Shown: positions 1 to 53,909 of the stretch, piece by piece | Position numbering within the stretch: the stretch's first letter is position 1 | Layout of the letters: each line of letters begins with the position of its first letter | Assembly: GCA_022825895.1 (NCBI GenBank) | Contig: JAJDVX010000039.1 | Span: 1-53,909 of the forward strand | DNA length: 53,909 nt | Direction of reading: 5' to 3' | Origin: Chloroflexota bacterium | GTDB lineage: Bacteria; Chloroflexota; UBA11872 | The notes under the pieces: generated by a model | The model's database searches: none | What the model saw: the letters and a program-made list of their open reading frames with translations, nothing else | What the model was told of the DNA's origin: nothing | Made by a program: the position numbers and the translations under genes

Positions 1-100
1 CACGTGTCGCTCCGCAAACGGCACATCCCGGTCCTCCACCTCATCGCTGGATGTGTAAACCATGTCTCCGAACACGTGTAAATGATGTCCCCGGTCTGCA
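1..100. mobile_element. possible insertion-sequence terminus (partial)
   Basis: Two near-identical 23-bp direct repeats lie head to tail at 52-74 and 75-97, each with the core GTGTAAA..ATGTC.CCG. Short repeats of this type are common at the ends of IS481-like elements. Bases 2-57 are open on the plus strand up to a TAA inside the first repeat, so a transposase tail could lie off the left edge. Too little is visible to name the element. Confidence 0.25.
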
Positions 101-104
101 CAGT

Positions 105-157
105 GGGAGAGGGTTGGGGAGAGGGTCTTCCGGGCAACCAACCCCCGGTTACGCAAA
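105..157. repeat. dispersed intergenic repeat, family B
   Basis: Copy of a G-rich repeat, GGGAGAGGGTTGGGG followed by GAGGGTCTTCCG, then a CCCCGGTTACGCAAA-like tail. Related copies occur near 15912-15980, 17617-17665 and 32308-32350, always outside genes. Confidence 0.7.
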
Positions 158-264
158 GGTCTCCATGTGGGCTGCCAGGTCGCTGCGCGCCCATCGTCTG
201 TGCTCCCGTGGCTCTCCGCCGTGCGGCCTTTCGAGAGTATGACCATCCCCGGCCCCTGCGGGGC

Positions 265-270
265 TATAAT
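265..270 (+). promoter_or_regulatory. -10 hexamer of tRNA-Ser promoter
   Basis: A perfect TATAAT ends 13 bases before the 5' end of the first tRNA-Ser, the distance expected for a sigma-70-type promoter. A convincing -35 box is not visible at 16-18 bp spacing. A short G/C hairpin (GGCCCC..GGGGC) lies just upstream. Confidence 0.55.
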
Positions 271-283
271 TCAGCGGTGAATT

Positions 284-373
284 GGAGGGGTGTCCGAGTG
301 GCTTAAGGAGGTGGTCTTGAAAACCACTAGGCGGGCAACCGCCTCGTGGGTTCGAATCCCACCCCCTCCGCCA
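284..373 (+). tRNA. tRNA-Ser (anticodon UGA)
   Basis: Complete cloverleaf with acceptor GGAGGGG pairing with CCCCTCC, anticodon TGA at 318-320 in a 7-base loop, a long class II variable arm (GGCGGGCAACCGCC), T-arm GTGGGTTCGAATCCCAC, discriminator G370 and encoded CCA at 371-373. The long variable arm and G discriminator are serine identity features. Confidence 0.97.
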
Positions 374-400
374 AGTTCCTGTCCGGTCTCACCAACGCCT

Positions 401-496
401 GGAGGAGTCGCATAGTTGGTCTAGTGCGGCCGCCTGCTAAGCGGTTACCGGGGGTGCTCCCCTCGGTCGTGGGTTCGAATCCCACCTCCTCCGCCA
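401..496 (+). tRNA. tRNA-Ser (anticodon GCU)
   Basis: Acceptor GGAGGAG pairs with CTCCTCC, anticodon GCT lies at 436-438 (stem GCCGC/GCGGT), the variable arm is long and G+C-rich (about 447-467), the T-loop is TTCGAAT, and CCA is encoded at 494-496. It lies 27 bases after the UGA serine tRNA and is probably cotranscribed with it from the TATAAT at 265. Confidence 0.96.
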
Positions 497-511
497 CCAG
501 CGCAGTTTCGG

Positions 512-527
512 CCTGACCCGAGTCAGG
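512..527 (+). terminator. candidate hairpin after the tRNA-Ser pair
   Basis: CCTGAC-CCGA-GTCAGG forms a perfect 6-bp stem 15 bases after the second tRNA. No T-tract follows, so this could be a processing or attenuation hairpin instead of a true intrinsic terminator. The rest of 528-721 shows nothing recognisable. Confidence 0.3.
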
Positions 528-721
528 TGGCCTGTCCCGAAGGGAACTGCCGCTAGCGCATAGCCGGTGGCAGAGCAGTGCCTATATCCCCGAACCTGGT
601 CCAGCCCCCACGACCTTCAGCGGAATCCTGAGCGGCAATCTGGGAATCTAGGACTATTGGGTTTACCGAGTTTGAGTTCCGAATCGAAGTCTGTGCGACT
701 GCCTGTCTCGAGGATACGACT

Positions 722-1555
722 TCAGAACAATCTGGCGAGACTCTCGCGAGCTGCTATTTCGCTGATTCGAGCCTTGACAATCTTGTCCAATTGACTCTCA
801 TCAGCGTAGTTCGCTGGAGCTACGCAATGGACGCGTCCATCCTCCAGATATTTCGTCGCATTGGCTCGGGCGTGCGGGGTCTGCGGTTTGTACACCGCAA
901 TGGATATTCCTCCAAGATCCTTGACCATTCTGAAGCACGGAACATCCGTGGTGCCATCTCCGATGAAAATCATGTTCTCAAATGGAATCGGCCGATCTTG
1001 TTTCTTGATGAACGTATTGATCTTCTCATCGTCACTCAGGTCTTCTGCCCCTTTGTTAATTCTGAACAGATACTGAGTCTTAGTCGTATAGTTAATGGCT
1101 AGCGCCGGCCACTCCGCGACATCATTTTCATTGAAGATGAACTTTGAAGCATATATCCTCTTGAACTTTGATCTGATTGGAGATCCAGCGATGATCTCTT
1201 CGTTTCCAGAAGACACGAGATAGTGATCAACACTTGTGCCCATACAACGTCCGTATTCTGTTATTCGATCAAACCACTCCTCTACACCGTCAAATAGCTG
1301 CATGCTTTCTCCGTGATGCTTGAAGTCATTCCGCCTCACCGGTACTCCAGCCGCACTGGCTTTCTTGAGCATCAGATGCATGTAGATGAGGATACTGTCC
1401 CCTTGATGATCTTCCGCAAGCGAATTAACTTCACTCCAGAAGTCCTCTGCCGGGATACCGATCTCCGGAAGAAACTGGTATTCCTGCATGTTGCCGGGAG
1501 CTAACGTCCCATCAAAGTCGTAGATGATTGCAATCTTTGGTCTACTGACCGGCAT
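722..1555 (-). CDS. HAD-superfamily phosphatase
   Basis: 277-residue soluble hydrolase. Haloacid dehalogenase motifs are in order: motif I DFDGT at 13-17 (D13 nucleophile, D15 acid/base), motif II around VSSG at 114-117, a candidate motif III lysine at 159 or 168, and motif IV GDGTTDVP at 199-206 supplying the Mg-binding aspartates. The family removes phosphate from small molecules through an aspartyl-phosphate intermediate. The substrate cannot be told from sequence. The gene stands alone, is AT-richer than the transporter operon nearby, and lies beside tRNA genes and toxin-antitoxin modules, so transfer is plausible. Confidence 0.85.
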   Translation of the reverse strand: MPVSRPKIAIIYDFDGTLAPGNMQEYQFLPEIGIPAEDFWSEVNSLAEDHQGDSILIYMHLMLKKASAAGVPVRRNDFKHHGESMQLFDGVEEWFDRITEYGRCMGTSVDHYLVSSGNEEIIAGSPIRSKFKRIYASKFIFNENDVAEWPALAINYTTKTQYLFRINKGAEDLSDDEKINTFIKKQDRPIPFENMIFIGDGTTDVPCFRMVKDLGGISIAVYKPQTPHARANATKYLEDGRVHCVAPANYADESQLDKIVKARISEIAARESLARLF

Positions 1556-2166
1556 TGTTTCGGATTCACCTCAGGGGGTGAGGCACACAAGGTGCCGTAC
1601 GCTGGCTCTTGGTCAATGTAGGAGAGCTTGTCGGTCGAGACTCGTCAAGCAAGTGCCAATAGTACCAGTTTACTACGCCAAGATTAGTTCCGAATCGAAT
1701 CACATGGATCATGTTATGGGAGGGCTCCGTGAATCGGTGACAGCAGGTTGATGTCTCCAATCGGCTTTCTGAAGGGGCCCGCTGGTGGTGATCCGAACGC
1801 AGGTGCCTCAGATTGGCGGTAGAGTTGAGTAGGGTGAATGGGCAATTGGACAGGTCGCCTTGAGGTATTTGGCGGTCGGCGACTCGCCTCCCATCCTGAC
1901 TAGATGTCTGCTGTCAGCCACGCCACTGAAATCGGCTTGCACAGAAGACTCGCACTTTTCGGCTCGATTCGAAGAATTAGAGCAGAAGTCGGGTGGACTT
2001 GTTGTGGCCTTAGGCCGACTCACTCTCTTCGTCGCGGGCGTCGGATGTGGTTTGTCGTGGCGAAGGTTGTCGGGCATCGCCATGGTAAGAGCCTTTCGGT
2101 GAGCACCTGCAAGCGCGGTGCCCAACTACCCACTCCAGTGGTGTCGATATCGTTCTTGCGGTACTG
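1556..2166. other. intergenic region without recognisable genes
   Basis: About 600 bases between the HAD gene and the RelBE module. Open frames on both strands here have no recognisable motif and overlap each other, and no repeat family of this window is present. It presumably holds the upstream regions of both flanking genes. Confidence 0.5.
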
Positions 2167-2182
2167 TGAATACACGTATTCA
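2167..2182. promoter_or_regulatory. palindromic operator candidate of RelBE module
   Basis: TGAATAC-AC-GTATTCA is a perfect 7+7 palindrome ending 8 bases before the antitoxin GTG start. Ribbon-helix-helix antitoxins usually bind such sites with their toxin to repress their own operon, so this is the likely autoregulatory operator. Confidence 0.6.
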
Positions 2183-2190
2183 ACCGAGTT

Positions 2191-2430
2191 GTGGCCACTA
2201 ACTTGCCCACTTCGATCCGCCTATCACCCGAATCTGAGCAGCGCCTGAACTTTCTCGCGTCCCAAACCGGACGTTCCAAGGCCTTTTACCTGCGCGAACT
2301 CATTGAATCCGGGCTGGACGATCTGGAGGACTACTACCTGGCCGCCGACGTTCTCGAACGAGTCCGCAGCGGTCGCGAACGTCTGCATTCGGCCGAGGCC
2401 GTGAGAGCCGACCTTGGCCTGGACGGTTGA
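2191..2430 (+). CDS. RelB/CopG-type ribbon-helix-helix antitoxin
   Basis: 79-residue protein with a GTG start. The N-terminal beta strand TSIRLSPESEQRL and the following helices (KAFYLRELIESGL) are typical of MetJ/Arc/CopG-fold antitoxins. The acidic C-terminal half (residues 43-79) would wrap the partner toxin. The 3' end overlaps the toxin gene by 17 bases, and a palindrome lies just upstream, so the pair should be coexpressed and autorepressed. Role inferred: neutralise the RelE-like mRNA interferase encoded next. Confidence 0.85.
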   Translation: MATNLPTSIRLSPESEQRLNFLASQTGRSKAFYLRELIESGLDDLEDYYLAADVLERVRSGRERLHSAEAVRADLGLDG

Positions 2431-2680
2431 ATACACCGACACGGCCCGAAGTCAACTGCGCAAGATCGACCGCCGGATGGCCCGACGCGTCCTCGACTAC
2501 ATGGACGCCCAAGTTGCGACTCTGGCTGACCCGAGAAACCGCGGAAAGACGCTCACCGGCCCCATGGGCGGTCTCTGGCGCTACCGCGTCGGCCGCTGCC
2601 GCGTCATCTGCGACATCCAAGACGGCCTGCTGCGAGTCCTGGTCCTAAGAGTCGGCGACCGCGATCGAATCTACCGCTGA
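2414..2680 (+). CDS. RelE/ParE-family toxin
   Basis: 88 residues starting at TTG 2414 inside the antitoxin gene. The sequence WTVEYTDTARSQLRKIDRRMARRVLDYM followed by a basic GGLWRYRVGRCRVICDI core and VLVLRVGDRDRIYR matches RelE-type toxins, which cut mRNA at the ribosome. Basic residues of the active face (R in WRYRVGRCR and the terminal RDRIYR) are retained and length is normal, so it looks functional. Together with the upstream antitoxin it makes a complete type II module. Confidence 0.88.
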   Translation: MAWTVEYTDTARSQLRKIDRRMARRVLDYMDAQVATLADPRNRGKTLTGPMGGLWRYRVGRCRVICDIQDGLLRVLVLRVGDRDRIYR

Positions 2681-2722
2681 CAAAGGGAAACCGCCAGTCA
2701 GGCCTGTCGGTCGGGAAATCGC

Positions 2723-2855
2723 CTACGCCTTGTAACAAGCCACCCTTTGCCCCTCCTCCTTCACCTCCAGCGGCGGATGCGGGGTATCCCGGCAGAATCG
2801 TCGGCAATCGGATAGCGGCTGTAGATATGGCGCCGCTCAGGCGGGTCCAGAGAGG
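2723..2855 (-). pseudogene. fragment of a dppF-like ATPase gene, 3' end only
   Basis: Read on the minus strand this encodes a DPPERRHIYSRYPIADD-like stretch and then, after a 1-base frameshift, FCRDTPHPPLEV....[13 protein letters not shown]. It matches the last 40 or so residues of the intact ATPase ending at 4351. The terminal 30 bases (2723-2752) are identical to 4351-4380 and divergence rises sharply beyond. It is a duplicated, decayed gene end in the same orientation as the intact gene. Confidence 0.8.
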
Positions 2856-2867
2856 TTAGTTTGCCCT

Positions 2868-3632
2868 TTAGCTCAACCTCGGGCGCTTCAAGATGGTTGT
2901 CTGGACGAATCCGTTGGAGACGTCGAACTCCGGTTCGGGGTTTCGGTTCTCTGCCAGCAGGCGCCGGGCGGTGGGGATGCCGACGCCGAACCGTTGAACG
3001 TAACCCAGGGCGCGTAGGGCCTCAGCCAGATTTGGATTCCGGTAGTCCACCACGCCGGGCCGCCCGAAACTTGCTTGCGTCACTGCGCCGAACGGACCGC
3101 CCGGACTGATGATCTCGATACGGTCGTTGAGCCAGGTGATGCGCACGGGAGCGTTCGTTTGCTCGTAGGTGCGGTGCATCACCGCGTTGCGCGTGATTTG
3201 CTGAAGCGCTTCGAGGGGGTAGGTGGATGTGCGCTGTTCCAGGTCCGCACTGGTGATATCCACACGCGTTCGAATGTGCGACCGCAGCTTGTCGTCGGTG
3301 CGCCGTAGGACGTCGGAAATCGTCCCGTCGATGACCTGCTCATCAATGATCGGGTCCGACCATTCGACGCCGTCGATGCGCAGAAACTGGATGTAGGCGC
3401 TCTCGATGAAGAATCGCGGCTGCTTGCCCAGCACTAGCAGGCCCAGGATCGTGGGGGTCGGATCGTCGTCGGCGACGATCATCTTGGTGGCAGCCAGTTG
3501 CTGTTCCAGGCTGCGTTCGTTCGCCTCCAGCGCCTCGGGGCTGAAGGCATGCGGCAAGTACTCCTCCTCGAACCGGCGCAGGCTCAGGTCGGTGATGCTC
3601 GCGCGGCGTACCGGCCAGATGTCGTAGGGCAT
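2868..3632 (-). CDS. RecG/AlbA_2-related ATP-binding protein lacking its N-terminal domain
   Basis: 254 residues that match the middle and C-terminal part of COG2865-type proteins (divergent AlbA_2 or Schlafen-like domain plus a degenerate GHKL ATP-binding domain). Visible features are LGLLVLGKQPRFFIESAYIQF, then ITRNAVMHRTYE (N box region), DRIEIISPGGPFG, RNPNLAEALRALG and GVGIPTARRLL. The usual N-terminal AlbA_2 domain of about 130 residues is absent, and the space upstream is occupied by the HigA-like gene only 20 bases away. It may be a truncated remnant or a shortened form. Such proteins often occur in defence and toxin-antitoxin neighbourhoods; the exact role is unknown. Confidence 0.75.
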   Translation of the reverse strand: MPYDIWPVRRASITDLSLRRFEEEYLPHAFSPEALEANERSLEQQLAATKMIVADDDPTPTILGLLVLGKQPRFFIESAYIQFLRIDGVEWSDPIIDEQVIDGTISDVLRRTDDKLRSHIRTRVDITSADLEQRTSTYPLEALQQITRNAVMHRTYEQTNAPVRITWLNDRIEIISPGGPFGAVTQASFGRPGVVDYRNPNLAEALRALGYVQRFGVGIPTARRLLAENRNPEPEFDVSNGFVQTTILKRPRLS

Positions 3633-3652
3633 ATAGCGTGAGCGGCGAATGG

Positions 3653-3940
3653 CTAGACCGTGATCCGGATCTGCATTCCCAGCGCTCGGATAGTGCGCAT
3701 GACGGTGGCGAACGACGGGTTGCCGTTCTCGGACAAGGCCTTGTACAGCCCCTCCCGTGTCATGCCGACTTCACGAGCGAGGCGGCTCATGTTCTGTGAC
3801 CGTGCAATGTCGTTCAGCGCTGCGCGAATCAGGCTGCCGTCGCCCGGATCTTCCTCGACGCAAGCTTCGAGATACAGCCGGACATCCTCTTTGCTGCGCA
3901 GGTGATCCGCCGCGTCCCAGCGGGAAAACGTTTCAGCCAT
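3653..3940 (-). CDS. HigA-like antitoxin (addiction-module antidote family)
   Basis: 95 residues with a helix-turn-helix at about 53-85 (MSRLAREVGMTREGLYKAL), followed by NPSFATVMRTIRALGMQIRI, the signature of the antidote family that sits downstream of its toxin (HI1420 type). It begins 3 bases after the stop of the toxin gene, so the two are cotranscribed toxin first. It should bind the toxin and the palindrome upstream of the pair. Confidence 0.88.
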   Translation of the reverse strand: MAETFSRWDAADHLRSKEDVRLYLEACVEEDPGDGSLIRAALNDIARSQNMSRLAREVGMTREGLYKALSENGNPSFATVMRTIRALGMQIRITV

Positions 3941-3943
3941 GGA

Positions 3944-4237
3944 TCATCTCCACTCCCTAGCCAGTCTCTTTGCGCTTGCGATGTCGCGTTGCTGGCTCCC
4001 CTTGTCGCCGCCGCAAAGCAGGACAACGACTGTCGGTCCACTGCGCACGAAATAGACGCGGTATCCCGGGCCGTAGTTGATTCGCATCTCGGAAACACCC
4101 CCGCCCACAGGCTTGAAATCGCCAAGGTTGCCCAGCGAGACGCTTCGCAGGCGGGCGTTGATTCGGGCCGTTGCCCGCCGGTCACGTAGGCCTCGAACCC
4201 AACGCTTGAATGTGGCGCTCTCGACGATCTCGAACAC
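3944..4237 (-). CDS. HigB/RelE-like toxin (HI1419 type)
   Basis: 97 residues: FEIVESATFKRWVRGLRDRRATARINARL, then GDFKPVGGGVSEMRINYGPGYRVYF and VVVLLCGGDKGSQQRDIASAKRLA. The GGG.SE.RI..GPGYR motif and the GGDK.SQ..DI..A C-terminus are diagnostic of the toxin half of this type II family, related to RelE mRNA interferases. Full length with all motifs. It is the first gene of a two-gene minus-strand operon, with its operator candidate ending 9 bases upstream. Confidence 0.9.
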   Translation of the reverse strand: MFEIVESATFKRWVRGLRDRRATARINARLRSVSLGNLGDFKPVGGGVSEMRINYGPGYRVYFVRSGPTVVVLLCGGDKGSQQRDIASAKRLAREWR

Positions 4238-4245
4238 AGGGCAAC

Positions 4246-4272
4246 TGTGAACTATGGTTTACACATTGTCAA
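4246..4272 (-). promoter_or_regulatory. operator/promoter candidate of the HigB-HigA-like module
   Basis: Imperfect palindrome TGTGAAC-TATG-GTTTACA (4246-4263, one mismatch) lies directly before the toxin start. On the minus strand TTGACA (4272-4267) is a perfect -35 box, but the matching -10 (CACAGT at 17 bp) is poor. Regulation by the HTH antitoxin is the likely function. Confidence 0.45.
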
Positions 4273-4350
4273 GCGTGACGACATCCGGCGCTCGCCCCTC
4301 GCTCAAGCCAACGTCGCGCCAAGTACGCGGGAGTCAGAATCCGAGGCCGA

Positions 4351-5361
4351 CTACGCCTTGTAACAAGCCACCCTTTGCCCTCCGTCCTTCTCCTCCAACG
4401 CCGGGTGGGGGTTGTCGCGGCAGAAGTTGTCGGCGATGGGGCAGCGGCTGTAGAAGCGGCAGCGGGGTGGTGGGTCGAGGGGGGTGGCGACGCCGCCGGT
4501 GATTTGGACGGGGGCGCGGGTGGCGGTGGGGTCGGGGATGGGGACGGCTGAGAGGAGCGCCTGCGTGTAGGGGTGCTTGGGCTGTTGGAGAACGGCTTCG
4601 GTGTCGCCCATTTCGACGATCTTGCCCAGGTACATCACCGCGATTCGCGAGCACATGTAGCGCGCCACCGCTAGGTCGTGGGTGATGTAGAGGTAGCTGA
4701 TCCCCAGCCGCTCGGCCAGGCTTTCCATCAGGTTCATCACGCCGGTGCGGATCGAGACGTCCAGCATCGAGGTCGGCTCGTCGGCCACCACGAAGATCGG
4801 CTCGATAATCAGCGCCCGCGCGATCGCCACCCGCTGCCGCTGCCCGCCCGACAGCTCGTGCGGGTACCGGAACAGGTAGGTCGCGGGCGGCGTCAGCCCC
4901 ACCATCTCCAGCATGCGCGACACCCGGTCCACCCGCTCCAGCGGCGGGCAGGCGTTCTGGACCTTCAGCGGCTCGGCCACCGTGTCGAAGATCGTGCGCC
5001 GCGGGTTCAGCGACTCGTACGGGTCCTGGAAAATCATCTGCGCCTTGCGCCGAAACGTCTTCAGCTCATCGCCGCGCAGCGTCGTGATATCCGTCGCGGC
5101 CCCCTCGCCGTCGTCGAACAGCACGTGCCCGCCCGTCGGCTCGGCCAGGCGCACCAGCAGCCGCCCGGTTGTCGTCTTGCCGCAACCCGACTCGCCCACC
5201 AGGCCGAAACTCTCCCCGCGCGCCAGCTCAAACGAGATTCCGTCAACCGCGTGCACGAAGCTGTCGCTGCGCCGGAACCAGTGCGACCCCGCGGGGAAGT
5301 GCTTCTCAAGCCCCTCCACCCGAATCAGCGGCTTCGTCCCCACCGCGGTCGCGCTTGCCAT
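4351..5361 (-). CDS. dppF: oligopeptide/dipeptide ABC transporter ATPase (DppF/OppF type)
   Basis: 336 residues when started at ATG 5361, just after the stop of the preceding ATPase gene; the frame stays open further upstream but that part is antisense-type shadow. Walker [10 protein letters not shown] at 56-64, Q-loop [12 protein letters not shown], signature [15 protein letters not shown], Walker [12 protein letters not shown] and H-loop THDLAVARY are intact. The C-terminal oligopeptide-transporter tail carries the usual cysteines ([14 protein letters not shown]...). It powers peptide-type uptake as a heterodimer with the DppD-type ATPase. It is the last gene of the operon, and its 3' end is duplicated at 2723. 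Confidence 0.93.
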
Positions 5362-5366
5362 CCCGC

Positions 5367-6347
5367 CTACGCCTCCAGCGGGTGCCAGCACGCCGCCCAA
5401 TGCGTGTCCGACCCCTCGACCTTCGGCGGCTCTTCGGACTTGCAAACGTCCGTCGCGTACGGACACCGCGGACGGAAGCGGCACCCCGACGGCGGATTCA
5501 GCAGGTTCGGCGGCTCCCCGCCCAGCATCGCCAGTTCGTGCTTCGGCCCCGTCACGCTGGGAAACGCCGACATCAGCGTCTGCGTGTACGGGTGCATGGG
5601 GTTCCGGAAGATATCCACCGTCTCTCCCCATTCCACGATCCGCCCCGCGTACATCACGCCCACCGTGTGGCTCACTTCCGCGATCACCGCCATGTCGTGC
5701 GAGATGTAGATCAGGCTCATGTTCAGCGCCTGCTGCACCTCCCGCAGTTCCTTCAGGATGCGGTCCTGCACGATCACGTCCAGCGCCGTCGTCGGCTCGT
5801 CCGCGATCAGCAGGTCCGGCTCGCAGGCCAGCGCCATCGCGATGCCCGCCCGCTGTTTCATCCCCCCGCTGTACTCGTGCGGATAGCGCCCGATGAAGCC
5901 CGGGTCCAGGCTCACCAGCTCAAACAGCTCCCGCACCCGCCCCATCGATACGTCCGGACTCGTCTCGATGTGAGTCTCCAGCGCCTCGATGATCTGGTCC
6001 CCGACCGTATAGACCGGGTTGAACGAGTTCATCGCCGCCTGGAACACCATCGCAATCCGGTTCCAGCGGTGCGTGCGCATTTGGTCTTCCGACAGCGGCG
6101 CCAGGTCCGTCCCGTCCAGCACGATCCGGCCGCCGACAATCCGCCCGTTCTCCGGCAGCAGCTTCAGCAGCGTCATCGCGATCGAGGACTTCCCGCAGCC
6201 CGATTCCCCCACCAGCCCAACCGACTCCCCGCGCCCCACCGCAAACGAAACGCCGTCCACCGCCTTCACGTCGCCAGACCGCGTCCCGTAATACATCCCC
6301 AGGTCTTCGACACGAAGGACAGGCGCTGATGTCGACTGGCTGTTCAT
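5367..6347 (-). CDS. dppD: oligopeptide/dipeptide ABC transporter ATPase (DppD/OppD type)
   Basis: 326 residues. Walker [10 protein letters not shown] near 47-55, Q-loop [19 protein letters not shown], signature [15 protein letters not shown], Walker [15 protein letters not shown]-loop [10 protein letters not shown], then the C-terminal [14 protein letters not shown] cysteine motif of this subfamily. The signature Gly-Gly-Met-Lys-Gln variant is normal for DppD-type subunits. It pairs with the DppF-type subunit that starts 5 bases after its stop. It is separated from the permease genes by two molybdoenzyme genes, an unusual order for this transporter class. Confidence 0.93.
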
Positions 6348-6375
6348 GCTTCCCTTGGCTCTCCGCTGGCCAATG

Positions 6376-7629
6376 TCAGGTGACCCGCACCGGATGCGGC
6401 AGCGGCTGGTTGAACAGGTAGCCCTTTTCGTTGAATGGAATCTCCTCCGGCTGCGTATTCCCTGCCCAATCGGTCGCCCGCGTCATGATCGTGTACTCGC
6501 CCGGACGTGGATCCCACGCAAACTCGAAGCGCGCCCAGGAATACTGCACCTGGGGATCCGAACCTTCTGCCTCGCTCCACGTCCTGCCCGAGTCCAGGCT
6601 CCACTCCACCGTGGTGATGGGTCCGTCCGGCGAATGAGCAAACCCGTGGATCCGCTGCGACGCAGCCTCTAGCTCGGCCGGCCACGGCAATGCCAGCGCG
6701 CTCTTGACCACCTGCGTTGTCGTCACCTTCCCCGAGGCCTCGCCCTCCGGTGGATACGCGTCGCCGATCATCACGTACGAGGTCGTGTTATTACGCGTCC
6801 AGATCGGTGCCTTCGACACCACGATCCGCCCCAGCCACTTCACGTTCGTGCTGCCGACCCAACCGGGAATCAGCGCCCGCAGCGGAAACCCGTGATCCCG
6901 CGGCAGCGTCTCGCCGTTCATCCCAAAGGCCAGCAACGTGTCCGGGTGCAGCGCCTTTTCAACGGACAGCACCCGCCGAAAGCCCTCCTCCGGCGACTCC
7001 GTGTCCAGCCCGATCAGCAGCACATTCGCCGCGTCGTCGCTGATCCCCGCCAGCCGCAACACGTCGCGCAGCGGGACACCGGTCCATTCCCCGTTCCCCA
7101 CGCCGCCGGTCTTCCACTGCGTGCCACTGGACTTCTGACCTTTCACAAGGTCGAACATCGCCCGGTGATTCCCGGCGCACTCCAAGTAGGAAACGAACGT
7201 CCGGCTCGGCATCGCACGGATGTCGCCATACGTCAGTTGAATCGGATTCGTAACGGCGTCGCCCTCAATTGACAGCCGCCAACTCTCCACGTCCACGTCC
7301 AGGCTCACCGAGTTGTTGCGCACGAAGAAATACCGTACCGGCGTAATCAGCCCCTGCATGTTCTCCAGCCGCGCTTCCAGGCTCTTCCCATCGTCGTGGA
7401 CGATGAACGGCGAGGTGTCCTTGAACCAGGCCGGCGCGGGCTCGCGCGTCGTCGAGCTGCCAGTGTCTGCCGCGGCCCCAGTCGAATTTGCATCGCTCCG
7501 CTCGCCGCACGCCGCCAGCACCGCCGCCGCCCCGCCGGCCGTCAGCGCCAGTAGAAAGCGCCGCCGGTCCATCCCGTGCTGTCGAGCAATTCGCCACAGC
7601 CGCGCGACTCCGGCCGCGGGAATCGGCAT
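6376..7629 (-). CDS. sulfite-oxidase-family molybdopterin enzyme, Tat lipoprotein
   Basis: 417 residues. The N-terminus has a twin-arginine motif (DRRRFLLAL at 21-29), a hydrophobic stretch and lipobox LAAC with Cys41, so it is probably exported folded with its cofactor and lipid-anchored. The oxidoreductase molybdopterin-binding domain follows, with the Mo-ligand cysteine in YLECAGNHR (Cys151), ESPEEGF and PRDHGFPLRALIPGWVGSTNVKWLGRI. The C-terminal third is a Mo-co dimerisation domain (HGFAHSPDGPITTVEWSLD). No heme domain is present, so electrons must leave through a partner. Substrate uncertain: sulfite or an organic S/N-oxide are known in the family. It lies within a peptide-type ABC operon, 11 bases after its paralogue. 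Confidence 0.88.
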   Translation of the reverse strand: MPIPAAGVARLWRIARQHGMDRRRFLLALTAGGAAAVLAACGERSDANSTGAAADTGSSTTREPAPAWFKDTSPFIVHDDGKSLEARLENMQGLITPVRYFFVRNNSVSLDVDVESWRLSIEGDAVTNPIQLTYGDIRAMPSRTFVSYLECAGNHRAMFDLVKGQKSSGTQWKTGGVGNGEWTGVPLRDVLRLAGISDDAANVLLIGLDTESPEEGFRRVLSVEKALHPDTLLAFGMNGETLPRDHGFPLRALIPGWVGSTNVKWLGRIVVSKAPIWTRNNTTSYVMIGDAYPPEGEASGKVTTTQVVKSALALPWPAELEAASQRIHGFAHSPDGPITTVEWSLDSGRTWSEAEGSDPQVQYSWARFEFAWDPRPGEYTIMTRATDWAGNTQPEEIPFNEKGYLFNQPLPHPVRVT

Positions 7630-7640
7630 CTGCCCGCTCC

Positions 7641-8918
7641 CTACGTGACCCGAATCGGATGCGGTACCGGCTGATTGAACAGGTAGCCCTTTTCGTTGAA
7701 TGGAATCGCCTCAGGTTGCGAGTTTCCCGCCTCGTCGGTGGCGCGCGTCATGATCGTGTACGAACCCGGCGCCGGATCCCACGCGAACTCAAACCGCGCC
7801 CACGAGTACTGCACCTGCGGCGAATGCAGCGTCGCCTCGTGCCACTTCGTCCCGGAGTCCAGGCTCCACTCGACCTTCGCGATCGGACCGTCCGGCGAGT
7901 GTGCGTACCCGTGCAGGCGGTGCGGCTCCGCCCGCAGGTCGGCCGGCCACGGCAGCGCCAGGGCGCTCTTGATCACCTGGCAGTGCGTGATTTGCCCTTG
8001 CGCCTCGCCTTCCGGCGGGTATTCGTCGCCGATCAGGACATAAGACGTCGTGTTGTTGCGCGTCCAGATCGGTTTCGACGACACCTCGATTCGGCCCAAC
8101 CACTTCACGTTGGTGCTGCCCACCCAGCCGGGCACCAGCGCGCGCAGCGGAAAGCCGTGGTCCCTGGGCAGAACCTCGCCGTTAAGCGCGTACGCCAGCA
8201 GCGTGTCCGGATGCATCGCCTTTTCCACCGGGATCACGCTGCGGAAGCCCTCTTCGGGCGACTCGGTATCCAGCCCCACCAGCATCACGCACACCGCCTC
8301 GTCGCTGATCCCGGCCATCGTCAGCACGTCGCGTAGGGGCGTCCCGACCCATTCGCCGTTGCTCACGCCGCCGGTTCGCCACTGCGTGCCTTCCGTGGAC
8401 TCCCCATTCACCAGGTCGAACATGGCCCGCTGGTTGCCGGCGCAGTCCAGGTATGCGACCACGGTTCGGCTTGGCAGCGTCAGGATGTCGGTGTAGTTGA
8501 GTGTCATCGGCTCTGTGACCGCGTCGCCCTCGATTGACAGCTGCCAGTTGTCCAACTCCACATCCAGGCTCACGGAGTTGTTGCGGACAAAGAACAGGTT
8601 GGTTGGCGTAATCACGCCCTGCATGTGCTCGAGTCGAGCTTCTAAACATCGGCCGTTGTCGTGCGCCACGAACGGGCTCGTGTCCTTGAACCAGTTTTCG
8701 GCCGCCGACCTCATATCGTCGCTAACTTCCTCGTCTGTGCGCTGTTCCGCCGGACCGGCCAGGTCCATGCACGCCGCCAGCGCCGCGGGTAATCCCCCGT
8801 CAGAGAGCGCCGCCTCGAATCGTTCCCGATCCATTCCTCGTTGCCTGGCGAACTGCCAGAGTCTTGCAACGTCCTCGGCGTCCCTTTCGGGACCGGTACA
8901 CGCGCGCAAAGCGGTCAT
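7641..8918 (-). CDS. second sulfite-oxidase-family molybdopterin enzyme, degenerate export signal
   Basis: 425 residues from ATG 8918, chosen because GGAGGGG lies just upstream; the frame is open further but only as antisense of the permease. It closely parallels the next gene: Mo-ligand Cys159 in YLDCAGNQR, ESPEEGF, PRDHGFPLRALVPGWVGSTNVKWLGRI and the dimerisation domain. The difference is the N-terminus. Where the paralogue has a Tat signal, this one reads MDRERFEAALSDGGLPAALAAC, with the second arginine changed and the hydrophobic core broken by charged residues. It may stay cytoplasmic or ride with the other copy as a dimer. Tandem duplication followed by divergence is the likely origin. 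Confidence 0.85.
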   Translation of the reverse strand: MTALRACTGPERDAEDVARLWQFARQRGMDRERFEAALSDGGLPAALAACMDLAGPAEQRTDEEVSDDMRSAAENWFKDTSPFVAHDNGRCLEARLEHMQGVITPTNLFFVRNNSVSLDVELDNWQLSIEGDAVTEPMTLNYTDILTLPSRTVVAYLDCAGNQRAMFDLVNGESTEGTQWRTGGVSNGEWVGTPLRDVLTMAGISDEAVCVMLVGLDTESPEEGFRSVIPVEKAMHPDTLLAYALNGEVLPRDHGFPLRALVPGWVGSTNVKWLGRIEVSSKPIWTRNNTTSYVLIGDEYPPEGEAQGQITHCQVIKSALALPWPADLRAEPHRLHGYAHSPDGPIAKVEWSLDSGTKWHEATLHSPQVQYSWARFEFAWDPAPGSYTIMTRATDEAGNSQPEAIPFNEKGYLFNQPVPHPIRVT

Positions 8919-8941
8919 GCTCCCCTCCTTGGGATGGCTGA

Positions 8942-9892
8942 TCAGATACGGCGCAGCCTTGGATTGACGACTTCGTCCAACGAACGCCCCAGTAAGTAGA
9001 ACGACGAACACAGCAACGTAATCGACAGGCTGGCCGGGAAGATCAGCCACCAGTACTCGCCCACTTGCAGCAGGTAGCCGGCCGACTCCGTCGTGTGGAT
9101 CATCAGCCCCCAGCTCATGCGCACGTCCAGCAGGCCCAGGAAGCTCAAGACGGCCTCCGAAAAGATCGCGCTGGTTACGGTGAACATCATGTAGAGGAAC
9201 GAGAGCGGGAGCAAGTTCGGCACCACGTGAACCAGGATGATGTGCAGCGTTCCGCCCCCCGAGGTCCTGGCCGCCTCGATATACGGCTTGACCACGACCG
9301 ACAACGCCTGCGACTTCAGCACCACGCCCGTCCCGCCGAACCCCGACAGGATCCCGATCAGCAGCGCCAGCTCCAGGTGCCCCACCTCCATCAGCGCGCT
9401 CAGCACGATCAGGATGCTGATCCCCGGCATCATGATCATGATGTCGGCCAGACGCATCAGCAGCATGTCGACCAGCCCGCCAAAGTACGCCGCCGTTGCC
9501 CCCACCATCGTTCCAATGCACACCGTCACCACCGCCGCCAGCAGCCCCAGCAGGAACTCGGACCGCGCGCTGAACATCAGCTGGCTCAGGATGTCCCGGC
9601 CCAGCGGATCCGTCCCCAGCGGGTGGCTCAGGCTGGGCGGCGCCGGCTGCTCGGTCTCGTCAAACGCAAAGCCGATCACCGGGTCGTAGATCCGTTCGTC
9701 CCACACCGTGTTCATCAGGATCGGATGCGCCAGCGCCAGCAGCATGTACAAGCAGATGATCACCAGCCCCAGGATCCCGATCCGCGTCTGAAGGAACAGC
9801 GACCAGTTCTGCTTCAGGCTGCGGCCCGCCAGCCCCAGCCGCACCCGCCACAGCGAGCGCGCATCGGCAACCGGCGCGGAGTCCACAACCAT
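8942..9892 (-). CDS. dppC: oligopeptide/dipeptide ABC transporter permease (DppC/OppC type)
   Basis: 316 residues from ATG 9892, whose A is also the last base of the preceding gene's TGA stop (TGATG), indicating translational coupling. The OppC-type N-terminal segment (FLQTRIGILGLVIICLYMLLALAHP) is followed by HPLGTDPLGRDILSQLMFSAR, a hallmark of this permease type. The BPD_transp_1 domain has about five further membrane spans and a coupling EAA-like loop at EAARTSGGGTLHIILVHVVPNLLP. It forms the channel with DppB. Confidence 0.93.
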   Translation of the reverse strand: MVVDSAPVADARSLWRVRLGLAGRSLKQNWSLFLQTRIGILGLVIICLYMLLALAHPILMNTVWDERIYDPVIGFAFDETEQPAPPSLSHPLGTDPLGRDILSQLMFSARSEFLLGLLAAVVTVCIGTMVGATAAYFGGLVDMLLMRLADIMIMMPGISILIVLSALMEVGHLELALLIGILSGFGGTGVVLKSQALSVVVKPYIEAARTSGGGTLHIILVHVVPNLLPLSFLYMMFTVTSAIFSEAVLSFLGLLDVRMSWGLMIHTTESAGYLLQVGEYWWLIFPASLSITLLCSSFYLLGRSLDEVVNPRLRRI

Positions 9893-11040
9893 CAGTACCG
9901 AACCCGCGGATCCAGGTAGGCGTACAGGATGTCCGCCGCCAGGTGCGCCAGCAGCACGAACAGCCCCACGAACACGAAAGTGCCCACCGCCAGCGGCAGG
10001 TCCTCGCTCACCGTGGCCGCCACCAGCGTCTGCCCCATGCCGGGCCACGAGAAGATCGACTCGATAATCACGCCGCCGTCAATGGCGAAGGCCAGGCTGA
10101 ACACAAAGCTCGTCACCACCGGCAGCAGTGCGTTGCGCGCCACGTGCCGGTCCCGCACCGCCTTCTCCGGCAACCCCTTGGCGCGCGCCGCCAGCACGTA
10201 GTCCTCCCTAATCACCTCCAGCATGCTATTGCGCGTCAGCAGCATGGTCCCGGCAAAGCTGATCAGCGTCAGCGTGGCGATCGGTAGCACCATGTGCTTC
10301 ACGATGTCCCAGGCCAGGTAGCCCACGCCCGACGACAGCCACACGCCCACCACGATCAGCACCGACACCGCAATGCTCCCGACCTGCAGGACCCGCGCCA
10401 TCCCAAGCCGCCGTTTGCTCGTGACGAGAAAGACGCCGAACACAATCACCGACAGGATCACGGCCGTCGCCAGCATCAGGTTGAAAATCGAGTTCGCGTC
10501 CGAGGGCGCGTCCTGCCACACCACCGGGTCCAGGAACTTCCCGATCGGGAACCAGCCGGCCTTAAACGCGAACAGCCAGATCATCATCAGGCCGAACCAG
10601 GGCGTGAACACCGTGTAGAGCGTCACCCCGCCCAGCGTGGAGGTGTACTCGACCCATCCGCCCCGCCGCCAGGCAATGATCTTGCCCAGCCCGAAGCCGA
10701 GATAGAACGACACCACCGTCGCCGTCAGGAACAGCACCAGCGTCCGCGGCAGCCGCTCCTTGATTACGTCCGCCACGGTCCTGGGATACAGGCTGAACGA
10801 GACCCCCAGGTCCCCCGTCAGCGTGTTCTTCAGGTGCACGAGGTACTGCTTCCACAGCGGCTCGTTGACCCCGAACAGCTCCTGCATCTGCGCCCGCGTC
10901 TCCGGCGGCAGGTTCGGATCCAGGGCGTACAGGCGGCTGATGTCGCCCGGCTGCGCGTTCACCAGGAAGAACACGATCGTGAGGAATACGAACAGCGTCA
11001 GCACGATCTGCAGAACGCGCTTGGCGATGTACGCAGCCAT
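9892..11040 (-). CDS. dppB: oligopeptide/dipeptide ABC transporter permease (DppB/OppB type)
   Basis: 382 residues. It starts MAAYIAKRVLQIVLTLFVF, the usual DppB first helix, followed by PGD....YALDPNLPPETRAQMQELFGV and the periplasmic segment. The EAA-type loop (EVIREDYVLAARAKGLPEKAVRDRHVARNALLP) that docks with the ATPases is intact, as is the end FVLLAHLAADILYAYLDPRVRY. It is longer than the usual 310-340 residues because of an extra membrane segment and basic loop around 185-235. First of the downstream genes after the binding-protein gene, separated from it by a strong hairpin. Confidence 0.92.
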   Translation of the reverse strand: MAAYIAKRVLQIVLTLFVFLTIVFFLVNAQPGDISRLYALDPNLPPETRAQMQELFGVNEPLWKQYLVHLKNTLTGDLGVSFSLYPRTVADVIKERLPRTLVLFLTATVVSFYLGFGLGKIIAWRRGGWVEYTSTLGGVTLYTVFTPWFGLMMIWLFAFKAGWFPIGKFLDPVVWQDAPSDANSIFNLMLATAVILSVIVFGVFLVTSKRRLGMARVLQVGSIAVSVLIVVGVWLSSGVGYLAWDIVKHMVLPIATLTLISFAGTMLLTRNSMLEVIREDYVLAARAKGLPEKAVRDRHVARNALLPVVTSFVFSLAFAIDGGVIIESIFSWPGMGQTLVAATVSEDLPLAVGTFVFVGLFVLLAHLAADILYAYLDPRVRY

Positions 11041-11070
11041 CCCTGTTACCTGTGAACTCCTGGTGCGTAC

Positions 11071-11105
11071 TCACCGCCGGGTCGTCGGTTCAGACCCGGC
11101 GGTGA
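11071..11105 (-). promoter_or_regulatory. intercistronic hairpin between binding protein and permease genes
   Basis: Perfect 13-bp inverted repeat (TCACCGCCGGGTC, 9-nt loop, GACCCGGCGGTGA) sits in the 79-base gap between the solute-binding gene stop and the dppB start. There is no T-tract. Such hairpins commonly protect the upstream transcript end and lower downstream expression, giving excess binding protein over permease. Confidence 0.6.
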
Positions 11106-11119
11106 AGCACGGCGTGGTC

Positions 11120-13225
11120 TTACTTGATCAGTACGACGTGTTGCAGACCCTGGGCCTGCGCCATTCCTCCCAGCACCGTGGTGAACGGGTATTCGACCTT
11201 GACAGGCCGGAAGACGTCGATCTTCGGCGTCGTGAACAGCGTCACGTAGGGCAGGTCGTCCGCCAGCAGCGCCTGCATCTGGTGCGCCTTCTCGCGCGCG
11301 CCCTCGATCGTCGTCTCCGACAGCAAGCCAAAGGCCAGGTCATCGAACTCGGGGTTCGCGTAGCCGCCCCAGTTCACGCCGCCGTCCTCGTTCTCGGGCG
11401 CGTGGCGGCTGTGGAAGATGTTCTCCAGGTAGTTGGGGAAGATCGAGAACCCCCAGCCCAGGATCCACATGTCCAGGTCCGTGTCCACCGTCTCGCTGAA
11501 CAGCTTCTCCACGATCAGGTTGAACCCGAGCAGCCGCGCCTTGGTGGGGATGCCCAGGTCGTTCATCCAGCGTTCGATCCAGATGGCGAAGGTCGACCGC
11601 AGCGGGTCGTAGCCGGCGCTGGGCGCGATCAACTCGAGCTCGGGCACTTCGCTGCCGTCGGGCATGCGCAGGCCCTCCCCGCCGTTGACCACAAACGCCC
11701 CGTCCTCGCTGACCTCCGGTTCCTTCTCGTACGTGAAGCCGGCGCCTTTCAGGAGTTCAACGGCCGCCGCGATCCGTTCGCCCCGGCCCAGGCCCTGGCC
11801 GATCTTGGCCGTCGCGTTGTTGTACCAGAACGCGTTCCCCTCCGGGACCATCGCGTACATGGGGATCGCCGTGTCCTGCAGGATGGTCCGGGTCACGAAC
11901 TCCTTGTCGATCACCGTGGCCACGGCCTGCCGGAACGCCTTGTTGTCCATCGGCGGCTTGCGCGTGTTGAACCCCAGGTAGAACACCCCGTTGTCCAGGT
12001 TCTCCACGACCTGCAGGTCCGACGTCTGCCGCACCCGGTCCAGGAATCCCTTCTCAAGACCCAGCGGGTTGAACAGGAAGTCGATATCGCCCTTCGTCAG
12101 GGCCAGGATCGCCGAGTCCTGGTTGCCGTAGATGCTGAAGATCTCCGACTCGAAGTGCGGTCCGACCTCAAGCTCCAGCACCTTGTCGCCGGTCGGCTCC
12201 CCGTAGTAGATCTCGGTGTAGCCCGTCCGCTCGTTCGTTGCCTCGTACGCGCCGTTGGCGTACTCGTTGACCACGGTGCCCATGTCGAAGTAGTCCGGCA
12301 CGGTCGTGTTTTCGAAGAATGCGCCCGGTTCCCACTGGCTGTATTCCAGGCCCCCGGCGGTGGGCTCGCCGTCCGGCACGTGCGCGAAGAGGGCTTCGAT
12401 CTGCTGCGGGACGTCGCCGGCCGTCCTGGCCTCCGCGACCACCGGCGCCCAGTAGTGCTCCGGCAGGATCGGCATGAACGCCAGCCCGAACTGCCAGATG
12501 CTCAATCCCGGTGTCTGGGCATTGCCGTCGGCGTCGGTCGACTTGAAGTAGATCTTCAGCCGGTGGTCGTCCAGCGCTTCCGCCCGCTCCACGAACGCCG
12601 GATGCACCAGCGACGCCCAGTTGGAACCGAGATTAAGTTCCCGCACCGTGCTGACCGTGAACACGAAGTCGTCGGCCGTCAGCGGCTCGCCGTCGCTCCA
12701 CTCCACGCCCTGCTTGATCGAGACTTCGGTCGTCCAGAACTCGGTTCCGTCAACCGTCTCCTTGGCCAGCGGCGTGGGCAGCCCGTCGGCCACCGCCGGC
12801 ACCCAGTCGAACCGCTGCGGCGAATAGCCGTACAGCGAGGTGTTGTAGCCGCCGATCACGTACCCGGTCCACACCGACCCGGCTGGCCCGCCCAGGTAGT
12901 TCCAGATGTTTCGCGAGATCGGATCCTCGAACAGCCCCATCTTGTAAATGGCTGGCCCGGCCGGAGCCGCGGGAGTTGCGGCGGGCGCTTCCGTCGCCGC
13001 CGGTGTCACTTCTACGACCCGCTCGACTTCGACGATCTTCTCGACTTCGACCGGCACGGTCACCACGCGCTCGACCTCGACGACCTTTTCGACTTCAACG
13101 GGAACGGTGACGATCCGCTCCGTCGGCGCCGGCGCCTCGCCCCCGCAATCCATCGCCGCCATGGCCATCGCAAAACCGACAACCAGGATCACCGTGTGCT
13201 TTCTTAGGGTTTTGACCACGACCAC
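11120..13225 (-). CDS. dppA: peptide-type ABC transporter solute-binding lipoprotein (SBP family 5)
   Basis: 701 residues at most. N-terminal signal with lipobox MAAMDC, then a low-complexity linker made of repeats of the VTVPVEVEKVVEVERVV type (about 35-75) and an Ala/Pro stretch, typical of Chloroflexota binding proteins. The SBP_bac_5 fold follows (IKQGVEWSDGEPLTADDFVFTV, NGVFYLGFNTRKPPMDNKAFRQAVATVID). GTG 13225 is possible, but GGAG in the leader is better spaced for GTG 13219, giving 699 residues. It captures peptides or related solutes outside the membrane for DppBCDF. It heads the operon and lies next to the nudC pseudogene region. Confidence 0.92.
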   Translation of the reverse strand: MVVVKTLRKHTVILVVGFAMAMAAMDCGGEAPAPTERIVTVPVEVEKVVEVERVVTVPVEVEKIVEVERVVEVTPAATEAPAATPAAPAGPAIYKMGLFEDPISRNIWNYLGGPAGSVWTGYVIGGYNTSLYGYSPQRFDWVPAVADGLPTPLAKETVDGTEFWTTEVSIKQGVEWSDGEPLTADDFVFTVSTVRELNLGSNWASLVHPAFVERAEALDDHRLKIYFKSTDADGNAQTPGLSIWQFGLAFMPILPEHYWAPVVAEARTAGDVPQQIEALFAHVPDGEPTAGGLEYSQWEPGAFFENTTVPDYFDMGTVVNEYANGAYEATNERTGYTEIYYGEPTGDKVLELEVGPHFESEIFSIYGNQDSAILALTKGDIDFLFNPLGLEKGFLDRVRQTSDLQVVENLDNGVFYLGFNTRKPPMDNKAFRQAVATVIDKEFVTRTILQDTAIPMYAMVPEGNAFWYNNATAKIGQGLGRGERIAAAVELLKGAGFTYEKEPEVSEDGAFVVNGGEGLRMPDGSEVPELELIAPSAGYDPLRSTFAIWIERWMNDLGIPTKARLLGFNLIVEKLFSETVDTDLDMWILGWGFSIFPNYLENIFHSRHAPENEDGGVNWGGYANPEFDDLAFGLLSETTIEGAREKAHQMQALLADDLPYVTLFTTPKIDVFRPVKVEYPFTTVLGGMAQAQGLQHVVLIK

Positions 13226-13306
13226 AACTCCGCCCCTGGACTCGCAATCACTCGTAAATCTACATGCTGTCCCTGTGTTCCGAGCCTTCAGCGATCTTGG
13301 TCATAG

Positions 13307-13435
13307 CTACGCGGAGCCCTCCGCCCACGCCCTGATCCGGTGGTGCGTGATCGCAAACCAAGCCGGCACCCGCAGGTCGTCGTCCTCGCCCGCCAGCTCC
13401 CGCCGCACCGTCGTGCGATCAAACCAGTGTCCGGC
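13307..13435 (-). pseudogene. nudC-like gene remnant, 3' fragment
   Basis: On the minus strand this encodes HWFDRTTVRRELAGEDDDLRVPAWFAITHHRIRAWAEGSA-like sequence (broken here: the last 12 residues read HHRIRAWAEGSA), matching the C-terminus of the intact NudC ending at 16111 (FAIAHHLIRAWAEGLA). The rest of that gene copy is cut off by unrelated sequence carrying a SUMF1-domain gene. Confidence 0.8.
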
Positions 13436-13579
13436 CTGCAATGCCGCGTCGTCCGCGCCAGCAGGCAATCGAATCACGGGCGCGGCGCGGGATGATGGGG
13501 GTTCGTTGCAGGACGCCGGTGCCGGAAGACAGACTCGCGCTTGAAGGCGCACGGTCGGCCCGCGGGGAGGTTGCTCGGC

Positions 13580-14311
13580 GTGAAGTTTCTGCCGGTTCCA
13601 GGTACGGGCGTTCTGCTTGGCGTATGGCCTGTGCGGATTAGAGATTGGATTGCAACGGGTCGCCAGTACCACGGGCCACAGTCCTTCCGTCACGAGAGCC
13701 TTGACCACCCGGTTGGCAACATCAGCTGGTACGACGCGCAGTGGTTTTGCGCCTGGCTCAGCGAACGCGAGGGCCGACTCCACCGCCTGCCGACCGATCA
13801 CGAGTGGAGCTGCGCGGTCGGCATCGGGCATCTGGAGAATCCATCGGCCGAGCCCGCGTGCAAAGACTGCCGGCTGGCCGGCGTCTATCCGTGGGGCCAG
13901 TCGTGGCCGCCGCCACGCGGCGCGGGCAACTTTCAGGGTGAAGAGTGGCGCGGCAACGCGGCTGCGTTTCGCGCGCTCCGACACGAGTATCGGCACTACT
14001 ACCCTGACCGTACGGCGGCCGGAATCGAACAGATCGACGACCCGCTGCCGTGCATCGCGGGCTTCAACGACGGCCATCTGTTCACGTCGCCCGTTGGGTC
14101 ATTCACGCCGAACGCGCATGGGTTCTACGACTTGGGCGGCAACGTGAACGAGTGGTGCCAGGATCGCTTCGGGTCATCCGACCGACGCATCCTGCGCGGC
14201 GGGTCGTTCGGCAAGCTGCGCCCGGATCAGCTGCTGTCGTCGCGTCGCTACCGCGGCGACCCAACACGCCGCCTGGCCAGCCACGGCTTCCGCATCGCGG
14301 TCGACCCGTGA
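13580..14311 (+). CDS. SUMF1/formylglycine-generating-enzyme-like protein
   Basis: 243 residues from GTG 13580, supported by GGGGAGG nine bases upstream; a TTG at 13541 would add 13 residues. SUMF1-fold landmarks appear in order: VKFLPVPGTGVLLGVWPVRIRDW, HPVGNISWYDAQWFCAWL, RLPTDHEWSCAVG, YPWGQSWPPPRGAGNF, PVGSFTPNAHGFYDLGGNVNEW, ILRGGSF and a C-terminal GFRIA. The two catalytic cysteines expected after the RGGS motif in true formylglycine-generating enzymes are missing (SSRRYRGD region), so sulfatase activation is unlikely; a binding or other oxidase role is open. No sulfatase gene is nearby. It occupies the centre of a broken nudC copy. Confidence 0.82.
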   Translation: MKFLPVPGTGVLLGVWPVRIRDWIATGRQYHGPQSFRHESLDHPVGNISWYDAQWFCAWLSEREGRLHRLPTDHEWSCAVGIGHLENPSAEPACKDCRLAGVYPWGQSWPPPRGAGNFQGEEWRGNAAAFRALRHEYRHYYPDRTAAGIEQIDDPLPCIAGFNDGHLFTSPVGSFTPNAHGFYDLGGNVNEWCQDRFGSSDRRILRGGSFGKLRPDQLLSSRRYRGDPTRRLASHGFRIAVDP

Positions 14312-14387
14312 CCAACGCGCTGCTCACGGGCGGAATCGCGTGCCGGGCAGCGCGATAGCAGCGCGTCGATCACGCCGAGCCTTCGGG

Positions 14388-14500
14388 CCACGCTGCAGTA
14401 GCCGTGCGGCGCGTGCCAGTCCACCTGCGACCGCGCCTGCGCCGGAATCCCCGCGTTCTCGGCCGACAGCAGTGTCGCCGACATCCGCAGGCCCGCGAAG
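14388..14500 (-). pseudogene. nudC-like gene remnant, internal fragment
   Basis: On the minus strand this matches the NudC segment from ATLLSAEDAGITAQARSQ through the WHARHGFCSV start of the zinc ribbon (intact gene 16608-16720). Here it reads ATLLSAENAGIPAQARSQ...WHAPHGYCSV and then loses homology. Together with 13307-13435 it shows one duplicated nudC whose middle part was replaced by the SUMF1-like gene. Confidence 0.8.
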
Positions 14501-14734
14501 CCACGTCCCGCGCTTTGAGTCAGTCCGCCGACTCTGTCCGACACCTGGAGCGCGCGGCCCGCGGGAGATCGATAATGCAGGACAGTTGATTGGTATCGCG
14601 CCGGCCTATGGCACATCCCGGAGCGCAATTGTCCGTCTGTATTGATCACTGGGCGGTCTTGCTTGCGCTGGCGGCATCGTGAAGACGCTTGGCTCCAACG
14701 CCGCGCGGCCGTTGCCTCGAGGACTCCGGTGGCG

Positions 14735-15490
14735 TTATCGATCTCGTCTATCCCATTCAGCAACCATGATGCAATTGGCATACGGATACGGGGATCCGTA
14801 CCGACAATCCATGCCTTCTTCCTTGCTTACCTCGCGCCAGGAGCGTTGCGGAAACCTCTTGTACCATGCCGTGCGGGTGCTACCCAATAGATCGGCTGCA
14901 ATCATCTCGTCGAGTATAGGGTTATAGCCAATCGGAACTGTGATGACAAAGGTACCGCCGGGGGCCAGCAGCTCGAGGCACCTGTCTATCGCGGCACGAA
15001 TCTTCCGTTCTACGTCCTCTGGAATCACCGCATTCTCGTCGGTCTCATCGAAAGAAACGTGCTCGATTGTCGAAATCGACAGAACCAGATCGTATTGCCG
15101 GCCCGGCTCAAAGTCGACAATGTCAATCTGAATTGATTCCGGCTCGTATTTGTCGACAACTGTGTGTCTATAGCCAAAATAATGAGATAGAACATTTCCC
15201 ACCTCAAGTACATCTTCGGGACGTACACTCTTCAGAAACCACCTCGCTATGGCCAGTTCAACACAGCGTTCGTTCACCCAGGTAGTGTTGTATGATGCAT
15301 AAATCAGGGGTATTTTGTCGCCACGAAACTCAACGGTTCGTTCTCGCAATAGTGGAATCACAACCGGTGCCATGAGTATGAACAACGGCTTCACGAGTAG
15401 CTGGACAAGCCCATAACGTCGGATAAACCAGCTAACGCCGCCGGCGTTTCTCGCCCAACCGGAAACGAAAGTCCTGGCGACGTCCTTCAC
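14735..15490 (-). CDS. class I SAM-dependent methyltransferase-like protein
   Basis: 251 residues from GTG 15490. The N-terminus has a hydrophobic, possibly membrane-associated segment (LVQLLVKPLFILMAPVVIPLL). A Rossmann-like methyltransferase core follows: DVLEVGNVLSHYF (motif I variant), IDIVDFEPGRQYDLVLSISTIEHV (acidic loop and motif IV region) and LELLAPGGTFVITVPIGYNP (motif V). Substrate unknown; proteins of this look often modify surface glycans or nucleotide sugars. It is AT-richer than its neighbours and stands alone between the nudC remnants and a repeat-filled gap, suggesting transfer. Confidence 0.65.
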   Translation of the reverse strand: MKDVARTFVSGWARNAGGVSWFIRRYGLVQLLVKPLFILMAPVVIPLLRERTVEFRGDKIPLIYASYNTTWVNERCVELAIARWFLKSVRPEDVLEVGNVLSHYFGYRHTVVDKYEPESIQIDIVDFEPGRQYDLVLSISTIEHVSFDETDENAVIPEDVERKIRAAIDRCLELLAPGGTFVITVPIGYNPILDEMIAADLLGSTRTAWYKRFPQRSWREVSKEEGMDCRYGSPYPYANCIMVAEWDRRDR

Positions 15491-16110
15491 GACTGTTCCG
15501 TGCTAAAACTCGAAATTATGTTGATTACGAATGCGAGTCCCAAGGACGTTGGCAATTGGTGAGCGGCTCGTGGCATTGAATTATCGCTTCGCCGGGCAAT
15601 CCAGTGAATGGACGATCGGCTTTGTTCTCAGCACCAAGCCCCGCTGACGCTCGTAAGCCTGCGAAGTCTACGAGGGCGCAGCCCGCAAGGCTCGGGACGC
15701 GTCGCGGCTCGGTCCCGCGGAAGTGAGGCTCGAGGGAGGGGCGCTCCATTGTGGAGGCCTTTGCAAATCGCCATGCTTCGGGGCTCGTCCTCGTGCCTCG
15801 CCTGGGCGGAGGGTGTGCGGTGGAATTCCCTTCGAGGAGACGCAGTTCTTTGACCACTCCTGCGACCTTTGCAAAACGCCGCTCGACCTCGAGAGAGGGA
15901 CCGCTCTTGCTCCCTCTCCCCGTGGGAGAGGGTTGGGGTGAGGGTCTTCCGCGCAACCACCCCCGGGTTACGCAAATGTCTCACCGTGGGGCTAGCGGTT
16001 GGGGCACGCGAACATGACGTGCTGGACGGACTGAGGCGTGCCGGCACATTCCTGGAGGTCAGCTTCGCGTTGGTACGTCCAAGCGTTACCTCCACGCAAG
16101 CGCCGATCTC
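15491..16110. other. repeat-bearing intergenic region
   Basis: No gene is supported. It contains a family B repeat (15912-15980) and a GGTGTGCGGT..AAT.CC..TCGAGGAG segment near 15810-15845 that recurs near 17476-17505. Two related pieces beginning CCTTTGCAAA (about 15759 and 15868) also occur. It separates the methyltransferase from the intact nudC. Confidence 0.6.
15912..15980. repeat. dispersed intergenic repeat, family B, with hairpin
   Basis: Starts with a 9-bp perfect hairpin CCCTCTCCC-CGT-GGGAGAGGG (15912-15932), then TTGGGGTGAGGGTCTTCC and a CCCCGGGTTACGCAAA tail. This is the best-preserved copy in the window and shows the stem that is degenerate in the copy at 105-157. Confidence 0.8.
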
Positions 16111-17052
16111 CTAGGCAAGGCCCTCCGCCCACGCCCTGATCAGGTGGTGCGCAATGGCAAAGGAAGCCGGTACCCGAAGTTCCGCATCCTCACCCGCCAG
16201 CGCCCGCCGCACCGTCGCCCGGGCGAACCACTGCACGGACAGCATCTCCACCTTGTCAGGCCGCAGGTCCGTCGTCAGCGCGTCGGCGTGACAGCCGATC
16301 ATCAGCGACGACGGAAACGGCCACGGCTGCGACGAGTGGTACCGCACCGCCCCCACCCGGACGCCCGCTTCCTCCAACACCTCACGCCGCACCGCCTCTT
16401 CGATCGATTCCCCCTGGTCCATGAACCCCGCCAGCGCCGAGAACATCCGCATCTGCGACAGCCGCCCGTGCGACTGCCCCAGCAGGCACCGATCCCCGTC
16501 CGTTACCACCACGATCACCACTGGATCGGTCCGGGGAAAGTGGTCCGCCCCGCAACTCACGCACGTCCGCTGCTGGCCGCCCCGCACCGCCTCGGTTGGC
16601 TCTCCGCACACGCTGCAGAAGCCGTGCCGCGCGTGCCAGTCCACCTGCGACCGCGCCTGCGCCGTAATCCCCGCATCCTCCGCCGACAGCAACGTCGCCG
16701 CCGTCCGCACGTCCACGAAACGCCGCTCGCCGCCCGCCGTCAGATCGTCGCTGTCCTCCGACACGTCCACCGCAAAATGCGCTAGGCCCTCTCGCAACCC
16801 CAACAAGAACCGAGGCCCTTCGAGAGCATCCGTCGCGAAGCCGCTCACCCACGCCAACCGCGCTGGATCCTCGCCCTCCAACAGCACGTCCAACTGCCGC
16901 AGCGGCAGGAACCGGCTGCCCGGATCCCGCTCCCGCGCCGCCAGCCAGTCCGCGTCGCGTCGCTCGTATTCGGCCCGGTTCAACGGGTTTCCCGCAAAGG
17001 TGTGTGGACGATTCACGGCGATCCGCGCATGCTCCCAGTCGTCAGACGTCAC
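16111..17052 (-). CDS. nudC: NAD(H) pyrophosphatase / NADH-capped RNA decapping hydrolase (Nudix)
   Basis: 313 residues. An N-terminal NudC domain is followed by a zinc ribbon (CSVCGEPTE...CVSCGADHFPRTDP, four cysteines around 145-170), the Nudix box GFMDQGESIEEAVRREVLEEAG, and the NudC-specific SQPWPFPSSLM motif that distinguishes NAD(H) pyrophosphatases. It hydrolyses NAD(H) to NMN(H) and AMP, and homologues remove NAD caps from RNA. All motifs are intact. It is divergent from rhaM, whose start lies 15 bases from the start of nudC, so the two share a very short control region. A broken second copy lies at 13307-14500. Confidence 0.93.
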   Translation of the reverse strand: MTSDDWEHARIAVNRPHTFAGNPLNRAEYERRDADWLAARERDPGSRFLPLRQLDVLLEGEDPARLAWVSGFATDALEGPRFLLGLREGLAHFAVDVSEDSDDLTAGGERRFVDVRTAATLLSAEDAGITAQARSQVDWHARHGFCSVCGEPTEAVRGGQQRTCVSCGADHFPRTDPVVIVVVTDGDRCLLGQSHGRLSQMRMFSALAGFMDQGESIEEAVRREVLEEAGVRVGAVRYHSSQPWPFPSSLMIGCHADALTTDLRPDKVEMLSVQWFARATVRRALAGEDAELRVPASFAIAHHLIRAWAEGLA

Positions 17053-17066
17053 TCCCGGAGCGCATC

Positions 17067-17381
17067 ATGCAACGTATCGCCTTCGCTCTGCCCATCAAGC
17101 CCGACCGCGTCGACGACTACCGTCGCACCCATGCCGCCGTCTGGCCAGAGTTGTTGGAAGAAAACGTCAAAGCCGGCATCCGCAACTTCACCATCGTCCT
17201 CTTCATGAACCACGCCATCGGCCTCCTGGAATGCGACGACTGGGAAGCCGCCTCCGCCTACCTCGACAAGTCCGACGTCCAGGCCCGCTGGCAGGCCGAG
17301 CACGCCGACATCCTCGACGTCGACACCGCCTCGGGCCTCGTCCCCCTTCAGATGCTCGAGGAACTCTTCCACCAGGACTGA
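17067..17381 (+). CDS. rhaM: L-rhamnose mutarotase
   Basis: 104 residues starting at ATG 17067 (GGAG upstream). It matches the small ferredoxin-like dimer family: QRIAFALPIKPDRVDDYRRTHAAVWPELLEENVKAGIRNFTIVLF, with the His/Tyr of YRRTH and the WPEL motif, then ARWQAEHADIL. It interconverts alpha and beta anomers of L-rhamnose or similar deoxysugars. No rhamnose pathway genes adjoin it, but FucU, GH4 and Gfo/Idh genes elsewhere in the window indicate deoxysugar and glycoside use. Confidence 0.9.
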   Translation: MQRIAFALPIKPDRVDDYRRTHAAVWPELLEENVKAGIRNFTIVLFMNHAIGLLECDDWEAASAYLDKSDVQARWQAEHADILDVDTASGLVPLQMLEELFHQD

Positions 17382-17815
17382 CCTACGGAGACCGCTGCGA
17401 AACGCACCTCACCATTGAAGCCGCGGCAGTTCCCGCTCCCTCTCCTGGGAGACCGTTGCGTAATCCGATGGACCGGTGTGCGGTTTCAATCCCATCGAGG
17501 AGCAGCCGTTCTCTTCCCTCTCCAAGGGGAGAGGCAGATTCGGGCGTCTTCGGCCGAAATCGGTGAGGGGTCTTCCGGGCAGCCAAGCTTGGGTTATGCA
17601 GGTTTCTCTCCTGGGGGGAGGGTCGGGGTGAGGGTCTTCCGCGCAACCAACCCTGGGCTACAAAAAAAGCCTCCTGGGGCAGCGCCGCGACGAACCCTGG
17701 CATCTAGCCGCTCACCGCTAGCCACCAACCTTGGCTAATCCCTTGAATCCCCGCGCCTCCGCCCCCACCATGTAGCCCGACACGGCCACTGTCCCCAAAC
17801 CACAAGGACTCCTTC
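17382..17815. repeat. intergenic region with family A and B repeats
   Basis: Family A (17515-17572: CCCTCTCC-AA-GGGGAGAGG hairpin, then CAGATTCGGGCGTCTTCGGC and CGAAATCGGTGAGGGG) is followed by a family B copy (about 17612-17665: GGGGGGAGGGTCGGGGTGAG, GTCTTCCGCGCAACCAACCC). No gene is seen. The ilvD leader occupies the right end, with AAGGA before the start. Confidence 0.75.
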
Positions 17816-19492
17816 ATGTCCGATCCACGCAAGCGCAACAGCGCCGCCATGACCGACGGCCCGGCCCGCGCGCCGGCCCGCTCCCAGCTCAAGTCCATCG
17901 GGTTTTCCGATGAAGACCTGGCCCGACCCATCGTCGGCGTGGCGCACCAGTGGATCGAAACCATGCCCTGCAACTTCAACCATCGGCGCATGGCCCAGCG
18001 CGTCAAGGAAGGCATCCGCGCCGCCGGCGGCACCCCCATGGAGGTCAACACCATCTCCGTCAGCGACGGCGTCTCCATGGGCACCGAGGGCATGCGCGCC
18101 TCGCTCATCAGCCGCGAGGTCATCACCGACTCCATCGAGGTCGCCGCCATCGGCCACTCCTTCGACGCCCTCGTCGTCATCGTCGGCTGCGATAAGACCA
18201 TCCCCGCCGGCGCCATGGCCCTGGCTCGCCTCAACATTCCCGGTTTGGCCCTCTACAGCGGCAGCATCGCCCCCGGCAAATTCCGCGGCCAGGACATCAC
18301 CATCCAGGAAGTCTTTGAAGGCGTCGGCGCCCACGCCGCCGGCAAGCTCAGCGCCGACGAACTCATGGAGATCGAGAACGCCGCCTGCCCCGGCGCCGGG
18401 GCCTGCGGCGGCCAGTTCACCGCCAACACCATGGCCACCGCCCTCGACTTCCTGGGCATCAGCCCGCCCGGCGCCAACGTCGTGCCCGCCATGGACGGCG
18501 GCAAGGCCGACACCGCCTTCGAAGCCGGCCGCCTCGTCATGGACCTGCTCGATCGCGACGTCCGCCCCCGCGACATCATCACCCGCGAGTCCGTCGAAAA
18601 CGCCATCTCGGCCGTCGCCGCCACCGGCGGCTCCACCAACGCCGTGCTCCACATCATGGCCATCGCCCACGAGGCCCGCGTGGATCTTGAGCTCGAGGAC
18701 TTCGACCGCATCGCTGCTCGCGTCCCCATCCTGGCCGACCTCAAGCCCTGGGGGAACTACGTCGCCACCGACGTCTTCCAGGCCGGCGGCTTGTCCCTCG
18801 TGGCCCGCGAGCTCCACAAGCTCGGCCTGCTGCACGGCGAGGAGCGCTACGTCGACGGCCGCACCATCGGCGAGGTGGCCAACGCCGCCGTGGAAACCCC
18901 CGGCCAGCAGGTCATCTACCCCGCCGACAACCCCCTCAAACCCACCGGCGGCATCCTCATCCTGCGCGGCAACCTCGCGCCGGACGGCTGCGTGATCAAG
19001 GTCTCCGGCCAGGAGCGCGACACCTTCACCGGCCCCGCCCGCGTCTTCGACGGCGAGGAGGCCTGCTTCAAGGCCGTCATCGACCAGGACATCGAACCCG
19101 GCTCATTCATCGTCATCCGCAACGAAGGCCCCGCCGGCGGCCCCGGCATGCGCGAAATGCTGGCCGTTACCGGCGCCATCCAGGGCGCCGGCCTTGGCGA
19201 TTCCGTCGCCCTGATGACCGACGGCCGCTTCTCCGGCGCCTCCCACGGCTTCATGATCGGGCACGTCGCCCCCGAAGCCTTCCGTCGCGGCCCCATCGCC
19301 GCCGTCCAGGACGGCGACTTCATCACCTTCAACGTGGACAACCGCACTCTTGACGTGCACTTGACCGACGAGCAGATCGAGGAACGCCTCGCCGACTGGC
19401 AACCCCCGGCTCCGCGCTACCCCACCGGCGCCATGGCCAAATACGCCGCCCTCGTCTCCTCCGCCAGCCAGGGCGCCGTCACCACGAACTAA
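17816..19492 (+). CDS. ilvD: dihydroxy-acid dehydratase
   Basis: 558 residues, normal length. Iron-sulfur ligand cysteines are visible at 52 (ETMPCN), 125 (GCDKTIPAG) and 197 (CPGAGACGGQFTANTM). The Mg-site and substrate regions (EVNTISVSDGVSMGTEGM, SLISREVI, GGSTNAVLH, DGRFSGASHGF, GHVAPEA) are intact. It dehydrates 2,3-dihydroxy-isovalerate and 2,3-dihydroxy-3-methylvalerate to the 2-keto acids in valine, isoleucine and pantothenate synthesis. It stands alone, not with ilvBNC or leu genes. Confidence 0.97.
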   Translation: MSDPRKRNSAAMTDGPARAPARSQLKSIGFSDEDLARPIVGVAHQWIETMPCNFNHRRMAQRVKEGIRAAGGTPMEVNTISVSDGVSMGTEGMRASLISREVITDSIEVAAIGHSFDALVVIVGCDKTIPAGAMALARLNIPGLALYSGSIAPGKFRGQDITIQEVFEGVGAHAAGKLSADELMEIENAACPGAGACGGQFTANTMATALDFLGISPPGANVVPAMDGGKADTAFEAGRLVMDLLDRDVRPRDIITRESVENAISAVAATGGSTNAVLHIMAIAHEARVDLELEDFDRIAARVPILADLKPWGNYVATDVFQAGGLSLVARELHKLGLLHGEERYVDGRTIGEVANAAVETPGQQVIYPADNPLKPTGGILILRGNLAPDGCVIKVSGQERDTFTGPARVFDGEEACFKAVIDQDIEPGSFIVIRNEGPAGGPGMREMLAVTGAIQGAGLGDSVALMTDGRFSGASHGFMIGHVAPEAFRRGPIAAVQDGDFITFNVDNRTLDVHLTDEQIEERLADWQPPAPRYPTGAMAKYAALVSSASQGAVTTN

Positions 19493-19513
19493 GCCGGCTG
19501 CTTCGACCTCTTC

Positions 19514-19683
19514 TGTAGGGGCAACCCTCGTGGTTGCCTTCGGGCCTCGTGCCGCATCCCCGGCAGCCCACCCCCGGCTGAAACTCGCTCCCCAGCAAAA
19601 GCCGCTAGGTCCAGGCCACTAAACGCACGGTGGACCCAGCGCAACTAAGCCCCGGCTGAAACTCGATCCCCAGCAAAAGCCGC
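19514..19683. repeat. hairpin repeat plus 34-bp direct repeats after ilvD
   Basis: GGCAACC-CTCGT-GGTTGCC (19520-19538) preceded by TGTAGG is a common bacterial intergenic hairpin and may end the ilvD transcript. Two 34-bp direct repeats (19572-19605 and 19650-19683; start CCCCGGCTGAAACTCG, end AGCAAAAGCCGC) differ at one base and have a 78-bp period. Confidence 0.7.
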
Positions 19684-19691
19684 GAGCGGCC

Positions 19692-20417
19692 TCACATCAT
19701 GGGGTGCATCGTTAGCGCCAGGGACGTCTCGATGTCCCAGACCGCCTGCGAAACCTCCCGCCCGATCAGGTCCAGCTTCCGCACCTGCTCGATCCGCCCG
19801 GTCACGTGCTCCAGTTCCCGGCGCGACAGCAACTCGCGGAAAATCCCGCACGCCTCCGCCAGGCACACGATCACGATGTCCCGCGGGTCAGGGATCTCGT
19901 CGCTGAACAGCACTTCCATGATCCGCAGCTTCACTTCACGGTCGGCCTTGCCGTCCACCGCCGGGTAGCGCCGCGCCTGGAACACCCACAGGAACTTCTC
20001 GTCCCGCACGTGCAGGATGCCGTGCTCCACCAGCCGTTCCAGCACCCGTTCCCGGATTGGGCCCGCTCGCTGGGCAATGTCCTGAATCCAGAAACGCGTG
20101 TCCCGTTCCCCGTCCGCCTGCGTAATTCGTTCCAGCGTCGGGTCCAGCAGATCGTCGCCCACCGGCGTCGGGTCGATCACCGTCAGCCAGTTCGGGTCCG
20201 TGTCGATCCGGTTCTCCAGCGCCAGGTCCATCAGCACCGCGCCCGCCAGCGCGCACTGCACCGACCACTCCGGCACCCGTACGAAATCGCCGCCCTCGTC
20301 ATCCAGCAGCAGCAGCATGATCTCTTCAGGAAATCTCAGCACCGCCCACGCCCCTTTCCTCGCCGCCTCTGATCTCCCGTCAGGATACCCGCGCTCCCCG
20401 TCATCACGCCCGCTCAT
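19692..20417 (-). CDS. GPP34 (GOLPH3/VPS74-like) domain protein
   Basis: 241 residues if started at ATG 20417. The core FPEEIMLLLLDDEGGDFVRVPEWSVQCALAGAVLMDLALENRIDTD and the region LDPTLERI...FWIQDIAQRAGPIRERVLERLVEHGIL through DREVKLRIMEVLFSDEIPDPRDIVIVCLAEACGIF match the GPP34 fold, which in eukaryotes binds phosphatidylinositol-4-phosphate at the Golgi. Bacterial members occur in actinobacteria and some others with unknown roles, probably membrane-associated. The N-terminal 30 residues are charged and not conserved. No operon partner is apparent. Confidence 0.8.
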   Translation of the reverse strand: MSGRDDGERGYPDGRSEAARKGAWAVLRFPEEIMLLLLDDEGGDFVRVPEWSVQCALAGAVLMDLALENRIDTDPNWLTVIDPTPVGDDLLDPTLERITQADGERDTRFWIQDIAQRAGPIRERVLERLVEHGILHVRDEKFLWVFQARRYPAVDGKADREVKLRIMEVLFSDEIPDPRDIVIVCLAEACGIFRELLSRRELEHVTGRIEQVRKLDLIGREVSQAVWDIETSLALTMHPMM

Positions 20418-20501
20418 ACACCGAAACGTGCCCCCGGCTCTTCGACGTAAACCGCCCACGCCGCCAATCGCCCCACCGTCCCTGGCGTCCGCTCACCCCT
20501 C

Positions 20502-20891
20502 CTACTCCCCCCACGTCACCGGCGGCCCGCCCTCCAGGTACGTCGTGTGCTCCGCCGTAATCGCTGCCGGAATCGGAAACACCACCATGATCTCCGACAC
20601 CCCGTCCCCGGCCCCCACAAACCCGTGCGGCGTATCCGCCGGAAACACGCACACGTCCCCTGCTGCCGCGTCCGACCACGCATCCTCGATCCGCACCCGC
20701 AGCCGCCCGCGCAATACCAGGATCGCCTCATCCACGTCATGCCGATGCAGCGGCGTCACCGCCCCCGGCTCCACCTCAAAATGCTGCATCGACACAGACC
20801 GCGACCCCTGCGCATCTCCCACCACTTCCCTTACCACCTGCCCCGGCCGCCAGGCCCCCGCCGCCTGCTCCGCTATCCGAACGATCGGCAT
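20502..20891 (-). CDS. single-domain cupin protein
   Basis: 129 residues. The first cupin motif PGAVTPLHRHDVDEAILVLRGRL (G...HxH...E...G, with His48 and His50 as metal ligands) and the second motif AGDVCVFPADTPHGF (P...H) are intact, giving a small beta-barrel that usually binds Mn, Fe or Zn. Substrate unknown; stand-alone Cupin_2 proteins include dioxygenases, isomerases and sugar or hormone binders. Divergent from the luciferase-like gene on its right. Confidence 0.85.
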   Translation of the reverse strand: MPIVRIAEQAAGAWRPGQVVREVVGDAQGSRSVSMQHFEVEPGAVTPLHRHDVDEAILVLRGRLRVRIEDAWSDAAAGDVCVFPADTPHGFVGAGDGVSEIMVVFPIPAAITAEHTTYLEGGPPVTWGE

Positions 20892-21053
20892 CCCAGACTC
20901 CTCTCCTCATCCACTGTCCTACCACGCACCCCAGGCAACCCCACCATCTTCCCCCTCTCCCTCTTCTCTCACTCCTCTTCCCTCTCCCCTCTCCCCTTCC
21001 ACTATCATTCCGCCCAACCCCACCAGCCCGCTTCCCAGCCAGAGGAGCCCCGA

Positions 21054-22220
21054 ATGCCTCTCCCCCCACGCATGAAATTCGGAATCTTCCTGGCCCCCTT
21101 CCACTGGCTCGGCGAAAACCCCACCCTCGGCCTCGAGCGCGACCTCGAAACCGTCCAGTGGCTCGACGATCTCGGCTTCGACGAAGCCTGGATCGGCGAA
21201 CACCACAGCGCCGGCTGGGAAACCATTGCGTCCCCCGAACTCTTCATCGCCACCGCTGCCGAGCGCACCCGCCACATCAAGCTCGGCACCGGCGTCATCA
21301 GCCTCCCGTACCACCACCCCCTCATGGTCGCCAACCGCATGATCCAGCTCGACCACATCACCCGCGGTCGCGTCATGCTTGGTGTGGGCCCCGGCGCCCT
21401 GGTGTCAGACGCCTACATGCTCGGCATCGAACCCCTCACCCAGCGCCCCCGCATGGACGAGGCCCTCGGCGTCATCATGCGCCTCCTCACCGAAACCGAG
21501 CCCATCACCCACCACGCCGAGTGGTTCACCCTCCAGCGCGCCATGACCCACCTGCGCCCCTACACCCAGCCCCACTTTCCTATTGCCGTCGCCGCCGCCC
21601 AGTCCCCCTCCGGCATGCAACTCGCCGGCAAGCACGGCGCCGCCGTTCTGTCCCTCGGCATCCGTCCCGGCAGTGCCGAAACCGTCAAGCTCGACTCCTT
21701 CTGGCAGATCGCCCTCGATGTCGCCAAAGAGCACGGCAAAACCATGAACCGCCACGACTGGCGCCTCGTCATGCCCGTCCACATCGCCGAATCCCGCACC
21801 GAAGCCATCGAACAGGCCCGCGTCGGCGCCGCCCGTTTCCAGCGCGACTACTTCGAAGACACCATGGGCTTCGAAAAGACCTTCGACGGCCCGCCCGAAC
21901 AACTCATCGACTACATGGTCGACACCGGCGCCTGGTGCGTCGGCACACCGGATGATCTGATCGCCGCCATCCATCGGCTGGATGAGTCAAGCGGCGGCTT
22001 CGGCGGCCTCCTCGTCATGGCAACCGAGTGGGGCAACCGCCAGCAAGTCCGCCACAGCTACGAGCTGATTGCCCGCTACGTCATGCCCCAATTCCAGAAC
22101 TCCCTCACCAACCTCACCGCTTCTCAGGAATGGGCCGCCCGCGAACGCCACAACCTCATGGCCCTCCGCACCAAGTCCCTCGACAAAGCCACCAAGGACT
22201 ACCAACAAAAACCTTCGTAG
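21054..22220 (+). CDS. luciferase-like (LLM class) flavin-dependent monooxygenase
   Basis: 388 residues from ATG 21054 (GAGGAG upstream); a longer frame is open but is not supported. Bacterial-luciferase TIM barrel: MKFGIFLAPFHWLGENPTLGLERDLETVQWLDDLGFDEAWIGEHH, LGTGVISLPYHHPLMVANRMIQLDHITRGRVMLGVGPGAL and a long C-terminal tail to residue 388. It should use reduced FMN or F420 and oxygen on an unknown organic substrate. The TAG stop codon lies within the first copy of a hairpin repeat, so the original C-terminus may have been altered by repeat insertion. A decayed copy of its 3' end lies at 23067. Confidence 0.92.
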   Translation: MPLPPRMKFGIFLAPFHWLGENPTLGLERDLETVQWLDDLGFDEAWIGEHHSAGWETIASPELFIATAAERTRHIKLGTGVISLPYHHPLMVANRMIQLDHITRGRVMLGVGPGALVSDAYMLGIEPLTQRPRMDEALGVIMRLLTETEPITHHAEWFTLQRAMTHLRPYTQPHFPIAVAAAQSPSGMQLAGKHGAAVLSLGIRPGSAETVKLDSFWQIALDVAKEHGKTMNRHDWRLVMPVHIAESRTEAIEQARVGAARFQRDYFEDTMGFEKTFDGPPEQLIDYMVDTGAWCVGTPDDLIAAIHRLDESSGGFGGLLVMATEWGNRQQVRHSYELIARYVMPQFQNSLTNLTASQEWAARERHNLMALRTKSLDKATKDYQQKPS

Positions 22221-22430
22221 GGGTGGGTCTGTGACCCACCCGTCTTCGAGCGGTGTGCCGCGAATCTTTCGTAGGGGTGGGTCTGTGACCCACCCGTCTT
22301 CCGGTCGTGGTGCTATGGGCGTCCGACCAACCCGGTTCCGGCTCCCCGTACCGCCCCCACGTCTTCCCTCCGCCCGCCGCCCGCGCCTTTTTCGTACGGG
22401 CGGGTCTGTGACCCACCCGTCTTCCGCTCG
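22215..22430. repeat. three copies of a GGGTGGGT hairpin repeat
   Basis: GGGTGGGT-CTGTG-ACCCACCC perfect 8-bp stems at 22221-22241 and 22275-22295, and a one-mismatch copy at 22398-22418. Each is preceded by TTCGTA and followed by CGTCTTC, making a unit of roughly 35-40 bp. Strong RNA hairpins directly after the monooxygenase stop could act as terminators or 3' protectors. Confidence 0.85.
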
Positions 22431-22490
22431 TGGTCCTATGGAATTCCGACCAACTTGCTTCCGCCCTCGTTCGTTGCCATCCCATTTCCC

Positions 22491-22720
22491 GTTCGTGGTG
22501 AGCGGGCCAAAGTCTTCGGTGGACCGTCTCGAACCACACCCCCGGCTGCGGCACCCACCCCGCCATCCCGGCGTCCCCGGCCGGGACCCAGCAGCAACCA
22601 ACAACCCAACCGCACCCAAGCCACCCCTGGCAACCCACCCAGACCTAGTCCTCGAAGCCTCCGCATCCCGTTCGCGGTGAGCCTGTCCTGAGCTTGTCGA
22701 AAGGAACTGTGTCGAGCCAC
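22491..22720. repeat. family C and D dispersed repeats
   Basis: Family C (GTTCG.GGTGAGC... ending GTCGA.CCAC) at 22491-22537 and 22670-22720, the second containing the widespread CCTGAGCTTGTCGAA core. Family D (CATCCCGGCG...GGCCGGGACCCAGCAG, a CCCGGC/GCCGGG hairpin) at 22564-22599. Further copies occur at 30383-30674 and 33446-33481. Confidence 0.75.
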
Positions 22721-22794
22721 ACCCGCACGCGGCAACCACCCCCGCCCCAATCTCCATTTCCAGTCGCCCGCCGATCGACCTGTACGCTTGCCCC

Positions 22795-23055
22795 ATGCCA
22801 CGAAGCCACGTCTACCTGGGCGACAAAGAACTGGCCCTGCTTGACGAAGCCGCCCGCGCCACCGGCGCCTCGCGCTCGGCGCTGATTCGTCAGGCCGTAC
22901 GCCGCACCCTTGGCCCCCTCACAAAGGCGGAAAAGCTGCGGGCCCTTGAGGCCAGCGCCGGCAGCTGGTCGGGACGCAACTTCACCGGCGCGGAATACGT
23001 CGACGCCATCCGCGGCGACCTGAACGAACGTCTCCGCGCGCTTGGTATGGAGTGA
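22795..23055 (+). CDS. ribbon-helix-helix antitoxin, orphan (VapB/CopG-like)
   Basis: 86 residues: [35 protein letters not shown] is a standard RHH DNA-binding domain (about 4-40), followed by an acidic, toxin-wrapping-type tail ([31 protein letters not shown]). A partner should follow, and GTG at 23052 opens MKLPDEQ-type sequence like a PIN toxin start, but within about six codons this runs into the remnant of the monooxygenase gene. The toxin appears to have been lost at that junction. The function now is unclear; it may still bind DNA. Confidence 0.75.
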
Positions 23056-23066
23056 AACTGCCAGAC

Positions 23067-23198
23067 GAGCAGGTCCGCCACAGATACGAGCTGATCGCTT
23101 ACTTCGTCATGCCCCGATTCCAGAGCTCCCGCACAGACCTCACCGCCTCTCAGAACTAGGCTGCCCCCCAAACGCCACAATCCCATGGCCCTCTCAGC
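23067..23198 (+). pseudogene. 3' fragment of a luciferase-like monooxygenase gene
   Basis: Encodes QVRHRYELIAYFVMPRFQSS, then RTDLTASQN and a TAG stop, corresponding to QVRHSYELIARYVMPQFQNS...NLTASQE near the end of the intact gene at 21054-22220. DNA similarity continues past the stop to about 23198. It is in the same orientation as and downstream of the intact gene, with repeats and an orphan antitoxin between. Confidence 0.85.
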
Positions 23199-23314
23199 CT
23201 TGGAATCGATAGGGTGCTGTGGGCGGTGCGTCTGGCCATGCACAAGGAGAGTCCCGCTAATCTGCTCCCATAGCCGCGAAGACCGTATGGCGCTCGGCCT
23301 GCCTTCCGAGCGGC

Positions 23315-23320
23315 TAACAT
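23315..23320 (+). promoter_or_regulatory. candidate -10 of the methyltransferase operon (leaderless)
   Basis: TAACAT ends seven bases before the ATG at 23328, and no Shine-Dalgarno sequence is visible between. That geometry would give a leaderless transcript. The -35 region is not recognisable, so this is tentative. Confidence 0.3.
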
Positions 23321-23327
23321 TCGGCAT

Positions 23328-24644
23328 ATGGATTCCGAGTCGGCCTTGCTGTCAGGATTTGAACCGTACGTGGCCTCCGTCGAGGACTTGGCCACTGCTG
23401 CTTTGCGTTCTTCGTCCATTTCGAGGTCGGAGCAAATCGACTTCGATCTCCTCGATGGTCAGGCGGCTGTCAGATTGCGCGACACTACCGCTCTGGATAC
23501 CCGACGATCGAGGGGAGCCTTCTTTAGTAGCACAAGGCTCCGATCTTTCGCGCTTGCTGAGGAACCATCGAGTGGCGGGTCGTGCATTGCAACTCTCGAT
23601 CCGGCAGTTGGAGCTGGTGACCTCCTGATCGAAGTGGCGCGGCGGATGCCCGTCAGCCATGACCTGGTGCAAACGCTTCAGCAGTGGGGCTTGCTTCTCC
23701 ACGGTCGAGACTTGGAGCCAGAGTTCGTCAGACTTACCAAGGCGCGGTTGGTGATGTTGGCGGTTTCGCGTGGGGCAACAGAGAACGGCGACGTATCCAC
23801 TGACCTCGGTCAGTTCTTTCCCCAGATTCGAGTTGGTGATGGCCTCGAACTGCTTGACAGCGGCTGGGTTGGCGGACACGTAGTTATGAATCCACCGTTC
23901 ACGTACCACCTCGCTGACGAAGGAACCTCCTGGACCAGTGGTCGAACGAATCTAGCTGCGACCTTCTTGGCTGCGTTTTGCCAGAATGCTCGTCCGGGAA
24001 CGAAGCTGACGGCTATCCTTCCCGACGTCATACGTACAGGATCCAGGTACGCGCGACTTCGATCGCTGGCCTGTGAACAAATCCACATCAGCTCAGTCGA
24101 GCCATTCGGCCGGTTCGATGATTGGGCTGACGTCGACGTCTTCGTGCTGCGGGGGATGGCTCGGGCACCGCAGCCCAACACTTCAGAGGTGAAGTGGTGG
24201 CCTGGCCGACCTGGGCGAACACTGGGCGACAGATTTGACGTGCATGTTGGTCCTGTTGTTCCACACAGAGACATCGAATACGGACCTAAGCACCCGTACT
24301 TGGACGCCCGATCCGTTCCCCTCGGGGGAGAATTTGACTCCTCAGATGCCGACCTCGGAGGGTTCCAGAGACGGTTGTTTAGGCCACCGTTCGTGCTCGT
24401 GCGCCGGACATCGCGCCCAGGTGACAAGTCGCGGGGTGTCGGGACCGTGGTTGTTGGATCGCAAGACGTACTCGTCGAGAATCACCTGATTGTCCTCAAA
24501 CCCAAAGATGGTCTAATCCACACTTGCCGACGCGCCGCCGAACTGCTCGGATCTAGATATGCAAAAGCTTGGCTTGATGAGCGGATTCGATGCAGACATC
24601 TGACTGTACGTGCACTCCGGGAATTGCGTTGGTTCGATTCATGA
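23328..24644 (+). CDS. DNA N6-adenine methyltransferase of a four-gene putative defence operon
   Basis: 438 residues. The pattern RRSRGAFFSSTRL (59-71) resembles the entry motif of type I/II-like gamma-class methyltransferases. Motif I is DPAVGAGD (91-98, SAM binding) and motif IV is NPPF (188-191, catalytic), with TKLTAILPDVI behind. The C-terminal 200 residues may hold target recognition (KSRGVGTVVVGSQDVLVENHLIVLKP resembles TaqI-like specificity regions). Predicted to methylate adenine in a specific DNA site. There is no helicase or classical nuclease domain. The stop overlaps the next start (ATGA), so it is coupled to the GHKL/kinase gene. Codon use is more AT-rich than the flanking genes. 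Confidence 0.88.
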   Translation: MDSESALLSGFEPYVASVEDLATAALRSSSISRSEQIDFDLLDGQAAVRLRDTTALDTRRSRGAFFSSTRLRSFALAEEPSSGGSCIATLDPAVGAGDLLIEVARRMPVSHDLVQTLQQWGLLLHGRDLEPEFVRLTKARLVMLAVSRGATENGDVSTDLGQFFPQIRVGDGLELLDSGWVGGHVVMNPPFTYHLADEGTSWTSGRTNLAATFLAAFCQNARPGTKLTAILPDVIRTGSRYARLRSLACEQIHISSVEPFGRFDDWADVDVFVLRGMARAPQPNTSEVKWWPGRPGRTLGDRFDVHVGPVVPHRDIEYGPKHPYLDARSVPLGGEFDSSDADLGGFQRRLFRPPFVLVRRTSRPGDKSRGVGTVVVGSQDVLVENHLIVLKPKDGLIHTCRRAAELLGSRYAKAWLDERIRCRHLTVRALRELRWFDS

Positions 24645-26692
24645 GTACCGCAACATTCCGATTCTCAACAGACATCCTGAGAAGACTCGGTGAGGAGCTC
24701 ATCACGAGTTTCGATCAGGGCATCGTCGAGTTGGTTAAGAATTCATACGATGCTGATGCAATCCAGTGTGTTGTAGAGCTAGTTGATACAGAGAGGCTAG
24801 GTGGGACTGTCATCATTTCTGACGACGGTGATGGCATGACGATTGATGATATTCGTGATGGCTGGTTACTCTTGGGTCGGTCACGCAAGAACCCGCGGAA
24901 GCGGACCAGGCTGAATCGACTTCCGGCGGGTAGCAAGGGACTGGGGCGCCTTGGAGCAATCAGGCTTGGGAATGAGGTCGTGCTTTCAACTCGACCTCGG
25001 AGTCATCCAGGAGTAGAACACACAATTCACATCAGATGGAGTGACTTTGATCGACGCCAAGTCGTTGAAGATGTGGAACTGCCAATCCAAACAACTCGCT
25101 CTGACCACCGATCAGGAACTAGGATAGAGATCCGCTTTTTGCGCCGCACGGTGAGTATACGCGAGGTGCAACGCCTTGCACGCGAATTGCTACTGCTTGC
25201 TGATCCGTTTGGCGATCCATCAGGCTTCCGACCGAGGTTAGTTGCGCGAGAATTTGAGGCTCTTCAAAACCTAGTCAGCAGAGGGTACTTCGATGATTGC
25301 GAGTGGCGCCTACTTGCCGACCTTGATCAAGAGGGACGTGCGTCGGCCAGGGTCTTCGATCGATCGGGTCGCGTTCGCTGGATAGCCGACAGTCACGGCT
25401 TGGACAGAGTGTACAGTGCACCTCAGGCTACCTTCGAGCTCTGGGCATTCTTACTGCAGGGAGATTCCTTTGCCGGGCGTACGGCTACAGTCGGCGAAGT
25501 GCGTCAATGGCTTCGACACGTGGGCGGCATCCACCTTTATCACCGTGGCCTTCGTGTACGACCGTATGGGGATGTGGGACACGACTGGTTGGATATGAAT
25601 CTAGCTCGGGCACGAGATCCCGAGCTGCGTCCCTCAACCAATACATCAATTGGTCGAGTAACAGTACTGGACGAAGCAGAGGAGCTATTGCAGAAGACTG
25701 ACCGTACAGGCTTTGTAGAGAATGAAGCGTTTCGAGAGCTTAGGAGATTCGCTGTCAATTCGCTTGAGTGGATGCATGTACAGCGACTTGCCGAGAGAGA
25801 GAAACGCAAGGACAAGAATAAGGAGGCAACAAAGAACCGCAGTGCGAAGGCCGCTGCTGATTTGAGGCGTGCAATTGGCAAACTGCCGTCGACACATGCA
25901 GCGACGATCAACAAGGCAATACGTGAAGTCTCACTTGCAAATAGGGCGACGCGACTACAGATGGAAGACGAGATTAGTCTTTATCGTACCTTAGCTAGTG
26001 TCGGCACTTCAGTGTCTGTATTCGCTCATGAGATAGACGGACCAGCAACGAACGTAGTCCTCTCGGCTAACGCCATTGAAAGGCGCGGAAGAACATTCCT
26101 GAGCGGACGTTATGAGAAAGCAATTGGACGGCAAGTTCAGGCAGCCGTAAGAGCAGCCACGTTGCTCTCTAAGTTCTCCAAATTGCCGTTGGGAATGCTC
26201 AAGCGCAGTAAGCGACGACGTGCGATACTAAACGTCAATCACACTGTGCGAGATACACTCGAGCTATTCGAGCCATACTTGACCGATGCTCATGTGGCAT
26301 TAACTTGCGATTTGTGTGACGAGGATGTACATATTCTCGCTTCGATCTCAGCCGTGGAATCCATTCTGTCGAATCTCATTATCAACTCAGTTAAAGCAAT
26401 TAAGCGACAGGATGGAAGGCCTGGGCAGCGCAAACTTACAGTTCGAACGCAAGTCGTGGGCGATACAGTTCTAGTTATTGTTCTCGATAATGGCCCGGGT
26501 ATTCCCAATCGAATGGCCTCTCAAATTTGGCTACCGGGCATTACAAGTGACGAGAATGGGACGGGACTAGGTCTCACCATTGTTCGAGACACTGTCATTC
26601 AACTGGGCGGTCGAGTGGAGTCTAATCCCAGTGGCGAACTTGGCGGTGCGGAATTCACTATTGAATTGCCTCGAGCTGCGGGTACCCCGTGA
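24641..26692 (+). CDS. MORC-like GHKL-S5 ATPase fused to a histidine kinase
   Basis: 683 residues from ATG 24641. N-terminal GHKL ATPase: N box IVELVKNSYDADA (E30, N34), DDGDGM 61-66, GSKGLGRLG 97-105. An S5-like domain follows with GGIHLYHRGLRVRPYGD (295-311), as in prokaryotic MORC-type proteins. Then come a charged linker and coiled coil (about 380-445), a kinase H box FAHEIDGP with candidate phosphoacceptor His463, and a second GHKL domain: N box LIINSVKA (579-586), DNGPGIP 616-622, GTGLGL 640-645. Both ATP sites look intact. There is no membrane segment, so it is cytosolic. Likely role: an ATP-driven DNA or complex sensor that phosphorylates the receiver protein encoded next (4-nt overlap). 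This arrangement fits restriction-like conflict systems. Confidence 0.9.
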   Translation: MSTATFRFSTDILRRLGEELITSFDQGIVELVKNSYDADAIQCVVELVDTERLGGTVIISDDGDGMTIDDIRDGWLLLGRSRKNPRKRTRLNRLPAGSKGLGRLGAIRLGNEVVLSTRPRSHPGVEHTIHIRWSDFDRRQVVEDVELPIQTTRSDHRSGTRIEIRFLRRTVSIREVQRLARELLLLADPFGDPSGFRPRLVAREFEALQNLVSRGYFDDCEWRLLADLDQEGRASARVFDRSGRVRWIADSHGLDRVYSAPQATFELWAFLLQGDSFAGRTATVGEVRQWLRHVGGIHLYHRGLRVRPYGDVGHDWLDMNLARARDPELRPSTNTSIGRVTVLDEAEELLQKTDRTGFVENEAFRELRRFAVNSLEWMHVQRLAEREKRKDKNKEATKNRSAKAAADLRRAIGKLPSTHAATINKAIREVSLANRATRLQMEDEISLYRTLASVGTSVSVFAHEIDGPATNVVLSANAIERRGRTFLSGRYEKAIGRQVQAAVRAATLLSKFSKLPLGMLKRSKRRRAILNVNHTVRDTLELFEPYLTDAHVALTCDLCDEDVHILASISAVESILSNLIINSVKAIKRQDGRPGQRKLTVRTQVVGDTVLVIVLDNGPGIPNRMASQIWLPGITSDENGTGLGLTIVRDTVIQLGGRVESNPSGELGGAEFTIELPRAAGTP

Positions 26693-27402
26693 TCCACGAG
26701 AGTGCTCTTGTCGCCGTTGTTGACGATGTGCGGGACAGCGCGGAGATGACGGCCGATATTGCAGAGGAGGCAGGGTTTGAACCGGCTGTAATTACAGAGG
26801 CGGACGAAACTTTCCAATATAGCGAAGAGCTGGTGAACCGTATCCGATCAATGCAATGCGCGGCAGTGATCTGTGATCATCGCCTGTCCCAAAAGCCATT
26901 TGCATCGTTCACTGGTGCCGAACTGGTGTCTCGGTTGTATCGTGCCACCGTTCCCGGGCTATTAGTGTCGACCTTCACTTCGATTGATGGTGATAGCTCG
27001 ATTCGACGCTTCAGAGCAGACATTCCATCGCTCATTCCTCGCGAGCAGCTTGATCCGGAACACATATGGGATGGTCTAACGAAGTGCTCTAATGAACTGG
27101 CTGGCACCATGACACCGGAACGTCATGCGCGTCGAACGCTCGTGCGAGTTGTTGACGTTACGTCCTATGGGGGCGACTTGTTTGTAGATGCAATAATCCA
27201 TACATGGAGCCCCGTTCAAGCAGTTCGCTTTCCAATCGATATAGTTGACAACGCGTCGGTCCGCCAGGCTTTGGAGGATGGGATGATAGAGAACAACAGA
27301 TTGTTTGCGGCTGTGAATGTTGGTTGCAAGGCGGATATCGATCTGTTCTTTAGAGAGTTCGAGTTTGCTCCGGAGGCTGATATTGAATCGCTCAGGCAGT
27401 AG
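26689..27402 (+). CDS. receiver-domain (response-regulator-like) protein with novel C-terminus
   Basis: 237 residues from GTG 26689, overlapping the kinase stop as GTGA. Receiver features: acidic pair D12/D13 (AVVDDVRD), phosphoacceptor candidate D63 in AAVICDHRLS, and Ser/Thr near 94-95 (LLVSTFTSID). The conserved lysine of typical receivers is not evident (SLIPREQL has Arg118). Residues 140-237 are a separate domain (RRTLVRVVDVTSYGGDLFVDAIIHTWSPVQAVRFPIDIV) that I do not recognise; it is not a DNA-binding output domain. Probable phospho-controlled adaptor between the kinase and the MBL enzyme. Confidence 0.8.
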   Translation: MIHESALVAVVDDVRDSAEMTADIAEEAGFEPAVITEADETFQYSEELVNRIRSMQCAAVICDHRLSQKPFASFTGAELVSRLYRATVPGLLVSTFTSIDGDSSIRRFRADIPSLIPREQLDPEHIWDGLTKCSNELAGTMTPERHARRTLVRVVDVTSYGGDLFVDAIIHTWSPVQAVRFPIDIVDNASVRQALEDGMIENNRLFAAVNVGCKADIDLFFREFEFAPEADIESLRQ

Positions 27403-28375
27403 TGTCTGGATCATTGACGTTGGTCATGGAAATGCTACGGTTGTCCAAGACGGTTGCCGAACAGCTGTAATCGACGGTGGTCGTGATGACACTCTGCTCC
27501 GCTTCCTAGACGAACACAGCATAACTCGGATCGATACGGTTATTGTGTCTCATGTTGATGCTGACCATTTCGGCGGTGTATCGCTTGTACTTTCGGACAC
27601 CGTATTTGAAGTTGGTAAGGTATTCGTGAATCCAGATGCACGTAACTCAGACCTGTGGCTTGATTTTTTGGCCGTGATGTGCGATGCAAGTCAACGCGGT
27701 ACAAAGTTCTTTCTGGAATTGACACGCATCAATCCTGGGAAGATCTTCGTCGGGTCGACACTCTTGGAGGTACTTGGTCCATCACAGGGACTTGCTTATA
27801 GAACTCCGCAAGCGCGCGGCGGCGATGGCCGTCAGGTTTCTCCAAATGCCATGTCTGGCGTGGTACGTGTTTCGGACGGGGATTCGATGAGAGTCCTTCT
27901 AGCGGGAGACATTGATCAAGTTGGCTTAGACTCGCTATTGGCTGACTCCAGCGATTTGGCCGCAGAGGTACTCGTGTTTCCTCACCACGGAGGGCGTCCG
28001 GGAAGTGCTCCAGCATGCGAGTTTGCAAGAACATTGACTAGTGAAGTCAAACCAAGGTTGGTTGTTTTCTCCGTATCGCGTGGGCGCTCACAGTTCCCAA
28101 GACCGGAGATTGTGGCGTCGGTGCTCAATAGCTCGGAAGACGTTCATGTCGCGTGTACCCAGCTTTCGCGACTATGCGCGGCTGATGTGCCGGACGATAA
28201 AAGTAATCTTCACACCGGAATAGCAAAGGGTACGAGTGAAAACTCGTGTTGCGCGGGGACCGTTTCTATTTTCCTAAATGAGGCCAGTGCTTTTTCGCCT
28301 TCACTCAGCGCGCATGACGAGTTCATTGACAGACATGCACCGTCAGCTCTTTGTAGGCATAGTCGGGGGACTTAA
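27383..28375 (+). CDS. ComEC/Rec2-like metallo-beta-lactamase-fold hydrolase
   Basis: 330 residues when started at TTG 27383, six bases after GGAGG inside the previous gene; overlap with that gene is 20 bases. MBL fold: VWIIDVGHGNATVV, then SHVDADHFGG with the HxDxDH form of motif 2 (His57, Asp59, Asp61, His62) typical of ComEC-type enzymes, LLAGDID (bridging Asp) and FPHHGG. ComEC C-terminal MBL domains are thought to degrade DNA strands, so this is the likely nuclease effector of the operon; a small-molecule hydrolase is the alternative. There is no ComEC membrane domain. The 3' end overlaps the convergent HigA gene by 33 bases. Confidence 0.85.
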   Translation: MNRSGSSVWIIDVGHGNATVVQDGCRTAVIDGGRDDTLLRFLDEHSITRIDTVIVSHVDADHFGGVSLVLSDTVFEVGKVFVNPDARNSDLWLDFLAVMCDASQRGTKFFLELTRINPGKIFVGSTLLEVLGPSQGLAYRTPQARGGDGRQVSPNAMSGVVRVSDGDSMRVLLAGDIDQVGLDSLLADSSDLAAEVLVFPHHGGRPGSAPACEFARTLTSEVKPRLVVFSVSRGRSQFPRPEIVASVLNSSEDVHVACTQLSRLCAADVPDDKSNLHTGIAKGTSENSCCAGTVSIFLNEASAFSPSLSAHDEFIDRHAPSALCRHSRGT

Positions 28376-28702
28376 ATTAGTAGGGGCGACAGTTGTTGAG
28401 AGGATTGTTTCTTGAGCTTCTTGCTCAATCTTTGTGATATTCAGTTGACTCATGCGACCCATCATCACCCAAAGGCCACAAGCCGTCTGCATCCCCAACC
28501 ACGTCTCCTGAGACGACCCAAACGCCTTCGACAACCGAATCGCCATCTCCACCGACTCCGCCGACTCCTCATTCACCAGTTCCGACAGCGCCTGCCGGCT
28601 CACCCCCAACCCTTCCGCGGCCTTGGTCACGGAAAGCCCAAGCGCCTCCAGGCACCCACGCCTCACCATCCCACCCCGATGCCGCGCCCCAACCATCCCC
28701 AT
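28343..28702 (-). CDS. HigA-family XRE antitoxin, orphan, extended C-terminus
   Basis: 119 residues. The core CLEALGLSVTKAAEGLGVSRQALSELVNEESAESVEMAIRLSKAFGSSQETWLGMQTACGLW is the HigA/VapI helix-turn-helix. The tail after about residue 95 (EQEAQETILSTTVAPTNLSPPTMPTKS) is not typical and overlaps the 3' end of the MBL gene. HigB normally lies directly upstream, but that space holds no toxin gene. It may be an orphan antitoxin that represses itself, or a regulator recruited by the defence operon or the Fic gene. Confidence 0.75.
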   Translation of the reverse strand: MGMVGARHRGGMVRRGCLEALGLSVTKAAEGLGVSRQALSELVNEESAESVEMAIRLSKAFGSSQETWLGMQTACGLWVMMGRMSQLNITKIEQEAQETILSTTVAPTNLSPPTMPTKS

Positions 28703-28873
28703 CCCTCAACCTTTCTCAACCCCACCGACCAACCGTCCCACCCCCACCGCCCGCATACCCAACCTGGAACCGCTGAGGGAGACGAGACGCGATCCGGCGG
28801 CTACCCGACGACCACCCGCCCTCGCGAACCGTCCCGACGCCCCGCCCATAGCCCACTCGCCCCTCCGAACCCC

Positions 28874-29146
28874 CCATATGTTCACTTCCCGACCATATGG
28901 CCGCCTCAAAGCCACCATATGTACTCCTAGTGACAATATGGCTGCCCCAGCCGTGCCATATGTTCGGCTACCGACAATATGGAAGCTCTCGGTCCGCCAT
29001 ATGTCCAGCTACTGACAATATGGCTGTTTCTAGTCCTCCATATGTTCGGCTACCGACAATAAGACCGAACATGCTCGTCCATATGTCCATCTGCCGATAA
29101 TATGGAGCGCTCATTCTCCCCATATCGTCGGTAGCCGAACATATGG
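28874..29146 (+). promoter_or_regulatory. seven-unit, 41-bp-period palindromic operator-like array before the Fic gene
   Basis: Seven 27-bp palindromes begin at 28874, 28915, 28956, 28997, 29038, 29079 and 29120, exactly 41 bp apart. Consensus is CCATATG-N13-(A/C)ATATGG with an inner TCGG-CTA-CCGA in the best copies (units 3 and 5). Unit 5 has a damaged right arm (AATAAGA) and unit 7 is inverted. The 14-bp spacers between units are unrelated to each other. Forty-one base pairs is close to four helical turns, so all sites face the same side. The Fic ATG (29143-29145) is inside the last unit. The winged-helix C-terminus of the Fic protein is an obvious candidate binder. Confidence 0.9.
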
Positions 29147-30348
29147 AAGGTTCCTCAGCGCCTAGCGACTTGTCCGCGTCTGAACGAATCCAAGCAGACG
29201 ACGCCCAACGGGCCGGTCAATACGTGGTTCAGCCGCAGGGCTATCGCGCCTTCATTCCGGCCCCGTTGCCTCCACAGCCGCCGGTTCAACTGGAGGGCGA
29301 ACTCCAGGTTCTGCTCTCCCAGGCCGATCAGGCGCTGGGCCGGCTGGATGGTTCGATCCAGACCTTGCCCGACCCCGACCTCTTCGTACTCATGTACGTG
29401 CGTAAGGAAGCCGTCCTCTCAAGCGAGATTGAGGGCACACAAAGTTCCCTGCAGGATGTCCTGGCCGCCGAGGCTGACCTTCGCACGCCCGGTCGCGCAC
29501 GGGACACGGATGAGGTCATCAACTACGTAACCGCCATGAACTACGGACTGGAGCGCTTGCAGACGCTACCCATTTCCAGCCGCCTGATCCGCGAAATCCA
29601 CCAACGACTAATGCACGGTGTCCGCGGATACAAGCTGCATCCGGGCGAATTCCGTACCACTCAGAACTGGATCGGCCCCGCCGGCTGCACGCTCCACGAA
29701 GCCACCTTCGTCCCGCCGCCGCATCGTGAGGTGCCGAACGCGCTGGGAGATCTGGAGAACTTCATCCACGGTCCCAGCGACCTGCCTGACTTGGTTCAGA
29801 TCGGGCTGGTACACGCCCAATTCGAGACGATCCATCCATTCCCCTACGGCAACGGCCGCGTCGGTCGCCTGCTCATCACATTCCTGCTGTGTGAACGCGG
29901 CATCCTGTCGGCGCCGATCCTCTATCTCTCGCACTTCTTCATGCAATACCGGCCCGAATACTACGAACGCTTGCAGGCCGTGCATGACACCGGCGACTGG
30001 GAAGGATGGCTGGCCTACTTCCTCCGCGGCGTCGCCCAGGTCAGCGCCGAGGCCGTGACGACCGTCCGGCGTGTCCTCACCCTGCGCGAGCAGCACCGGG
30101 CCCTGGTGACCGAGCGCCTCGGTCGCGCCGTCGCCAACGGCCTTCGCGTCTTGGAACACCTCTACCGCCAGCCGTTTGTGTCGGTAAGCGGCATTCAGTC
30201 AATTACCGGCACCTACTTTCCCGCCGCAAACCGCCTGGTCGCCCGCCTGGTCGACCTCGGCATCCTCGAAGAAATCACCGGCGATCGCCGCAACCGCGTC
30301 TACCGCTACACCCCCTACCTCCAAATCCTCGAACCCAACACCTCCTAG
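29143..30348 (+). CDS. Fic-domain protein (class II, autoinhibited) with C-terminal winged helix
   Basis: 401 residues. The N-terminal Fic_N segment (GYRAFIPAPLPPQPPV) is followed by the inhibitory motif SSEIEGTQ (S93...E97G98), which blocks the ATP site in class II Fic enzymes. The Fic core has IHPFPYGNGRVGR (His231 catalytic, loop 231-242). The usual Asp/Glu before GNGR is Tyr235, which could weaken metal binding or change chemistry. The C-terminal 110 residues form a winged-helix domain (GLRVLEHLYRQPFVSVSGIQSITG...AANRLVARLVDLGILEE). Fic enzymes transfer AMP or related groups to target proteins. The ATG lies in the operator array without a Shine-Dalgarno; GTG 29224 is a possible alternative start. 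Confidence 0.9.
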   Translation: MEGSSAPSDLSASERIQADDAQRAGQYVVQPQGYRAFIPAPLPPQPPVQLEGELQVLLSQADQALGRLDGSIQTLPDPDLFVLMYVRKEAVLSSEIEGTQSSLQDVLAAEADLRTPGRARDTDEVINYVTAMNYGLERLQTLPISSRLIREIHQRLMHGVRGYKLHPGEFRTTQNWIGPAGCTLHEATFVPPPHREVPNALGDLENFIHGPSDLPDLVQIGLVHAQFETIHPFPYGNGRVGRLLITFLLCERGILSAPILYLSHFFMQYRPEYYERLQAVHDTGDWEGWLAYFLRGVAQVSAEAVTTVRRVLTLREQHRALVTERLGRAVANGLRVLEHLYRQPFVSVSGIQSITGTYFPAANRLVARLVDLGILEEITGDRRNRVYRYTPYLQILEPNTS

Positions 30349-31263
30349 CGGCCCCTTGCCGCCCCCAGCCGGCCGCTCATCCGTTCGTGGTGAGCCGGGC
30401 CGGAGTCTTTCGAAGGCCCGTGTCGAACCACCCTCCAGCTCCCAACCCTCCCAGCCGATTCCCCTCTTCGCCCGTCTCACTACTCTTCCCTCTCACCTCT
30501 CCCCTTCTCCACCCCGCCATCCCGGCGTCCGCGGCCGGGACCCAGCAGCAACCACGCACCCGACCGCACCCAAGCTCCACCGGGCACCCCGCCCTGACAA
30601 GATGCTCCCAACCTCCGCTCCAACCGCTCGTGGTGAGCCGGGCCGGAGTCTGTCGGCGGCCCGTGTCGAACCACATACCCTCCACCCGACGACAACGCGC
30701 CCTCTGCCATCCCCACAAGAAACACATCCGCGTCATTGCCCTCGGTTGCCTGTGCCTGCATTGCCATCATTGCCGGCATCGCCAGCAACGCACGCGCCGC
30801 CGCCTCCGCCCGCATTGCCTACAGAGCATCGACGCCCCGCCCGTCCACCAACGCGGTAGCGAATCCGCTCCCCGCGGCTCGGTCCTTACCCTCACCGCTG
30901 AGGGAGAGCGCAGAGCCTGCCCCGGACCTGATCCGGGGATGAGGGTGGCTGCTTCCCCCACCTCTCACGCGAAGTCAGCAGCAACCCGTGACGTTGAACC
31001 CTCCCCCTCTTCACCATTTGCCCGACGCGAGGCAGAAATTGCCCCGGACGCAATCCGAGGTTGCGACGTCCGCTCCCCAAACCGGTGCGAGTTCGTCCGC
31101 GCCACCCCTGCCCCGAGGCCGCCGTTCTTTCCCCTCGCCTGGGGGAGAGGCAGATTCGGGCGTCTTCGGCCGAAATCGGTGAGGGGTCCGCCGGTCGTGC
31201 GCCTACCCCCAGCACCCCCGCAGCCGCCCTCCCAACGCCGGCCCCGCAGCTCTTCACCCTCTC
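30349..31263. repeat. repeat-rich intergenic region
   Basis: No gene is supported across about 900 bases. It holds family C repeats at 30383-30431 and 30626-30674 (GGTGAGCCGGGCCGGAGTCT, ending GTGTCGAACCAC), family D at 30518-30553, and family A at about 31136-31190 (GGGGAGAGGCAGATTCGGGC...GGTGAGGGG). The left boundary of the IS element cuts another family A copy. Confidence 0.75.
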
Positions 31264-32105
31264 CTAGGTGTACTGACCACAGAGGTGTGAGACACGGTTG
31301 ACCGGTGGCTGACCGTTGAGGGAGCCGTGGGGACGGCGCCGGTTATACCACCGCAGCCAGCCGCCGAGGGCCCGCGTGCGATGGGCGCTGGAGGGGTAGG
31401 CGAAGGCGTACGCCCACCGCTGCAGCAGGATCTGGATGAAGCGTTCCGCCTTGCCATTGGTGCGGGGCGTGAAGGGGCGGGTGCGCAGGTGGCGCAGGTC
31501 GTGGGCGGCGCAGCGCTGCTGCCAGGCGTGCGAGCGATAGGCGGAGCCGTTATCCGTCATCACGGCCTGCACCGCGATGCCCCGGGTGCGAAACCACGCC
31601 AGCGCGTGGTCCAGGAAGGCCAGGGCGTCGGCCTGACGGTCGGTCGGCCGCACCGCGGCGTAGGCGAGCCGGGAATGGTCGTCGATGGCGACGTGCACAT
31701 GCTGCCAGCCGGCGCGTGGGCTGCGTCGCACGCCATCCTGCAGGATGCGCTTGCCGACATGCCAGAAGCGGCCCAGCTTCTTGGTATCCAGGTGCAGCAG
31801 CTCGCCCGGCTGGGCGCGCTCATAGCGCACGACCGGGGGCCGCGGGGGGCGCGGGCGGCGGGAATGGCCCAGCCGCCGCAGCCCCTTGCCCACGGTCGAG
31901 GCGGGGCGGCCCAGCAGGGCGCCCAGCCAGCGGCCGTGTAGCGCTGCCACCAGCGATAGCCCGTGGCCCGGCTCGCGCCGACGGCCTGAGCGGCGGCGCC
32001 CGGACTTGCCCCCGCCACCATCGCGGCGACGGCCCGACACCGCGTCTCGAACGAATAGCGCATGCGCTGGGGCCGCCCGGTAGCATCAGCCATCGGGACC
32101 TCCAT
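31264..32105 (-). pseudogene. IS481-like DDE transposase, frameshifted
   Basis: The N-terminal HTH (MRYSFETRCRAVAAMVAGAS.., GASRATGYRWWQRY) is in one frame from about 32063. The catalytic part is in another: GELLHLDTKKLGRFW (first Asp), VMTDNGSAYRS (second Asp), FTPRTNGKAERFIQ (Glu), ending WLRWYNRRRPHGSLNGQPP. Between them the usual stretch between the HTH and RPASTVGKGLRRLG is missing, so a deletion with frameshift near 31920-31950 joins HTH to the linker out of frame. Inactive unless rescued by frameshifting. Confidence 0.8.
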
Positions 32106-32191
32106 CGGGTTCTGGGTTGTTTGGTAGCCCCAGTCTCGCTGGAGGTCCCGCTACCGTCAGGTGTCTCGCAGGTGTGTAGTCAGTACACCTA
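31265..32191 (-). mobile_element. IS481-family-type insertion sequence, decayed
   Basis: 927-bp element with imperfect 31-bp terminal inverted repeats (31265-31295 and 32161-32191; shared TAGGTGTACTGAC.ACA and TG.GAGACAC). CTAG at 31264-31267 and 32189-32192 could be a 4-bp target duplication or part of the ends. Flanks CCTCTC and GGGGAGAGGCAG rejoin into the hairpin of a family A repeat, so the element landed in that repeat. Confidence 0.85.
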
Positions 32192-32350
32192 GGGGAGAGG
32201 CAGATGCCGTCCGCGGCAATCGGTGAGGGGCTCTTCCGGTCAAGGCGCCCACCCCCAGCACCCCCCGGAGCCGCCCTCCCCACGCCGAGCCGCCGCCTCT
32301 TCTCCCTCTACCTGTGGGAGAGGGTTGGGGTGAGGGTCTTCCGCTCGTGG
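32192..32350. repeat. family A and B repeat copies
   Basis: The right half of the family A unit split by the IS (GGGGAGAGGCAGATGCCGTC...CAATCGGTGAGGGG, to about 32230), then a family B copy at 32308-32350 (GTGGGAGAGGGTTGGGGTGA, GGGTCTTCCGCTCGTGG). It abuts the 3' end of the higA gene. Confidence 0.75.
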
Positions 32351-32351
32351 T

Positions 32352-32759
32352 CTAACCCTTAGCACCCCCGCTTGCTGCGTCTTCTAATCGATGGGACCGC
32401 GTTTTACTCTCAGACTCCTCGCCCACCTCATACCGACCCACCCGCTCGCGAAACGCCATCACCGCCTCCGTCACATCCACCCGAATCTCATCGAACTTCT
32501 TCATCGCCTGCGCCATGTCATACGCCGCCTGTAGCTGGTACCACGTGCTGGCCCCGCCGCCGAACGCCTTATCCAGCCGGATCGCCATCTCCGGCGAAAT
32601 CCCCGCCCGACCATTCACCAGCGCCGACAACTGCTTCCGGCTCACCCCCAGCACCCGCGCCCCCTGCGTCACGCTCAGGCCCAGCGGCTCCAGGCAGTCA
32701 TACCGAACTGACTGCCCTGGATGAGGCGGCTCGTGCATAGGCATCGCAAGCTCCTTCAT
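32352..32759 (-). CDS. higA: HigA-family antitoxin
   Basis: 135 residues from ATG 32759. The N-terminus [77 protein letters not shown] is textbook HigA (XRE HTH). The C-terminal 40 residues (from [18 protein letters not shown]) extend past the usual end and run to the edge of a family B repeat, so the tail may be repeat-derived. It begins 10 bases after the HigB stop and forms a toxin-first operon with it. Confidence 0.9.
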
Positions 32760-32769
32760 TCCTCGGACC

Positions 32770-33048
32770 TCAGTGGTAATCCACCAGGTCCACGTCGCGA
32801 ACATTCCCCGCCTCAAAGCGGAAGATGATGCGCCAGTTCCCAGAAACGCTCACGGCCCAGAACCCCGCCAGGTCGCCCCGCAGCGGATGCAGCCGGTATC
32901 CCGGCAGATTCATGTCCGCCGGCTCCGACGCCACATCCAGCCGCGCCAGGATCCGCTCGATCTTGCCCACGCGTCGCGCCGGAACAAACCGCCGAGCCCC
33001 TCGCTCATACAGCCGCCGCAGCCCCTTATGCCGAAACCGAACGATCAT
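32770..33048 (-). CDS. higB: HigB-family toxin
   Basis: 92 residues: [17 protein letters not shown], then [69 protein letters not shown]. The FRHKGL start, LHPL.GD and FW.VSV.GNWRI.F motifs and terminal DVDLVDYH are diagnostic of HigB mRNA interferases of the RelE superfamily. Complete and paired with higA. Confidence 0.92.
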
Positions 33049-33771
33049 CCCCGTATTGTAACCCGATACGTATCACGTATCACCCCACCCCCAACTCACC
33101 CAAACACCAGCCGATCTCCGCCCGCCCTCCACCTCGACGCCCCATGAATCCGCCCCTGAACCCCGCCACGCACCGCACCCTCAGGCCTCCCCGCCGCTCC
33201 ATTCCCCACTCCACTCTTCACTCACCCCTCACTGCTCTCAGTTCACTCCTTCCCCTACCCTTTGCCATCTGTACTCGAATAGAGTATCATGGACCCCATG
33301 AACACACAACCCCAATTCCCAAATCCCGGCCCTCAGGCGCCAACCGAGCGCCCCCTGCCACCTGCCCAGACCAAGACTCTTCAACCTCCCCTCCGCCTCT
33401 TCTCTCACCGCTCACTACTCTCGGCTCACTCCTTTCCCACCCCGTCATCCCGGCGTCCGCGGCCGGGACCCAGCAGCACCCAACCCCCAGCCCTACCGTC
33501 GTACCTCGTCTGACCCAGCCCCCGAGTTCATCGACCCTTCCGAGTTCGCGTCATGTCCACCCCCGGTCCTCATCGCCTGGCCCCTCCCCCAGCTCCACAG
33601 ATTCCCCGAATCACCAAAAAAACCGCCTCAAGCTCTCTCTGGCCAGCCGGCCCCCTCTGGGGGCCGGCTGGCCAGAGAGAGCTCCCCCCTTCTCCCCCCG
33701 CCACCCAGCTCCGCCCCGCCCGACCGTTACACTCACACCTCGAACTCCGAAGGCTCGCGAAGGATGTGCTG
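33049..33771. other. repeat-bearing intergenic region, possible truncated small gene
   Basis: Holds a family D repeat (33446-33481) and the large hairpin at 33631-33683. TACTC-GAATA-GAGTA (33272-33286) is an inverted repeat directly before ATG 33289/33298, which opens MNTQPQFPNPGPQAPTERPL and then runs into repeat sequence. This may be the start of a broken gene, but support is weak. Confidence 0.5.
33631..33683. repeat. 25-bp perfect inverted repeat with 3-nt loop
   Basis: Left arm 33631-33655 (begins AGCTCTCTCTGGCCAGCC), loop TCT, right arm 33659-33683 exactly complementary. On the minus strand a T-run follows about 10 bases after the stem, too distant for a standard terminator. It lies 88 bases before the aldehyde dehydrogenase start. 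Confidence 0.9.
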
Positions 33772-35226
33772 ATGGCCGTCGCAACCACCGCCCCCGTGGC
33801 TGAACGCGCGCTGATTCTCGGCGGCGAACCGGTAGAGACCGGCGACCTGTTGGAAGTCCGCCGCCCCTACGACGACACCGTCGCCGCCGTCGTCCACCGC
33901 GCCACCCCCGAGGTCGCCGAGCAAGCCGTCCAGCTCGCCGTCGACACCTTCCACAACGTCACCCGCGCCATTCCCGCCCACCGCCGCGCCGAGCTGCTCC
34001 ACCGCCTCGCCGACTTGGTCGAGGCCAACCGCGAGCGCCTGATTGCTGAGGACATCGACGAAACCGGCAAGCTCCGCAGCGAGGCCCACGGCGAAATCGA
34101 CCGCACCGTCGCCACCCTCCACTGCGCCGCCGAGGAGGCCCTGCGCATCCCCGGCGAAATCCTCACCCTCGACGCCGTCCCCACCGGCGTCGACCGCACC
34201 GGCCGCGTCCAGCGCTTCCCCATCGGCCCCATCCTGGGCATCACCCCGTTCAACTTCCCGCTGCTGCTGGCCGCCCACAAGCTCGGCCCCGCCTTCGCCG
34301 CCGGCAACAGCATCGTCATCAAGCCCGCCAGCAAGACCCCGCTCACCACCCTCAGCCTGGCCGAACTGGCCCGCGAAGCCGACTTCCCCGACGGCTCCGT
34401 TTCCGTCCTTCCCATGGCCGGCGCCCAGGCCGAATCCCTAGTGCGCGACGACCGCTTCAAGGTCGTCACCTTCACCGGCAGCGCCGAAGTCGGCTGGGGC
34501 ATCAAGGCCAACGCCGGCCTCAAGCGCGTCACCCTCGAACTCGGCGGCAACGGCGCCCTCATCGTCCACAACGACGCCGACATCAACGCCGTCGCCGCCC
34601 GCATCCCCTTCGGCGGCTTCCTCTACAGCGGTCAGAACTGCATTTCGGTGCAGCGCGTCTACGTCCACCGCGACGTGCACGACGACTTCGTCAACGCCGT
34701 CCTGCCCCTGCTCGACGACCTCAAGCCCGGCGATCCCAACGACCTCGAGACCACCCTCTGCCCCATGATCGACGCTGACGCCGTCACCCGCATCATGTCC
34801 TGGCTCGACGAGGCCCAGGCCGCCGGCGCCACCATCGTCACCGGCGGCAGCGCCGACGGCCCCTTCATCGAACCGACCATCGTCGCCAACGCCGACAACG
34901 GCATGAAGATCGTGCGCGACGAGGTGTTCGGCCCCGTCATCGCCGTCATCGCCTACGACTCGATCGACGAGGCCATCGACCTGGTCAACGACTCCGACTA
35001 CGGCTTGCAGGCGGGTATCTTCACCAACGACATCCGCATCATCGAACGCGCCTACCGCGACATCGAGGTCGGCGGCCTGATCGTCAACGACACCAACCGC
35101 TGGCGGGTGGACCACATGCCCTACGGCGGCGTCAAGCGATCCGGCTTCGGGCGCGAGGGTCTGAAATACGCCATCGAGGAAATGACCGAGCCCAAGCTGC
35201 TGGTCGTGAACCTGGAGGACAACTAA
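33772..35226 (+). CDS. NAD(P)-dependent aldehyde dehydrogenase
   Basis: 484 residues from ATG 33772 (AAGGA upstream); the frame is open further left through repeat sequence but that is not coding. ALDH landmarks: ITPFNFPLLLAAHKLGPAFAAGNSIVIKPAS (Asn161, Lys184), TFTGSAEVGWGI, LELGGNGALIV (Glu256), SGQNCISVQRV (catalytic Cys290), EVFGPVIAV and the end PYGGVKRSGFGREGLKYAIEEMTEPKLLVV. It oxidises an aldehyde to an acid; the subtype resembles lactaldehyde/succinate-semialdehyde or non-phosphorylating GAPDH relatives. Likely cotranscribed with the CitE-like gene 50 bases downstream. Confidence 0.93.
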   Translation: MAVATTAPVAERALILGGEPVETGDLLEVRRPYDDTVAAVVHRATPEVAEQAVQLAVDTFHNVTRAIPAHRRAELLHRLADLVEANRERLIAEDIDETGKLRSEAHGEIDRTVATLHCAAEEALRIPGEILTLDAVPTGVDRTGRVQRFPIGPILGITPFNFPLLLAAHKLGPAFAAGNSIVIKPASKTPLTTLSLAELAREADFPDGSVSVLPMAGAQAESLVRDDRFKVVTFTGSAEVGWGIKANAGLKRVTLELGGNGALIVHNDADINAVAARIPFGGFLYSGQNCISVQRVYVHRDVHDDFVNAVLPLLDDLKPGDPNDLETTLCPMIDADAVTRIMSWLDEAQAAGATIVTGGSADGPFIEPTIVANADNGMKIVRDEVFGPVIAVIAYDSIDEAIDLVNDSDYGLQAGIFTNDIRIIERAYRDIEVGGLIVNDTNRWRVDHMPYGGVKRSGFGREGLKYAIEEMTEPKLLVVNLEDN

Positions 35227-35276
35227 GCCCGGCCCGACGCCGGGAAATTGCCGCACTCCCCGAGGAGGGAAACCTG

Positions 35277-36176
35277 ATGGAACTTCGCCGCGTTCAGCTC
35301 GCCAGTCCCGGATCCAACCTGCGCATGCTCGAGCGCGGCAGCCAGAGCAACGCCGACCACGTCTTCCTCGACCTTGAGGACAGCGTGGCCCCCAACCAGA
35401 AGGTCGAAGCCCGCCAGGTCGTCGTCCAGGCCCTCAAGGACTTCGACTGGTCCGGCAAGATCGCCTGCGTTCGGGTCAACGGCATCGACACCGAGTGGTT
35501 CTACGGCGACGTGATCGAAGTCGTCGAAGGCGCCGGCCAGCACCTCGACACCATCATGCTGCCCAAGGCCAACCGGCCCGACGACGTCTACATGCTCGAC
35601 ATGCTGCTGACCCAGATCGAGATGCACCGCGGTCTGGAAGTCGGCCGCATCGGCATCGAGGCCCAGATCGAGATGGCCGAAGGCATGATGAACGTCAACC
35701 AGGTCGCCTTCGCCAGCCCCCGCCTCAAGTCCCTGATTTTCGGCCCCGGCGACTACTCTGCCAGCGTCCAGGCCCGCGGCCTCTCCATCGGCGCCAGCGA
35801 GCGCTACCCCGGCCACGTCTGGCACTACGCCATCCACCGCATCGTCGTGGCCGCCCGCGCCGCCGGCCTGCAGGTCACCGACGGCCCCTTCGCCGACTAC
35901 CGCAACCTGGAGGGCTACCGCCAGTCCTGCGAAATGGCCCTGGCCCTGGGATGCGACGGCAAATGGGCCGTCCACCCCGGCCAGATCGACGTGGCCATCG
36001 ACGTCTTCTCGCCCTCGAGTGCCGACGTCGACAAGGCCCGCCGCATCATGGTCGAGTACAAGCAGGCCCTGGCCGACGGCCTTGGCGCCATCGCCATCGA
36101 CGGCGACATGGTCGACGCCGCCACCCTCAAAATGGCCGAAATCGTCTCCGCCAAGGCGGACGCTGCGGGCCTTTAG
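35277..36176 (+). CDS. HpcH/HpaI aldolase / CitE-like CoA ester lyase
   Basis: 299 residues, strong GAGGAGGG Shine-Dalgarno. TIM-barrel features: RVQLASPGSN, DHVFLDLEDSVAPNQK (31-40, Mg-binding region), CVRVNGIDTEWF, IMLPKANRPDD, IGIEAQIEMAEGMMNV, LIFGPGDYSAS and GKWAVHPGQIDVA. The family cleaves or condenses acyl-CoA thioesters such as malyl-, methylmalyl- or citramalyl-CoA. With the upstream aldehyde dehydrogenase it suggests breakdown of a small hydroxy acid or aldehyde through CoA-linked steps; the substrate is not determined. Confidence 0.9.
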   Translation: MELRRVQLASPGSNLRMLERGSQSNADHVFLDLEDSVAPNQKVEARQVVVQALKDFDWSGKIACVRVNGIDTEWFYGDVIEVVEGAGQHLDTIMLPKANRPDDVYMLDMLLTQIEMHRGLEVGRIGIEAQIEMAEGMMNVNQVAFASPRLKSLIFGPGDYSASVQARGLSIGASERYPGHVWHYAIHRIVVAARAAGLQVTDGPFADYRNLEGYRQSCEMALALGCDGKWAVHPGQIDVAIDVFSPSSADVDKARRIMVEYKQALADGLGAIAIDGDMVDAATLKMAEIVSAKADAAGL

Positions 36177-36213
36177 TCAGTCGCCCGGCCCTGGAGCCGC
36201 TCGCGTGCGTCGC

Positions 36214-36450
36214 CTAAGGCGATCGCTGGCGAGATGACGAGATTGCCGCCCGGAGTTCACATGTTTCTTCGGCCCGGGCCTGTCGTTCGGCTGCGTGAAG
36301 TGCCTCGTGCGCGACCCGGTCTGCGTCGATTGACGCACGCAACTCGCGAATGTCCGCGCGAACATCACGCCACAGCGCCACGGTAAGGCCAGCCAGTCCG
36401 ATTCCTACTGTTGCAACAGCCGCAAGGATGGCGGCGAGATCAGCGCTCAT
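36214..36450 (-). CDS. small membrane-anchored coiled-coil protein (copy 2)
   Basis: 78 residues: MSADLAAILAAVATVGIGLAGLTVALW (one N-terminal membrane helix), then a short coiled coil (DVRADIRELRASIDADRVAHEALHAAERQARAEE). It is a shortened paralogue of the preceding gene, which it overlaps by 4 bases (ATGA), so the two are coupled. Function unknown; such proteins are reminiscent of small scaffold proteins. Confidence 0.65.
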   Translation of the reverse strand: MSADLAAILAAVATVGIGLAGLTVALWRDVRADIRELRASIDADRVAHEALHAAERQARAEETCELRAAISSSRQRSP

Positions 36451-36770
36451 GGCGCGCCCTCCCCGATGGCGGCGATGGCCGCCAGCAGTTCACGTCGTTC
36501 CTCGGCTCTGGCCCGCTGCTCGGCCGCGTGCAACGCCTCGTGCGCCAGGCGTTTGGCGTCGATATCCGCAAGGACGGCACGGATATCGGCTCGAAGTTCA
36601 GCGTCTTCAGCACGAAGGCTAGCTTCAACAGCGCGGATGTCCGCGCGCAGTCCCGCTTCCATGGCGCGGATATCGGTACGCACGCCACGCCAAAGAGCCA
36701 GGGTCAGGCCGGCCAGACTCACGCCGACGGTCACAGTCGCCACTAGCATCGTGGCTAAGTCCGCGCTCAT
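36447..36770 (-). CDS. small membrane-anchored coiled-coil protein (copy 1)
   Basis: 107 residues from ATG 36770. The N-terminal helix MSADLATMLVATVTVGVSLAGLTLALW is followed by repeated IRAxEAxLRAxD-type heptads (RADIRAVEASLRAEDAEL...DIRAVLADIDAKRLAHEALHAAEQRARAEE). It has one more coiled-coil repeat than its neighbour; the shared MSADLA start, AHEALHAAE motif and promoterless spacing point to tandem duplication. A longer start at 36875 is possible but has no supporting motif. Confidence 0.7.
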   Translation of the reverse strand: MSADLATMLVATVTVGVSLAGLTLALWRGVRTDIRAMEAGLRADIRAVEASLRAEDAELRADIRAVLADIDAKRLAHEALHAAEQRARAEERRELLAAIAAIGEGAP

Positions 36771-36897
36771 GGCGTGCCGGGGATCTCTGTGCGGGTAGCT
36801 CGCGCGGAGGTTAAGAGCATGGGCAAGCAATCTCTTTCGAAGTGCCGCCCAATCACTCCCGAAATCGTACCTCACCCCGACGAATAGGGGCCTCTGA

Positions 36898-38385
36898 TCA
36901 GCGGCGCTGGGCCACCGGCATCGGAGGTCGCTCGTCGGCCTCGCGGATCTCCTCGAGTGAGCGCACTTGCTTTCGAGCGGCGCCTTGCCAGTCGCGCGTC
37001 TTCACGTCTGACGGCGCTTGCAGTCGCTTGGCCGCCTTGGGGATCTCGTCCGTGTACTGCGGCAGCCACTCGGCCTGCGCGACCAGCATCTCGTCCGCCA
37101 TGCGCCAGACCTCCGGCGGATTGCACACGGCCCCCACCAGCGGGTCGTGCAGCATGGCCTGCTTCAGCAGGGTGGCATCGCCGTTGGAAGCCGCCTTGGC
37201 GCCCATTCGCTGCACGTCGATCGAGGCGGTACACGTGGCCGCGCAGGCCAGCGGCAGGTCGCCCACTCGCGGGATGTGAATGCCCAGCGCGTCGACGTAG
37301 CCGGGCACCTCTACGATGGCGTCGTCGGCCAGGTTGCTGATGGCTCCGTTGTTGCGGACGTTGAAGAATCCCCGGTAGGGCCGGCCGGTCTCCAGGGCCT
37401 CGATGACGCGGCTGCCGCGTTCGTCAGACCGGTCCTCGGCACTGATCGGCGGATCGTCGGCCGCCATCCACTCCGGAAAATCGGTTTCAAACCAGTTGCG
37501 TTTCTCGGTACTGACCCGCAGGTACCCTCCCGTCTCGCCGTTGCCCCAGCTGGCTAAATCGATCCAGCGCTGAATCTCCTCCGGACGCTTCCGGTACCAC
37601 GGCAGGTATTCGGACAAGTGACCGTTGGACTCTGTCGAGTAGTAGCCAAAGCGCCGAAGCACATCGATGCGCACCTTCTCGGTCTTCGAGAACTTCGGAT
37701 GCGCCTCAAATGCCGCCAGCAACTCGTCGCTGCCAACCTCGCGGCCCTGGTGCTCGATGCGCGTGTACCAGGTTTGGTGGTTGATGCCGGCGCAGATGAT
37801 GTCCACGTCCTCGCGCCGCTCCGCGCCCAGCACTTCAGCGATCTGGGTCCAGCCGTGTTCGATCCCGTGGCACAGCCCCACCACGTTGACGCCGTGATCC
37901 AGCAGCGCCCAGCAATTCATGGCCATCGGGTTGGCGTAGTTCAGCAGCAATGCATCCGGCTTGGCCACGTCCAGAATGTCGTCCCCAAAGGCAAGCAACT
38001 GCGGGATGGTGCGCTGGGCGTACATGATTCCGCCCGCGCAGATCGTGTCGCCCACGCACTGGTCCACGCCGTACTTGAGCGGAACTTCCACGTCCAGCTT
38101 GAACGCGTCCAGCCCGCCGACGCGCACGCAACAGATCACGTAGTCGGCGTCGCGGAATGCCGCGCGTCGCTCCGTGGTGGCCGAGATCTGCGCAGGTAGC
38201 CGGTTGGTGCGGATGTCCTTCTGGCAGAGCTGCGTCACCAGGTCCAGGTTGGGTTGCGAAATGTCGGTCAACGCGAAGTGCGTGTCCTGCAACTCAGGAA
38301 CCGACAGGATGTCCCGCATCAGCTTGCGGGTGAATCCCACGCTTCCCGCGCCGATTACGGCGATCTTCAGGCCCACGTTGCCCAC
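36898..38385 (-). CDS. glycoside hydrolase family 4 (alpha-glucosidase/galactosidase/glucuronidase type)
   Basis: 495 residues. The NAD-binding Rossmann start KIAVIGAGSVGFTRKLMRDIL is followed by GH4 hallmarks: NYANPMAMN (149-157), CHGIEHG (172-178, metal-ligand Cys/His) and GINHQTWY (201-208, second metal His). Family 4 enzymes use NAD+ and Mn2+ in a redox elimination mechanism to cleave glycosides. The sequence most resembles the LplD/AglA-type branch. It directly follows a Gfo/Idh oxidoreductase gene (adjacent start and stop), a pairing typical of sugar-acid or glycoside catabolic operons. Confidence 0.93.
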   Translation of the reverse strand: MGNVGLKIAVIGAGSVGFTRKLMRDILSVPELQDTHFALTDISQPNLDLVTQLCQKDIRTNRLPAQISATTERRAAFRDADYVICCVRVGGLDAFKLDVEVPLKYGVDQCVGDTICAGGIMYAQRTIPQLLAFGDDILDVAKPDALLLNYANPMAMNCWALLDHGVNVVGLCHGIEHGWTQIAEVLGAERREDVDIICAGINHQTWYTRIEHQGREVGSDELLAAFEAHPKFSKTEKVRIDVLRRFGYYSTESNGHLSEYLPWYRKRPEEIQRWIDLASWGNGETGGYLRVSTEKRNWFETDFPEWMAADDPPISAEDRSDERGSRVIEALETGRPYRGFFNVRNNGAISNLADDAIVEVPGYVDALGIHIPRVGDLPLACAATCTASIDVQRMGAKAASNGDATLLKQAMLHDPLVGAVCNPPEVWRMADEMLVAQAEWLPQYTDEIPKAAKRLQAPSDVKTRDWQGAARKQVRSLEEIREADERPPMPVAQRR

Positions 38386-39363
38386 CTAACCCTTCAGCGG
38401 CTGGCCAGTTGGATCAAGTTGCCCGATTTCTTCCAGCAGCCGCACCGAGTGAATCACGTCATGGATGTTGGTCAACGGCTGCCGGTCTTCCGCAATGGCG
38501 TTCAGGAAGTCGGCGTGTAGCGCGTCAACCCCATCGTCCAGCGCCCCGCCGGGGTGGCCCGGAATCGGCTGGCCCTCGATGATCTCCGGCTCCGGCCGGT
38601 CGTCCGCGTAGATCTGCCCGTGGATGGGCGGCAGCAGGTAGGCGCTGACGCCGTTGCCGTGCATCTCGATCCGGTAGTGGCGCGCGCCCGCGTGGCCGGT
38701 CACCGAGTGCACGGCCACGGCCCCATTGGTGAAGTGGATGATGGAGTTATAGGTGTTCATCCAGCCCGTGTAGGTGTCATCGCCGCGGGTCAGCACCTGG
38801 TCCCAGGTTCCGCCGCAGAGCCAGCGCAGCCAGTCCACCATGTGGATGTCCTGCTCATACAGCCGGTTGAGCACACGGCCGCCCTGGTCGTCTGCGATCA
38901 GGTTCTTGCTCATGCCGGCGCTGGCCAACATGACTGGACCGTTGACTTCGACCCGCGCCCGCGCCGCGCGGATCATTGGCGTCCAGCGGCGTTGCAGGCC
39001 AACACAGACGATCCGATTGTTGGCCTCTGCGGCCGCGGCAATCTTCTCGGCGTCCGCCGATCCCACGCCGGGCGGCTTCTCGACGAAGAGATGCGCGCCG
39101 GAGGCCAGCACTTCCACCGCGATGTCGGCAATATCGGGAGGCCTCGTGACTGCATAGACAACCTCGGGGGTCTCCCGCTCCAGCATCTCCCGGAAATCGC
39201 TATAGCGGCCCTCGACGTCGTATTGGTCGGCGGTTGTGACGAGCCGGTCCTCGTCCAGCTCGCACATGGCCGTCAGTTCGACTCGACTGTGTGCCCGGTC
39301 GATCGCCGGATAGTGCGCGCTGGTGGCCCTGCGGCCGGCGCCAATAAACGCTGCGCGAACCAT
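38386..39363 (-). CDS. Gfo/Idh/MocA-family oxidoreductase
   Basis: 325 residues from ATG 39363 with GGAGGGG upstream. N-terminal Rossmann VRAAFIGAGRRATSAHYPAI, the EKPPG motif (catalytic Lys) around residue 94, a C-terminal alpha/beta domain with MSKNLIADDQGGRVLNRLYEQDIHMVDWLRWLCGG (DIHMVDW corresponds to the GxHxxD substrate motif). It oxidises or reduces a sugar-like substrate using NAD(P). First gene of a two-gene operon with GH4. Confidence 0.9.
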   Translation of the reverse strand: MVRAAFIGAGRRATSAHYPAIDRAHSRVELTAMCELDEDRLVTTADQYDVEGRYSDFREMLERETPEVVYAVTRPPDIADIAVEVLASGAHLFVEKPPGVGSADAEKIAAAAEANNRIVCVGLQRRWTPMIRAARARVEVNGPVMLASAGMSKNLIADDQGGRVLNRLYEQDIHMVDWLRWLCGGTWDQVLTRGDDTYTGWMNTYNSIIHFTNGAVAVHSVTGHAGARHYRIEMHGNGVSAYLLPPIHGQIYADDRPEPEIIEGQPIPGHPGGALDDGVDALHADFLNAIAEDRQPLTNIHDVIHSVRLLEEIGQLDPTGQPLKG

Positions 39364-39460
39364 GGTCCCCTCCAAGCCTGCGGCGGGAACGCCAGTCTAT
39401 CCCTAAGCAGCCTCGCCGAACGTGTATCAAACGGCAGGACGAGGCTGTAATCGAGCCGCT

Positions 39461-39826
39461 CTACATCGGCACTTTCTTCAGCAAGCCGATGATGTGCCCT
39501 TCCGGATCGGCAAAGTGGCCAATGGTCACGCCTTCCATGACGTTGGTTTCGGGCATCAGGATCTTGCCGCCCAGGCCGGCTGCCCTCTCCAGGGTTGCGG
39601 TGACATCTTCGACCTCCACATAGAAGGTGACGAAGCCGGACGAGCCATCAAACGTCTGGCCGATGCCGCCGCCGATGCTGTTGTCGCATTCTGGATCAGC
39701 GCCGACAACGCCATAGCCCATGGGGTTGTCGGTGAGAATCTCCCAGTCAAAGAGGTCGCCGAAGAACTTTTGCAGCGCCGGGCCGTCCTTGCCGTTGACT
39801 TCCCAGTGCACCACGGGGTTCGCCAT
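39461..39826 (-). CDS. VOC-superfamily (glyoxalase-like) protein
   Basis: 121 residues from ATG 39826. Paired beta-alpha-beta-beta-beta modules: VVHWEVNGKDGPALQKFFGDLFDWEI and FVTFYVEVEDVTATLERAAGLGGKIL...GHFADPEGHIIGLLKK. The FADPEGH.IGL end is characteristic. Metal-binding residues H and E appear present (VHWEV, DPEGH). The substrate cannot be inferred. It stands divergent to a second VOC gene 150 bases away. Confidence 0.87.
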   Translation of the reverse strand: MANPVVHWEVNGKDGPALQKFFGDLFDWEILTDNPMGYGVVGADPECDNSIGGGIGQTFDGSSGFVTFYVEVEDVTATLERAAGLGGKILMPETNVMEGVTIGHFADPEGHIIGLLKKVPM

Positions 39827-39975
39827 CTGCCTGCTCTCTGTCGAGTCTGCGATCTGCAAGGATGAATGCCGTGCCGGCCGCGCACCGTCGCAAAGCTTCC
39901 TGAGTGCTGAGGTATTCGGCGGCATAAGCTGCGAGTCTGATCGCGCATGTTCCGGCGGAACGCAAGGGGAATGCG

Positions 39976-40353
39976 ATGAAAGTTCTGGGCGTTGACTACG
40001 TGTACTTCCCGGTTTCCGACCTCGAAAAGGCTACGGCGTTTTACCGCGATGTCTTGGGCCTGACGCCGTCTTTCAGCGTGGGCGGCATGTGGGGCGAACT
40101 GCGGGCGGGCAACATGACCGTCGCGCTGCATGTGGAGGACGACGCCCCGATAGCCGCGTCGGACGCCGGAATGCGTCCGTCCACGGCATTTGCATGTGAG
40201 GACGTCGCCGCAATGGCCGAACGGGTCAAGGAGGCGGGCGGTAGCGTGGCCATGGAGCCCTTCGAGAGCGGCACCTGCACGATTGCGGTCGTCAGTGACC
40301 TCGACGGCAACCCCGTCATGCTGCACCGACGCGACGACGGCACCGTTGGCTAG
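39976..40353 (+). CDS. VOC-superfamily (glyoxalase/dioxygenase-like) protein
   Basis: 125 residues: VDYVYFPVSDLEKATAFYRDVLGLTP, a classical glyoxalase-fold N-terminus, then MTVALHVED, VAAMAERVKEAGGSVAMEPFESGTCTIAVVSDLDGNPVMLHRR. The DLDGNP.MLH ending provides the last metal-side strand. Members include glyoxalase I, extradiol dioxygenases and resistance proteins; no specific assignment is possible. It is convergent with the PhyH gene. Confidence 0.87.
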   Translation: MKVLGVDYVYFPVSDLEKATAFYRDVLGLTPSFSVGGMWGELRAGNMTVALHVEDDAPIAASDAGMRPSTAFACEDVAAMAERVKEAGGSVAMEPFESGTCTIAVVSDLDGNPVMLHRRDDGTVG

Positions 40354-40381
40354 GCGAGAACCCTTGGCGTCGTCGAGCGAC

Positions 40382-41179
40382 TTACGCCAGCGCCGCCGCT
40401 CGCGGCGGCAGCAGGTGGCGAACCTGTGGCCGCACGTCAGCCGGCAGGTCCAGGTACACGTCCTCCGGCAAGTCGTCGATCCGCGACTTGTGATACGCCG
40501 GGTCGTATTCCTGTGAGCTCGTCCGCGTCGGGTTGAGATTCAGCCACCAGGCGGCGTAGCGGATCACCACGGCCACGCGGTCCTCGTTCGTCAGGTTTGG
40601 CGATACGGCGTGCCAGATGCGGCTGTCCACGATTCCCACCGACCCGGCTGTACCGATCAGCCGCTCCTCATCGCCGCGAGGCGTCATTGCGTCGCCGTAG
40701 GGTCCGCCGTCGCGCGGGTGGTCGTGCAGCTTGTGGCTGCCCGGCACGATGATGGTGGCCCCGTTTTCGACCCTGAAGTCCGTCAGCATCCAGAACGTGG
40801 TGAAGTGCAACGGAATGTCCGGGTACGGCGCCGGGATGCGGGTGTTGTGTTCCTGGTTGTAGGGCCAGTCGGCATGCCACACGTCACGCTGGCGACCCGG
40901 TCCGGTTACGAATCCCGTGAAGAACGACAGTCGAAAGCCCGGGCCCAGCGTGGCGTCCAGCACGTCTGTCAGCCGCGGCTCCGCCAGGTAGGGGGCCAGG
41001 TCCTGGTTGATCCGAAGGAGGTTGGAGGTCTTGCCCAGGGCCGGGATGTCGATGTCGCTGTTGGCCAGGATGTCGGCCCGAACGCGATCGCGGATTGCGG
41101 GCACCTCGTCCGATGGAATCACGCCTTCGATCAGGGTGACGCCACGCTCGAGCAGTTCGTCGGCATGAGGATTAGACAT
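40382..41179 (-). CDS. phytanoyl-CoA dioxygenase (PhyH) family protein
   Basis: 265 residues with the Fe(II)/2-oxoglutarate facial triad visible: HAD (His102, Asp104), distal His190 in SRIWHAVSPN, and Arg201 in RVAVVIRYAA for 2-oxoglutarate. The fold is that of PhyH hydroxylases (GHxDWPYNQEH..., PDIPLHFTTFWMLTDFRVENGATIIVPGSHK). It probably hydroxylates a small lipid, sugar or natural product. Its start and that of the upstream plus-strand amidase are 122 bases apart, so the two are divergently transcribed. Confidence 0.9.
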   Translation of the reverse strand: MSNPHADELLERGVTLIEGVIPSDEVPAIRDRVRADILANSDIDIPALGKTSNLLRINQDLAPYLAEPRLTDVLDATLGPGFRLSFFTGFVTGPGRQRDVWHADWPYNQEHNTRIPAPYPDIPLHFTTFWMLTDFRVENGATIIVPGSHKLHDHPRDGGPYGDAMTPRGDEERLIGTAGSVGIVDSRIWHAVSPNLTNEDRVAVVIRYAAWWLNLNPTRTSSQEYDPAYHKSRIDDLPEDVYLDLPADVRPQVRHLLPPRAAALA

Positions 41180-41300
41180 GGGTTTCGGATCCGAATGCGT
41201 TGGGCGGCTGATTCTGGCACTCGTCGACTGGACCGAACAATGGCGACGACCGGCTGATACCGTAGACCGCGCTTCACAGGACGCGCGGAGCTCGACGCCA

Positions 41301-42686
41301 ATGTCCGACGGACAAGACGTGGGTTATATCGGTATCGGCGAGGCTGCGGTGGCGCTCGGGAACGGCGAACTGTCGTCGCTGGAGCTCACCGAGGCCGTCC
41401 TGGCCCGCATCGAGCGGCTCAACCCGACGCTGAACGCCTACACCTTGGTCATGGCCGATTCGGCACGAGCGGATGCGCGAGCGGCTGACTCTCGCGCCGC
41501 CGCCGGCCGGCGGCTTGGCCCGTTGGACGGTCTCCCCATCGCAATCAAGGACGTCATCGACACCGCAGGCGTGGTGACGACCTACGGATCGATCAGATAT
41601 CGCGACCATCGTCCGGACGCAGATGCGCATGTGGTGCAGCAGCTGCGGAAGGCCGGCGCCGTGATCCTGGGCAAGACCAACACCCACGAGCTGGCCCGCG
41701 GCATCACCACCGATAACCCGCACTTCGGTCCCACCCGCAACCCCTGGGATCTGACCCGGCATCCCGGCGGATCGTCCGGCGGCTCAGGCGCCGCCGTTGC
41801 CGCCGGCATGGCTCTAGGGGCGCTGGGAACCGACACCGGCGGTTCGGTGCGGATTCCCGCGCACATGACCGGCATCAGCGGACTGAAACCAACGCACGGT
41901 CTGGTCGGCCGCACGGGCGCCAGACCCCTAGTTCGCAACTTCGACCACATCGGTCCCATGACGCGTTCGGCCGCCGACTGTGCGCTGATGCTAGACGCCA
42001 TGGCCGGACCGGACGTAAACGACCCGGACGCGGTCACCCAGCCAGCCGGAAGCTTTGCCGCCGCACTCGACGACCCAGTTGGAGGCTATCGCGCCGGAAT
42101 CGTCCGGGACTTCGCGGACGACGCGGAGCCGCGAATTCGCGAGCTATTCGCCGATGCGGTTCAGGTCATTCGGGGTCTCAGCGTCGCAATCGACATCTGG
42201 TCGCTGCCCACAGACCTTGATCCAAAGGCCGCACAAGTCGTCTCCCGCTCCGAGGGCTATGTCAGCATCCACGCGATGTTCGACGGCGACTTCAGTTCCA
42301 TTGACGAGTCCATCCATCAGCGTCTGAACGTTGGCGCCGACGCGTCAGCCTTCGACTACCTGCGCGGCCTGCAAGCTCGCGCCGACATCGAGGCCGAGGT
42401 ATCGAACGCCCTGGAGTCGCGAGATTTCCTGCTGAGCCCGGCCTACCCCTACCCAGCCGAACCCATCAAGCGGTTCGACGCCCGCGCCAACGACACCCTG
42501 CACGCTTCGTTGTTCAACTCGTCGCACCACCCGGCGCTGGTTATCCCGATGGGCTTTGCGGACGGCCTACCCGTAGGCCTGCAAATCGTCGGCCGCATGC
42601 ACGACGACGCCACCGTCCTCCAGATCGGCCACGCCTACCAACAGGTCAGCGGTCACCATTGGCAGCGACCTGACGTTCGGGCTTAG
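41301..42686 (+). CDS. amidase (amidase-signature family)
   Basis: 461 residues from ATG 41301; the GGAG upstream and family alignment argue against longer starts. The Ser-cisSer-Lys triad is visible: Lys83 (PIAIKD), GGSSGGS (156-162, cis-Ser) and Ser182 in GTDTGGSVRIP. GLKPTHGLV and VGRTGARPLVRNFDHIGPM follow. It hydrolyses a carboxamide; because GatB/GatC are not nearby, a free amidase is more likely than GatA. Confidence 0.93.
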   Translation: MSDGQDVGYIGIGEAAVALGNGELSSLELTEAVLARIERLNPTLNAYTLVMADSARADARAADSRAAAGRRLGPLDGLPIAIKDVIDTAGVVTTYGSIRYRDHRPDADAHVVQQLRKAGAVILGKTNTHELARGITTDNPHFGPTRNPWDLTRHPGGSSGGSGAAVAAGMALGALGTDTGGSVRIPAHMTGISGLKPTHGLVGRTGARPLVRNFDHIGPMTRSAADCALMLDAMAGPDVNDPDAVTQPAGSFAAALDDPVGGYRAGIVRDFADDAEPRIRELFADAVQVIRGLSVAIDIWSLPTDLDPKAAQVVSRSEGYVSIHAMFDGDFSSIDESIHQRLNVGADASAFDYLRGLQARADIEAEVSNALESRDFLLSPAYPYPAEPIKRFDARANDTLHASLFNSSHHPALVIPMGFADGLPVGLQIVGRMHDDATVLQIGHAYQQVSGHHWQRPDVRA

Positions 42687-42733
42687 CCGATTCGGTCGCG
42701 GAACGCGAACAGTCGGGACCTGACCGGCCGAAG

Positions 42734-43762
42734 CTAGGCGCTCTCCGCCAGCCGTGCGTTCGCGCGGTTCCGGTGAATCAGAGCCGTGCTCCCTAGAGCC
42801 AGCCAGGCCGGCAGAGAACACGCGAGCGCGTAGGTGAGGATCCCCATGGATCCGAACAAGCCACTGCTTGTCGTGAACGCAATGGTCAGGAAGGCCAGGG
42901 GGACAGAACTGACGTAGGCGAGAGCGCGCGAGCGTGCGTGCAGCAGATAGGCGGCAAGGCTCAGTGGAAACGCGGCGAGCCAAATGAAAACGAACGGAGG
43001 CAACAAGGCTACGGCGATATCCAATAGCCTGAGAGGCTCGCTTAGGCCCCGAAAGGTGAAGAGTTCAACGTGAATCATGAGCACGAGCACGCCAAGCGGG
43101 AGCCAGAGCGACAGTGCAAACGGCGTTAGGGTGCGCACGATTCCAGGTGGTTTGGCCGGAGCTGGGACGGCACGTCGGCGAAGTCGGACGATTGCCACGA
43201 CGTACCAGGCAGGCAGAGCGAAGGACCACGACACCGGAATGAAGACGAGCGCGTAACGAGTGACTATTGGACCGTCGGCGAGTGCCCGATAGACCACGTT
43301 TGCAAGTTTCGTGAAGGTGTCTTCGATTGCCAGCGCGTCTTGCGGGTTGGGTAAGATCCTCATCGTGGTCACGGATAGTCCAACGCTGAGTTGGACTGGC
43401 CAGTCCAAACCTCCAGACAGAGTCAGAATGGTGAGTGGCCCAAGCACTGCGGCGCAGACATAACCCAGCTCTCGAGACTGATCCCAGAGTGAATAGACCG
43501 CCCAGCTCAGCGGTATCGCCCCAAGCCACATGACCACGCATAGAACGCCGACTGCGGCGCCGTCGTTGGGAATCATCTCCTGCAATGCCACGAAGGCATC
43601 GAGCGCTCGCGGAGCGACGCCCGAATCCGGCAGCGCAATAGGAAAGTTAACGAGCTTCGGTAGTCGGCCAAAGCGGATGGCCGTAATCGCGAGAACTGCG
43701 ATCGGCAACCAGATTGGAACGACGGCAAGCTTCAGGTAGCGAAGCGCGACTCCGCGTGGCAC
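42734..43762 (-). CDS. polytopic membrane protein with an internal duplication
   Basis: 342 residues, about eight membrane helices. Two homologous halves: residues 8-150 (KLAVVPIWLPIAVLAITAIRFGRLP ... MWLGAIPLSWAVYSLWDQSRELGYVCAAVLGPLTIL) and 213-342 (ALSLWLPLGVLVLMIHVEL ... IWLAAFPLSLAAYLLHARSRALAYVSSVPLAFLTIA). The single-unit homologue encoded at 43982-44410 carries the same motifs. Function unknown; no catalytic signature. Confidence 0.7.
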   Translation of the reverse strand: MPRGVALRYLKLAVVPIWLPIAVLAITAIRFGRLPKLVNFPIALPDSGVAPRALDAFVALQEMIPNDGAAVGVLCVVMWLGAIPLSWAVYSLWDQSRELGYVCAAVLGPLTILTLSGGLDWPVQLSVGLSVTTMRILPNPQDALAIEDTFTKLANVVYRALADGPIVTRYALVFIPVSWSFALPAWYVVAIVRLRRRAVPAPAKPPGIVRTLTPFALSLWLPLGVLVLMIHVELFTFRGLSEPLRLLDIAVALLPPFVFIWLAAFPLSLAAYLLHARSRALAYVSSVPLAFLTIAFTTSSGLFGSMGILTYALACSLPAWLALGSTALIHRNRANARLAESA

Positions 43763-43981
43763 GCCGCCGCCATTACGCTCAAAGTACCAGGAGCGTGATC
43801 TAAGGCGAATCTGGCAAGAGGCCTTTGCGAGTGGGGCAGAGGCTAAGAGGATACTAAGCCTCGCTCACGTCGAGAGTTGCCGGCCTGCTTACCGTCGGCT
43901 GGAGGCTTAACAGGCACGCAGTGTCAGCCCGTTGCGAGCGCCAGTGCGAATCTCGCGGCGACCCGGAGACGAAGAAGCGCT
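43763..43981. other. intergenic region between two related membrane-protein genes
   Basis: 219 bases without a recognisable gene or repeat. The minus strand contains the leader of the 342-residue protein gene. The two membrane-protein genes are in the same orientation and could share a transcript. Confidence 0.4.
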
Positions 43982-44410
43982 CTAAGCGCTCTGAGCGCTC
44001 TCCGCCGGACTCTCCTTCGTGCGGCCCCGTTGAATCAGAGCGGTGATGCCCAGGGCGATCCAGGCAGGGGCCGAGAACGCCAGTGGGTAGGCCACGATGC
44101 CGATGGGACCGAACAGGCCGCCGAGCAACGCACCAAACACCGTGATCGGGCCAAGCACCGCTCCGAACGCGTAGGCGAGGAAGCGAGCTCGACGATAGAG
44201 CAGCGCCAATGCCGCGGTCAGCGGAATCGCCGCGATCCACGTGAAGAGCACCATGGACCCAACCATGGCGCCAACGGCCAATGGTCCGCCCAACCCGCCA
44301 TCGGTCGGCAAGCCGCCGAAGCGAATCACTGAAAGCACCAGGATCCCCAGCGGCAGCCAGAGACATATCGCCGCTAGTCGAATGAGCCGTCGAACCTTTG
44401 ACGATTGCAT
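43982..44410 (-). CDS. membrane protein, single-unit homologue of the neighbouring duplicated protein
   Basis: 142 residues from ATG 44410 (a GTG-side extension to 44434 is possible). Four membrane helices: AAICLWLPLGILVLSVIRFGGLP, MVGSMVLFTWIAAIPLTAALALL, ARFLAYAFGAVLGPITVFGALLGGLFGPIGIVAYPL and FSAPAWIALGITALIQRGR. The LWLPLGxLVL, WxAAxPL, RxLAY and PAWxALGxTALIxR motifs and the C-terminal ESA tail are shared with both halves of the 342-residue protein. Function unknown. Confidence 0.7.
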   Translation of the reverse strand: MQSSKVRRLIRLAAICLWLPLGILVLSVIRFGGLPTDGGLGGPLAVGAMVGSMVLFTWIAAIPLTAALALLYRRARFLAYAFGAVLGPITVFGALLGGLFGPIGIVAYPLAFSAPAWIALGITALIQRGRTKESPAESAQSA

Positions 44411-44527
44411 GAGCCCACCTTTGCGCCACGCCATCCCGGCATTTTAGGCCGTTCCTGGCGGGATCTGTCGGTATGAGTTCCTACACAGCCGTCAAGGCGT
44501 GGCCATGCGAGCAAGTCGAGCCGCCGA

Positions 44528-45418
44528 CTAGACCCCGTAGATTCGGGCCGTGTTTCCGCCCATGATCCAGGCTCGATCGTCGTCCGGGATATAGGCGCAC
44601 TGGTCCCGCAGGTAGTTCACCTGTGTGGCGTAGTACTCGGGTGAACGGGCCTGCTCCTGGGTCAGTGCGTTGGCCTTGGTGAATTCGGATCCCCAAATCA
44701 GCTTTCGCGGTCCGAACGTGTCGTACAGCGCGCGCAGCACCACGTCGTCGGGACCCCACCAGGCGCCCGGATAGCCGGCCAGGATTTCGAGGTTGACGTC
44801 GTAGTTTCTGACCAGATCAACGATGCCCTGGTCGAACGTCACCCGGCCGTCTCCGTCAATCAGTCCTTCCGGCGCCTTCATCCCCACATACAGCCCGTGG
44901 ACCACCGTGATCGTCAGATCGGGCCAAGCGTCCAGCAGCTTGATCAGGGCCTGAAAGTGGTCCGGAGAGTCGGTGCCGTACGAGACTGTGCAGACCGGCA
45001 GCTTCATCTGATCGACGAGCTCCCACACGGGCCAGAACCTCGGCGCATGAAAGTTGGCAAAGGCGTCGTCCGACGGCGGCCAGGGGTCGTAATAGAGCCC
45101 CTTGAATCCTTCGTCCTCAACGTGACGCTGAATGGTTGCCAACTGGGGCGGGAGGTGCGCCTTCCCACCTTCGACCTTGATTACCGCAATGAAACGATCT
45201 CGGTGCTCGCGAGCCATTCGCGCCGCGTATTTCATGCCCCAGATGTTGCAGGTGTGCAGCACGGCGTAGTCGACCCCGGTGGCGTCCATACAGTCCAGCA
45301 GGTCGGCCTCGGACTGACCGTTCTTGCCTTCGGGCCAGTAGCCCGGCATGTGGTCCTGCAACTTCTGCACGCCAACGTGGGCGTGAGCGTCGATTACCGG
45401 AAGACTGGTGTCCGTCAT
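44528..45418 (-). CDS. amidohydrolase-2 family metal-dependent hydrolase
   Basis: 296 residues. Metal site DAHAHVG (His12, His14), KGLYYDPWPPSD, TVVHGLYVG (His) and the late motif LIWGSEFTKAN. The last normally carries Asp (GSDFP type), here Glu, a conservative change that may still bind metal. Members decarboxylate or hydrolyse lactones, amides or aromatic acids. Its ATG overlaps the stop of the upstream aspartoacylase-like gene (ATGA, 45415-45418), so the two enzymes likely act in one pathway. Confidence 0.85.
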   Translation of the reverse strand: MTDTSLPVIDAHAHVGVQKLQDHMPGYWPEGKNGQSEADLLDCMDATGVDYAVLHTCNIWGMKYAARMAREHRDRFIAVIKVEGGKAHLPPQLATIQRHVEDEGFKGLYYDPWPPSDDAFANFHAPRFWPVWELVDQMKLPVCTVSYGTDSPDHFQALIKLLDAWPDLTITVVHGLYVGMKAPEGLIDGDGRVTFDQGIVDLVRNYDVNLEILAGYPGAWWGPDDVVLRALYDTFGPRKLIWGSEFTKANALTQEQARSPEYYATQVNYLRDQCAYIPDDDRAWIMGGNTARIYGV

Positions 45419-46221
45419 GTGTCGGCGCTCCTTGCGGCTGTCAGCAGATCCACCAGGCGGTCGCGCGCGGCGTGTTGCATGGCTACGCGGGTGGCGAGAG
45501 CAATCATGCCCGGCGTCTCGGTCGTCATGAAGTCGCGGATCCCGTGATCATAGAAGTAGAAGGGCAATGGCCATTCGCCGTCCGCCATGTATTCGCGAAA
45601 CCGTTCGTCCCGGGTCTCTTCGTCGCCATGTGCCACCACCCCGCCTTCGACAGGATGGTCGTCCGCCTCAGGCGTGTCGATGATCGGGCCGTGCTCGGCC
45701 ACGGCTTCCACGATCAGACGCGGCCAGGAACTGTCGCTAAAGAACGCGTAGGTGTAAAACCCCACTTCCTCGGGGTCTTCGTGGGCGTCGACAAATGTGT
45801 CGAAGGTGTCGGTCGCCACCGCGGCGCGCAGGGTGCGGACTTCAGGCACCTCGTCCCGGGCAAACTGTCGATTCAGGTCAATTCCGTCCTTGTTTTCGCG
45901 CGTCCCAAGGTCAAAGCCGGTCGGATTCAGGCAGGGAAAAACGCTGAAGGCAACCGACGGGCTCCGCTTCCACAGGCCCTGCTCCAGGAACTCCAGCACC
46001 GTCACTACCGGCGCCGGCTCATCACCGTGCGTGCCGGCGAACACCGCGAGTCGGGCCACGGCGGATTCCCGCGCTGGAATGTCGACGCGCAACAGATCCA
46101 GGCCAAGCTCCGCAATCGGATACCGAGTCAACTCGAGGCCCGCCAAAGCGGCGGCGGCTTCAACTCGCGCCGTGATCTCGGCGTAGTCGGTTGGCTTCCT
46201 CAAGGTCACCTCATGTTCCAC
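45415..46221 (-). CDS. succinylglutamate desuccinylase/aspartoacylase-like zinc hydrolase (M14 fold)
   Basis: 268 residues if started at GTG 46221; longer starts up to 46308 exist but precede the alignable domain. Zinc site: GTHGDE (His65, Glu68) and the third ligand in FVDAHED. NKDGIDLNRQF contains the substrate-binding Asn-Arg. Family members remove acyl groups from amino acids or open amide bonds. Coupled to the downstream amidohydrolase by a 4-base overlap. Confidence 0.85.
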   Translation of the reverse strand: MEHEVTLRKPTDYAEITARVEAAAALAGLELTRYPIAELGLDLLRVDIPARESAVARLAVFAGTHGDEPAPVVTVLEFLEQGLWKRSPSVAFSVFPCLNPTGFDLGTRENKDGIDLNRQFARDEVPEVRTLRAAVATDTFDTFVDAHEDPEEVGFYTYAFFSDSSWPRLIVEAVAEHGPIIDTPEADDHPVEGGVVAHGDEETRDERFREYMADGEWPLPFYFYDHGIRDFMTTETPGMIALATRVAMQHAARDRLVDLLTAARSADT

Positions 46222-46331
46222 AGGGCGGCTCAGCGTAGCGCGACCGTCACCCGTGGTCCGTGGCGCATCACACCTTCGCAAGGCCCTCGTGTGACACCAT
46301 GCCGCCACGCTCCGCCAAACGGAACACCACC

Positions 46332-46757
46332 ATGTTGAAAGGGATCGATCCGCTCCTGGGCCCGGATCTGCTGCGGATCCTCGCGGCCATGGGGCATGGG
46401 GACGAACTGGTTATCGTTGATGCCAACTTCCCGGCGGAAGCCAGCGCCAGCCGCCTCGTCCGGCTGGACGACGTGCCTGCCACGCGCGCCGCAGGAGCCA
46501 TCCTGTCGCTATTGCCATTGGACGAGTACGTGGACGAGCCCGCAGCCGTCATGTCCGTGGTCGGCGATCCAACGGCCAGGCCCGGGATATGGTCGGAATT
46601 CGAGCGAATTGCCGAGGCCGCCCATGGCGGACCCGTCGGCTTTGAGCGCGTCGAACGCTTCGCCTTTTACGAGCGGGCCCGCCAAGCCTTTGCCATCGTG
46701 GCCACCGGTGAACGACGCCTCTACGGCAACCTGATCCTGACCAAGGGCGTGCTCTGA
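46332..46757 (+). CDS. fucU: RbsD/FucU-family sugar mutarotase
   Basis: 141 residues from ATG 46332. MLKGIDPLLGPDLLRILAAMGHGDELVIVDANFPA, with the invariant GHGD and DANFP motifs (His22 catalytic), then RLVRLDDVPATRAAGAILSLLPLD and a terminal YGNLILTKGVL that favours FucU (fucose) over RbsD (ribose/pyranase). It interconverts sugar anomers. No fucose operon adjoins it. Confidence 0.9.
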   Translation: MLKGIDPLLGPDLLRILAAMGHGDELVIVDANFPAEASASRLVRLDDVPATRAAGAILSLLPLDEYVDEPAAVMSVVGDPTARPGIWSEFERIAEAAHGGPVGFERVERFAFYERARQAFAIVATGERRLYGNLILTKGVL

Positions 46758-46764
46758 GCCGGGG

Positions 46765-46974
46765 TTACCAGTCCTGACGGTCCTGGTCGCGAGCCTGGCG
46801 GCTGGCGCTGAACAGCAGATAGCCCACCAGCGCCAGGATCAGCACGACGCCTACGGTCATGATTGGGTGCCGCAGGCTAAACGGAATGAGCACAGCCGAA
46901 ATGAACAGGAATACGTAACGCGTGACCACACTCGTAAGCAGTCGCCGCGCCAGTTCGCCGAGCAGCACAATCAC
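46765..46974 (-). CDS. small two-helix membrane protein
   Basis: 69 residues: helix 1 about 12-32 (LTSVVTRYVFLFISAVLIPF), helix 2 about 38-56 (IMTVGVVLILALVGYLLFS), ending in a charged tail (ASRQARDQDRQDW). No recognisable family. Its 3' end is convergent with fucU, 7 bases apart. Confidence 0.5.
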   Translation of the reverse strand: MIVLLGELARRLLTSVVTRYVFLFISAVLIPFSLRHPIMTVGVVLILALVGYLLFSASRQARDQDRQDW

Positions 46975-47038
46975 GCCGCTTGATCCTCGAAGCGTCCGGT
47001 CCAGTCTACGGGCCGCTAACTGTGGGACTGAGGACGAG

Positions 47039-47325
47039 TCAGGCTTCCCGCTCGTCTGACGGCGCCACGTTCGCCTCCCTCAGATGATCGCGCACGAGCA
47101 CCGGATTACCCTTGCGGCAAAGGTGCGGCAGGGCAGATTCCTAGGTGAAGTGAGCTTCGACCGCACGGCGTGCGGCCCTTAGCCGTTGCCAGGACTCCAC
47201 CGCGGCGATCGCGTCTAAGTCCGCGCTGGTCGAAATGCCAATACCAACGAGCTAACTCCCGGTGCTCAGCCCAGTGATTCCCAGCCGGTCCAGGTTGCTC
47301 AGGGAAGCCCTTGCCCCAGCGCTTG
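47039..47325 (-). pseudogene. decayed unidentified gene, C-terminal part
   Basis: One minus-strand frame keeps protein-like composition through two in-frame stops: LSNLDRLGITGLSTGS-stop, then ISTSADLDAIAAVESWQRLRA followed by ARRAVEAHFT-stop, then ESALPHLCRKGNPVLVRDHL...SDEREA-stop (47039). The continuity of one frame over about 290 bases suggests a pseudogene. I do not recognise the family. An alternative open frame (47106-47417) shows no protein character. Confidence 0.35.
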
Positions 47326-47334
47326 CAGTCTTGC

Positions 47335-48186
47335 CTAGGGGTTGAAATCCAGGTACTGCCCCTGGACCCAGTTTCCGTCCTCGAGTTCGTACCAGACGGC
47401 GTCTTCGGCCTCCACAACCTGTCCGGTCAAGACCAACTCCTCGCCCTGCAGGGCGACGTATTGAATGGCTCCCTCAACAACACTTGGCGCGTCGCGCACA
47501 TTCAGGCCGATTTCAGGGACGACGACGCCGATGGTCTGCGAGACTGTCGCCGTCGTCGACTCGGATGTGGCCGCCGGCGTTGCGTCCGTCATGACCTCTT
47601 CCGTCGTCTCGCTGATCTCCAGGTACTGAACCTGCACCCAGTTCCCGTCAGCCAGTTGGCGCCAGACGATCCCGTCGATTTCACTGATCTCGTCTGTCAA
47701 CTCCAGTTCCTCGCCCTGCAGCGCGACGTACTGGACCGCGCCGTCGGCAACGCTTGGCGCGTCGCGCACATTCAGGCCTACCTGCGGGATGACAACGCCA
47801 ACAGCCAAGACCGTCGGCGCTTCCATCATGGCGTCCGGCGTCGCCGTGGGTTCGGGCGTGGGTTCGGGCGTCGGCGCCTCCGCGACTGTTCGCGGCGTTA
47901 CGGGTTGTGGCGCCGGTTGAGCCGTGGGCGTGGGCGTCGGCGCAGGCGTAGCCGTGGGAGGCGGCTGGGGGGTTGGTGTGGGAATGGGCGCGGGACTGGG
48001 TGACCTGGCGGGCGCCGTTACCAGCGGCGCGGCCGTGGATTCGGGCGTTGGCGTCGCCTCTGGCTCCGACTCGCCGCATGCCGCGAATGCGGCCAATGCG
48101 ACGCTTCCAACCAGCAAACCAGCGGCCAGCGTCTGACGTCCGGATCGTGTCCAAGCGCCGATTCTGCGGCTCACGTAATCTTTCAT
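47335..48186 (-). CDS. lipoprotein with two SH3-like domains
   Basis: 283 residues from ATG 48186. Basic N-terminus, hydrophobic core and lipobox AFAAC (Cys37), then a Pro/Thr/Ala linker (PTPTPQPPPTATPAPTPTPT type, about 42-125) typical of Chloroflexota surface lipoproteins. Two bacterial SH3 repeats follow, each with GLNVRDAPSV..GA.QYVALQGEEL.LT and W..L.DGNWVQ.QYL. The nearly identical repeats indicate recent internal duplication. It is likely a cell-envelope binding protein. It is divergent from the DUF4287 gene. Confidence 0.87.
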   Translation of the reverse strand: MKDYVSRRIGAWTRSGRQTLAAGLLVGSVALAAFAACGESEPEATPTPESTAAPLVTAPARSPSPAPIPTPTPQPPPTATPAPTPTPTAQPAPQPVTPRTVAEAPTPEPTPEPTATPDAMMEAPTVLAVGVVIPQVGLNVRDAPSVADGAVQYVALQGEELELTDEISEIDGIVWRQLADGNWVQVQYLEISETTEEVMTDATPAATSESTTATVSQTIGVVVPEIGLNVRDAPSVVEGAIQYVALQGEELVLTGQVVEAEDAVWYELEDGNWVQGQYLDFNP

Positions 48187-48257
48187 CCCCGGCATATTGG
48201 GTAGCACCGTACCGAGCATGGGCGATTGCGTCCAGTGAATCTCGGTTTACAAATGGG

Positions 48258-48839
48258 ATGAATGTTCCGATCGAGGAACGTCCCGGAGAGCACGACGTGA
48301 CGCAGCCGACCATCAGCGACGCCGCTGTCCAGGCCAAGACCGGGCGTGTCTGGGCCGAGTGGTTCACGCTCCTTGACTCCGAAGGCGCGGCCGACTCGAC
48401 CCATCGGCAGATCGCCACGGCGTTAGCAGATCGCCACGGCCTGACTGGCTGGTGGAGCCAAATGGTCACCGTGGCCTACGAACAAGCACGCGGCCGCCGC
48501 CAACCGCACGAGACCTCCCGCGGCTACCAGGTTGGCGTCAGCAAGACCGTTCCCGTGCGGGTGGACGTGCTGTTTTCGGCCTGGGAGGACGAGGCCTCGC
48601 GGGGGCGGTGGCTCGGCGACCAGTCAATTACCATTCGGCGCGCCACCCGACCCAAGTCGATGCGGATCACCTGGAGTAACGACCAGACGAACGTGGACGT
48701 CAGCTTCTGGGACAAGGGCCCCGAAAAGAGTTCCGTGCAGGTCCAGCACTCCAAGCTGACCGATCGTAACGATGTGGAAGCCAAGCGCACGTTCTGGCGC
48801 GCCGCTTTGGCGCAGTTGGCTTCCGAACTCGTGAGCTAG
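48258..48839 (+). CDS. DUF4287-SRPBCC (AHSA1-like) two-domain protein
   Basis: 193 residues from ATG 48258. Residues 16-75 match DUF4287: AKTGRVWAEWFTLLDSEGAADSTHRQIATALADRHGLTGWWSQMVTVAYEQARG. Residues 90-190 form an SRPBCC-like ligand-binding domain (VSKTVPVRVDVLFSAWEDEASRGRWL ... KSMRITWSNDQTNVDVSFWDKG ... SKLTDRNDVEAKRTFWRAALAQL). Function unknown; the fusion is common in bacteria and the SRPBCC fold binds hydrophobic ligands. Confidence 0.85.
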   Translation: MNVPIEERPGEHDVTQPTISDAAVQAKTGRVWAEWFTLLDSEGAADSTHRQIATALADRHGLTGWWSQMVTVAYEQARGRRQPHETSRGYQVGVSKTVPVRVDVLFSAWEDEASRGRWLGDQSITIRRATRPKSMRITWSNDQTNVDVSFWDKGPEKSSVQVQHSKLTDRNDVEAKRTFWRAALAQLASELVS

Positions 48840-49023
48840 CCGCAGGGTCAAGTCGCGGCCGGGCTCGGATAAGCGGCCGGATTTCCGGCGAAGCCCGATG
48901 TCAAGCCCGGCGATAGACTCCGGAGGCCACGCACGTAGCTTCTCCAACCGAGGTCAGCCCAGTGTCCGAGTGGCGGGGCGAGCTTGCGCGGCTACCGCAC
49001 GTGTCTGAGTCGTGTCAGCCGTG

Positions 49024-51024
49024 ATGGCCCTGGTCCGCCGCCTAGCCGGCCGGCTTATATCACTCATTACCGGCTTGCCAGTCGACGAATCATGGCCCGA
49101 ACCACCGGACTCCTCGCGATCACGCCAGGCCGACGGGCCGGAGCCTGGGCGACGTACAGGTACACAGCGAACATCTCGACTCTCGCCCGGGGCCGCCGAG
49201 ATTCAGGCGGATTTGGCCCGTCAGCAAGTGCGCGGAGATGCCGCTGAGCGCGCCCGACCGCGGCAGATTCCGGCACGCCAACGACTCACCGGACCGCGGG
49301 CCACGCGGCGGGTAGGTCCGCGGTCCGGCTACCGGTGGGGCCGGTCCCCAGGCGACCGTACCCGGGAACCAACGTCGCGAACTCCCGAACCCCGTCTTCG
49401 ACCGGATCGAGCCCGGCCCGCGCTGAACCGCGACCAGGCGCGGCGGCGGGACGAGCAGGAAGTGCGGCGCTTCCGCCAGGCTCGCCGAGCCAGAGAAGCG
49501 GAAACGGCCTCAGCGGCCGAGCCGCGGGATTCTCGACTTTCGGAGGAGGCCGTAGAAGCGCAGGCAGCCCTGGTCCGCGACCAGCTGCAAGGGGATGCGG
49601 CAGCCCGCGCTGAGGAACGCCCATTCAGAGAGCCATTGCGAAATCGGACGCGCATCGGCCCCTTGCGTGGAATCCTCAAACCCCGGGCGGACTTGCCGCA
49701 ACGCGATCGGTGGATGGACTTCCTGGTTACCTCCGGATTCGTTTTGTCCGCCATCTTTGTCGGCGGTTTCACCCGCGTGGATGACGAGCCGTTTCTGGTC
49801 ATCTTTGCCGCGGCGATGACCGTTGGGCTGATTGTCGCGCTCATGCTGGACTACCTGAGGTGGCATGGCTCGCTTCCAATCCGATTAACTCGCGCGGGGG
49901 CGGTAACCGGACTGGCGGCGTTTATCGCGATCACGTCCATCGGGCGCCTGGGCGAACTGGATCCGATCCCACTTCCGACTGATTGCTCGCCGGAGCAACT
50001 CAGAGCCCTGGCCGAAGCGAACATCACACCCGAGACGCTGGCGGACTATCTCAACGGCGTGGATGCCAACACCGGCCGGTTGCGACGGCTTAGCGCGACG
50101 GAAGATGACCTCGGGCGAGCGCAAGCGTATTTCAGGAGGGCGTCCTTCCAGCGGGCACTCGGCGAGCCTGAGCGGGCGCTCGCCGATATCCAGCGGGGAC
50201 TGGAACTCGACCCAAGTGACCTGTGGGCATACGTGCAGCGGGTGGAGATCTTCGATGCAGCCGACTGCTCGCAGTACGTCCATGATGAGATTGCAGCAAT
50301 GCAGCCGCTGGTGACGTCGTGGGATGACGACGGGGTGCTCCTGCAGGCAGCTGAGCAGTTTGTCGTCCACGGATATGCGCAACTGGCGCTCGACGCGGCG
50401 CTCCGTGCGGCTGAATTGACGCCCGGATCCCCGCATGAGGCCGAGATCATCCAGGGCTTCGCGCTGGCCCAGCTTGGACGTTTGCAAGAAGCCCTGGTGC
50501 CGTTGTCCGCGAGCATCGAGCGCAACCGAGTGAACTGGGAGTCTCACTTTGTTCGCGGACTCGTACATCGCCGACTCGGCGACATGGCAAGGGCACGTGA
50601 GGACTTCAACCGGGCAGTGTCCCTTCGACCAAATTGGATTGCTGCCCAGGCGGGTCTGGCGTTGCTTCTTGTCGATCAAGGGCAGATCCTCGAGGGTCTG
50701 GACGCACTGAATCAGGCCCTTGAGCTCGAGGAAACGACGCTGCATGCGCGCCTGTGGCGCGGGTTGACGCTCCTGCAAGTCGGAGATGCGCAAGCGGCCC
50801 GGGACGACTTCATCGAGATTGACGAGCACATAGGCCACATTGTGTTGAGCGCCGATCACTTGGTGGGCCTGGCGTCCGCCGAACTCGCACTCGGCAATCG
50901 CGAACAAGCGGCCGAGGCGCTGGCGGCGAGCCGAAGCCGTCCTATGCGCTGGGAAGATGAACCGAAGGTCAGGGCACTGCTGGAGAACCTTGAGCGCGAA
51001 CTCGGGACTTCACCCGCCAACTAA
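49024..51024 (+). CDS. membrane protein with basic N-terminus and C-terminal TPR repeats (copy 1)
   Basis: 666 residues from ATG 49024 (GTG 49012 also possible). Residues 1-240 are Arg/Pro/Glu-rich and probably disordered, with a coiled-coil-like DQARRRDEQEVRRFRQARRAREAE. Three membrane helices follow (FLVTSGFVLSAIFVGGF, FLVIFAAAMTVGLIVALMLDYL, AGAVTGLAAFIAITSI), then five or more TPR units (e.g. ASFQRALGEPERALADIQRGLELDP, FVRGLVHRRLGDMARAREDFNRAVSLRPNW). TPRs mediate protein contacts. A paralogue of similar design lies 302 bases downstream. Confidence 0.8.
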   Translation: MALVRRLAGRLISLITGLPVDESWPEPPDSSRSRQADGPEPGRRTGTQRTSRLSPGAAEIQADLARQQVRGDAAERARPRQIPARQRLTGPRATRRVGPRSGYRWGRSPGDRTREPTSRTPEPRLRPDRARPALNRDQARRRDEQEVRRFRQARRAREAETASAAEPRDSRLSEEAVEAQAALVRDQLQGDAAARAEERPFREPLRNRTRIGPLRGILKPRADLPQRDRWMDFLVTSGFVLSAIFVGGFTRVDDEPFLVIFAAAMTVGLIVALMLDYLRWHGSLPIRLTRAGAVTGLAAFIAITSIGRLGELDPIPLPTDCSPEQLRALAEANITPETLADYLNGVDANTGRLRRLSATEDDLGRAQAYFRRASFQRALGEPERALADIQRGLELDPSDLWAYVQRVEIFDAADCSQYVHDEIAAMQPLVTSWDDDGVLLQAAEQFVVHGYAQLALDAALRAAELTPGSPHEAEIIQGFALAQLGRLQEALVPLSASIERNRVNWESHFVRGLVHRRLGDMARAREDFNRAVSLRPNWIAAQAGLALLLVDQGQILEGLDALNQALELEETTLHARLWRGLTLLQVGDAQAARDDFIEIDEHIGHIVLSADHLVGLASAELALGNREQAAEALAASRSRPMRWEDEPKVRALLENLERELGTSPAN

Positions 51025-51326
51025 CCGTCCATGTTGGCGAATGGCGTTCCGACCGGCCAGATTACAACCTGCCGGCAGGGCACTTTGGCGCTTGCTACAC
51101 GGCCCGGTCGGCGACACAAACAGCGGTTGAATCAGTCACGCAGATCAGGTGGGTCACCTGAAGCGTCGCCCCCGATGTAGAGTTCGCCTATTCCAGTAGG
51201 CGTCACGGCGCGATAACTGCGATTCTCCGGGCGCTCGGGGTCTAGTGGACCTGATGCCGCTGCGTCTTGCGTCTCGTTGCCCGGCGGAAGGAGCGATGGC
51301 TTGCTCTTGACCGAGGCTGACTGGCC
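51025..51326. other. intergenic region between tandem TPR genes
   Basis: 302 bases with no recognisable repeat. Minus-strand reading frames here run antisense into the next gene and show no protein signature. Confidence 0.4.
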
Positions 51327-53258
51327 TTGAGAGACGTGGTCCAGCGCGTACTTGGTCTGCTCGTCGGGCTTGTCAGGCGACGTCCGCTCAGCGAACCGCG
51401 AATCGACCGGCAGGCGGCCGCGCAAATCGGGTCGACTGATCAGCTCGAGCCCGGGCAGGCCGGGTTCGAGCCTCAGACGCCGCACGGCGATGCCCCAGAC
51501 CTCGCTGGTCCGACACCGAATCCGCCGCGGCGGCGGGCCTTCGGTCCGCGCCCGGGCTACCGCTGGGGCCAGGGCCCGGGCGACCTTGCGCACGAGTCGC
51601 GTCTCCGCGGACCAGCGCCGACAATTCGGCCGGACCGCGCCCGGCCCGCGCTGAGTGAAGACCAGTTGCGGCGCAAGAACGAGCGCGATATCCGCCGGTT
51701 TCGCCAGCGACGCCGAGGAATCGAAGCCGAGGCAGCCGAGACTGTCCATCCGCCCGAATCCCGCCTTTCCCGGGAGGCGGAGGAAGCGCAGGCGGGCCTC
51801 GTCCGCGAGCAGATGCGGCGAGACGCCGAGGTGCGCGCACAGGAACGCCCGTACCGCAGGCCCCTGAGGAATCGAACCCGCATTGGCCCGCTGCGAGGAG
51901 TCTTGAAACCCAGGGCCAGCCTGCCCGAGCGCGACCGGCGCGAGGACGCGTTGGTGACCGCCGGATTCGTCGCCGCCGCAGTGATTGTCGGCGGCCTGAC
52001 CCGTTTGAATGACGGTCCCGTGCTGGTCATCGTCGGTGCGGCGTTCGTCGCGGTCCTCGTTGCCGTGCTCGTGCTGGACTACCGGCGCTGGTACGGCTCG
52101 TTTCCGGCCCGCTTCACGCGCGGCGGCGCGGTGGCCGGCCTGGCCATCTTCATCGGCGTCACATCCATCGGGCGCGTCGGCGAACTGGCGCCCGTGCCTC
52201 TGCCGAGCGGATGCTCAACCGAGCGTGTACGGGCGTTTGCCGCCGAGTGGTATACGACGGAGCAACAGGAGCGCAGGACGGCCGGTGTCGAATGGCTGAC
52301 GGCGCACCTCAGACGGCCGGGCTTTCTTGTGGATCGAGTCGAACGAGCCGAGTCGCACTTGTCGCGGGGATCCAGGCGCGTGCTGTTGGGCGATCCGGAG
52401 CACGCATTAGCTGACTATCAACGTTCGTTGGAACTCGATCCAACCCAAGTGAGTGTCCCCGTATACAAGATAAGTCTGTATCGAATAGCAGGCTGTCCCG
52501 AGCACGCGCACGAAGAGATTGCCAAGATTCGACGCAACTATGTGTCGTCGGAGGACGGCGTGGCGCTCCGCAGGGCCGCTCGTTCGCTCTTGCAATTCGG
52601 CTATGCGCAAGAAGCGCTCGATGTAGCCCGTCGTGCGGCGCAATGGGCTCCGGCTTCACCTCATGAGGCCGAGGTGATTCAGGGCAATGCACTCGCGCAG
52701 CTCGGTCGTCTGAATGAAGCACTGGGTCCACTCACGGCAAGCATTGAGGGCTTTCTACTGAACGAACAGGCCTCGTTCTTTCGGGCTCTGGTCTACCGCC
52801 GATTGGGCGACCGACCGTCCGCGTGGGCCGATATCGAACACGCCATAAAACGTCGCCCAACCTGGGCAGCCGCCCACGCGGCCAAGGGACTCATGCTCGT
52901 TGAGGAAGGTCAACTTGGTCAGGGGCTGGAATCGTTCGCCGAGGCAGTGCGGTTGGCCGATCCCAAACCGCAGGCCTACTACTGGCGCGGCCAGGTACTC
53001 ATGGGCCTGGGAATGGCCGAACTGGCCCGCGAGGACTTCCGGCAAACGATCAGGTACCAGGCCATCTCGTACGTGGCCAGCAGTGCGGACCCGTGGGTGG
53101 GACTCGCGGCGGCCGAACTCGCGCTGGGTAACCGCCGGCAGGCGGCGCAGGCCCTGGCAGAAAGTCGAAGGCGACCCGTGCGCTGGGTGGACGAGCCCAC
53201 GGTGAGTGCGTGGCTCGCCGAACTCGAACGCGAACTGGGGGCAGCTCCCCCGAGCTGA
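51327..53258 (+). CDS. membrane protein with basic N-terminus and C-terminal TPR repeats (copy 2)
   Basis: 643 residues; start TTG 51327 is uncertain (GAGG ten bases upstream), GTG 51336 is an alternative. Same plan as copy 1: Arg-rich disordered region with GPRPGYRWGQGPGD (copy 1 GPRSGYRWGRSPGD), RNTRTRIGPLRGVLKPRA-like motif, three membrane helices (VTAGFVAAAVIVGGL, VIVGAAFVAVLVAVLVLDYRR, GGAVAGLAIFIGVTSIGRVGEL), then TPRs and a closing LAAAELALGNRRQAAQALAESRRRPVRW matched in copy 1. Tandem duplication is evident. Function unknown. Confidence 0.8.
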   Translation: MRDVVQRVLGLLVGLVRRRPLSEPRIDRQAAAQIGSTDQLEPGQAGFEPQTPHGDAPDLAGPTPNPPRRRAFGPRPGYRWGQGPGDLAHESRLRGPAPTIRPDRARPALSEDQLRRKNERDIRRFRQRRRGIEAEAAETVHPPESRLSREAEEAQAGLVREQMRRDAEVRAQERPYRRPLRNRTRIGPLRGVLKPRASLPERDRREDALVTAGFVAAAVIVGGLTRLNDGPVLVIVGAAFVAVLVAVLVLDYRRWYGSFPARFTRGGAVAGLAIFIGVTSIGRVGELAPVPLPSGCSTERVRAFAAEWYTTEQQERRTAGVEWLTAHLRRPGFLVDRVERAESHLSRGSRRVLLGDPEHALADYQRSLELDPTQVSVPVYKISLYRIAGCPEHAHEEIAKIRRNYVSSEDGVALRRAARSLLQFGYAQEALDVARRAAQWAPASPHEAEVIQGNALAQLGRLNEALGPLTASIEGFLLNEQASFFRALVYRRLGDRPSAWADIEHAIKRRPTWAAAHAAKGLMLVEEGQLGQGLESFAEAVRLADPKPQAYYWRGQVLMGLGMAELAREDFRQTIRYQAISYVASSADPWVGLAAAELALGNRRQAAQALAESRRRPVRWVDEPTVSAWLAELERELGAAPPS

Positions 53259-53418
53259 CGCTGCCTTCAGGCGGACGGTTCGTAAGGAGCGTGGATGTCG
53301 AAACTCGGCACCGTACCCCGAGATCCATCGAGGCGAGGTTGAGCAAGGAGTTCCCGACAGTTGACACAGCGGTACGACGCTGGTTGTACTGCCGAGATTC
53401 GATTCTCGGAATCTACCC

Positions 53419-53909
53419 ATGCCCATCGAACTCGGCGGCCACATCTTCTCAACTCCCTACCTGAAGCTGGAAGAGGCGGTTCGCGTGTGGCGTGCGCTTG
53501 GCATTTCCGTCATGGACCTGGGCAACGGCGCCGACCTGGATCCCGATGGAGTGGGCGCGAATCCCGAACGCGAAGCGGAACGTGTCCGCGCCGTCGGCGA
53601 GCGCTACGGCATGCGCTTCTACGACGCCTTTCCCCAGGCTACCGACAAGCACATCACCAACACGCCCGACGAGGAGGAATACGTCCACCAGCGTCAGGTC
53701 TACGCGGGCTGGATCGACTTTGCCGCCGAAGTTGGGCTGGACGGCATAACCCTCAGCCCCGGCAAATGCTGGCCTGATCTGGACGCCGAAACCGCCTTCG
53801 CGCGCGGCCGCGATCAGCTCGTTCCGCTCGCAGAACATGCAGCCGAGCGCGGGGTTCAGCTGCGCATCGAGCCACACGTTGAGAGCGTCACGTGGAGCCC
53901 CGAACTCGC
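53419..53909 (+). CDS. xylose-isomerase-like TIM-barrel protein, partial (runs off window)
   Basis: Open from ATG 53419 to the window end, 163 complete codons without a stop. MPIELGGHIFSTPYLKLEEAVRVWRALGISVMDLGNG, GERYGMRFYDAFPQ, DFAAEVGLDGITLSPGKCWPD and AEHAAERGVQLRIEPH (Glu in the EPH motif, a metal ligand in this superfamily) match sugar phosphate isomerase/epimerase (AP_endonuc_2) proteins. Likely sugar or inositol catabolism, in line with the GH4 and Gfo/Idh genes. The C-terminal half is missing from view. Confidence 0.85.
   Translation, partial: MPIELGGHIFSTPYLKLEEAVRVWRALGISVMDLGNGADLDPDGVGANPEREAERVRAVGERYGMRFYDAFPQATDKHITNTPDEEEYVHQRQVYAGWIDFAAEVGLDGITLSPGKCWPDLDAETAFARGRDQLVPLAEHAAERGVQLRIEPHVESVTWSPEL

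Follow-up and report, generated by a model that had tools for sequence, protein, structure and literature searches.

Do a DNA methyltransferase, a histidine kinase, a receiver protein and a metallo-beta-lactamase-fold hydrolase that are encoded back to back form a single anti-phage system, and if they do, what licenses the cutting? This question is raised by four intact overlapping open reading frames at positions 23328-28375 on the plus strand of a stretch of 53,909 nucleotides from a Chloroflexota bacterium (contig JAJDVX010000039.1), which was analysed as a whole and is further called the window. The genes are abbreviated here as MT, HK, RR and MBL (Table 1) and are together referred to as the cassette. 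An earlier note, made from the letters of the window, had proposed that they constitute a defence operon, and this proposal was followed up computationally.

Four overlapping genes and their predicted domains

The gene overlaps described in the earlier note, of 4 nt (ATGA), 4 nt (GTGA) and 20 nt, are indeed present. The last one results from the TTG at 27383 as the start of MBL, which agrees with the alignment; an upstream ATG at 27317 is a possible start as well. The block was also said to be AT-richer than its flanks, and its GC content is 51-56% over positions 24001-28000 versus mostly 59-72% elsewhere in the window, where two more 1-kb bins (1001-2000 and 15001-16000) are equally low. Its supposed toxin-antitoxin setting holds only at the level of domains, by which the RHH, HTH and Fic genes on its flanks are toxin-antitoxin-like. 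On the minus strand at 31264-32040, an open reading frame resembles an integrase-type transposase, as judged by eye. The nearest relatives of the window cassette are found in Chloroflexota. A scan of species genomes yielded 48 loci, of which L003-L047 form the cassette family and L048-L050 are unrelated kinases. HK is present in 44 of L003-L047 plus the window, with L047 holding remnants only, and the active-site residues of all four proteins are almost invariant in the aligned rows.

Table 1. Coordinates of the cassette genes and of the features that delimit the cassette in the window
Feature	Position	Strand	Description
MT	23328..24644	+	438 aa; predicted N6-adenine DNA methyltransferase
HK	24641..26692	+	683 aa, ATG at 24641; MORC-type GHKL-transducer ATPase and histidine kinase
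RR	26689..27402	+	237 aa, GTG start; stand-alone receiver with C-terminal beta-rich domain
MBL	27383..28375	+	330 aa, TTG start; ComEC-type metallo-beta-lactamase-fold predicted nuclease
Exchanged segment	23196..28467		window versus G001, between conserved left and right flanks; from 23062 versus G010
3' luciferase-like copy	23068..23193	+	83% identical to the gene's 3' end (22045-22220)

HK was expected to combine two complete GHKL sites and an H box in one 683-residue protein, which proved correct. The first site comprises E30, N34, D61xG63xG65 and G97-G102, the second N578, N582, D616xG618xG620 and G640TGLG, and the H box contains H463. The architecture consists of a MORC/TopoVI-like GHKL-transducer ATPase (residues ~7-386) followed by a histidine kinase (~455-680). 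Both HATPase_c_3 (1.9e-17) and HATPase_c (1.1e-19) are annotated by Pfam, each of them occurs in 44/44 HKs, and H463 is kept in all 44 aligned rows. The identification as a MORC-type ATPase with a histidine kinase is borne out by the PDB list for the HK N-terminus, which is topped by MORC3/MORC2 and MutL, and HK displays the GHKL plus transducer/S5 fold with a complete ATP site that characterizes MORC-type proteins. The N-terminus also matches the BbrUII/HgiDII restriction-enzyme model at 3.9e-20, under the cut-off of that model. Assignment to AVAST type 1 as Avs1a (NF041809) was rejected at 15.9 bits compared to the curated 420 bits.

The receiver-like D63 of RR stands as well, together with an acidic pair, D12 D13. 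D13 and D63 are conserved in 58/58 rows and D12 in 56/58, while the presumed receiver lysine is not: its column (position 118, chosen as the equivalent) contains R in 44 and K in 3 of the 58 rows. Profile matches of this receiver are weak. The window RR scanned alone reaches Response_reg at 0.037, under the cut-off, 23/58 RRs match this family weakly (best 0.0031), and the RR family profile reaches receivers at 0.003. The predicted fold is nonetheless a receiver (mean pLDDT 94), and receivers head the fold-match list. The C-terminal beta-rich domain (~145-237) is conserved; it gave no fold match of its own in the whole-RR search, the list of which is filled by receivers. A DNA-binding domain common to the 58 RRs was not found in Pfam, where single stray matches are the only ones. 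The family carries the invariant histidine in an H box and the acidic pair plus aspartate in a receiver that are expected of a two-component pair.

The HxDxDH signature of MBL was confirmed as H57xD59xD61H62 and is accompanied by D176 and H201 H202 GG; HxDxDH, D176 and H201 H202 are present in 38/38 rows. The protein continues into a C-terminal extension with four cysteines (C258, C265, C290 and C324), which occur in 37-38 of the 38 rows. These near-invariant cysteines make residues 258-324 (window 28154-28354) a possible metal-binding or RR-docking module. MBL matches Lactamase_B in Pfam (2.6e-7), and among solved structures its profile scores best against ComEC, with teichoic acid phosphorylcholine esterase also matched. 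It does not belong to 6A-MBL (NCBIfam NF058524; 16.1 bits compared to the curated 220 bits). The reading of MBL as a nuclease-like effector gains support at the sequence level from two sides: its closest solved relatives are ComEC and, in distant cousins, an HNH endonuclease appears in its place (see below).

As to MT, motifs I (DPAVGAGDLL) and IV (NPPF) were found as claimed. The residues D91, G95, G97 and N188 P189 P190 are kept in 27/27 alignment rows, and all 27 display the motif I and NPP[FY] of N6-adenine DNA methyltransferases. The family profile matches M.BseCI at 4.7e-11 and also EcoKI M in the PDB; MT alone stays under the Pfam cut-off (N6_Mtase, 0.18).

Conservation across phyla and the variable methyltransferase

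Whether the gene order recurs across phyla was a check proposed at the outset. It does, in sets of three or four genes from nine phyla, and because of this recurrence the arrangement is not due to chance. RR directly follows HK in all 42 loci that are uncut by a contig end, and MBL directly follows RR in all 41 loci with room for it. Pairwise distances across 39 loci (L023 and L043 dropped) correlate at 0.91 for HK-RR, 0.93 for HK-MBL and 0.88 for RR-MBL, and at 0.79, 0.79 and 0.74, respectively, for the 30 loci that remain without the nine cyanobacterial ones. For MT, the correlations with the other three proteins are only slightly lower (0.60-0.74; 25 loci, L020 dropped). No permutation out of 2000 came up to any of these values, part of which is accounted for by shared ancestry. 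The HK tree (40 rows) requires 11 changes for the 9 phyla, with a minimum of 8, and is mostly ordered by phylum with few mixed clades, which suggests transfer of the cassette between phyla.

Of 7998 candidates scored in a database search with HK, 2926 are relatives at 1e-10 (general kinases included), and a search with RR returned 55. At 1e-60, 5/301 genomes of the window's phylum match (three of the close family and two distant cousins), compared to 8/194 in the phylum of the cyanobacterium G041 (six close and two distant). Two distant MORC-HKs from the window's phylum (L139, 4821-8867, and L140, 4762-8297) are followed by open reading frames of 607 and 449 aa, respectively, with no assigned family. 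The wider neighbourhood was surveyed with 146 genes. Of 161 genes first picked, at most two per side and none shorter than 150 aa, 18 were removed (nine on account of their length, four that belong to the fragment loci L041/L044, one piece of an MT gene and four spurious open reading frames in the window), and three window genes were added. A constant fifth gene can be rejected, as no Pfam family exceeds 4/146 neighbours among the best 25 of 135 families (Phage_integrase, 4). A PADLOC scan of the same genes gave at most 2/146 per family among the best 25 of 136, which speaks neither for nor against enrichment in defence islands.

MT is the variable member of the cassette. It adjoins the other genes in 31 of the 43 loci with upstream room (L010 and L023 lack such room and fall outside this count), 30 times as the same family and once, in L020, as an Eco57I-type methyltransferase that the MT profile scores at only 1.3e-10. 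In five of these 31 loci (L016, L018, L020, L021 and L027), it is found on the opposite strand. The 12 loci without MT are nine cyanobacterial ones and L024, L033 and L035. The upstream genes scanned there are mutually unrelated and comprise a solute-binding protein, EF-G, proline dehydrogenase, an integrase, a TPR protein, guanylate kinase and a helicase. Nor was a close MT copy detected elsewhere by profile search in the 13 (draft) genomes without a visible MT: six have no match, and the best match in the other seven is 5.2e-11, the level of general N6-methylases, compared to 3e-71 to 4e-172 in seven genomes that served as positives. On the HK tree, the presence of MT costs 3 changes. That MT is needed to mark self DNA can therefore not be upheld as a general rule and, because versions without MT exist, methylation is not the sole discriminator between self and non-self. 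The methylation part of the first reading is weakened by these results; its defence part is strengthened (see below). These natural MT-less versions make the role of methylation directly testable.

Chromosomal hotspot, plasmids and viral contigs

To the left of the cassette lies a luciferase-like gene (ending at 22220) that has some match in 12 of the 13 genomes from this genus (counting the window's own) and is 92-96% identical over nearly its whole length in eight other same-genus genomes. The site next to this gene was compared in seven same-genus relatives (G001, G004, G005, G006, G010, G011 and G012). In G001, the match to the window breaks off after 23195 and resumes at 28468, with a single gene of 1409 aa, Avs2 (1464 bits), in between. 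In G010, it breaks off after 23061 and likewise resumes at 28468; the insert there contains a UvrD-like helicase as well as a BsuBI/PstI-type endonuclease and a methylase. IetA (483 bits), IetS (961 bits) and a helicase are found at the hotspot in G004, with a different right-hand boundary. The site is empty in G006 and G012, where the luciferase-like gene is joined to window position 33720 within ~100 bp; G005 has ~0.6 kb and G011 a further insert. The duplicated 3' end of the luciferase-like gene (Table 1), which has a similar counterpart to the left of Avs2 in G001, is probably a scar of the hotspot. The reading of the cassette as a defence locus is thereby corroborated: in three of seven relatives, the site is occupied by Avs2, a restriction-modification pair or IetAS, and these known anti-phage systems in the place of the cassette are the strongest support for its defence role. 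No second hotspot emerged around the cassette that G006 itself carries, since none of the other 12 genomes of the genus has a long match to its flanks.

The cassette also occurs on mobile elements. Three of 72,556 plasmid records contain HK. The Hymenobacter and Burkholderia plasmids each carry all four genes, and a Pseudanabaena plasmid (L138) carries HK, RR and an MBL gene split by an IS982 transposase gene (9818-11771). Just upstream on the Hymenobacter plasmid (L136, 1-5261) are ThiF-family and patatin-like phospholipase genes and two additional MBL-profile matches, all of them possible further defence genes. Viral contigs contribute 21 loci, 6 close and 15 with distant MORC-HKs. Five of the six close ones carry all four genes; the sixth (L118) has RR, MBL and an HK that is spread over two frames, and no visible MT. 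A search of 50,697 phage records gave no RR match.

In six of the distant viral-contig loci (L121, L122, L125, L129, L132 and L134), the MORC-HK, with 22-25% identity to HK, is followed by a receiver-like gene and then by an HNH endonuclease. The latter matches PF01844 in L121 (2.5e-6) and L129 (6.1e-6), and all six form one homologous family linked by phmmer at 1.6e-36 or below. The receiver-like genes of L125, L129, L132 and L134 match the RR profile (6.4e-9 to 2.7e-6), that of L122 matches Response_reg (1.2e-5), and that of L121 is assigned by alignment and hhalign only; an aspartate occupies the D63 column in all six. An N6-methyltransferase is visible in five of these loci, and the L125 contig ends directly after the HNH gene. 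Among these cousins, five HKs and three RRs were scanned with PF19191 and PF19192, without a match. Apparently, they represent a sister system of the cassette. The presence of HNH in the place of MBL within a methylase-kinase-receiver set points to MBL as the cutting effector. Since these cousins are distant and the L121 receiver assignment is alignment-based, an exchange of effectors is something that we infer. The other nine distant viral-contig loci have different partners or partners of no assigned family. Further MORC-HK cousins in L123 (5968-10002), L135 (5965-10157), L128 (5935-10244), L130 (5935-10259), L127 and L131 are followed by genes of ~260-600 aa, which are possible other effectors; the ones scanned, in L123, L128 and L135, have no Pfam match. 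An Eco57I-type methyltransferase lies upstream in L123 and L135.

Related systems, proposed mechanism and alternatives

A published definition of exactly this gene set was not found in the open-licence literature. Detocs, reportedly described by Rousset et al. in 2023, is said to be a two-component abortive system in which a kinase, a receiver and an effector serve defence. It reportedly differs from the cassette in its effector and in having neither a MORC module nor a methyltransferase. The name Detocs also occurs in a table of PMC10952713. No Detocs-named model is listed for the four cassette proteins, and PADLOC-DB 2.0.0 may hold none.

The closest published kin of the cassette are the HEF_HK/Response_reg_2 pairs, with which it has a common plan but different Pfam domains. 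In the main text of Bellieny-Rabelo et al. 2021 (PMC8011034), most of these pairs are described with an N-terminal HATPase_c_3, with C5-methylases upstream and with nucleases (HNH_2, Vsr) nearby, and the authors speculated on signalling that controls restriction-modification. Like the cassette, they place a soluble histidine kinase beside a receiver gene with a methyltransferase upstream, and tie the kinase pair to restriction-modification (PMC8011034). Membership of the cassette in these families was rejected (PF19191 in 0/44 HKs and PF19192 in 0/58 RRs, at an E-value of 0.1). Further differences from the text of PMC8011034 are the methylase, which is of the N6 type in the cassette and mainly C5 in the pairs, and the receiver lysine, which is reported as conserved there and is mostly arginine in cassette RRs. 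The cassette has a dedicated MBL gene, whereas the terms lactamase and MBL are absent from the main text of that paper.

Other systems resemble single parts. The MORC/paraMORC GHKL ATPases share with the cassette a GHKL-S5 module linked with DNA methylases, as laid out in the main text of Iyer et al. 2008 (PMC2292703). Compared to those restriction-modification neighbourhoods, the cassette differs in that its module is fused to a histidine kinase and has a receiver and MBL as partners; that main text nowhere uses the terms receiver, two-component, lactamase or ComEC. The beta-lactamase-like domain of ComEC, a metal-dependent nuclease according to the text of Stedman et al. 2025 (PMC12455585), has an H-x-D-x-D-H site like that of MBL. 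Unlike ComEC as described there, MBL is free-standing, has no channel or OB domain and carries the four-Cys C-terminal extension. In the report on the GHKL-Shedu protein VcSduA (PMC12137116), a clamp-like GHKL ATPase is likewise hypothesised to control a defence nuclease, but it is a single protein with a PD-(D/E)xK nuclease and no phosphorelay. A figure legend of DefensePredictor (PMC13092281) names HATPase and REC among the domains of predicted systems, which may or may not include the cassette.

We consider it likely, with a probability of roughly 0.6, that the cassette acts against phages in a restriction-like manner, with a phosphorelay that licenses cutting. In the steps that we infer, HK would detect foreign DNA: its MORC module would clamp the DNA and go through an ATP cycle that drives autophosphorylation of H463, after which the phosphate would move to D63 of RR. 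The C-terminal domain of phosphorylated RR would contact and activate MBL, which would cut DNA with two metal ions, like the ComEC domain. N6-adenine methylation by MT, where present, would hide self DNA, and versions without MT would have to tell self from foreign by other cues, such as DNA ends or topology. There is about an even chance that the cassette thereby defines a new restriction class, in which the phosphorelay rather than site recognition by the nuclease licenses cutting, a MORC-type DNA clamp is the input of HK and the effector (MBL or HNH) is interchangeable. If true, a restriction enzyme would have two-component signalling as its post-translational safety catch.

One alternative is abortive defence: the MORC-kinase senses infection, phosphorylated RR turns on MBL against a target other than invader DNA (host RNA, a nucleotide or host DNA), and the cell stops or dies, with MT as an optional regulator or guard. 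The dispensability of MT, the reported precedent of Detocs and the many phosphoesters on which MBL-fold proteins act (the profile also matches the phosphorylcholine esterase) would suit such a course. We regard it as unlikely, since the best-scoring solved relatives of MBL are ComEC, distant cousins have a nuclease of the HNH type in its place and a methyltransferase is linked in 31/43 loci. This linkage to a predicted nuclease gene could also point to a conventional restriction-modification or addiction unit with a constitutive MBL, in which HK and RR only tune expression or modification state, much as restriction-modification genes lie beside related two-component pairs in the text of PMC8011034. 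A constitutive MBL would, however, make the MT-less versions self-toxic, and the RRs, headed by receivers in their fold list, have no common DNA-binding domain in Pfam, so that this reading is quite improbable. Slightly less probable still is a signalling cassette without a defence role, for instance in DNA uptake or repair, that uses a ComEC-like domain. It draws on the likeness of MBL to ComEC and of HK to MORC and MutL, but is at odds with the sparse occurrence (3/301 and 6/194 genomes in the two phyla), with the presence on plasmids and viral contigs, and with the occupation of this site by known defence systems in three same-genus relatives.

If the phosphorelay-licensed reading is true, a phosphorelay would gate a restriction-type nuclease, and a bacterial MORC-type ATPase would obtain a defined job as an infection sensor, which would bear on what eukaryotic MORC proteins inherited. 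Free-standing ComEC-type MBL proteins would likewise gain an activation route that can be tested, in a cassette that is compact, intact and widespread.
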